IMG/VR virus record: IMGVR_UViG_3300032286_000723
Coordinates: 1-30,774 of that record
Source: a virus
DNA length: 30,774 bases
Reading direction: 5' to 3' (one strand)
In this document: piece by piece, positions 1 to 30,774 of the stretch
How positions within the stretch are numbered: the stretch's first letter is position 1
Layout of the letters: each line of letters opens with the position of its first letter
Notes under the pieces: generated by a model
The model's database searches: none
The model's input: the letters and a program-made list of their open reading frames with translations, nothing else
Told to the model about the DNA's origin: nothing
Program-made: the position numbers and the translations under genes

Positions 1-8
1 AAGGCAAG
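1..8. repeat. Terminal 8-bp direct repeat, left copy
   Basis: AAGGCAAG begins the window and is repeated exactly as its last 8 bases (30767-30774). Collapsing the two copies into one keeps the reading frame open from the truncated gene at the right end into the frame that ends at 92. This is the pattern expected of a circular or circularly permuted molecule linearised at an arbitrary point. Eight bases alone could match by chance; the frame continuity is the stronger argument. Confidence 0.6.
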
Positions 9-92
9 TTTGAAAAGTATTTGATGATATCATTTTGGTTATTGTTATTGTTAGCCATTTCTATAATCTTAAACATCATTAGATTCAAATGA
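1..92 (+). CDS. C-terminal part of a spanin-like lipoprotein (continues from 30316-30774)
   Basis: The frame read from base 3 is open at the left edge and stops at 90-92. It encodes about 20 strongly hydrophobic residues (WLLLLLAISIILNII) followed by a short basic end (RFK), a C-terminal transmembrane helix. Merging the 8-bp terminal repeat makes it the end of the lipoprotein gene at 30316, giving about 180 residues. An N-terminal lipid anchor plus a C-terminal inner-membrane helix is the defining topology of unimolecular spanins, which span the periplasm and disrupt the outer membrane at lysis. The stop overlaps the endolysin start (ATGA at 89-92), as expected inside a lysis operon. If the ends do not join this way, it is only an unassigned membrane-protein tail. 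Confidence 0.7.
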   Translation, partial: GKFEKYLMISFWLLLLLAISIILNIIRFK

Positions 93-541
93 TACCATCA
101 AAAGAATGCATTGATTTGATAAAGCAGTTTGAAGGATTTTTCACAAAAGCATATGTCTGTCCGGCCGGAGTTGTGACCATTGGATTTGGTTCAACCATGT
201 GGATGGATGGCAAGAAAATAAAGATGGGAGAAATCATCTCCATGGATGGTGCAGAAAAATTGTTGGCCTGGGAGTTGACAAAGAAATCATCTGCATTGAT
301 TGGACTCAATTTGTCACAACAACAATTTGATGCATGTCTGTCTTTGATATACAACATTGGAGTTGGTAATTTCAACAAGTCAACATTGTTGAAAAAGATA
401 AAAGCAAATCCAAATGATGCAACCATTTGTGATGAGTTTAAAAAGTGGAACAAGGCAAGAGTGAATGGTCAATTGATAGAGTTGAAAGGATTGACCAGGA
501 GAAGAGATGCAGAACAGAAGTTGTATTTCAAATCAAATTAA
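89..541 (+). CDS. Endolysin, T4-type lysozyme (glycoside hydrolase family 24)
   Basis: This 150-residue protein should cleave the glycan strands of peptidoglycan (N-acetylmuramidase) to release progeny. It shows the family catalytic spacing E-8aa-(D/C)-5aa-T: Glu15 in FEG, Cys24, Thr30 in VTIGFGST. Cys replaces the Asp of T4 lysozyme, as in P1-type endolysins. A second conserved block is the helix with SLIYNIGVGNF (about 85-95), and the C-terminus carries GLTRRRDAEQKLY, the usual GLxxRRxxE motif. There is no signal peptide or signal-anchor helix, so release to the periplasm should depend on a holin; two candidates lie at the other end of the window. The ATG overlaps the spanin stop, and a strong terminator follows 67 bp downstream. 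Length is typical of the family. Confidence 0.95.
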   Translation: MIPSKECIDLIKQFEGFFTKAYVCPAGVVTIGFGSTMWMDGKKIKMGEIISMDGAEKLLAWELTKKSSALIGLNLSQQQFDACLSLIYNIGVGNFNKSTLLKKIKANPNDATICDEFKKWNKARVNGQLIELKGLTRRRDAEQKLYFKSN

Positions 542-608
542 TTGAATTGCATCAATAACAATCAAGTAATTTTGTACCTCTGAAATGATATGTTTCAAAT
601 ATGGTTTT

Positions 609-642
609 GCCAGTGTATTTCTATACATTGGCATTTTTTTTT
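609..642 (+). terminator. Rho-independent terminator of the late/lysis operon
   Basis: GCCAGTGTAT (609-618) pairs with ATACATTGGC (623-632) with one G-U pair and a TTCT loop, followed by a run of nine T. An extra T-A pair (608/633) extends the stem. It sits 67 bp after the endolysin stop and before the first promoter of the next unit, so it probably ends late transcription. The rest of 543-737 is very AT-rich with further T runs; I see no gene in it. Confidence 0.88.
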
Positions 643-737
643 GATTTTTTTTAAAATATTTTTTTCCTCTGAAATCCAGGTCCACATTGAGTTTCTTATT
701 TTTTATTAAATTTATTTTGATTTTTGTTTGAAAAATA

Positions 738-769
738 TTTGGTTGAATCAAATGTGTGATGTAGATTGC
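738..769 (+). promoter_or_regulatory. Bacteroidetes-type promoter P1 (TTTG-N20-TAGATTGC)
   Basis: TTTG at 738-741 is followed after exactly 20 bp by TAGATTGC at 762-769, which fits the Bacteroidetes -33/-7 consensus TTTG / TAnnTTTG. The element belongs to a larger block almost identical to the one at 11814-11859: 23 bp with one mismatch around the -33 box, an unrelated 8-bp spacer, then 15 identical bp from the -7 box onward. The conserved GGTKGAATCAAA next to the -33 box could be an activator or operator site. It drives the gene at 803. Confidence 0.72.
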
Positions 770-802
770 ATCATCATTCAGAAACAAACTAAAAAAAAAA
801 TC

Positions 803-1099
803 ATGAAAAATTTCACATTAAAATTTGGCAAGTACAAAGGACAACAATTTTTATCAACTCCAACATCATATCAAAATTGGTTGATGCAACAAGACTGGTT
901 CAAAATTCCACAAGAATCTGTTGCCAAATATGATGTTGTAAAAAAATTCACAACTGATTATAGGATGGGAATGGGTAGGTCAAAAGAAATTGTTGAATAC
1001 AATTTGACATGGGATAATGCAGTAATACAAAAGGACATGATGAATATGTATCACCTGGATGAAACCATTGAATGTTTTTACATAGAATCAAGCAGATAA
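803..1099 (+). CDS. Small protein with DUF3820-like N-terminus
   Basis: A 98-residue protein. The N-terminal stretch FGKYKGQ...TPTSYQNWLMQQ (about 8-31) resembles the short FGKYKG...YLxW motif of the DUF3820 family, found in many phages and sometimes linked to nuclease-type proteins; its biochemical role is unsettled. The remainder (TTDYRMGMGRSKEIVEYNLTW and an acidic end) is unfamiliar. The ATG at 803 was chosen because it lies downstream of promoter P1 and after an A-rich leader ending TCATG, as at several other genes here; an upstream ATG at 728 precedes the promoter. With P1 and a hairpin terminator at 1113 it forms an isolated one-gene transcription unit between the late and early regions. 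Confidence 0.8.
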   Translation: MKNFTLKFGKYKGQQFLSTPTSYQNWLMQQDWFKIPQESVAKYDVVKKFTTDYRMGMGRSKEIVEYNLTWDNAVIQKDMMNMYHLDETIECFYIESSR

Positions 1100-1112
1100 A
1101 AAGACTATGGGG

Positions 1113-1138
1113 ATGCGTCCATTCAACGCATAATTTTT
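1113..1138 (+). terminator. Hairpin terminator after the first cassette gene
   Basis: ATGCGT (1113-1118) and ACGCAT (1126-1131) form a perfect 6-bp stem with a 7-nt loop, followed by AATTTTT. It lies 13 bp after the stop at 1099. The two CpG steps in the stem are unusual here, where CpG occurs mainly within CCGG, which supports selection for structure. The T run is short, so efficiency may be modest. Confidence 0.6.
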
Positions 1139-1158
1139 CAAACCATAATTTGCAAACA

Positions 1159-1329
1159 ATGAACATCAAACTATCAGTTAAATCATCAATGACACAAATT
1201 GAATTGCAGTCAATATACAATTATAATCTCAAAAAATTGCAATGGTATAAAGACAAAGGATGGTCAAAAGAATCCTTAATCAAAGAGAATATACTTGCAA
1301 AAAGTTTCATTGAAAAAAACTATAATTGA
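1159..1329 (+). CDS. Hypothetical protein, 56 aa
   Basis: A short reading frame starting at the ATG after CAAACA, with no recognisable family. Its C-terminal half is rich in Lys and aromatic residues (NLKKLQWYKDKGWSKESLIKENIL), reading like amphipathic helices of a small soluble protein. An alternative upstream non-ATG start at 1072 would run back into the preceding gene and through the terminator hairpin, so the internal ATG is preferred. It lies between the first cassette and the early promoter at 1365. Codon use is like its neighbours. Function unknown. Confidence 0.55.
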   Translation: MNIKLSVKSSMTQIELQSIYNYNLKKLQWYKDKGWSKESLIKENILAKSFIEKNYN

Positions 1330-1364
1330 GAGAGTTGTGAGAGAGTAATATATTGATTTTATCT

Positions 1365-1396
1365 TTTGATAAATTCAAAGAATTATCATAAATTTA
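1365..1396 (+). promoter_or_regulatory. Probable early promoter (TTTG-N20-TAAATTTA)
   Basis: TTTG at 1365-1368, then 20 bp, then TAAATTTA at 1389-1396, matching the Bacteroidetes -33/-7 consensus apart from the last base. The expected start of transcription is near 1402, just before the ATG at 1416. It lacks the GGTKGAATCAAA element of the other three promoters. No clear terminator is visible between here and about 11318, so it could drive the whole early/replication operon. Confidence 0.65.
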
Positions 1397-1415
1397 CTTT
1401 CACAAAATTACAAAC

Positions 1416-1610
1416 ATGAATCAAGAGCAAACACAAAAACAGACAAACAACAGAGGTGGTCACCGGCCAAATGCCGGAAGGAAACCATCCGGAACAAGGA
1501 AACAACCATTGACATTGTACATCAATGAAAACTTGATGACTGGAGATGGCAAAAACAATTTAAGAAACTACATTTACGAAACTTTAAAGTCATACAAAAA
1601 TGAGCAATAA
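1416..1610 (+). CDS. Small basic DNA-binding-like protein (GRP/AGRKP motif)
   Basis: A 64-residue protein with Gln/Asn-rich N-terminus, then RGGHRPNAGRKPSGTRK (about 13-29), the glycine-arginine-proline motif common at the N-terminus of small phage and mobile-element DNA-binding proteins. The rest (PLTLYINENLMTG...NNLRNYIYETL) resembles a strand followed by helices, compatible with a ribbon-helix-helix-type fold. As the first gene after the early promoter it is a candidate early regulator. That role is inference; the motif alone does not prove DNA binding. The next small frame overlaps its end. Confidence 0.72.
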   Translation: MNQEQTQKQTNNRGGHRPNAGRKPSGTRKQPLTLYINENLMTGDGKNNLRNYIYETLKSYKNEQ

Positions 1611-1692
1611 GGACAAAAAAAACATTCAAATACTGGTAATCGTTATCATCTGCATTCTTGCATGTTTCGCTGACAATATTTGGACCATTTAA
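1600..1692 (+). CDS. Tiny single-pass membrane protein, 30 aa
   Basis: ATG at 1600 lies inside the end of the preceding gene (overlap 11 bp). The peptide starts with a charged segment (SNKDKKN) and continues with one hydrophobic helix (ILVIVIICILACFA), then DNIWTI. The positive-inside rule suggests a cytoplasmic N-terminus. Such micro-proteins are common in phage early regions, where some act on host membrane functions; nothing here shows what this one does. It is very short, so translation is uncertain, but a second comparable protein sits at 1997. Confidence 0.45.
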   Translation: MSNKDKKNIQILVIVIICILACFADNIWTI

Positions 1693-1696
1693 TAAA

Positions 1697-1725
1697 TTTC
1701 AAAACCATAAAAAAAACAAATCATG
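1697..1725 (+). promoter_or_regulatory. A-rich translation leader, copy 1
   Basis: ATTTCAAAACCATA, an A run and CAAATCATG lead into the start at 1723. Nearly the same leader (one A fewer) precedes the start at 2787, and shorter versions with ACCATAA...TCATG precede 2185, 11413 and 11880. No purine-rich Shine-Dalgarno is present. Bacteroidetes ribosomes are known to rely little on Shine-Dalgarno pairing and to favour A-rich leaders, so this is likely the phage's standard initiation context for genes not coupled to an upstream stop. Confidence 0.6.
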
Positions 1726-2004
1726 GAAGTAACAATCTCCAAAAAAATTGATGAAATCATCAAAATTGAGACACCAAAGTATTTCAAAAGCAAGTACACA
1801 CACAGACTTGCAAAGTTAACCGAAACCGGATTGACAAAAGTATCTGATGACTTGATATGTTATTCAGAATTCAGACCAACATGCATATATTTCCAAAAAG
1901 AAATTGTCAGTTTATTGGAGGAATTCACCGAAGTTTCAAAACTGGAGTTTGAAGAGAAACTATCAAACACATTGGTCAAATTACAAGTTGTCGGCTATGA
2001 ATAA
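1723..2004 (+). CDS. Hypothetical protein, 93 aa
   Basis: A 93-residue soluble protein with a Lys/Ile-rich N-terminus (SKKIDEIIKIETPKYFKSK) and an acidic C-terminal helix (IVSLLEEFTEVSKLEFEEKL). I recognise no family. The start is supported by the conserved A-rich leader that also precedes the gene at 2787. The next small membrane protein begins within its last codons. Its place just before the ERF gene suggests an early, possibly recombination-linked role, by position only. Confidence 0.7.
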   Translation: MEVTISKKIDEIIKIETPKYFKSKYTHRLAKLTETGLTKVSDDLICYSEFRPTCIYFQKEIVSLLEEFTEVSKLEFEEKLSNTLVKLQVVGYE

Positions 2005-2095
2005 CCTGGCAATCTTAATCATGCAACTCATTGCAATTTTAATCCTTATCTTTTATGCAATCATCACAATACAAGAATTCAAGAACAAAGACTGA
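1997..2095 (+). CDS. Tiny single-pass membrane protein, 32 aa
   Basis: ATG at 1997 overlaps the upstream stop (ATGAATAA). The protein is almost entirely one hydrophobic helix (LAILIMQLIAILILIFYAII) with a short polar end (QEFKNKD). A longer non-ATG start at 1904 is possible but would duplicate the coding region of the previous gene. With the 30-residue protein at 1600 it makes a second micro-membrane protein in the same early cluster. Function unknown. Confidence 0.5.
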   Translation: MNNLAILIMQLIAILILIFYAIITIQEFKNKD

Positions 2096-2102
2096 AAGGA
2101 TT

Positions 2103-2139
2103 CAAGAATTAAGCAAGTTTATTGACTTGCTAATTCTTG
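2103..2139 (+). repeat. Long inverted repeat upstream of the ERF gene
   Basis: CAAGAATTAAGCAAGT (2103-2118) and ACTTGCTAATTCTTG (2125-2139) are reverse complements except for one missing T, separated by TTATTG. No T run follows, so it is not a standard terminator. It ends 45 bp before the ERF start and could be an operator, an mRNA stem-loop affecting ERF expression, or an RNA stability element. The choice is open. Confidence 0.7.
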
Positions 2140-2184
2140 AGACCAAAAAACAAAACCAAATCAAAAACCATAAAAAGAACAATC

Positions 2185-2760
2185 ATGAAAAGTTCAGAAT
2201 CAATCACAGAGATTGCAAAGGCATTGTCTCTGTTCCAGGTGAAAGTGGATACAATCAAAAAAGATGCAACCAATCCATTTTTCAAAAGTACTTACGCAAG
2301 TTTATCCAATATCTTAGACTCAATTAAAGAGCCATTGATGGAATCCGGATTGGCCATTGCACAATTTCCAACTGGAGAGAATTCACTTGTCACATTGCTG
2401 ATGCATGGTGAATCCGGTGAATGGATTGAGTCATCCTATGACATGAAACCGGTCCAAGACAATCCACAAGGCAGAGGCAGTTGTTTGAGTTACATGAGAA
2501 GATATTCCATCTCTGCCATCTTACTTTTGAATATCATGGAGGATGATGATGCAAACTCTGCAACACATGTCTCAAATCCAACTCAAAAGACACAACCAAC
2601 AACAAATGTTGAAGATGATGCCAAGCCATGGTTGAATGAGTCTGATGATGCATTCAAAAGAGCCAAGGAGAAACTTGCATCCGGTGAAATCACAATTGAT
2701 GTCATCCGGAAACATTACAAAGTCTCAAAAAAAATTGAGGCATTATTGACTGCAAAATAA
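2185..2760 (+). CDS. erf: ERF-family single-strand DNA annealing protein
   Basis: A 191-residue protein of the ERF superfamily (P22 Erf type), which binds single-stranded DNA and anneals complementary strands in phage recombination, often helping to circularise or concatenate the genome. The N-terminal domain (about 1-115) shows the family pattern: TEIAKALSLFQ, NPFFKSTYASLSNI, LMHGESGEWIES, and the closing YMRRYSISAIL...EDDDAN. The C-terminal part (about 116-191) is a Thr/Asn-rich linker and a small helical end. The ATG at 2185 was chosen because it follows the conserved ACCATAA...TCATG leader; an in-frame ATG at 2137 lies within the inverted-repeat end. No dedicated 5'-3' exonuclease is evident beside it, but PD-(D/E)XK-type nucleases lie at 3977 and 6436. 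Confidence 0.92.
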   Translation: MKSSESITEIAKALSLFQVKVDTIKKDATNPFFKSTYASLSNILDSIKEPLMESGLAIAQFPTGENSLVTLLMHGESGEWIESSYDMKPVQDNPQGRGSCLSYMRRYSISAILLLNIMEDDDANSATHVSNPTQKTQPTTNVEDDAKPWLNESDDAFKRAKEKLASGEITIDVIRKHYKVSKKIEALLTAK

Positions 2761-2786
2761 ATTTCAAAACCATAAAAAAACAAATC

Positions 2787-3257
2787 ATGTATCAATTACC
2801 AGTTGTGACCAATGAAGTCACCAAGTCTCAAATCAAAATCATTGCCGAACAAACAATCTCCGGAATCCTGGAGCATGGCAACATCATAGAAATGGCAGAT
2901 ACATTTGCCAAAGTTGAATTGCTGTTAAAAGAAATCAAGTCATCACCAAATTACATTGACTATCTCAGAGATGAAGTTTCAAAGTATGGTAAATCACACA
3001 CAACATCATCCGGAACAAAAATTGAATTGGCTGAGGTTGGAACAAAATATGACTATCAAACATGTGGAGATTTCAAACTGGAAGAGTTAATGAATCAAAT
3101 GGCTATTCTTGAAACTGCAATCAAAGAAAGACAAGCATTTTTGAAGACAATACCATTGTCCGGAATGGATGTACTAATTGAAGGAGGTGAAGTTTGCAAG
3201 ATATATCCACCAATAAAGACATCCACATCATCAGTCAAATGCACAATTGCAAAATAA
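2787..3257 (+). CDS. Conserved phage protein next to ERF, 156 aa
   Basis: An all-soluble protein with a helical N-terminal half (VTKSQIKIIAEQTISGILEHGN...KVELLLKEIK) and a second part with VGTKYDYQTCGDFKLEEL, ERQAFLKTIP and KIYPPIKTS. From memory this pattern recurs in proteins near recombination genes of Bacteroidetes phages, but no biochemical role is known to me. The start has the duplicated A-rich leader also found at 1697. Its stop overlaps the next ATG (TAATG), so the two are translationally coupled. A role in recombination or single-strand DNA handling is inferred from position only. Confidence 0.8.
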   Translation: MYQLPVVTNEVTKSQIKIIAEQTISGILEHGNIIEMADTFAKVELLLKEIKSSPNYIDYLRDEVSKYGKSHTTSSGTKIELAEVGTKYDYQTCGDFKLEELMNQMAILETAIKERQAFLKTIPLSGMDVLIEGGEVCKIYPPIKTSTSSVKCTIAK

Positions 3258-3487
3258 TGTGGCTGAAAAGTGATGTGATATCCTACAACAGAAAAACAAT
3301 CTATGGTGTGCAAGGTGAAAGAGTTGACATAATCTCTGAACATATTCCGGCAGTACTTGTCCGGTCAGAGAAAGGAAACTCTTTTGCCACAACCATGGAC
3401 AATCTCTCACCAACTAAAATTCAAAAAATTGAAACCAAAAATACAAACCTGGTTAAGGCAAATAGAATTGGGAAACCTAAAAAGTAA
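3257..3487 (+). CDS. Small KOW/SH3-like protein, 76 aa
   Basis: The ATG at 3257 overlaps the preceding stop as TAATG, deciding the start over an upstream non-ATG codon at 3194. Residues about 5-45 (DVISYNRKTIYGVQGERVDIISEHIPAVLVRSEKGNSFATTMDNL, given here only as reference to positions 3270-3405) alternate short strands in the order seen in KOW/SH3-type barrels. The C-terminus is basic (IGKPKK). The family is not firmly identified. Overlaps the start of the winged-helix frame that follows. Confidence 0.6.
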   Translation: MWLKSDVISYNRKTIYGVQGERVDIISEHIPAVLVRSEKGNSFATTMDNLSPTKIQKIETKNTNLVKANRIGKPKK

Positions 3488-3830
3488 TCATGCAAAAGTC
3501 TTAAATTACTTAAAAAACAAACAATCATTTTCAAATATCCATCAGATGAGGATTGATTTGAACATGGCACATCAGTCATTGACTGCAACAATATCAATTT
3601 TGATGGACCATGGATTGGTCAAATCAATTGGTGATGGTGTTAGTATTAAAGGAAATATCTATTCTGAATTATCTTTTGTCATAGAAGATTGGGAAAGAGA
3701 ATTATTGCAACACATGAGAAAGAAAGAGAAATTCAAACAATGGTTGGCCAAAGGAATTGATGACTACACACAGATGTTGCCAATGGATGTCAGCATTAAG
3801 ATTCAAGATATCTATTTCAATAAAATTTAA
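3468..3830 (+). CDS. Winged-helix DNA-binding protein (start uncertain)
   Basis: About 120 residues with a clear winged-helix core: helix 1 KVLNYLKNK, helix 2 IHQMRIDLNM, recognition helix AHQSLTATISILMDHGLV, then a wing around GDGVSIKGN. This arrangement is typical of MarR-like transcription regulators, so it may be a phage regulator. The C-terminal part (WERELLQHMRKKEKFKQWLAK) is basic and helical. No ATG precedes the fold; the first in-frame ATG (3546) would delete helix 1. A TTG at 3468 overlapping the upstream gene by 20 bp is the most economical start; another TTG at 3357 would create a long overlap. The gene product is credible; the exact N-terminus is not. Confidence 0.65.
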   Translation: MGNLKSNHAKVLNYLKNKQSFSNIHQMRIDLNMAHQSLTATISILMDHGLVKSIGDGVSIKGNIYSELSFVIEDWERELLQHMRKKEKFKQWLAKGIDDYTQMLPMDVSIKIQDIYFNKI

Positions 3831-3842
3831 ATCTTTGACCAT

Positions 3843-3986
3843 ATGAAAAGAAAATACAACTTAAAAAAACCAAGACCAAAGAAACCAGTTGATGAAAAGA
3901 TGGTTCAAGGATTCTATTCAGTGAAAGCCAAATACAAGAAAGAGGCAGATGAATTGATTGTTCAACTTATAAAACAATGGAGATGA
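3843..3986 (+). CDS. Small basic protein, 47 aa
   Basis: ATG at 3843 opens a 47-residue frame with a Lys/Arg/Pro-rich N-terminus (KRKYNLKKPRPKKPVDEK) and a helical C-terminal half (FYSVKAKYKKEADELIVQLI). The composition would suit a nucleic-acid-binding peptide, but no family is recognised. It fills the gap between the winged-helix gene and the nuclease-like gene and overlaps the latter's start by 10 bp, matching the packing elsewhere. Confidence 0.6.
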   Translation: MKRKYNLKKPRPKKPVDEKMVQGFYSVKAKYKKEADELIVQLIKQWR

Positions 3987-4384
3987 GAAAATTCAAATGC
4001 AGATTTGGAGTCAAAGGTTGTCCACATGAAAGACATTTTGCATTTTCAGACTGGATGAGAGAGAATCTGCCGGACTCAAAAACCGGAATGCAAATTGTGG
4101 ACCTGGACTTTGTCATTTATAACTACAAGACAAAAAAACTATTGATAGTTGAACAGAAACTATTCAAAGCAAAGTATGATGGTGCAAATGTAAACTTTGC
4201 ACAAAGAGAATTCTTGATGTTGGTCAAAAAAGTATTCAGTCAACTCAAAAATGTGAAAGATGGATGGGAATTTCTTGATGTACATCTCATCCAGTTTGAT
4301 GCATATGATTTCAGCACCGGCAAATGCTACCTTGACAACAAAGAAATATCTGAAACCGACCTTAAAAACTTTCTATCCATATGA
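3977..4384 (+). CDS. Predicted PD-(D/E)XK-fold nuclease-like protein
   Basis: A 135-residue protein. After a Cys/His-containing start (CRFGVKGCPHERH) comes VDLDFVIYNY...KLLIVEQKLF: Asp42/Asp44 on one strand and Glu59-x-Lys61 on the next, the arrangement of the restriction-endonuclease-like catalytic core. A helix follows (FAQREFLMLVKKVFSQL), as usual in the fold. The natural role could be end processing or recombination with ERF, but substrate and activity are inferred from this short motif. Two starts are possible: ATG 3977, or ATG 3983 which overlaps the upstream TGA as ATGA. The stop overlaps the next gene. Confidence 0.65.
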   Translation: MEMRKFKCRFGVKGCPHERHFAFSDWMRENLPDSKTGMQIVDLDFVIYNYKTKKLLIVEQKLFKAKYDGANVNFAQREFLMLVKKVFSQLKNVKDGWEFLDVHLIQFDAYDFSTGKCYLDNKEISETDLKNFLSI

Positions 4385-4791
4385 AACCACATGAAAGAAT
4401 TGATTCTATAATAAACATAAATAAATCAATTTATTGCATACCATGTATTGAACATCCATTTCTTATCACAACTCAACAATTGTCTCCATTTGAGGTCATT
4501 GACCTGGCATGTGAATTCTTAAAGTTGAATCCAAGTGATGTGATATCAAAAAAAAGAGACCGGAATCTTGTTGATGCAAGACACATGATTGCTGACCTTT
4601 TATACAATGATGAGTTTCTCAATCTGTCTTTGAAAAATTGTGGTGAAATTCTTGGTGGAAGAGACCATTCAACCATTCTTAATTCAAGAAAAATTATAAA
4701 AAATTTGATTTTTTCATATCCTAATTTCAGAGAAAAATTATTTAAATTGCATTTGTATGTGTATCACACATCAGACTATTTCAACCATTAA
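4381..4791 (+). CDS. Stand-alone DnaA domain IV-like DNA-binding protein
   Basis: A 136-residue protein whose central part (about 35-112) matches the C-terminal DNA-binding domain of DnaA: a helix (PFEVIDLACEFLKL), the basic loop KKRDRNLVDARHMIADLL, and the diagnostic signature GGRDHSTIL at 92-100. In bacterial DnaA this domain reads 9-bp DnaA boxes in the origin. The AAA+ ATPase domain III is absent, so the protein can at most bind DNA; it may mark or mask origin sequences or recruit host factors. The start overlaps the preceding stop (ATGA). It sits directly before the initiator-like gene that contains a candidate origin. The identity of the domain is firm; the function is inferred. Confidence 0.88.
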   Translation: MKPHERIDSIININKSIYCIPCIEHPFLITTQQLSPFEVIDLACEFLKLNPSDVISKKRDRNLVDARHMIADLLYNDEFLNLSLKNCGEILGGRDHSTILNSRKIIKNLIFSYPNFREKLFKLHLYVYHTSDYFNH

Positions 4792-4805
4792 ACCAAAAAC
4801 ATATC

Positions 4806-5555
4806 ATGGCAGACAACACATTCTATTTCTCACACGATTACAACACAAGACTGGATGACAAAATTAAAGACTTGATATATCAACATGGATATCTTGGCTA
4901 TGGATTGTACTGGGCATTGGTTGAAGACTTATACAATAATGCCAACGCATTGCGACTAAATTATCAACGCATTGCTGATGATTACAAGACAACACATGAT
5001 GTGATTGATAGCATCATAAATGACTTTGACTTGTTTATATTTTCAGAGAATCATTTCCATTCAAAATCAGTTGAAAAGAGACTAAATCAGAGAGAAAGTA
5101 AATCCATAAAAGCAAGAGAATCAGCACAAAAGAGATGGAATAATGCAAACGCATTGCCAACGCAATCCGATGGCATTGCTATAAAGGAAAGGAAAGGAAA
5201 GGAAATAAAAGAAAAGGAAATAATTATAAGTGTTGAATTGCCATTCAACACCATTGATTTCTTTAATAAATGGAATGAATGGAAATTGTATAAAAAACAA
5301 CAACACAAATTTTCTTTCAAGACCGGCACAACCGAAAAAACTGCATTGAATAATCTTGTAAATTTATCAAACAATGATGTTCAAATTGCAATTGAAATAA
5401 TTAATCAATCCATTGCCAATGGATGGAAAGGATTTTTTGAAATTAAAAACAAAACCAATGCAACAAAACCAGTTAATGAAACAAGATTTGACAAACGAAT
5501 TGAGTATGCAAACAGATGGAATCATGCAGATATTGAAATCAAAGAGAATATCTGA
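4806..5555 (+). CDS. Replication initiator-like protein (Lin1244/Lin1753, DUF4373-type N-terminus)
   Basis: A 249-residue protein. Residues about 5-50 (FYFSHDYNTRLDDKI, YGYLGYGLYW-type motif, here GYLGYGLYWALVEDLY) are the hallmark of the Lin1244/Lin1753 N-terminal domain found in phage replisome organisers. A charged Lys/Glu linker (127-138) follows, then a helical C-terminal part (NTIDFFNKWNEWKLYK, LNNLVNLSNNDVQIAIEIIN) like DnaD-type domains. It probably binds the phage origin and starts assembly of the host replisome. NNANAL occurs twice (44-49, 112-117), encoded by repeated DNA considered a candidate origin. ATG follows an ACCAAAAACATATC leader. The next gene starts inside its last codons. 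Confidence 0.82.
   Translation: MADNTFYFSHDYNTRLDDKIKDLIYQHGYLGYGLYWALVEDLYNNANALRLNYQRIADDYKTTHDVIDSIINDFDLFIFSENHFHSKSVEKRLNQRESKSIKARESAQKRWNNANALPTQSDGIAIKERKGKEIKEKEIIISVELPFNTIDFFNKWNEWKLYKKQQHKFSFKTGTTEKTALNNLVNLSNNDVQIAIEIINQSIANGWKGFFEIKNKTNATKPVNETRFDKRIEYANRWNHADIEIKENI
4944..5220 (+). other. Candidate replication origin: iterons plus purine tract
   Basis: AACGCATTGC occurs at 4944-4953, 4966-4975 and 5148-5157, with partial copies AACGCAAT at 5159 and GGCATTGC at 5172. The first two are 22 bp apart, about two helical turns. A strongly asymmetric purine tract of repeated GGAAA units runs from 5183 to 5220, followed by the AT-rich TAATTATAAG. Iterons followed by an asymmetric A-rich tract, all inside the initiator gene, is the layout of the lambda origin in gene O. 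Function is inferred; no origin assay is implied. Confidence 0.5.
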
Positions 5556-6216
5556 TTGTACACCAAGAGAAATCATTGAAAAACTATCCATCATTTACAT
5601 GCTGATTGGACTGAGGCCACAACATTTTCCAACTCAAGCCGAAGATGTTTTGATTTTGACTTTCATCAAGAAACATTTTGGACACAAAACAATTGATGAA
5701 TTGTACCTGGCATTTGAGTTGGCCGTTACCGGTAAACTGGATGTTAAAGATGTCAAAGTGTATGACCAATTCACAATTGAATATCTGATGAGAATCATGA
5801 ATTCCTACAAAACATGGTTGATTGAGAAAGCAAAAGAGAAACATCAAATTTCAAAACCAAATATGCAAGAATTGCCACCATTGACACAACAAGACAAGAT
5901 TGATGAAATAAATGAATGGAGAGCAAAAGAATCAATTGATTTCAAATTGATACCAATTTATCTATTTGACTGGATGTTTGAATATGGATACATCAAAATG
6001 ACTGATGATGAAAAGATTCAATTCTATTCAAGAGCCATCAAAATGAGAGAATACAGATTGAGAAATGAGGCAGAGATGTTTGGTGGAGACAAAACAACAT
6101 ACCGGAATTTCATGAAGATGAAAGCAAACAACTTTCAAGACATCACAAAAGATGAAGAGTTTCAGATTGATAATATTTACAGAAAGATTGCAGTATATGA
6201 ATTCTTAAAAAAATAA
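5524..6216 (+). CDS. Replication-associated protein, possible helicase-loader position
   Basis: A 230-residue soluble protein. The N-terminal half has ISDCTPREIIEKL and FPTQAEDVLILTFIKKHFGHKTIDELYLAFELAVTG (about 5580-5730), a helical pattern I associate with uncharacterised replication proteins of Bacteroidetes phages. The C-terminal half is rich in charged helices (KIQFYSRAIKMREYRLRNEAEMF). There is no Walker motif, so it is not a DnaC-type ATPase. Immediately downstream of the initiator it occupies the place of lambda P, the helicase loader; this is position-based inference. ATG 5524 overlaps the upstream gene by 32 bp; a non-ATG start at 5413 would double the overlap. Confidence 0.68.
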   Translation: MQILKSKRISDCTPREIIEKLSIIYMLIGLRPQHFPTQAEDVLILTFIKKHFGHKTIDELYLAFELAVTGKLDVKDVKVYDQFTIEYLMRIMNSYKTWLIEKAKEKHQISKPNMQELPPLTQQDKIDEINEWRAKESIDFKLIPIYLFDWMFEYGYIKMTDDEKIQFYSRAIKMREYRLRNEAEMFGGDKTTYRNFMKMKANNFQDITKDEEFQIDNIYRKIAVYEFLKK

Positions 6217-6217
6217 T

Positions 6218-6436
6218 ATGACACCAAAGCAAATTGCAAAAAATCTAATAAGAGACCATTTTTCAATTGGTTCATTAACCTGGGAGGAATCAATTGAATG
6301 TGCATTGACAACATCCAGGTACATGAATGCACCGGATATTCAAAGAGAGATTGATGAGGTGAAAAACAGAGATGCAAGAATAACATGTGAAAAGAAATCA
6401 AATGACATTGTGCAGTTACAAATGGAATTGTTTTGA
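6218..6436 (+). CDS. Small helical protein, 72 aa (MTPKxxA family, copy 1)
   Basis: A 72-residue protein beginning MTPKQIAKNLI, which resembles the starts at 7463 (MTPKEKARELI) and 7254 (MTTKEKAKQLY). The body has CALTTSRYMNAPDIQREIDEVKN, a helical pattern. These look like three diverged copies of one small protein type. Similar MTPKEKAxEL proteins are frequent in Bacteroidetes phages; their role is unknown to me. It starts in the recurrent TAATATG junction and its stop overlaps the next ATG (TGATG). Confidence 0.7.
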   Translation: MTPKQIAKNLIRDHFSIGSLTWEESIECALTTSRYMNAPDIQREIDEVKNRDARITCEKKSNDIVQLQMELF

Positions 6437-6720
6437 TGATAAAGAGAACAGATGCCAACCACAAACAGATGATTGATGGATTGAGGAAGATACCAGGAAT
6501 ATCAATTTTTTCAACTCATATGGTTGGAAAAGGATTTCCGGACATAGTAATCGGATACAAAGGAATCAATTATCTTGTTGAGATTAAAGATGGAGCAAAG
6601 ACCAAGTCAAGAAAGAAATTGACTGATGATGAAATCAAGTTTCATGGTTCATGGTTAGGTCAGATAATGATTGCAGAAAATATTGATGATGTCTTGAGAT
6701 TATTGAAAATTATTTCTTAA
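6436..6720 (+). CDS. VRR-NUC-like PD-(D/E)XK nuclease
   Basis: A 94-residue protein with the compact nuclease core GKGFPDIVIGYKGINYLVEIK: Pro35-Asp36 on the first strand and Glu49-x-Lys51 on the second. It is the size and pattern of small VRR-NUC domain proteins of phages, which are structure-selective DNA nucleases related to Holliday-junction resolvases. The likely natural role is resolution or trimming of replication and recombination intermediates before packaging. The ATG at 6436 overlaps the preceding TGA; the codon before it is TTG and not needed. The C-terminal helix (ENIDDVLRLLKIIS) is usual for the group. Confidence 0.82.
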   Translation: MIKRTDANHKQMIDGLRKIPGISIFSTHMVGKGFPDIVIGYKGINYLVEIKDGAKTKSRKKLTDDEIKFHGSWLGQIMIAENIDDVLRLLKIIS

Positions 6721-6725
6721 ATTTA
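6693..6725 (+). promoter_or_regulatory. Possible promoter before the sigma-like gene
   Basis: TAAATTTA (6718-6725) repeats exactly the -7 box and following C of the early promoter at 1389. A weak -33 element, CTTG at 6693-6696, lies 21 bp upstream inside the end of the nuclease gene. TTTGATTATATCAAA (6727-6741), a perfect inverted repeat with arms TTTGAT/ATCAAA, lies between this box and the ATG at 6742 and could be an operator. Confidence 0.42.
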
Positions 6726-6741
6726 CTTTGATTATATCAAA

Positions 6742-7257
6742 ATGAATCCATGTGCCAAAATCATTGAAGAGATATACTTGCATCCAAAGGTCAATGAATT
6801 GATTGGAAACATCAAACCGGTTGAATTGCAAGATGATTTGAGACAAGAGATGGCCATGGTTTTGCTGAAATATGATTGTGATAAATTGATGAAGATTGAA
6901 TCAGAAGGAAATCTGTTGCCATTTGTCTTGAGAATAGTTTGGAACATGGGAACATTGACAAAAGGTGAATTTTACAAGGTATTCAAAAAGAATGATGCAG
7001 ACAAGGCATTTGAATACATCAAGAGTTTTGAAGGAAAAGGCATTCCAGGTCATCATGCAAATATTGCAAGAAAAATACTGGAACACAAATTGACATTGAA
7101 TGCCAATGATGCACATGAATCAATCATATTCAGCAAGTATGTTGAATTGAAGTCTTGCAATAAGGTTGCAGAGTATTTTGGAATACCACATTTGCATGTG
7201 AGCATTGTTGTCCGGAAGACAAAAAAAGAGTTAAAAACCATATTAAACAAATTATGA
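6742..7257 (+). CDS. Sigma-70-like regulator protein
   Basis: A 171-residue protein. The first half (VELQDDLRQEMAMVLLKYD...LPFVLRIVWNMG, about 30-75) resembles sigma region 2, where the core polymerase is contacted. The C-terminal part (NKVAEYFGIPHLHVSIVVRKTKKEL, about 135-165) resembles the region 4 helix-turn-helix that reads the -33 box. The length suits a minimal ECF-like factor, but the middle is divergent, so it may be an anti- or co-factor instead. It lies between the early genes and the packaging/late genes, preceded by a promoter-like box, a logical place for a middle/late switch and a candidate reader of the three GGTKGAATCAAA promoters. The last two statements are inference. Its stop overlaps the next start (ATGA). 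Confidence 0.6.
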   Translation: MNPCAKIIEEIYLHPKVNELIGNIKPVELQDDLRQEMAMVLLKYDCDKLMKIESEGNLLPFVLRIVWNMGTLTKGEFYKVFKKNDADKAFEYIKSFEGKGIPGHHANIARKILEHKLTLNANDAHESIIFSKYVELKSCNKVAEYFGIPHLHVSIVVRKTKKELKTILNKL

Positions 7258-7466
7258 TGACTACAAACATGACTACAAAAGAGAAAGCAAAACAACTTTA
7301 CAATGATTTTGGTGAATGGATAATTGACACCGAAAACTGCACAGATGAGATGAACAAGAGATTTGTCAAGCAAGTATTGACCATTCATCTTTTGGAACAG
7401 ATAAAAGAGATTGAAAACAAATTGGACTATTATCATGCATTAATTGAGGAAGTAAAATACATATGA
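7254..7466 (+). CDS. Small helical protein, 70 aa (MTPKxxA family, copy 2)
   Basis: Begins with MMTTNMTTKEKAKQLYNDFG; the third Met (7269) would give the shortest form and align with copies at 6218 and 7463. The rest is helical (MNKRFVKQVLTIHLLEQIKEIENKLDYY within 7350-7430) and could form a coiled coil. ATGA overlaps at both ends tie it to the sigma-like gene and to copy 3. Function unknown. Confidence 0.72.
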   Translation: MMTTNMTTKEKAKQLYNDFGEWIIDTENCTDEMNKRFVKQVLTIHLLEQIKEIENKLDYYHALIEEVKYI

Positions 7467-7654
7467 CACCAAAAGAGAAAGCAAGAGAATTGATAATGTA
7501 TTCACCATTTCTTGAAATCAATGACAAGAAACAAAATGCATTGATTGTCTGCATAGAGATTCAAAAGTTCATTGACCAAAGGATGCAAGGATGGTTGGAT
7601 GCAACCTGGATGAATTGGTGGAATGAGGTGATAATTGAAATAAACAAATATTAA
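7463..7654 (+). CDS. Small helical protein, 63 aa (MTPKxxA family, copy 3)
   Basis: Starts MTPKEKARELIMYSPF and continues with KQNALIVCIEIQKFIDQR and a Trp-rich end (WLDATWMNWWNEVI). The opening is close to copies 1 and 2, and adjacency to copy 2 suggests tandem duplication followed by divergence. The start overlaps the upstream stop as ATGA; the next gene follows in a TAATATG junction. Function unknown. Confidence 0.72.
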   Translation: MTPKEKARELIMYSPFLEINDKKQNALIVCIEIQKFIDQRMQGWLDATWMNWWNEVIIEINKY

Positions 7655-7655
7655 T

Positions 7656-7904
7656 ATGAAACAACTTGTTCTGATTGTCCTGGCATCATTTGTCTTTTCA
7701 TACTACTTTGTGAACATTGCCGGAATACCGGCATGGATAAAAAAGAAACTCAAGTTTCCATGGGGAAAGAGACTCAAGCCAATTGATTGTGTGACATGTC
7801 TATCTGTTTGGATGGCAGTTGTATTCTTTTTCTGTCCAGTCATTGTTGTCAAATTTATTGCAATCATATTCACTGCCGGATATGTCGGCTACAAAATAAA
7901 CTAA
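7656..7904 (+). CDS. Small membrane protein with CxxC motif, 82 aa
   Basis: Three hydrophobic segments are visible: 1-20 (LVLIVLASFVFSYYFVNIA), about 49-62 (LSVWMAVVFFF) and 63-78 (VIVVKFIAIIFTAGYVG). Between the first two is a basic stretch with Cys45-Val-Thr-Cys48 followed by LSVW. Small phage membrane proteins with a CxxCxxxW element are common in Bacteroidetes phages, but I know of no established function. Located at the head of the glycosyltransferase cluster, it might help place those enzymes at the inner membrane; that is speculation. Confidence 0.72.
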   Translation: MKQLVLIVLASFVFSYYFVNIAGIPAWIKKKLKFPWGKRLKPIDCVTCLSVWMAVVFFFCPVIVVKFIAIIFTAGYVGYKIN

Positions 7905-8915
7905 ATGAACATACTTGGACTTTCTTTTCCAAAGAGTGGATGTGGATTTCACCGGATTGTTTTGCCATTGGCATTCATGAATGACATCCATGGATATATC
8001 ACAAACTATCCAACACCGGAAGTGATGCAAAAAGGATGGGATGCAATATTTTACAATAGAGTTTCAATCCTGGATGATGACCTTCACAACATCAAAAAAG
8101 ACATGAATTGCAAGGTGATTGTTGACATGGATGATGATTGGATTTTGCCAACAAATCATCTCAACTATTATGATTATTTGCATTTACATGAAAGGATTGA
8201 AAACAACTTGAAAAATGCAGACATGGTCACATGCACCAATGAGAGACTTGCAAACAGAATCAGACCATTGAATTCAAATGTCCATATCTTTCCAAATGCC
8301 ATTCCATTTGGACAACATCAATTCACAAGTGACAAAAGTGAAGATGAGAAAATAAGAATCTTTTGGTGTGGAGGAATCACACATGAAGGAGACCTGGAAA
8401 TCTTAAAGAATCCAATCAAGAGATTGTCAGCACATTCAAACAAAATCAAGATGGTCCTTGGTGGATATGATGACTCAAATATGATGTCAAAATCAATTTG
8501 GGAAAAAATGGTATCATATTTTACATCTGCCAGGCAATTGCCATTTGAAATCATAAAAGGAACAACACCGGACAAATACATGGAGATGTATCAAAATGCA
8601 GATATCATGTTGATTCCATTGTTACATTCTGAATGGGCATCATCAAAATCAAACTTGAAGATTCTTGAGGCATCAGTCAAATCAATTCCATGTGTTGTTT
8701 CAGCAGTTGAGCCATATATCAAAGACCATGATGCACCGGTCCTTTGGGCAAGAAATCAATCTGACTGGTACAAGCATATAAATTTTTTAATAAACAATCC
8801 AAATGCAAGACAAGACTATGGCCAAAGACTCAATGAATGGGCAAAAAAGAAATACAATCTCTTTGAAATCAACAAAGACAGAAGAGCCACATTTGCAAGT
8901 CTTATCAAAACATAA
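7905..8915 (+). CDS. GT-B type glycosyltransferase (family 4-like)
   Basis: A 336-residue protein with two Rossmann-like halves. The N-terminal half has a glycine-containing start (GLSFPKSGCGFHRI), VIVDMDDDW at 72-79 and TCTNERLANRI, where GT4 enzymes show the typical ...T.s...a..l pattern. The C-terminal half carries IRIFWCGGITHEGDL and the donor-site block NADIMLIPLLHSEWASSKSN followed by LKILEASVKSIPCVVS (about 230-266), corresponding to the GT4 E-x7-E region. It should transfer a sugar from a nucleotide-sugar donor; acceptor unknown. It begins directly after the membrane protein stop, and the following genes encode a second glycosyltransferase and a methyltransferase. Confidence 0.85.
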   Translation: MNILGLSFPKSGCGFHRIVLPLAFMNDIHGYITNYPTPEVMQKGWDAIFYNRVSILDDDLHNIKKDMNCKVIVDMDDDWILPTNHLNYYDYLHLHERIENNLKNADMVTCTNERLANRIRPLNSNVHIFPNAIPFGQHQFTSDKSEDEKIRIFWCGGITHEGDLEILKNPIKRLSAHSNKIKMVLGGYDDSNMMSKSIWEKMVSYFTSARQLPFEIIKGTTPDKYMEMYQNADIMLIPLLHSEWASSKSNLKILEASVKSIPCVVSAVEPYIKDHDAPVLWARNQSDWYKHINFLINNPNARQDYGQRLNEWAKKKYNLFEINKDRRATFASLIKT

Positions 8916-9102
8916 ACACATCTTTGATTTGTTCCAACAGACTGGAGAGGTTGTGAATCTCCATCCACATATCAAGGAAGAGATTGTCTCAGCATACAGA
9001 GTTGAGAATCCACATTTTCACTACAATGCCAATTGTGCAACATGCATTCTTGAAATGTTAGTGGAAGTATACACATACTACAATAAAAAAATAAACTCAT
9101 GA
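8893..9102 (+). CDS. Small Cys/His protein between glycosyltransferases (start uncertain)
   Basis: An open frame ends at 9102, with likely coding from about 8893 (TTG start, 69 residues). It contains HIFDLFQQTGEVV, HPHIKEEIVSAYR, FHYNANCATC and ILEMLVEVYTYY. The CATC motif plus histidines could bind a metal, but one CxxC is not proof. ATG codons further upstream in the same frame (8803-8833) lie deep in the glycosyltransferase gene and look like shadow sequence. The stop overlaps the next ATG (ATGA), in keeping with a coupled operon. No family is recognised. Confidence 0.55.
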   Translation: MQVLSKHKHIFDLFQQTGEVVNLHPHIKEEIVSAYRVENPHFHYNANCATCILEMLVEVYTYYNKKINS

Positions 9103-9785
9103 ATGTATTCACACATGGTGGTGCAACCGGAGACATCATCTTTTCTTTGCCAACAATCAAAGCCATGGGAGGTGGCAAACTCATCATCCATTCATATCAC
9201 AAACAAAGATATGAGGCAGTCAAACCATTGATTGAAGTCCAGGAATATATTGACTCAGTTGAATGGGCCGACATCCAACCAACTGATGCCATCAATCTTG
9301 ACAAGTTTAGAAACTATGCCGGACATCATTCAAACCTGGTTGAGGCACATTTCACCGGTCAAGGATTGATTGTATCTCAAAACCAATGGTGGAGAGATGG
9401 ATGGTTGACATTGCCTACAAATCAAACCATGATAAATGGCATCAAATATTCTGTCATAAATAGGACAATCAATTATGCTGATGAAAACTTTGATTGGAAA
9501 AAAGAGGTTGATTATCTGATGAGTATATCTGATGAAGTATTTTTTATAGGATACCATGATGAGTTTCTGTTGTTCAATTCAAAGTTCAATACAGACATCA
9601 AGTTTTTTTCATGCAATTTCCTGGAAGGAGCATACCTTATCAAAAATGCAGTCATGTTCACTGGTTGCTATTCTGCATGGTCAACAATTGCCATGGGATT
9701 GGGATTGAATTACAGATTGGAACAAGCACCAGGACACACATGTTCATCATTATTAATGCCAAGAGAAACCATCATCAATGTATAG
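9099..9785 (+). CDS. Heptosyltransferase-like glycosyltransferase (GT9-like)
   Basis: A 228-residue protein starting with FTHGGATGDIIFSLPTIKA (about 4-22), the glycine-rich opening of ADP-heptose:LPS heptosyltransferases (GALGDxxxSLP). A C-terminal motif around MFTGCYSAWSTIAMGLGL fits the donor-binding T.D.G..H..aal.k block only loosely, with Asp and His replaced. It is shorter than cellular GT9 enzymes (about 320-350 residues), so it may be a reduced or divergent enzyme or may have lost sugar transfer. Neighbours suggest a shared role in surface or virion glycan change. Starts in an ATGA overlap; the following gene starts 8 bp before its end. Confidence 0.65.
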   Translation: MNVFTHGGATGDIIFSLPTIKAMGGGKLIIHSYHKQRYEAVKPLIEVQEYIDSVEWADIQPTDAINLDKFRNYAGHHSNLVEAHFTGQGLIVSQNQWWRDGWLTLPTNQTMINGIKYSVINRTINYADENFDWKKEVDYLMSISDEVFFIGYHDEFLLFNSKFNTDIKFFSCNFLEGAYLIKNAVMFTGCYSAWSTIAMGLGLNYRLEQAPGHTCSSLLMPRETIINV

Positions 9786-10299
9786 TCAAGCAAACCAAGA
9801 TGTCTTTGTCTTTCACATGACAAATCACAAGAAAGGTACATACCTTGAAATTGGAGCATCACATCCAATCTACATCAATAATACATATCTGCTTGAGGAA
9901 AATGGATGGACCGGAGTGAGCATTGACATAGACAATCAGAATGAATCAACCTGGAAGGAGAAACGGAGCAATCCATTAATTATTGCAGATGCATTGACAT
10001 TTGACTATGCATCATTGAATCAAACATACTTTGACTATCTCCAGTTGGACATTGAGCCATCAGTCAACACATATCTTGCATTGTTGAAAGTACTGGAATC
10101 AAAGATGGAATTTGGAGTCATCACCTATGAGACAGATGCATACATGGATTTGAGATATGTGCAACCATCAAGAGACATCTTGCAAAGTCTTGGATATACT
10201 TTGGCCATTAAAGATGTTCAATCTCCATTTGGACCATTTGAAGACTGGTACATCAATGAGAAATATATTGATTCATCTTTATTAAATTCATTCAAATGA
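9778..10299 (+). CDS. FkbM-family SAM-dependent methyltransferase
   Basis: A 173-residue protein with the opening YSQANQDVFVF and the SAM-binding motif I GTYLEIGASHP at 20-30, then NNTYLLEENGWTGVSIDID, with the acidic Asp50/Asp52 expected to contact SAM, and later FDYLQLDIEPS. This order is characteristic of FkbM/Methyltransf_21 enzymes, often O-methylating sugars in glycan gene clusters. It follows two glycosyltransferases, so methylation of the added sugar is a reasonable inference. It overlaps the upstream gene by 8 bp and its stop overlaps the next ATG. Confidence 0.85.
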   Translation: MYSQANQDVFVFHMTNHKKGTYLEIGASHPIYINNTYLLEENGWTGVSIDIDNQNESTWKEKRSNPLIIADALTFDYASLNQTYFDYLQLDIEPSVNTYLALLKVLESKMEFGVITYETDAYMDLRYVQPSRDILQSLGYTLAIKDVQSPFGPFEDWYINEKYIDSSLLNSFK

Positions 10300-10652
10300 T
10301 AATGATATCCGGTCAAATAGAGACCTTGACAACAAGAAAGGACAAGACTATAAAGATAACCATTGGAACACAAGAAATGAATCCAAGTGAGTTTGCAGAG
10401 ATATTCAGTTTGAATCAACAATTTTGCTATATTGGAATCAAACCGGAGCCATTCACAAAGGATGAGTCAGCAACTATGGACTCACTGAAGACAGAGTTTG
10501 ATGAAGTAAAGTCTCCAGGCCAAAGACTCAGAGCAATCTTGTACAAGAATTATGAACAAAACAATCTTGGATACAAGGATTTCAACACATACTATGTTGG
10601 ACAGATGGAAAAAATATGCAATCACTATAAAAGCAAGTTGACAGACTTTTGA
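10296..10652 (+). CDS. Conserved hypothetical phage protein, 118 aa
   Basis: A soluble protein with SGQIETLTTRKDKTIKITIGTQE, EIFSLNQQFCYIGIKPEPFTKDE, SLKTEFDEVKSPGQRLRAILYK and a helical C-terminus (MEKICNHYKSKL). I recognise the pattern as recurring in Bacteroidetes phage genomes near recombination or nuclease genes but know no function. ATGA couplings join it to the methyltransferase gene and, through TTGA, to the HNH gene, so it may belong functionally with the packaging genes that follow. Confidence 0.78.
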   Translation: MIMISGQIETLTTRKDKTIKITIGTQEMNPSEFAEIFSLNQQFCYIGIKPEPFTKDESATMDSLKTEFDEVKSPGQRLRAILYKNYEQNNLGYKDFNTYYVGQMEKICNHYKSKLTDF

Positions 10653-10909
10653 AAAAACACACAAAGATATATCTGTCATCCATGGGATTTGATGAGTCTG
10701 ATTTTGTTCCATGTGAAATCTGTGGAGCCAAGGCAGTTGATATCCATCATATAGAGGCAAGAGGCATGGGAGGAACAAAGAGAGTGAATGAGATTGAGAA
10801 TCTGATGGCATTGTGCAGACCTTGTCACCTGGTATATGGTGACATCAAAAGTCAGATTGAATTCTTGAAACACATCCATCTCAAGAGAATGATTGATAAA
10901 AAGAAATAA
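10649..10909 (+). CDS. HNH endonuclease
   Basis: An 86-residue protein with the HNH pattern: Cys22-x2-Cys25, then DIHHIEARGMGG with catalytic-site His33/His34, Asn51 in ENLMALC, then Cys56-x2-Cys59-His60. The two Cys pairs would hold a structural zinc and the histidines bind the catalytic metal. HNH proteins beside terminase genes are known to take part in DNA packaging in several tailed phages, which fits this position just before the small terminase. No ATG is available before the fold; the TTG at 10649, overlapping the upstream TGA as TTGA, parallels the ATGA couplings used elsewhere. Confidence 0.88.
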   Translation: MKKHTKIYLSSMGFDESDFVPCEICGAKAVDIHHIEARGMGGTKRVNEIENLMALCRPCHLVYGDIKSQIEFLKHIHLKRMIDKKK

Positions 10910-10937
10910 GATTCAAAACATCGGTAATACATCGGAA

Positions 10938-11318
10938 ATGGCAAAGCAAGAAATACAGAAACATGGAGGTTCATTGACAAGACCGGCAAAAGGTGAGACA
11001 ATGAATCCAAATGGCAGACCAAGAAAGTATGTCTCAGTCTTGAAGGATGCCGGATACAAGTTGTCTGAGATTAATGACACTATCCAAAATATGATGGCCA
11101 TGACCATTGATGAGTTGAATTTTGTTTACACTAATCCATCCACAACCATCCTGGAGAAGACAATTGCCGGAGCCATGTTGAAGAGTCTCAAGAATGGTTC
11201 ATTGTATTCTCTTGATACATTACTGACAAGAGTCTATGGAAAGCCAAAAGAAACTGCTCAGATTGTCACAGACAACCGGATTGAAGTTGTATACATTGAA
11301 GGCAAGACAATCCTATAA
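10938..11318 (+). CDS. terS: Probable terminase small subunit
   Basis: A 126-residue protein with an N-terminal basic glycine/proline motif (RPAKGETMNPNGRPRKYVS, about 13-31), as in DUF5681-type small terminases, followed by helices (SEINDTIQNMMAMTIDELN, TTILEKTIAGAMLKSLKNG) and a C-terminal strand (RIEVVYIEGKTIL). The small subunit recognises phage DNA and delivers it to the large subunit. Between the HNH and large-subunit genes it is in the expected position, though two one-gene cassettes separate it from the large subunit. ATG 10938 is preferred over a TTG at 10893 that would overlap the HNH gene. CpG-containing repeats CATCGGTAATACATCGG precede the start. Confidence 0.72.
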   Translation: MAKQEIQKHGGSLTRPAKGETMNPNGRPRKYVSVLKDAGYKLSEINDTIQNMMAMTIDELNFVYTNPSTTILEKTIAGAMLKSLKNGSLYSLDTLLTRVYGKPKETAQIVTDNRIEVVYIEGKTIL

Positions 11319-11348
11319 AAAAATATTTTCAAGATTCTTTGAATTTTG

Positions 11349-11379
11349 TTTGGTGGAATCAAAATAATGATTATTTTTA
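11349..11379 (+). promoter_or_regulatory. Bacteroidetes-type promoter P2 (TTTG-N19-TATTTTTA)
   Basis: TTTG at 11349-11352 and TATTTTTA at 11372-11379, 19 bp apart. The -33 box lies in TTTGGTGGAATCAAA, identical over 15 bp to the sequence at promoter P3 (11821). It drives the single gene at 11413. Confidence 0.68.
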
Positions 11380-11412
11380 CATCTCAATCATAACCATAAA
11401 ACAAATCAAATC

Positions 11413-11760
11413 ATGAATCACGAATTGAAAGTAACAACAACCAACAACAAATCCGGCAAATTTCACTACCAGGTAATTGATGAAAATGGAACAATCATCT
11501 CTGAAAGGAAATCAAACAGAGAGTATGTTGCATGTACTATTGATGGAGAGTTTTATTTTGGAAGACTGGACTTGATAGGTAAAGGAAATCATGCAACATA
11601 TATCAAGTATGCATTGGGATACATGCAAATGTCTCTTGAGAAATTCAATGATGCATTCAAGAATCCAAAGTATACACAATCAAAATATGAATATCAAGAG
11701 TTTGTTGAGATGTACAAAAACAAATACAAAATACTAAATACAATAGCATACAAAAAGTAA
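11413..11760 (+). CDS. Hypothetical cassette protein, 115 aa
   Basis: A soluble 115-residue protein with a strand-rich N-terminal half (HELKVTTTNNKSGKFHYQVIDE, EYVACTIDGEFYFGRLDLIGKG) and a helical, aromatic C-terminal half (YIKYALGYMQMSLEKFND; YQEFVEMYKNKYKIL). No known family is recognised. Its start follows an ACCATAAAACAAATCAAATCATG-like leader (11391-11415). It has its own promoter (P2) and a terminator immediately downstream, so it is transcribed as a one-gene unit inserted between the terminase subunit genes, behaviour typical of independently controlled accessory genes. Confidence 0.75.
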   Translation: MNHELKVTTTNNKSGKFHYQVIDENGTIISERKSNREYVACTIDGEFYFGRLDLIGKGNHATYIKYALGYMQMSLEKFNDAFKNPKYTQSKYEYQEFVEMYKNKYKILNTIAYKK

Positions 11761-11766
11761 CAACTC

Positions 11767-11794
11767 AAGCCATCTGAAAGGATGGTTTTTTTTT
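11767..11794 (+). terminator. Rho-independent terminator, cassette 2
   Basis: CCATC (11770-11774), TGAAAG loop, GATGG (11781-11785) and nine T. Flanking AAG can extend pairing into the T run. The 16-bp core CCATCTGAAAGGATGG is repeated exactly at 12116-12131. Confidence 0.85.
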
Positions 11795-11820
11795 ACCTTA
11801 AAAAGATTATTTAAAAAATA

Positions 11821-11852
11821 TTTGGTGGAATCAAATACTCTTCATAGATTGC
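11821..11852 (+). promoter_or_regulatory. Bacteroidetes-type promoter P3 (TTTG-N20-TAGATTGC)
   Basis: TTTG 11821-11824, 20-bp spacer, TAGATTGC 11845-11852. Nearly identical to P1 at 738, including the 15 bp from the -7 box onward; only the 8 bp in the middle of the spacer are unrelated. It drives the gene at 11880. Confidence 0.72.
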
Positions 11853-11879
11853 ATCATCAATCAAAATCAAACCATAACA

Positions 11880-12086
11880 ATGAAACAATCAAAAAAGACT
11901 TACAAACTGCACAATGGATTTCCGGCCTACACTATTGAACAATGGTTCAATACTTACCAAGGATTTGTGAGAACATTTATTTCAACTCCAAAGAGCCAAC
12001 AGAAAGGACAGATGTGGCAAGATTTCATTGACCTGGCAAACAAGGTGAAATCTCTATTGATAGAAAACGGAATCAAATTTATCTAA
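11880..12086 (+). CDS. Hypothetical cassette protein, 68 aa
   Basis: A small soluble protein, basic at the N-terminus (KQSKKTYKLHNG), then AYTIEQWFNTYQGFVRTFIST and a helix WQDFIDLANKVKSLLIENGIKF. No family is recognised. Promoter P3 lies upstream and a hairpin terminator downstream, making a second one-gene cassette between the terminase genes. The leader is AAATCAAACCATAACA. The shared promoter and terminator architecture with the 11413 and 803 genes suggests joint regulation although the proteins are unrelated in sequence. Confidence 0.72.
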   Translation: MKQSKKTYKLHNGFPAYTIEQWFNTYQGFVRTFISTPKSQQKGQMWQDFIDLANKVKSLLIENGIKFI

Positions 12087-12112
12087 TAAAAATCAATCAA
12101 ATTGAATATATC

Positions 12113-12139
12113 AAACCATCTGAAAGGATGGTTTTTTTT
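12113..12139 (+). terminator. Rho-independent terminator, cassette 3
   Basis: AAACCATC (12113-12120), loop TGAAAG, GATGGTTT (12127-12134), then further T to 12139. An 8-bp stem with the same core as the terminator at 11770. It ends 14 bp before the GTG start of the large terminase. TATCTTTA at 12141 resembles a -7 box, but no matching -33 box is visible. Confidence 0.87.
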
Positions 12140-12153
12140 GTATCTTTAATCTT

Positions 12154-13314
12154 GTGAGAATTGAATTACCAAAGCCACATATCAATCAAAAGAGGATTCT
12201 TGAATCAGAGTCAAGATTCCGGATTGTCTGTTGTGGAAGGAGATTTGGCAAGTCAGAATTGTCTCAGATTGAAATCATCAATGAGGCATTGAAAGGAAAC
12301 TCTGTTGCCTACATCACACCAACATATCAACTTGCAAAAACATTCTTTAATAAGTTAGTCAAATGCGTACCATTTGAAAACAACAAGTCTGATTTGATAA
12401 TCAACTTTCCAAATGATGGAAATGTGATGTTTTTTACTGGAGAGAGACTGGATGCATTGAGAGGAAGGAAGTTTCATCTTGTTGTCATTGATGAGGCATC
12501 ATTCATTCCAAACCTGGAGGATGGTTGGTTGAATTCCATCCGGCCAACATTGACAGACTACAAAGGCAAAGCATTGTTTCTGTCAACTCCAAAAGGAAAG
12601 AATTATTTCTATTCTCTATTTATGAAAGGAATTGCCGGTGAAGACAACTGGCAGTCTTTCAAGTTTACAACATATGACAATCCATACATTGACAAATCAG
12701 AGATTGATGAGGCATCCAGGCAATTGCCATCTGTTGTCTTTGAGCAAGAGTACATGGCCAATGCCATGGAAAATGCATCAAATCCATTTGGCAGTCAGCA
12801 CATACAAGAATGCACCAAGCCATTGTCAAGAGAGCCGGTTGCCTATTATGGAATTGACCTGGCAAAGTCTGTGGATTGGTCAGTTATAGTTGGATTGGAC
12901 AAGAATGGAGATGTGGCATACTTTGACAGATTCCAAAAGGATTGGAAACAGACCAAGGAATCCATCTTGTTGTTGGACCGGAGCAAACCAGTCTTGATTG
13001 ATTCAACCGGAGTTGGTGATGCCATTACTGAAGACTTACAGAAAGGATTCAATCACATGGAAGGATTCAAGTATACATCCACAAGCAAACAACAATTGAT
13101 GGAGTTGTTGGCATCATCCATCCAAAAGAGAGAGATTGGATTTCCGGATGGAGCCATCAAGGAAGAGTTGGAAGTCTTTGAGTATGTCTATACTGCAACC
13201 GGAGTGAGATATAATGCACCACAAGGATTCCATGATGATTGTGTGAATGCATTGGCATTGGCAAACAAATGCAGACAAAAGAATGCACATGTTGGTTTTT
13301 ACCGATTCATTTGA
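12154..13314 (+). CDS. terL: Terminase large subunit (packaging ATPase/nuclease)
   Basis: A 386-residue motor protein that pumps DNA into the prohead and cuts it. The ATPase domain has Walker A CGRRFGKS at 27-34, Walker B VVIDEAS at 110-116 with the catalytic Glu, and the coupling motif STPKG at 144-148. The RNase H-like nuclease domain has GIDLAKSVDWSV with Asp235, LIDSTGVGD with Asp283, and FHDDCVNALALA with Asp361/362. Length is at the short end for the family but all motifs are present. The start is GTG at 12154, only 14 bp after a terminator, so the mRNA leader is very short or readthrough supplies it. It opens the late structural region. Confidence 0.96.
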   Translation: MRIELPKPHINQKRILESESRFRIVCCGRRFGKSELSQIEIINEALKGNSVAYITPTYQLAKTFFNKLVKCVPFENNKSDLIINFPNDGNVMFFTGERLDALRGRKFHLVVIDEASFIPNLEDGWLNSIRPTLTDYKGKALFLSTPKGKNYFYSLFMKGIAGEDNWQSFKFTTYDNPYIDKSEIDEASRQLPSVVFEQEYMANAMENASNPFGSQHIQECTKPLSREPVAYYGIDLAKSVDWSVIVGLDKNGDVAYFDRFQKDWKQTKESILLLDRSKPVLIDSTGVGDAITEDLQKGFNHMEGFKYTSTSKQQLMELLASSIQKREIGFPDGAIKEELEVFEYVYTATGVRYNAPQGFHDDCVNALALANKCRQKNAHVGFYRFI

Positions 13315-13347
13315 TAATTGAACATTGACAAATATTCCCATAATATA

Positions 13348-13989
13348 ATGATGAAGATTACCATTCAGAAATACCAGGAGTTGTATGACATTGCAAACAT
13401 GGAATTCAGTGAGTCAGACAAGGCATCACTATTGATTCAATGTCTGATGGAGATGAATGAAGAGCAAGTCAAATCTTTGCCACCAAAGAAATACAAAAAG
13501 ATTTGCAATGAAATCAATGATGTGTTTTCAAAGTTCAGCATTGACATGGAAGTCAAGAAACCAAGAAAGTATGTGAGGATTGGTTGGAAGATTTACCGAT
13601 TCAACTATGACATTGCCAAAGCACCAATGAACACCGGAAGATACATTGAGACTGCAACCTTTGTACTTGACATCACAAAGAACATTCACAAGATATTGGC
13701 AACAATGGCATCAGAAATGAAGATGACCTGGAAAGGATGGAAACCAAAAGAGGTTGATTCTGCAAATCATGAATCAATTGCCAATGACATGTTGAAACTT
13801 GATTTCAAAATTGCATACCAGGCATGTGTTTTTTTTTGCAAACTTTTCAAAAAGTCAATCAAAACTTTTCGTACTTATTTCAAAACGATATCGGTGACTC
13901 CGGAGATGGTTCAATTTTATCAGCAAACTTTGAAAAGCATTTCGGATGGATATACAACATCAAATGTGTGGCAGAGTTTGAAGGTATAA
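13348..13989 (+). CDS. Tail assembly chaperone-like protein, upstream (0) frame
   Basis: About 213 residues from ATG 13348 (ATG 13351 is also possible). Motifs include YQELYDIAN, EEQVKSLPPKKYKKICNEIN, RIGWKIYRFNYDIAKAPMNTGRYIE and NIHKILATMASEM, a pattern I associate with a conserved Bacteroidetes phage protein early in the tail module. Near the end the gene crosses a nine-T run (13829-13837). The 0 frame continues for about 50 residues and ends NVWQSLKV, while the -1 frame stays open to 14114. This is the G/GT arrangement of siphovirus tail chaperones, which guide tape measure protein during tail assembly. The family call is tentative; coding is clear. Confidence 0.72.
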   Translation: MMKITIQKYQELYDIANMEFSESDKASLLIQCLMEMNEEQVKSLPPKKYKKICNEINDVFSKFSIDMEVKKPRKYVRIGWKIYRFNYDIAKAPMNTGRYIETATFVLDITKNIHKILATMASEMKMTWKGWKPKEVDSANHESIANDMLKLDFKIAYQACVFFCKLFKKSIKTFRTYFKTISVTPEMVQFYQQTLKSISDGYTTSNVWQSLKV

Positions 13990-14114
13990 AGATGGAAGAT
14001 GTGTATCTGTTGCCAGTATATCATTTCTTGAATGATTTGTCATACTTGAAAATGAAGAGAGCATTGGATGCAGAACAAGAGAAAAAGATTGCACAAAAGA
14101 ATAAAACAAAGTAA
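13824..14114 (+). CDS. -1 frame extension of the chaperone-like gene (T-like product)
   Basis: The -1 frame overlapping the end of the previous gene has no independent ATG after the overlap except one at 14003. It contains HFGWIYNIKCVAEFEGIKMEDVY and LPVYHFLNDLSYLKMKRALDAE in positions 13935-14080, regular protein-like sequence with ordinary codon use. Two routes of expression are possible: -1 slippage on U UUU UUU (13830-13836), giving a fusion of about 255 residues from 13348, or internal initiation at ATG 13824, just before the T run. The 166-bp overlap contains several CpGs outside CCGG, unusual here and consistent with constraint from two frames. The stop overlaps the next ATG (TAATG). 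Confidence 0.72.
   Translation: MCFFLQTFQKVNQNFSYLFQNDIGDSGDGSILSANFEKHFGWIYNIKCVAEFEGIKMEDVYLLPVYHFLNDLSYLKMKRALDAEQEKKIAQKNKTK
13829..13837 (+). other. Candidate -1 ribosomal slippery site (T9)
   Basis: Nine consecutive T provide X XXY YYZ as T TTT TTT with the 0 frame read GTT TTT TTT TGC. After a -1 slip the frame reads TTT TTT TTG CAA and remains open for about 280 bp. No obvious strong stem-loop is seen immediately downstream. A homopolymer sequencing error is the main alternative. Confidence 0.6.
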
Positions 14115-14755
14115 TGGCATTAAATATAACACAATCACAAATCAAGAATCTTGGTGATGACTGGTTGGAATCAACTGCATCAGAGTATGACAAGTTGGAT
14201 GTCAAAGGAATTGACCAGGTATTGTTGAGAAGAGCAAAGGCATTTCAAACAAACTTGATAAAGAGTATAAATGCCAAGAAAGTGATTTCAACCGGAGAGA
14301 TGGAAAAGAACATTAATTTCTATCTCAAACATGAATCAGCAGATGAGACATCATTGTTGATTGATTTGGCCTATTATGCAAAGTTTGTTGACAAAGGTGT
14401 GAAAGGATGGAAGTCATCAAAGAATGCACCAAAGTCACCATACCAGTACAAGACCAAAGGCATGAGTGAGGAAGGAATTGCATCAGTGAGAAAAATGATT
14501 TCACAAGGCAAGATGAAAATCAAGGTGACTGATGTCAAGAAATATGGTGCAGTTGGATATGAGAAAAAGAACAAGAAACAACAAGGAAGTTTGATTGACC
14601 GGCAGACAAAAACTGCAGTTTACATGATTAAGAAATATGGAATCAAGACCAGGAATTTCATCTCAGAGCCATTGGAGAAAACATTCAAAGGAATAGAGGT
14701 TGAGATTGGTGACCTGGTTGGACTGCAATTGATGATAAACATAATAAACAAATAA
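14114..14755 (+). CDS. HK97 gp10-like head-tail/tail completion protein
   Basis: A 213-residue protein. The centre has LIDLAYYAKFVDKGVKGWK (about 83-100), resembling the YAxxVExG motif of HK97 gp10-family proteins, which act at the head-tail joint or tail terminator. Before it is a helical N-terminus (VLLRRAKAFQTNLIKSIN); after it a flexible basic region and a C-terminal SEPLEKTFKGIEVEIG...LMINIINK helix. TAATG junctions at both ends show coupled translation with the chaperone pair and the next tail gene. Assignment is by motif and context; size is somewhat above the family average. Confidence 0.7.
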   Translation: MALNITQSQIKNLGDDWLESTASEYDKLDVKGIDQVLLRRAKAFQTNLIKSINAKKVISTGEMEKNINFYLKHESADETSLLIDLAYYAKFVDKGVKGWKSSKNAPKSPYQYKTKGMSEEGIASVRKMISQGKMKIKVTDVKKYGAVGYEKKNKKQQGSLIDRQTKTAVYMIKKYGIKTRNFISEPLEKTFKGIEVEIGDLVGLQLMINIINK

Positions 14756-15939
14756 TGGCAATATCAAGTTTAATCTCTCCAAGTGGTGAGATATCAATAC
14801 AAGATTCATTGTGGCACATTGCATCATCAACCAATAGTGGTCAGACCGACATGAAATATGTGTTTGATGTGTATAATGGAAACACACAACTGGTGAGAGT
14901 GAAAATCTATCCGGAGCCATCCAATGGCAAAGGATATTTTGATGCATCAAGAGTTGTCAAGAATGAGATTACATATGATTGGTTCCAACCAAATGATGTT
15001 GCATTTTTAAAACAATGCCAACCATCCACATCCGGACAGATTGGATTGACATACAACATCAGAGTTGGTGAGGAAGTTAGTGGTGTGACAACATTGAACA
15101 TGGCATCCGGAAACACAACTGCATATAATTTCACACCATTGTTGTATGAGAGACGCAAGATGAGGTTGTCTGATTATGACAATAAGTTTATGACCAACAG
15201 AAACAAGTTGAGCATTAGGAATGGAACATTGACAAACAGAATATACATACCATTCAAATCACAAATCAGCAATCCACAACCGGTCATTGATGCATTTGGA
15301 TTCAATAATCAATTGCTATTTTCACGCAGTTTTTCATTGAATCAGAGTCCAACCGGAAACCAATTTATGCAATTTGATGTTGGTGGAAAGGTAATTCAAA
15401 CATCATTAAATGGAAATCCAAGGAATCTTGCAGATGATGTAAACTATTATGAAGTTTCTTTTCTCAATATAGGTGGAGAAAAAGTAAGAGTTTATTTGGA
15501 TTGTACCGGCAAGTACACACCAATACCATTGCATTTCATGAATTCATTTGGCATGTTTGAAACTGCCATCTTTAAATTGGTCAGCAGATTGACAATGGAT
15601 GTGGAAAGGAAAACATATCAGACAAAAGAGTATGAATTCAATGGCAATTCAGTTGATTATTATGACACAAAGAATGTGTATCATGAAAGCAAAATCAACT
15701 ATAATTCAAAGATTAATTGGAAATACAAGTTGACATATGACTATCCATCAGACCAAGAATATCAATGGTTGTCTGAATTGATTATGTCACCACAGATTTA
15801 TGTTGAGATTGATGACAACTTTTATCCGGTTACAATAGTGAACACCAACTATGAATATTCACAGAACATCAATAATGGATTGAAGGAATTGCAGATTGAC
15901 ATTGAAATGAATCAACCAAGATTTGGATTCAGAAGATAA
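14755..15939 (+). CDS. Tail protein, 394 aa (probable distal tail/baseplate component)
   Basis: A strand-rich protein opening SLISPSGEISIQDSLWHIASS and followed by YVFDVYNGN and GKGYFDASRVVKNEITYDWFQP. These repeats of short beta segments recur in structural proteins of Bacteroidetes siphophages, always near the tape measure. The end (YEYSQNINNGLKELQIDIEMNQPRFGF at 15850-15930) reads like the edge of a beta-sandwich. Long Asn/Thr/Ser-rich loops suggest an exposed virion protein. Coupled upstream by TAATG and separated from the next gene by 9 bp. The exact tail role (Dit-like, spike base) cannot be decided from sequence alone. Confidence 0.75.
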   Translation: MAISSLISPSGEISIQDSLWHIASSTNSGQTDMKYVFDVYNGNTQLVRVKIYPEPSNGKGYFDASRVVKNEITYDWFQPNDVAFLKQCQPSTSGQIGLTYNIRVGEEVSGVTTLNMASGNTTAYNFTPLLYERRKMRLSDYDNKFMTNRNKLSIRNGTLTNRIYIPFKSQISNPQPVIDAFGFNNQLLFSRSFSLNQSPTGNQFMQFDVGGKVIQTSLNGNPRNLADDVNYYEVSFLNIGGEKVRVYLDCTGKYTPIPLHFMNSFGMFETAIFKLVSRLTMDVERKTYQTKEYEFNGNSVDYYDTKNVYHESKINYNSKINWKYKLTYDYPSDQEYQWLSELIMSPQIYVEIDDNFYPVTIVNTNYEYSQNINNGLKELQIDIEMNQPRFGFRR

Positions 15940-15948
15940 ACAAGCACC

Positions 15949-18096
15949 ATGGTAAGATTATTTATTGAAGATATTGAGATGGATGTGATGGCTGATTTCA
16001 GTCATCAAATAACCTATGCAGTTGATGATGTCAAGAATCTTGATACCAAATCAACATCATTCAGCAAGACCATTGTGATACCAGGTACAAGCAAGAACAA
16101 CAAATTGTTTGGAAACATCTTTGAATTTGGCAACTCAAATTTCTCAACTACACAACCATACAAAAATGTCTATTATGATTTCAATGCATCCAAGTCTGCC
16201 AAGGCAAGACTTGATGTCAATGGATTGACCATCATGAAAGGTGTTTTGAGATTGATGCAGATTGTGATTGATAATGGCCGGATAGAATATGAGGTTGCAT
16301 TGTTTGGTGAATTAGGTGGATTCTTTTCAAAACTTGGAGCAAGTAAGTTGGAGGACCTGGATTTCTCAGCATACAATCATGCATACAATGTCACCAATAT
16401 ATCTGCATCATGGGACAACTTTGCAAATGGAAGTGGATATTTTTATCCATTGATTGACTATGGAAATACATCAGCATTGGCAAGTCCTTTCTTTGCAAAG
16501 AAATCATTCTATTTTACTGCATTCAGACCGGCATTGTTTGTAAGAGAATATATTGACAAGATAATTACCGGAGCCGGTTATACCTGGGAATCAAATTTCT
16601 TTAATACTACATTTTTCAAGAAACTGATTGTTCCAAATAACCAGTTGAGATTAGCATACAAAAAGACTCAAATCTTTTCCGGAAAGCCATCATCAAGTGT
16701 TGGCATTGGTGATGATGTTACAATAACAAATCAAGTTGGTGCAAACTTTTCAACTGCTGACAATAAGACCTGGACATACAACGGAACACAAACATTCAAT
16801 GGTGCAGTCAACTTGAAAATGAGTGGAACATGGAGAATCACAAATCAACAATTCATTGGTAGCAAAACTGGAAGATTCAACTTGTACAAAAATGGTTCAT
16901 TGTTTGCAACTGATGGAACATTGTTTGGTGTGCCACCATCACAAGTTGGTGGATTTGGAAACTCAACAACAAATGTTCCTTTCAATTTTACTGCAAGATA
17001 CACACCATTATTGACTCCATTTTCATTGGCAACAAATGATACATTTTCAATAAGATTTGACAATGTATCCGGACCGGATGCAATATCAGTGACAATCACT
17101 GGAGTTTCAATCACATTGGATGGAACACCAACCTACACACCGGCAAACTATGGTGATACATTGGCAATCACTGACACCATTCCAAAAGGAGTTTTGCAGA
17201 AAGATTTCTTTTCATCAATTGTCAAGATGTTTTATCTGATGATTACGGAAGACAAGTACAAAGAGAAACATCTCATCATTGAGCCATGGATTGATTTCTA
17301 TGATTTGAATCCGGCCAACTATCTTGACTGGAGTGCAAAAGTTGACCGGTCAAAGCCAATCAAAATCAAACCAATGAGTGAAATCAATGCAAGATATTAC
17401 ACATTGAAAGGAAAAGTTGATTCTGATTTTTACAATGACAAGTACAAAAAGAAATGGAATGAAAACTATGGTGACAGAATCTATGACAACCAACAAGAGT
17501 TTGCCAAGGATAGTGATGGAGTTGAAGTAATATTTGCACCAACTCCATTGGTTGGATATACTGGCACCGGTCATGACAAAATATTTCCGGCAATCTATAA
17601 GTTCAACAATGGTGCTGAAGAGGCAACAGAATTCATTCCAAGAATATTGTTTGCAAATAAGTTCACCGGCAAAACATCATGGAAGATATATTCAAATAAT
17701 ACAATCATTGGAATTCCACAAGCATATGGAACATACACATCATATGGATATGCCGGTCACTATGACAATCCAAATTCACCAACCTATGACTTGAATTTTG
17801 GTGCTACAAAAGAATTGTTTTTTGATGCATCAAATGGATTTGGTGGTGGATGGGGTACCGGAAACAATCTGTTCAACTTATTCTATGCATCATATTTTGC
17901 AGAGAATACAGACAAGGATTCAAGACTTGTGACCATGACAATGAAATTCTATGAGAAAGATATTTTCAATTTGAATTTTGGCAAAGTGATATACATTGAT
18001 GGCATTCTTTACAGACTCATAAAAATCACAGACTATTCAGATGGTGAATTGTGCCAGGTTGATTTGATGAGAATTATTAATCTTTCATACTTATAA
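15949..18096 (+). CDS. Large tail protein, 715 aa (probable tail hub/tip)
   Basis: A large structural protein starting VRLFIEDIEMDVMADFSHQ and with the block NLDTKSTSFSKTIVIPGT at about 30-48, which I recognise as a conserved opening of big tail proteins in Bacteroidetes phages. Further parts: a middle beta-rich insert with repeated Gly/Thr/Asn segments (about 260-400), a helical/beta region with DTIPKGVLQKDFFSSIVKMFYLM (about 405-430), then PIKIKPMSEINARYYTLK and a C-terminal IYIDGILYRLIKITDYSDGE. The last motif is like the end of tail hub proteins that close a beta-barrel. The role is inferred from neighbours (fibre gene directly after, tape measure two genes on). TAATATG junction follows. 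Confidence 0.78.
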   Translation: MVRLFIEDIEMDVMADFSHQITYAVDDVKNLDTKSTSFSKTIVIPGTSKNNKLFGNIFEFGNSNFSTTQPYKNVYYDFNASKSAKARLDVNGLTIMKGVLRLMQIVIDNGRIEYEVALFGELGGFFSKLGASKLEDLDFSAYNHAYNVTNISASWDNFANGSGYFYPLIDYGNTSALASPFFAKKSFYFTAFRPALFVREYIDKIITGAGYTWESNFFNTTFFKKLIVPNNQLRLAYKKTQIFSGKPSSSVGIGDDVTITNQVGANFSTADNKTWTYNGTQTFNGAVNLKMSGTWRITNQQFIGSKTGRFNLYKNGSLFATDGTLFGVPPSQVGGFGNSTTNVPFNFTARYTPLLTPFSLATNDTFSIRFDNVSGPDAISVTITGVSITLDGTPTYTPANYGDTLAITDTIPKGVLQKDFFSSIVKMFYLMITEDKYKEKHLIIEPWIDFYDLNPANYLDWSAKVDRSKPIKIKPMSEINARYYTLKGKVDSDFYNDKYKKKWNENYGDRIYDNQQEFAKDSDGVEVIFAPTPLVGYTGTGHDKIFPAIYKFNNGAEEATEFIPRILFANKFTGKTSWKIYSNNTIIGIPQAYGTYTSYGYAGHYDNPNSPTYDLNFGATKELFFDASNGFGGGWGTGNNLFNLFYASYFAENTDKDSRLVTMTMKFYEKDIFNLNFGKVIYIDGILYRLIKITDYSDGELCQVDLMRIINLSYL

Positions 18097-18097
18097 T

Positions 18098-18688
18098 ATG
18101 GCATTAAGTTCAATAAAATTTTTTGACAACTTTGAAGGTGTTTGGACAGATGCATTGGGAAGTGGTGGTGATGTGATTGTGTATGATGACAACTCTGGAT
18201 GGATTTCTTTTGCATCCAAAGGTTTGAATTTTGATGCAAGTCAGATTGGAAATGGTAGTGTGAACAATACAGAATTTCAATATCTTGATGGTGTTTCCGG
18301 TTTGATTCAAACACAATTAAATGGAAAATTAACAGATACAGAATGGATTGATGCAAGTGGTCAAACAATATCCGGATGGGCATCAACAACAATAAAAAAA
18401 ATTCAATACAAATTAATTGGAAATAAAACTGCAATCTTGCAATGGGAGATTGTTGGAACCGGAACAACCGGTGGTTCTGCATCAATGACTTTACCATTCA
18501 CATCATCAGCATGGGGAACACAATATGCAATGTACCAAGCAAATCAGAGTTCAACTGCAATTGGTATTTGTCAAGTAACGGCATCATCATCAACATTGAC
18601 ATTTTATCCAACTGCATCAATTGGTTCAAATTTCAGTAGTGGACAACCAAGAAACTTGAGAGGTCAAATGATAATAAACTTAACTTAA
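18098..18688 (+). CDS. Tail fibre-like protein, 196 aa
   Basis: Residues about 47-75 contain NGSVNNTEFQYLDGVSGLIQ followed by TQLNGK, the repeat that forms triple-stranded segments in many phage fibres and structural spikes. A short N-terminal part (SSIKFFDNFEGVWTDALGSG) may attach to the tail; the C-terminal part (TAILQWEIVGTGTTGGSAS onward) is a beta-rich knob-like domain that could bind the receptor. It is short for a main fibre, so it may be one of several receptor-binding elements, with a second fibre-like protein at 28263. TAATATG junctions on both sides. Confidence 0.8.
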   Translation: MALSSIKFFDNFEGVWTDALGSGGDVIVYDDNSGWISFASKGLNFDASQIGNGSVNNTEFQYLDGVSGLIQTQLNGKLTDTEWIDASGQTISGWASTTIKKIQYKLIGNKTAILQWEIVGTGTTGGSASMTLPFTSSAWGTQYAMYQANQSSTAIGICQVTASSSTLTFYPTASIGSNFSSGQPRNLRGQMIINLT

Positions 18689-18689
18689 T

Positions 18690-18953
18690 ATGAATATAGA
18701 ACAAATACAACCAAAAGAAATTTGGAGTAGTGATGGAAATAGATTTGCAACAAAATTAAAATTAATAACTTTTTATGGTTATGAATTTAATGATGGAAGT
18801 GGATATGTTGATTACCAGTTGTTGGATGAAAACAATGAAGTGATTTATTATGCAACATTAATGATTCCACAAGAAATTGTTCAACAATGGGGAAATGATG
18901 ACAACATCATTTGGAATTTTATCATTCAGAAACTTGGATTAATTAAAATATAA
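18690..18953 (+). CDS. Hypothetical tail-region protein, 87 aa
   Basis: A compact acidic protein with strands (TKLKLITFYGYEFNDGSGYVDY, QLLDENNEVIYYATLMIP within 18740-18870) and a short C-terminal helix (NIIWNFIIQKLGLIKI). No family recognised. Codon use is more AT-rich (TTA, AAT) than most neighbours, as in the preceding fibre gene's linker, which could mean a later acquisition. It starts in a TAATATG junction and its stop overlaps the tape measure ATG, so it is part of the tail operon; a fibre chaperone or adaptor is possible but unproven. Confidence 0.7.
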   Translation: MNIEQIQPKEIWSSDGNRFATKLKLITFYGYEFNDGSGYVDYQLLDENNEVIYYATLMIPQEIVQQWGNDDNIIWNFIIQKLGLIKI

Positions 18954-21190
18954 TGTCAACAATACAAACTGAAACAAACATCAAGGTCAATGTTGACACC
19001 AAGTCAGCACAAACAGAAGTTGAAAAACTGACCGACCAAATCAAGGATTTGAAAGATGCATATGCAAATGCCACCGAAGGTTCGGAGGAACAAGCAGATG
19101 CATTGAAAAAGTTGACCAAGGCAGAGAAAGACCTGGAGAAGGAGCAAACAAAACTAAACAAGTCTATTGATGCCAATGCCAAGGCAACACAAGAATCAAA
19201 GAAATCATCATCATCATTCCTTGATACCTTGAAAGCATTCTCTGTTGTTGGTGCAATCACAACTGCATTTGGATTCTTGAAGGATTCATTGATGAAAAAT
19301 CAGAAGGTTGCTGATGCAGTTGGTGCAGTATTCACTACTATTGACAATGTGATGAATGCATTGGTTGAAGTCATTACAAATGTCATTGATAAAGTTGGAA
19401 AGTCATCCAATGGATTTGAGGCATTGGGGAAAGTTGTGATGGGGTTGTTGACAATAGCCATCACACCATTGAAGTTGGCATTTGGTGGAATCAAGTTGTT
19501 CATTGAACAAGCACAATTGGCATGGGAGCAATCATTCTTTGGTGATGAGAATCCGGAGACAATAAAGAAATTGAATGAAAGTATTGCAGAGACAAAGAAA
19601 GGATTGAAGGAAACTGCAACAGATGCCATTGGAGCCGGAAAGGATATTGTGAACAATTTTGGTGAGGCAGTCACATCAGTTGGTGATGTTATCTCCGGAG
19701 TGGTTGAAGGTGCATCCAAGATAAATGTGAAATCTCTTTATGAGAATGCCAAGGCAACAACTGCATTGAAAAATTCAGCAGAGTTGGCATCTGCACAATT
19801 GCAAGGATTGATTGAAGAGTATGACCGACAAGCAGAGAAATTGAGACAAATCAGAGATGATGAATCTTTGTCAATTGCTGACAGAATAAAAGCAAATGAG
19901 GAATTGGGAGTTGTTTTGAAAAATCAACAAGAGGCAATGTTGGCAAAGGCAGATGCAATCATTGCATCTGCAAAGATGGAATTGGATGCAAACAAATCAT
20001 CAGTTCAATTGCAGAAAGCATTGATTGATGCAGAGAATGAAAGGAAAGGAATATTGGCACAAATTACCGGATTGCAATCAGAGCAGAAAGTGAATGCCAT
20101 TGCATTGAATAAGGAGATGATTGAGATGAACAAAGCCATGGCAGATAGTGAACAACAATTGATGGTGGACAGACAAATTGCATCAGCAGAATTGTTGAAA
20201 AATGAATTGGCAAAGAATCAAGAATTGCAGAGAATAAGAGATGAAGACAGAGTGAAAGATTTGGCAAGATTACAAGCAGATATTGATTCATATAAGGATG
20301 GAACACAAGCAAAGGTTGATGCACAAATAGCATATAATGCCAAGAAACAAGAATTGGACATTGCTGATGAACAAGCCAAGGCAGAGAGAGATGCCATCAT
20401 CAAACAAAGAAACATTGATGATGCAAAACAAAAGAGTGACAATCTTGTCGCACAACATGCATTGGAGAAACAATTGATTGACTTGGATTTGTTGAATGCC
20501 TATGACAAGTCAGCAAAGTTGATTGAGATTGCAAGGCAAGAAACTGCTGAACAATTGATTGAATTACAAAAACAGAGAGATGCAGAGATTGCAGATGCAG
20601 AGGCAAAAGGATTGGCAACAACAGAGATAAGAGAGAAGTATAAACTCAAGGCATTGACAATCAATACTGCATTGGCTAAGTCTGAGAAGGACCTGGCGAA
20701 AGCAAGAGTCCAGGCAAATGTTGAGGCCGGAGATGCAATTGCAAATTCATTGCAACAATTATCTCAATTGATGGGTGAGCAAACTGGAGTTGGCAAGGCA
20801 TTGGCAGTGGCATCCACAACAATCTCAACAATCACATCAGCACAAAAGGCCTATGAGTCAGCACAATCTTTGCCATTTGGACTTGGTGCAATACTTGGAC
20901 CAATTAATGCCGGAATTGCAATTGCAACTGGTATCATGAATGTCAAAAAAATATTGGCAGTAAAGGTTCCAAATGCATCCGGTGGAAGTGGCAGTGCATC
21001 ATTGCCATCCAATTCTGCAACATCAAATCCAACTCCACCAATAACTCCACAAATGGGAACAACATTGATGAATCAAGACCAGGTCAATGCCATGGGGAAT
21101 GTAACTGCAAGAGCATATGTTGTTGAGTCAGATGTTACCAATGGACAAGAAAGAATTGAAAGAATACAAAGAGCATCAAAAATAAATTAA
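18953..21190 (+). CDS. Tape measure protein
   Basis: A 745-residue, mostly helical protein that sets tail length and is ejected with the DNA. A coiled coil begins early (VEKLTDQIKDLKDAY, ALKKLTKAEKDLEKEQTKL), followed by hydrophobic segments (AFSVVGAITTAFGFL near 92-106; VVMGLLTIAITPLKLAFGG near 160-180; LGAILGPINAGIAIATGIM near 645-665). The centre is a long Ala/Gln/Glu/Lys-rich coiled coil (AELASAQLQGLIEEY; IASAELLKNELAKNQELQ). By the usual ~0.15 nm per residue the tail would be about 110 nm. It is the longest gene, as expected. It lies after, not before, the two large tail proteins, an unusual order. Confidence 0.9.
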   Translation: MSTIQTETNIKVNVDTKSAQTEVEKLTDQIKDLKDAYANATEGSEEQADALKKLTKAEKDLEKEQTKLNKSIDANAKATQESKKSSSSFLDTLKAFSVVGAITTAFGFLKDSLMKNQKVADAVGAVFTTIDNVMNALVEVITNVIDKVGKSSNGFEALGKVVMGLLTIAITPLKLAFGGIKLFIEQAQLAWEQSFFGDENPETIKKLNESIAETKKGLKETATDAIGAGKDIVNNFGEAVTSVGDVISGVVEGASKINVKSLYENAKATTALKNSAELASAQLQGLIEEYDRQAEKLRQIRDDESLSIADRIKANEELGVVLKNQQEAMLAKADAIIASAKMELDANKSSVQLQKALIDAENERKGILAQITGLQSEQKVNAIALNKEMIEMNKAMADSEQQLMVDRQIASAELLKNELAKNQELQRIRDEDRVKDLARLQADIDSYKDGTQAKVDAQIAYNAKKQELDIADEQAKAERDAIIKQRNIDDAKQKSDNLVAQHALEKQLIDLDLLNAYDKSAKLIEIARQETAEQLIELQKQRDAEIADAEAKGLATTEIREKYKLKALTINTALAKSEKDLAKARVQANVEAGDAIANSLQQLSQLMGEQTGVGKALAVASTTISTITSAQKAYESAQSLPFGLGAILGPINAGIAIATGIMNVKKILAVKVPNASGGSGSASLPSNSATSNPTPPITPQMGTTLMNQDQVNAMGNVTARAYVVESDVTNGQERIERIQRASKIN

Positions 21191-21207
21191 CTATAAAAAA
21201 TAAGACA

Positions 21208-22224
21208 ATGACATTACCAATCTACGAATTGAAAATATCAGAAAACTTGGATGATGAATCACAAGTTTCTGCCATAGCATTAGTTGATGAGCCGGCAATC
21301 AAAAGAACATTTCAAATATTTACAGATGAATTTATCAATCCAAGCAAAGGTGAACATGAAAAAGATTTCATTGAAAGATGCATTAAGTATGTCATCAATG
21401 AAGGAAAAGATTCTGAACAAGCATTTGCCATCTGCAATTCTTTATGGAAGGAGCATTTTGTTGGTGGTGTATCGTTTGATTATGATGGTGTATTGACAAC
21501 ATCAAGAGGAATTGATTTGTTGGATGTATCAGTTTCAAGAGGAACAAATGTCTATATTATTTCAGCAAGACATGATGATGCCGGATTGAAAGAGTTTGCA
21601 TCAAAACATGGTGTAAAATTATCAAATGTTTTTGCAACTGGAAGTAATAAGGCAAAGATTGAGAAAGTGAAACAACTTGATGTATCAAAACATTATGACA
21701 ACAATTCTGATGTCATCAATCAACTTGGAAGTATTGGAGAAAAGTTTGCATCACATCAGTCATTTCAGATTGTCAATGAAGATGAACACATTGTCACTGG
21801 TTGTCTCATGGAATCTGATTTGCTAATCTATCGCAACAATGAGACCATGGGAGAACATTATGTGAAATTCTCTGCTGAAACAATCAAACAAATATCAATC
21901 AAATGGGCAAAGCAGAAATTTCAAACAAATGTGAATTTGATGCATGATTCAAATCAGTCAGTGAAAAATGTGACCATGTTTGAGTCATGGTTGGTTGACA
22001 AGAAAAGAGGTGTGCAACCAATGAAAGGATTTGAAGATGTTGCAGATGGTTCATGGTTTGGAAGTTTCTATGTTGAGAATCCGGAGGTGTGGCAACAACT
22101 GAAAGATGGCACATTCAGAGGATTTTCAGTTGAAGGATTGTTTGATTACACACCACCAATTTCAGCAGAAGAGAATGCATTGAAAACTATTTCAAAATTG
22201 TTAAACGATATTATTGAAGATTAA
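21208..22224 (+). CDS. XkdF-like prohead protease with an embedded HAD-type domain
   Basis: A 338-residue protein. The N-terminus (PIYELKISE...VSAIALVDEPAIKRTF, 4-36) and C-terminus are XkdF-like, including NVNLMHD with His246, MFESWLVD and GTFRGFSVEG with Ser307: the putative serine protease that matures proheads. Residues 47-84 hold FIERCIKYVI...SEQAFAICNSLWKE, a known companion motif. Between them (about 86-175) is a complete HAD-like domain: DYDGV (Asp91, Asp93), IISAR (Ser119), NKAKIEKVK (Lys148/150) and YDNNSDV (Asp164, Asp168). The insert could be a phosphatase or a structural module. Position directly before scaffold and capsid genes supports the protease call. Confidence 0.82.
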   Translation: MTLPIYELKISENLDDESQVSAIALVDEPAIKRTFQIFTDEFINPSKGEHEKDFIERCIKYVINEGKDSEQAFAICNSLWKEHFVGGVSFDYDGVLTTSRGIDLLDVSVSRGTNVYIISARHDDAGLKEFASKHGVKLSNVFATGSNKAKIEKVKQLDVSKHYDNNSDVINQLGSIGEKFASHQSFQIVNEDEHIVTGCLMESDLLIYRNNETMGEHYVKFSAETIKQISIKWAKQKFQTNVNLMHDSNQSVKNVTMFESWLVDKKRGVQPMKGFEDVADGSWFGSFYVENPEVWQQLKDGTFRGFSVEGLFDYTPPISAEENALKTISKLLNDIIED

Positions 22225-22238
22225 TACCATTATATTGT

Positions 22239-22826
22239 ATGAATGCAAAAGAAATAATTGAAAAACTGAAAATCACCTTCAATGAATTGGTGAAAAATGC
22301 AGAAGTGCCACAAGCACCAACAACTCCATCTGCCATTCCACCGGTTGCACCGGAAATGACAATGCCAATCAAAGGCAAGTTGAAAGATGGAACAGAGGTT
22401 GAGATTACTGAATTGCAAGTTGGTGGAATTGTTACAATACAAGGAACACCGGCACCAATTGGAGAGCATGAAATGGAGGATGGAACAATCATTGTTGTTG
22501 GAGATAATGGAGCAATCATGGAAATCAAAATGGCTGATGGCACAATGCCACCAATGGTTGAGGATATGGGAGCAAAATTCTCTGCATTTGAAAATACAAC
22601 AAAAGAAAAGTTTGCAAGTTATGAAACAAAGTTTGCTGATTATGAGGCAAAATTTGCAACATATGAGGCAAGATTGAACAAAGCAACTCAAGTGATTGAA
22701 GGACTTTTGAATCTGACTCAAACTCTTGCAGAGACTCCAACTGGAACACCGGATGCATCAGTAAAAACAAACAACAATTTCAAAATCGAAAAGAAAGAGA
22801 TGTCATATGATATCTTGTTTTCATAA
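22239..22826 (+). CDS. Probable capsid scaffold protein
   Basis: A 195-residue protein, directly between the protease and major capsid genes. The N-terminal part is Pro/Ala-rich (PQAPTTPSAIPPVAPEM), the middle has a small beta region (GKLKDGTEVEITELQ; DGTIIVVGDNGAIMEI), and residues about 118-147 contain three heptads of the form FAxYExK (FASYETK, FADYEAK, FATYEAR), a coiled coil. Scaffolds typically have a coiled coil and a basic C-terminus that contacts capsid; here the end is IEKKEMSYDILFS. The gene is 27 bp ahead of the capsid gene. Assigned by position and composition. Confidence 0.72.
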   Translation: MNAKEIIEKLKITFNELVKNAEVPQAPTTPSAIPPVAPEMTMPIKGKLKDGTEVEITELQVGGIVTIQGTPAPIGEHEMEDGTIIVVGDNGAIMEIKMADGTMPPMVEDMGAKFSAFENTTKEKFASYETKFADYEAKFATYEARLNKATQVIEGLLNLTQTLAETPTGTPDASVKTNNNFKIEKKEMSYDILFS

Positions 22827-22853
22827 TTTTTTAAAAATCAAAATCCAAGCAAA

Positions 22854-23807
22854 ATGAGTTTATCCTTAGGAAGTTTAGCACAATATACCAATCAACTTGT
22901 GAAACCATTGTTGACATCAGCAGTGTTTGATGGCAAGACACAACAATTAATCAAGGACAATGGTATTGTCATTCCAAATGCAAAATCAGTTGTGGCAATT
23001 CCATTGATTGATACTGATGCAGTTTTTCAAACTGACTCATGTGATTACAATCCAAGTGGCACAACAAGTTTCACACAGAGAACAATTTCTGTTGGTAGAA
23101 TCAAAGTTGAAGAGACCATATGTCCGAAGGATTTAGAGTTATATTTTACGCAACTGGCTCTCAAGGCCGGCAGTACTTATAGCGACTTTGGCAATGCAGA
23201 TTTCCAGGCAATGTACTTGGCAAAAAAGAATGCAAGAATTGCATCTCAATTGGAGACTTGTATTTGGCAAGGTGACATCACCGGAGCAACTACATTGAAC
23301 AAGTTTGATGGTTTGCAAAAACAAATTGCAACCGGTTCTATTGATGCCAATGTGAGTGGTTATACTGGTGTTGCAACAATCAGCACAATCACACAATCAA
23401 ATGTAATCTCAGCGACTGAAGGTATCTTCAAAGCAATTCCGGTTGCAGTACTTGCAAAAGGTGATGTGAAAATCTTTGTTGGCAATGATTGGTACAGATT
23501 GTTAATCATGGCATACAGAGCATTGAATTTGTTTGCATACAATCCACAAGATGCCAATGCCGGTTCATTTATCCTTCCGGCAACCAATGTTGAGATAATT
23601 TCAACAAATGGTTTGAATGGTACCGGTGATGCATATGCGATAAGTTTATCAAACATGGCAATGGCAGTTGACCTTGTTGATGAGCCACAATCATATCGCA
23701 TGTGGTATTCAGAAGATACCAACCAGGTAAGATTCAGATGTTCGTTCAAAGTCGGTGTCAACGTGGCTTTCAGCACAGAATGCGTTAGATTCTTGTCAGC
23801 AATTTAG
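22854..23807 (+). CDS. Major capsid protein (HK97-fold type)
   Basis: A 317-residue protein with features of Bacteroidetes phage capsids: an N-terminal helical arm (SLAQYTNQLVKPLLTSAVF), VVAIPLIDTDAVFQTDSCDYNPSG, TQRTISVGRIKVEETICPKDLE, the arm/loop NKFDGLQKQIATGS, and a C-terminal domain ending FKVGVNVAFSTECVRFLSA. It should form the icosahedral shell after removal of scaffold. A strong terminator 27 bp downstream implies abundant, bounded transcription. Two patches (about 23124-23190 and 23636-23800) have CpG and codon choices unlike the rest of the gene (ACG, GCG, GTC, CTC), perhaps from recombination with another phage. Confidence 0.88.
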   Translation: MSLSLGSLAQYTNQLVKPLLTSAVFDGKTQQLIKDNGIVIPNAKSVVAIPLIDTDAVFQTDSCDYNPSGTTSFTQRTISVGRIKVEETICPKDLELYFTQLALKAGSTYSDFGNADFQAMYLAKKNARIASQLETCIWQGDITGATTLNKFDGLQKQIATGSIDANVSGYTGVATISTITQSNVISATEGIFKAIPVAVLAKGDVKIFVGNDWYRLLIMAYRALNLFAYNPQDANAGSFILPATNVEIISTNGLNGTGDAYAISLSNMAMAVDLVDEPQSYRMWYSEDTNQVRFRCSFKVGVNVAFSTECVRFLSAI

Positions 23808-23833
23808 TAGTAAATAATAATCAATAATCAAAG

Positions 23834-23865
23834 AAAGGTGGTGCAATAATCACCACCTTTTTTTT
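23834..23865 (+). terminator. Rho-independent terminator after the capsid gene
   Basis: AAAGGTGGTG (23834-23843) pairs perfectly over 10 bp with CACCACCTTT (23851-23860); loop CAATAAT; T run to 23865. It is only 15 bp before the next ATG, so it may attenuate rather than block transcription. Confidence 0.9.
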
Positions 23866-23879
23866 AAAACATAACTATC

Positions 23880-24422
23880 ATGGCTACATGTAGCATCACA
23901 TCCGGATATGCAATTGATTGCAGAGATTCAGTTGGTGGAGTTGAAACAATTTATTTGATTGAGAATTCTGCATTGTATGATGCAAGTGGAATCTCAAGAG
24001 TGATTGATTCATCCGGCACAATTACTGCCATCACAAAGAACACCGGCAAAAGGTTCTATGAATTCCAGGTTCCAAGAGGTACGGCATCAACAAGCAACAC
24101 CATCACATCTTCACAAGAGAATGGAACAATTTACTATACACACATGGTGACATTTCCAATCAACCAAAGGAATGCAACCATCAGAAACATTGTTGCAACT
24201 CTTGCAAAGAACAGATGCACATTTGTTGTAAAGGAAGGAGATGGCACATACAAGATGTTTGGAAGAGGATTTGGATTGACATTGGATACTGCTGAGGCCG
24301 GAAGTGGTACGGCATTAGGGGACCGGAATGGATATTCTCTCAGTTTCTCATCAATGGAGTCAGAAGATTTCTTGGTTTGTCCATCAAATTTGGTTGCAAG
24401 TTTGATTGTACCAGGTACATAA
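23880..24422 (+). CDS. Tail tube-like major virion protein, 180 aa
   Basis: A beta-rich protein opening ATCSITSGYAIDCRDSVGGV, a pattern I recognise from abundant virion proteins of Bacteroidetes phages, often labelled tail tube. Other parts: ENGTIYYTHMVTFPINQRNA, NIVATLAKNRCTFVVKEGDG, and GTALGDRNGYSLSFSSMES. The alternation fits the tube-fold beta-sandwich. It is placed between the capsid and portal genes rather than in the tail module. Strong terminators flank it, so it forms a short transcript or an independently attenuated unit, consistent with high expression. No promoter matching the consensus is visible in the short gap before it. Confidence 0.72.
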   Translation: MATCSITSGYAIDCRDSVGGVETIYLIENSALYDASGISRVIDSSGTITAITKNTGKRFYEFQVPRGTASTSNTITSSQENGTIYYTHMVTFPINQRNATIRNIVATLAKNRCTFVVKEGDGTYKMFGRGFGLTLDTAEAGSGTALGDRNGYSLSFSSMESEDFLVCPSNLVASLIVPGT

Positions 24423-24445
24423 TATTTTTGAAATTTAACTAAATG

Positions 24446-24478
24446 AAACCACCAACCAATTCAGTTGGTGGTTTTTTT
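24446..24478 (+). terminator. Rho-independent terminator after the tube-like gene
   Basis: AAACCACCAAC (24446-24456) pairs perfectly over 11 bp with GTTGGTGGTTT (24464-24474); 7-nt loop; T run to 24478. It is followed at once by the next gene (ATG 24486). Confidence 0.92.
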
Positions 24479-24485
24479 GATTAAT

Positions 24486-24851
24486 ATGATAAACTTAAAG
24501 AAAGGAAATACTGACACAATCATTGTGACTCTGAAAGAGAAAACACCATTGGTGATTGTCTATTTTAAGTTTATATTTACAAACAGAATCACACAAGAAA
24601 TTGTGAATGTATGGTTGACTAATATCAGCACAACAGACCGATATCAGAAATTTTCAATTGTTACAAATACATACTTTGCAAATGGAAATATTGGATTGTG
24701 GTCATATGATGTGTATGGATGTGCATCAATAGGTGGAACACCAAACACACCATTGTTGGAAAGTGGATACATGAATTTGAATCCATCATCTGATTTTGCA
24801 CCAACATCATACAATGAACAATCAAACCAATTCAAGACTTACAATGGATAA
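24486..24851 (+). CDS. Conserved small structural protein, 121 aa
   Basis: A beta-rich protein: NLKKGNTDTIIVTLKEK, VYFKFIFTNRITQEIVNVWL, and the C-terminal GLWSYDVYGCAS...LLESGYMNLNP. I recall this pattern in virion gene clusters of Bacteroidetes phages, always beside portal or tube genes, without defined function. It may be an Ig-like decoration or connector protein. ATG 24486 lies 8 bp after the terminator; the last codons overlap the portal start. Confidence in coding is high, in role low. Confidence 0.78.
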   Translation: MINLKKGNTDTIIVTLKEKTPLVIVYFKFIFTNRITQEIVNVWLTNISTTDRYQKFSIVTNTYFANGNIGLWSYDVYGCASIGGTPNTPLLESGYMNLNPSSDFAPTSYNEQSNQFKTYNG

Positions 24852-26988
24852 TCAATACAAACATATTGTTTTGCATTTTGACCAGGCACAACAACCAAAG
24901 TTCAAAGAAATTAAGTCAAAAAACTTTGTTGAATTTGGAGAGAAAAATGACTATCCAAATTATCTTTTGTCTTTGTATAATGAGTCACCAAAACATGGAG
25001 CCATAATCAAGTCAAAGGCAAACTATGTATATGGCCAAGGATTTGAGAATGAAGGTATGGCAAATGCATCCGGTGAGACCTGGAACAACATTGTAAAAAG
25101 ATGCATCAAGGATGATGAGTTGTATAGAGGTTATTATTTGCAAGTAATTTGGAACAGAGCCGGAAAGATTTCTGATGTATATCACATTGAATTTGCCAAG
25201 GTGAGAGTCTCAAAAGATTTGAAAAAGTTTTATGTCAAAAATGATTGGACAGATTTCAGAGAAAAACCAAGAGAGTATGATGCATTCAATGTCAACTATC
25301 CGGTAGGTTCACAGATATTCTACTATAAAGAATACAATCCATCAAGTGATATCTATCCATTGCCATCCTACATGCAAGGTTTGAATTATATCTGTTCAGA
25401 TATCCAGGTATCAAGACACATACTTGGAAACTCTTTGCAAGGTTTTGTTGGTTCAACCTTAATCAATTTGAACAATGGAGACGCAATAAATGAAGAGCAT
25501 AAAGGTGAGGTGGAAAGAGGATTGTTGAAAAAGTTTACCGGCAGTGAAGGAAAAAGAGTTGTCATCATGTTCAATAAGAGCAGAGAGAATTCTGCCGAAG
25601 TTTTGCCATTGGGGAACACAATGTTGACCAAGGAAGATTTCACCAATGTGAACAATCTCATTCAGTCAGAGATATATGCATCACATCAGATTGTGACTCC
25701 GGCATTGTTTGGAATTGCAACTGCCGGTGCATTAGGTCAAAGAAATGAGATAAGAGATGGATATGAAATCTTCAACAATGTATATGTAAAAGAAAGACAA
25801 CAAGAGATTTCCAAGATAGTGACCAACTTGAGAAATCTGAAAGGTGAAGTTGGTGAATTCAAATTGGTTCCATTAGAGCCATTGAAGTTTGAATTCTCTG
25901 AAAATATAATGGCACAGAATCTGACCAAAGATGAAATTCGTCAATTGATGGGGAAAGAGCCATTGGAGGCAAAAGTCAATACAACTGCATTATCTATCAA
26001 TGACAATATCAATGCATTGTCACCATTGGTTGCCACAAAAGTATTGGAATACATGAGTGAAGATGAGGTGAGAGCATTGGCCGGACTACCGGCAAAGAAT
26101 CCAACTGGATTGCCAACAATCAATCCATTGACCGGATTGCCAGGTCAAACAATTCCGACAACTCCACAACCGGTTCAACAAGCAAATGATGCCATCAAGA
26201 ATCTGACCGGCAGACAATATCAGAATGTGATGAGAATTGTGAGGCAGTTTGGAAATGGCAAGTTGAACAAGGAACAAGCAACAATGATGTTGAAGAGTGG
26301 ATTTGGATTCACAGATGATGATGTCAACACATTTCTTGGAGTTGATGCAAATCCAATGACTGATGATGAGCCACAAAAGTTTTTTGCTGATGATGATGAT
26401 GAAAGATTGTTCCAAGAGTTTGAATCATGTGGTGAAGACAGAAACAACTTTGAAATAGTTGAGAGCAAGTTGGCAATGCATGAGTCATTTGCTGACTGGA
26501 GCATCAGACCAAGTCTGTCAACAAATCAAGCAAATGTGTTGGACTTAATGACCAAGGATTCAAACATCACACCGGAAGTGATTGCAAAAACATTGAATCT
26601 TGAATTGAATGTTGTGAAACAAATTGTCAATGACTTTTTGAAAGCCGGAATCATTGAATTCATTCCATCAGATGTCAACATCAATCCATCAATAAAAGTT
26701 TTGAAACCAGTTTCACAATTGGAAGGAAAGGATTCAACCATTACCAGGTTGGTAATTCGTTACACATATGAAGGACCAAAAGACAACCGGAACAGACCAT
26801 TTTGTGCAAGGATGTTAAAGATATCAGAAACAAAGATGTGGAGCAGAGCAGACATTGAGAACATCTCTGCAAGACTTGGTTATTCTGTATGGGACAGAAG
26901 AGGAGGTTGGTGGACACATAGCAATGGAAAAAGAACACCATTTTGCAGACATAGTTGGATTTCAAATCTTGTTAAACCAAAACAATAA
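24844..26988 (+). CDS. Portal protein with fused winged-helix and minor head-like C-terminus
   Basis: A 714-residue protein. The first ~440 residues look like a portal: NFVEFGEKNDYPNYLLSLY, KHGAIIKSKANYVYGQGF, GYYLQVIWNRAGK, VTPALFGIATAGALGQRNE and KERQQEISKIV, a set typical of Bacteroidetes portals that form the dodecameric DNA channel. An NQANVLDLMTKD...ITPEVIAKTLNLELN segment (about 560-605) reads as a winged helix-turn-helix. The final part (about 640-706) has GPKDNRNRPFCARM, WSRADIENISARLGY and PFCRHSW, the Cys/His motifs of minor head (Mu F-like) proteins. The portal is much longer than usual (400-500), so this appears to be a natural fusion. It overlaps the upstream gene by 8 bp. Confidence 0.85.
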   Translation: MDNQYKHIVLHFDQAQQPKFKEIKSKNFVEFGEKNDYPNYLLSLYNESPKHGAIIKSKANYVYGQGFENEGMANASGETWNNIVKRCIKDDELYRGYYLQVIWNRAGKISDVYHIEFAKVRVSKDLKKFYVKNDWTDFREKPREYDAFNVNYPVGSQIFYYKEYNPSSDIYPLPSYMQGLNYICSDIQVSRHILGNSLQGFVGSTLINLNNGDAINEEHKGEVERGLLKKFTGSEGKRVVIMFNKSRENSAEVLPLGNTMLTKEDFTNVNNLIQSEIYASHQIVTPALFGIATAGALGQRNEIRDGYEIFNNVYVKERQQEISKIVTNLRNLKGEVGEFKLVPLEPLKFEFSENIMAQNLTKDEIRQLMGKEPLEAKVNTTALSINDNINALSPLVATKVLEYMSEDEVRALAGLPAKNPTGLPTINPLTGLPGQTIPTTPQPVQQANDAIKNLTGRQYQNVMRIVRQFGNGKLNKEQATMMLKSGFGFTDDDVNTFLGVDANPMTDDEPQKFFADDDDERLFQEFESCGEDRNNFEIVESKLAMHESFADWSIRPSLSTNQANVLDLMTKDSNITPEVIAKTLNLELNVVKQIVNDFLKAGIIEFIPSDVNINPSIKVLKPVSQLEGKDSTITRLVIRYTYEGPKDNRNRPFCARMLKISETKMWSRADIENISARLGYSVWDRRGGWWTHSNGKRTPFCRHSWISNLVKPKQ

Positions 26989-27773
26989 TGAGCAAGAATA
27001 TTCTATTCATAACAGAACAGACTTTCAAGGAAAGGACCGGAGCATCAAACAACATTGATGGCAAACAATTGTTTCCAATGATTAAGGTTGCCGGAGACAT
27101 TTATATTCAACCGGCATTAGGTTCAAAGTTGTATACAAGATTGCAAAATGGAGTTACTGCAAATAATCTGACTATCAATGAAAAGACATTGATTGATGAC
27201 TATATCACAGACACATTGATTTGGTATACCATGAGCATGTTGCCAATGACCATGGGATTTCAATTGTTCAGCAAAGGATTCTTGCAAAAGACAAGTGAAG
27301 AGTCAAACACACCATCAAGAGGTGACATGGAAATGATTGAGCAGAAGTATTTGTCAATGGCTGAATTCTACAAGACCAGGTTGATTGGATATCTTAAAGA
27401 GAATTACAACTTATATTATGAATATATCAACACCGGAAGTGCATATGATACAATCTTTCCGGAAGAGAAAGCATATACATGTCCAATCTTCCTTGGTGAT
27501 GATTATGGTGTGAAATCATTTGTCAATTCTCAGAGTCAATCAGAGGCACCATTGGTTGCAACATATGTTGCAGTTGGAAATGAATCAACATTCAATGTGA
27601 ATGCATTGTATGGAAGGACATGCAAGTTGGCATTCAGAAGTGGATTGCAAAAGACAATTGTGACTACAACAACAACTGACACCGGAGCCATTCAAATCAA
27701 CAACAATGTTGTGACATTGCCAACTGGAGATATTGCAATGGCCGGTGAAATATTTACTTTCTTATACAACTAA
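26988..27773 (+). CDS. Head-tail connector protein with C-terminal Ig-like domain
   Basis: A 261-residue protein. The N-terminal two thirds are helical (TLIDDYITDTLIWYTMSML; MEMIEQKYLSMAEFYKTRL), like DNA-packaging adaptor proteins of the gp6/gp15 type that dock below the portal. The end (TFNVNALYGRTCKLAFRSG...IVTLPTGDIAMAGEIFTFLY) is a beta-rich domain with VTTTTTD loop. It starts one base before the portal stop ends (TAATG overlap). Assignment rests on position after the portal and on the helical pattern. Confidence 0.72.
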   Translation: MSKNILFITEQTFKERTGASNNIDGKQLFPMIKVAGDIYIQPALGSKLYTRLQNGVTANNLTINEKTLIDDYITDTLIWYTMSMLPMTMGFQLFSKGFLQKTSEESNTPSRGDMEMIEQKYLSMAEFYKTRLIGYLKENYNLYYEYINTGSAYDTIFPEEKAYTCPIFLGDDYGVKSFVNSQSQSEAPLVATYVAVGNESTFNVNALYGRTCKLAFRSGLQKTIVTTTTTDTGAIQINNNVVTLPTGDIAMAGEIFTFLYN

Positions 27774-27774
27774 T

Positions 27775-27936
27775 ATGAGCAAAGGATACAAAAAAGAGTA
27801 CATCAAAAAAGTAAAAGAAAAATTTCATGACATACAATCAAATAGTGACAGAAGTAGAAACAATTCTGACAAGTCATGCAATGATAAAGGATGTAAGATT
27901 CGCAACACCGGTGGAGTGGTTGGCCTGGGAAAGTGA
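27775..27936 (+). CDS. Possible small basic protein, 53 aa (doubtful)
   Basis: ATG 27775 sits in the TAATATG junction used by several real genes here. The first part (SKGYKKEYIKKVKEKFHD) is a plausible basic helix. From about residue 18 it overlaps the next gene by 110 bp in another frame and becomes Ser/Asn/Asp-rich, more like a shadow. It may be a genuine short peptide, or an artefact of the intergenic spacer. Confidence 0.33.
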   Translation: MSKGYKKEYIKKVKEKFHDIQSNSDRSRNNSDKSCNDKGCKIRNTGGVVGLGK

Positions 27937-28258
27937 GCCAGTTTTGCCGGTTGCATTATATTACATAGACCAAGGAAATTTCAACATTGGAAGAGAATTG
28001 ACATTTTCGGTACAATTTTGGTTCCTTGATAAGAGTGGAGTTGAAGGAGAGTTTGAAACAGAGGTGACAAGTGACCAACATCAGATTGCCGGAGACATCA
28101 TCAATTTGATGAGACAGAAAATTTCTTACTCAATTGATGACCAAATAGTGTGGAATGCATTGTCAGAAAAGTTTGAAGATTATTTGAGTGGTGTGACTTT
28201 GACTTTTACAATATCAACAACCGGTGAATTTGGTGCATGTGATGTGCCAACAAATTAA
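27827..28258 (+). CDS. Tail completion/connector protein, 143 aa
   Basis: A soluble protein starting TYNQIVTEVETILTSHAMI and with PVALYYIDQGNF, TFSVQFWFLDKSG, SDQHQIAGDIINLMRQK and a C-terminal strand (GVTLTFTISTTGEFGACDVP). The size, helical N-terminus and later beta segments resemble small joining proteins (neck or tail terminator) that follow the connector in siphophages. The gene is 53 bp after the connector stop. Function inferred from order. Confidence 0.75.
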   Translation: MTYNQIVTEVETILTSHAMIKDVRFATPVEWLAWESEPVLPVALYYIDQGNFNIGRELTFSVQFWFLDKSGVEGEFETEVTSDQHQIAGDIINLMRQKISYSIDDQIVWNALSEKFEDYLSGVTLTFTISTTGEFGACDVPTN

Positions 28259-28262
28259 ATTT

Positions 28263-29864
28263 ATGAAAAGAATACTGATTTTGTTTTTGATGATTTTTGC
28301 AATGAGTGCAAAAGGTCAAGTTTATCAATCAATGCCACAATATGGATACCAGGCACCAAGAATGATGTTTGATTCAACTTTACAAATACCAACAACTTGT
28401 GGTGTGCCAACATTGAAATCTCTTGTTGGAGTGAATAAGAAATCAGCAATTGCATTTGACTCTTGCAACAATAGATTCTACACATACAATCCAAAAACAT
28501 TGACATGGTCACAAGTGACCGGAGGTGGTGGAGCAAGTGGAATTGATTCATTGAAAAGAGTTTCAGATTCAATCTTTGCAAGAAAGGATGGAACATTTTA
28601 TTTCCAATATAAGGATTCAATTGGTAGTGGTGGAGGTGGTAGTGGTTCAGATACTGCAAAGGTTGTAATTGCACAAGTGAGAAATCTTGAGGCAACAACA
28701 TTGCAGATTGGAGAGGTTGTATACTTGAAAGGTTCTACCGGAAATACTGCGTCTGTTAGGAGAGCAACAAACCGAGATGATTCCACATCATCAAGAACAT
28801 TGGGAGTTGTTCGTGCATCAATTGCACCAAATGGAACCGGTTTTGTGACCACACAAGGTCAAGTTGAAAAGATGAATCTTGGTTCATATGCTGAAGGAGA
28901 CATTTTGTGGTTGGACTCCATTGCAGGAGGAGTGACAAAAATCAAGCCAATAGCACCATTTCATGGAGTCTTCATTGGCATTGTGGAAAGAGCAAACAAT
29001 GGAAATGGCATTGCATACATCAAGCCACAAAATGGATATGAATTGGCAGAGATTCATGATGTGAGAATAACATCACCAATCAATGGTCAGATTCTTGTAT
29101 ATTCTGATACACAAAAGATTTGGAAAAATAGAACAATAACTGCACCAACTGCACCGACTCTTCAAGATGTAACAACACAAGGAGCAACCACAACTGATAA
29201 GATTACAATGAGTCAATATGGTATTTACAACAATGAATTTAATGCATTAAATGGAAATAGATATTCAGTTTTTAATTGTTTTGCTGAAACTCTTGGAGAT
29301 ATTCAATTGAATTGGACTGATGATATAAACACGAGTTTTTTTACTCCATCCTTAATCATGCAAAGTCAAGGTGGAACACCACCAAGCCGTATCATTTTAA
29401 AAAATGATGAAATAACAATTCAACATCCGGATAAAGGTTCTATATCATTATTGATGCAAAGCAGTACAAATGCACCATTCATTTATTTACCTTCCGGAGG
29501 TTTTAATCCGGACACAATTGCAACAAGAGCAGATGTAAGAAACAAAGGATATAAAATATATTCTGCAACAATTTCTGCAAGTGGTGGTTCAAGTCCAACT
29601 CTTCAACAACAATTTATCAATGAAATTGGTGTGGTTACATTCTCTGTTACTGCATCAGAATATGTAATACAATGCACCGGTTGTTTTCCGGCAAACAAGA
29701 CATATATCGCAAAGCCAAATTTCAAAGCCGGTTTATTTACTCAAAGTGCAAATGCGTATCGGTTTGATAATGACAATATTTACATAGAAGTATTTAATTC
29801 TACCGGAACACAGATTTTGAACACATTTGACAATATGATGATAGAAGTAAAAGTTTACGATTAA
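28263..29864 (+). CDS. Fibre-like protein with Sec-type signal peptide, 533 aa
   Basis: From ATG 28263 the protein begins with a classical signal peptide: KR, a hydrophobic core ILILFLMIFAM, then SAKGQ, similar to Bacteroidetes secreted proteins. The mature part has FDSCNNRFYTYNPKTLTW, Gly-rich linkers (TGGGGASG, GSGGGGSGSD), then a conserved phage structural domain: AQVRNLEATTLQIGEVVYL, RTLGVVRASIAPNGTGF, EGDILWLDSIAGG, NGYELAEIHDVRI. The C-terminal half is beta-rich (YTIYSATISASGG-like and TGCFPANKTYIA). This is a fibre or receptor-binding architecture, but a signal peptide is unusual on a virion protein. A longer non-ATG start at 28224 would hide the signal. Confidence 0.8.
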   Translation: MKRILILFLMIFAMSAKGQVYQSMPQYGYQAPRMMFDSTLQIPTTCGVPTLKSLVGVNKKSAIAFDSCNNRFYTYNPKTLTWSQVTGGGGASGIDSLKRVSDSIFARKDGTFYFQYKDSIGSGGGGSGSDTAKVVIAQVRNLEATTLQIGEVVYLKGSTGNTASVRRATNRDDSTSSRTLGVVRASIAPNGTGFVTTQGQVEKMNLGSYAEGDILWLDSIAGGVTKIKPIAPFHGVFIGIVERANNGNGIAYIKPQNGYELAEIHDVRITSPINGQILVYSDTQKIWKNRTITAPTAPTLQDVTTQGATTTDKITMSQYGIYNNEFNALNGNRYSVFNCFAETLGDIQLNWTDDINTSFFTPSLIMQSQGGTPPSRIILKNDEITIQHPDKGSISLLMQSSTNAPFIYLPSGGFNPDTIATRADVRNKGYKIYSATISASGGSSPTLQQQFINEIGVVTFSVTASEYVIQCTGCFPANKTYIAKPNFKAGLFTQSANAYRFDNDNIYIEVFNSTGTQILNTFDNMMIEVKVYD

Positions 29865-29879
29865 AAAATAAAAATACCA

Positions 29880-30092
29880 ATGGACAATAACCATCATTCA
29901 CCAGTTTCAATCATGTTGACAATAACAACAACCATTTTGAGTTGGCTGACATTCTACAATGCACAATATTTCATGTCATTCATTCTGACTTGCATTGGTA
30001 TCATATCCGGACTTTTTGCAATTCGGTATTATTACTATGCCGGTAACGAAAAACGCAACAAATTAAAGAACAATAAAAAATCACAATTATGA
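29880..30092 (+). CDS. Holin-like membrane protein 1, 70 aa
   Basis: Two hydrophobic segments: SIMLTITTTILSWLTFY (about 10-27) and FMSFILTCIGIISGLFAI (about 31-48), then a basic tail (NEKRNKLKNNKK). Size, two helices and charged C-terminus suit a class II holin or antiholin, which controls timing of lysis by forming inner-membrane holes. It is in the lysis cassette directly before the second holin-like gene (overlap ATGA) and near the spanin and endolysin. Whether it or the next protein is the true holin cannot be told. Confidence 0.75.
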   Translation: MDNNHHSPVSIMLTITTTILSWLTFYNAQYFMSFILTCIGIISGLFAIRYYYYAGNEKRNKLKNNKKSQL

Positions 30093-30319
30093 ATTCAACC
30101 TTCTTGACATTAGGAACCAAAGATTTCATCAAAGGACTTTTGGTTGCAGTATTATCAGCAGTTGTCACAATTGTCTATAATACAATCCAAACCGGTTCAT
30201 TGGCATTTGATTGGAAAGCAATTGGCATGACTGCATTGACATCTGCAATTGCCTACATCATGAAAAACTTGTTCACCAATTCAACCGGTTCATTCTTGAA
30301 AAAAGAGCCATCTGAATGA
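30089..30319 (+). CDS. Holin-like membrane protein 2, 76 aa
   Basis: Two hydrophobic segments: FIKGLLVAVLSAVVTIVY (about 13-30) and AIGMTALTSAIAYIMKNLF (about 44-62), with a charged C-terminus (LKKEPSE). It resembles a Bacteroidetes phage holin type I have seen beside lysozyme and lipoprotein genes. Neighbours are another small membrane protein, the spanin and, across the ends, the endolysin. ATGA overlaps on both sides make this a tightly coupled lysis operon. Confidence 0.8.
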   Translation: MNSTFLTLGTKDFIKGLLVAVLSAVVTIVYNTIQTGSLAFDWKAIGMTALTSAIAYIMKNLFTNSTGSFLKKEPSE

Positions 30320-30774
30320 GGTCAATCATTATTGCATTGATTCTTTGTTCATGCTATTCACCAAAGAAAGCAGAGAAACAACTCATCAAGGCACAACTCA
30401 CACATCCGGATGTTGTCGCAAAGAAAACATCTGAATGGTATCCATGTGTAATAAGCCAACCATCAATTGACTCATCGGATGTCAAAAGATGGTTGGCAAT
30501 TATTGATTCATTGAATAATGAAATCAACTTTGATATCATTGAAATAAATGACACAATAAAGTTGACAGATACAATCAAGGATTCACTTGCCTACAAGTAT
30601 TGGTTGAATAAATACAAAACTAACCAACAGATGATTTCCAATTTGAAAGTATTGTTGTCATCAAAGGTTCCAACAATTTATAAGACAATAATGATTTCAG
30701 ACTCTGCCAGGTCATTGCAACTTGCAAAAGAAATTGAGCAATTGAAAGGTGACAAAAATAAATATCAAGGCAAG
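30316..30774 (+). CDS. Spanin-like lipoprotein, N-terminal part (continues at 1-92)
   Basis: The frame begins with a lipoprotein signal: RSIIIALIL then CSC, where Cys13 preceded by Ser is the likely lipidated residue (Cys11 is also present). After the cleavage site come about 140 mostly helical, charged residues (KKAEKQLIKAQL; TIKLTDTIKDSLAYKYWLNK; ARSLQLAKEIEQLKGDKNKY), consistent with a periplasm-spanning rod. The frame is open at the right edge. Joined through the 8-bp repeat it ends in a transmembrane helix (see 1-92), total about 180 residues: a unimolecular spanin. ATGA overlap with the holin-like gene. The alternative is an ordinary lipoprotein truncated by the window. Confidence 0.75.
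   Translation, partial: MRSIIIALILCSCYSPKKAEKQLIKAQLTHPDVVAKKTSEWYPCVISQPSIDSSDVKRWLAIIDSLNNEINFDIIEINDTIKLTDTIKDSLAYKYWLNKYKTNQQMISNLKVLLSSKVPTIYKTIMISDSARSLQLAKEIEQLKGDKNKYQGK
30767..30774. repeat. Terminal 8-bp direct repeat, right copy
   Basis: AAGGCAAG, identical to 1-8. In the lipoprotein gene this end reads in frame (...CAA GGC AAG); with one copy removed the next codons at 9 onward are TTT GAA AAG TAT TTG ATG, continuing the frame to the stop at 90-92. Confidence 0.6.

Follow-up and report, generated by a model that had tools for sequence, protein, structure and literature searches.

The window analysed here, that is the whole stretch of 30,774 bases of a virus record, carries phage genes, among them those for a terminase, an Erf-like annealing protein and a lysozyme. 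Its two ends, 1-8 and 30767-30774, are identical (AAGGCAAG), which is possibly the remnant of a terminal repeat from a circularly assembled or permuted genome, or a matter of chance. At 22607-22666, inside the gene at 22239-22826, a 21-bp unit, AAAGTTTGCAAATTATGAAAC, is repeated in tandem in three copies; since 21 bp correspond to seven codons, they probably represent a protein repeat. The features of the locus encoding the replication initiator are collected in Table 1.

Table 1. Genes and proposed origin elements at the initiator locus (window coordinates)
Feature	Position	Strand	Description
Stand-alone protein with DnaA domain IV (DNA-binding)	4381..4791	+	PF08299, E=9e-13; directly upstream of the initiator gene
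Initiator gene	4806..5555	+	249 aa; Lin1244_N domain and matches to phage replication-initiation families
Iteron cluster, likely auxiliary	4935..4976	+	AATAATGCCAA, AACGCATTGCG (4944) and AACGCATTGCT (4966, 22 bp on); in the region coding for the DNA-binding domain
Iteron array with 11-bp pitch, likely core	5137..5180	+	One exact AACGCATTGC (5148), then imperfect units at 5159 and 5170; weaker unit before
C-free, purine-rich, strand-asymmetric tract	5180..5240	+	(AAAGG)n, then AT-rich; proposed DNA-unwinding element
AT-rich, easily melted flank	5241..5319	+	60-bp windows starting at 5240-5260 lie at the 90th-97th instability percentile
Next gene	5536..6216	+	226 aa; only match phrog_26016, unknown function

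The initiator is of the Lin1244/Lin1753 type: its N-terminal Lin1244_N domain (aa 7-85) matches Pfam PF14297 above the gathering score (E=4.1e-10, 40.7 bits against a cut-off of 25). This is its sole Pfam match, while the PHROG matches are 2562, replication initiation, and 678, O-like. In the AlphaFold2 model the pLDDT exceeds 90 in both domains and is about 50-60 in the linker; the confident N-terminal fold reaches about aa 116, the linker, at about aa 118-148, is predicted to be disordered, and a C-terminal helical domain with the pattern KWNEWKxYKKxxHKF...QSIANGWKGFF occupies aa 150-205. The linker is encoded by the end of the repeat array and by the C-free tract. A Foldseek search of the PDB with this model returned nothing below E=0.2, with weak winged-helix matches among others; no close solved structure was obtained, so that the family cannot be told from the fold.

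The protein encoded directly upstream is matched by the NCBIfam DnaA models over their C-terminal part only, and it is possibly part of a replication module. On the other side, the position of the next gene is occupied by a DnaC-like helicase loader in two annotated relatives (EF62phi and a Porphyromonas phage), and the product of 5536..6216 may be regarded as a candidate for such a loader or for another partner of the replisome; among the window genes scanned, none was recognised as encoding a helicase or its loader. DnaA boxes (TTATCCACA-like) are present in the window in no exact copy and in two copies with one mismatch, against 14.8 expected; an origin of the DnaA-box type was rejected, as there is no box cluster and near-matches are rarer than chance. 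GC skew, a check proposed in the first-pass annotation, has no clear switch at 5.2 kb over the window.

The word AACGCATTGC occurs exactly at 4944, 4966 and 5148, always on the + strand and within the initiator gene, and nowhere else in the window; under a first-order Markov model about 0.02 exact copies would be expected on both strands. The first-pass annotation had correctly described three copies in a Lin1244-type initiator gene, the first two 22 bp apart, together with partial copies; the latter are AACGCAATCC at 5159 and ATGGCATTGC at 5170, and a still weaker unit, AATAATGCAAA, precedes the copy at 5148. What it had missed is the array formed by 5148, 5159 and 5170, pitched at 11 bp in the linker-coding region. 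This linker array (5137-5180) is likely the core of the feature and the 4944/4966 pair an auxiliary site.

The array copy at 5148 is read in frame 0 as NAL, the next one, at 5159, in frame 2 as TQS, and that at 5170 in frame 1 as GIA. Because the copies occupy different frames, repetition in the protein does not account for most of the array. The earlier statement that the repeats encode NNANAL twice needs correction: the first and third exact copies both give NAL in frame 0, and the second is read in frame 1 as QRIA. When synonymous codons are shuffled, the lag-11 self-similarity of the linker is reached in 8 of 5000 cases (p=0.0016), and a second design, in which protein and codon usage are also kept, gives p=0.007; for the 4944/4966 pair, at lag 22, the synonymous-shuffle p is 0.003. 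Conversely, some 10-mer is present three times in the gene in 214 of the 5000 synonymous shuffles (0.043), so that the mere count of three is borderline once the protein is fixed, and the 11-bp phasing across frames is the stronger evidence. Direct repeats within the initiator coding sequence exceed the protein requirement, as is to be expected for an origin on the plan of lambda and SPP1.

A coding origin of the pattern was weighed against these data, namely that low-complexity linker DNA (encoding NANA, KERKGKE) expands by slippage and has no function at the DNA level. The linker is indeed predicted to be disordered, charged dipeptide runs are common there, and the first and third exact copies both yield NAL in one frame. 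Slippage of this kind is nevertheless highly unlikely, given that consecutive linker copies fall in different frames and that, with protein and codon usage preserved, an excess is confined to lags 11 and 22; the fixed order of array and tract and the match of the word to the N-terminal domain across unrelated C-terminal domains, both described below, point in the same direction.

Relatives of the initiator were collected from viral contigs, genomes and isolate phages and reduced to 125 non-redundant clusters at 70% identity; these genes are related to one another, and the fractions reported are not independent events. Lag 11 exceeds synonymous-codon shuffles at p<=0.01 in 26.4% of the 125 clusters and lag 22 in 18.4%, the remaining lags reaching the same threshold in 0-7%; of 211 control ORFs taken from these loci, 0.5% pass at lag 11 and 0% at lag 22. 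Amino-acid repeats cannot cause the lag-11 signal, because 11 is not a multiple of 3. When the test is restricted to the linker, lag 11 is significant at p<=0.05 in 45% of Lin1244_N-type genes and in 38% of the others. Lag 11 is the top lag (21%) also among 47 held-out clusters, which have less than 60% identity to those of the first set; the placement of the tract is weaker there, within the expected distance in 6 of 17 cases. With the 5' end of the C-free tract as the common reference point, lag-11 matching rises from about 0.29 to 0.53 between 40 and 10 nt before it, while no rise is present for lags 8, 10 and 12.

In the closest relatives the array is retained at the same place with changed words and codons and is followed by the same AAAGG tract; the words are of the AATGCATTGC type in L004, of the ACCGCAGTTGA type, three times, in L005 and of the ACAGCGGTTGA type in L007. 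Iterons conserved under altered codons, one of the checks suggested in the first-pass annotation, are thus present. It had also held that relatives keeping the protein and not the repeats would speak against an origin; this is not the pattern found overall, although about 60% of the relatives have no significant lag-11 signal in what is a conservative test, and some families may fit it. The arrangement extends to Bacillota isolates, such as the Lactobacillus phages LBR48 and JNU_P2, where TATAGCAATGC-type repeats precede a AAAGGAAAGTAAAG-like tract, and to distant initiators with other N-terminal domains, which have other words at the same pitch, e.g. TGGCAACCAAC, TAAAAGACCCT and CCGGGGTTCAA. 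Members of the window's word group also carry extra copies at about nt 130-190 of the gene, in the region of the DNA-binding domain, where they encode different residues (combined p=2e-4, for relatives that are not fully independent); the 4944/4966 pair falls within this cluster. In another initiator family, GGGGCTT/GGTGC-type repeats near the gene start (nt 109-142 in L064 and nt 61-94 in L075) resemble the linker repeats of the same genes, which suggests a second upstream array.

The tract at 5180-5240, directly 3' of the array, is the longest C-free run of the window, with 61 nt. Markov-simulated sequences have a longest C-free run of about 51 nt and up to 71 nt, and for this reason the length alone is not significant. 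Tandem Repeats Finder describes an AAAGG/GGAAA tract at 5183-5220, with period 5 and 7.6 copies, and the AT content of 5183-5240 is 74% versus 64.5% for the window, in agreement with the GGAAA-repeat purine tract and AT-rich DNA annotated earlier after the repeats. In terms of duplex stability, the 60 bp from 5180 are within the least stable 3% of the window's 60-bp windows and adjoin an iteron array that is comparatively GC-rich; the flank on the 3' side possibly belongs to the unwinding region as well.

Among the relatives, each of the 49 arrays with p<=0.05 has the longest C-free run on its 3' side, and in 71% of them this run starts within -15 to +60 nt of the array (10% expected). C-free runs of at least 40 nt are present in 66% of the initiators and in 11% after shuffling of the codon order; the corresponding values for G-free runs are 2.4% and 1.8%. 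An easily melted AT- and purine-rich tract on a fixed side of the repeats is what the lambda/SPP1 plan implies for an origin. L162, L204 and L206, whose C-terminal domains form a different group, have a GGTTAGGTAAGGATAGGTTAGG-like tract that is not purine-only; the conserved feature may be the absence of C rather than the purine content.

Among 42 arrays, initiators with similar N-terminal domains tend to have similar repeat words (Mantel r=0.34, p=0.0005), and no correlation with the C-terminal domain was detected in the same arrays (r=0.01, p=0.40). The word of the window, AATGCnAACGC, is found again in L156, L161 and L145, whose N-terminal domains are related to that of the window's initiator and whose C-terminal domains are unrelated to it. 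Binding of the iterons by the N-terminal domain would lead to such a pattern; co-inheritance of neighbouring DNA could account for part of the link. In the range L004-L099, a single type of C-terminal domain (KWxxWKxYKKxxHKF...QSIANGWKGFF) is found behind several different N-terminal domains, and iteron words and charged repeat linkers differ between these combinations.

A word that tracks a DNA-binding domain would hold as well for an operator, through which the initiator would bind its own gene to limit expression, with the purine tract merely a coding feature and replication starting elsewhere; iteron-binding plasmid initiators often autoregulate. There is no need for an operator to have a C-free, easily melted tract always on its 3' side (49/49), it would more naturally sit at the promoter, and the precedents in lambda and SPP1 are origins. 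We regard this explanation as very improbable. It may also be supposed that the origin is real and is opened by the DnaA-domain-IV protein, encoded directly upstream, or by host DnaA, the initiator being only a helper. This arrangement is extremely improbable, considering that exact DnaA boxes are absent, that near-matches are fewer than chance and that the word of the iterons tracks the N-terminal domain of the initiator itself.

Computation has shown an array and a tract that keep the same order in relatives, a self-similarity above that of synonymous shuffles and a word linked to the N-terminal domain; the region 5137-5240 is very probably a theta-type replication origin located inside the initiator gene, in the part coding for the disordered linker. 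Origin activity itself is inferred from these data, as are contact of the initiator with the repeats, melting of the tract and recruitment of the helicase, and the following scheme is proposed. The Lin1244_N domain would bind the 11-bp iterons (5137-5180), so that several initiators would line up along the same helix face, one in each turn; the bound proteins would strain and open the adjoining purine-rich, C-free and AT-rich tract, from 5180 onward, and the C-terminal domain would then recruit a helicase loader and the helicase to the opened strand. The cluster at 4935-4976 would serve as an auxiliary initiator-binding site.

With more reservation, we lean towards a broader reading, in which a large number of phage initiators, with N-terminal domains of several families (Lin1244_N, Phage_rep_org_N, DUF1376, DUF6291 and unclassified ones), share a common grammar: linker iterons spaced by 11 bp, one helical turn, across reading frames, and then a C-free purine-rich tract. 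Since the word travels with the N-terminal domain, domain and iterons would form an exchangeable cassette, and the protein sequence of the linker would be dictated by the function of the DNA. If this is true, the origins and the initiator recognition words of many uncultured phages could be read directly from the initiator gene, by a testable rule (11-bp pitch, C-free tract 3', word set by the N-terminal domain). It would explain the odd charged repeats of initiator linkers and would predict which N-terminal domain recognises which word, as a route to a recognition code; it could also lead to minimal replicons for phages of Bacteroidota and Bacillota that are hard to work with.

The lambda/SPP1 plan is already known, while the pitch of one helical turn and its spread over families look new. 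In the open literature searched, no earlier description was found of 11-bp phage iterons or of words set by the N-terminal domain across initiator families, nor any paper pairing 'Lin1244' with 'replication'. In the Francisella phage KIRK a lambda-like origin was predicted in a Phg_2220_C-type replication gene with an internal amino-acid repeat (PMC7924643); this is a prediction on a single genome, made without the 11-bp rule or a comparative test. The Phg_2220_C domain is also found in one relative of the present set. In iteron plasmid origins, such as those of RK2 and F, Rep-bound direct repeats lie beside an unwinding element, and cooperative binding depends on helical phase (PMC4980987); differently from these, the window repeats are within the initiator coding sequence, and the Rep families are different proteins.

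Closer parallels are found in phages. The SPP1 origins consist of direct repeats and an AT-rich element, and gp38 binds the direct repeats of oriL inside gene 38 (PMC6316719). The window shares with oriL, as described there, the direct repeats within the initiator's own gene and an AT-rich element, proposed here for unwinding; SPP1 differs in having a second origin, oriR, about 13 kb away. In lambdoid phages, iterons and an AT-rich region are located in the middle of gene O (PMC7466680). When lambda O was submitted to the same test as a positive control, lags 20, 23 and 24 and an adjoining C-free, A-rich run, AAAAGAAAAAAGAAAAG, were obtained, in agreement with the annotated iterons; TP901-1 rep, a second positive control, gave no significant lag. 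As in the lambda ori, the window has its repeats in the middle of the initiator gene and a strand-asymmetric tract, A-rich in lambda, on their 3' side. Conversely, lambda iterons are annotated as 18 bp long with starts 20-24 bp apart, against a pitch of 11 bp here, and in the window the tract is a run of (AAAGG)n pentamers, the initiator belongs to a different Pfam family and extra copies are present in the DNA-binding-domain region. A strict lambda-type ori, with 18-bp iterons at 20-24-bp pitch and a Phage_rep_O initiator, was rejected on the 11-bp pitch and the Lin1244_N match. Thus, the lambda-plan origin put forward in the first-pass annotation is supported in its layout, the array being 5' of the C-free tract in relatives too, and has to be amended in its spacing; because pitch and initiator family differ, the feature is not strictly a lambda ori, and, as far as the sequence allows, it very probably works like one.
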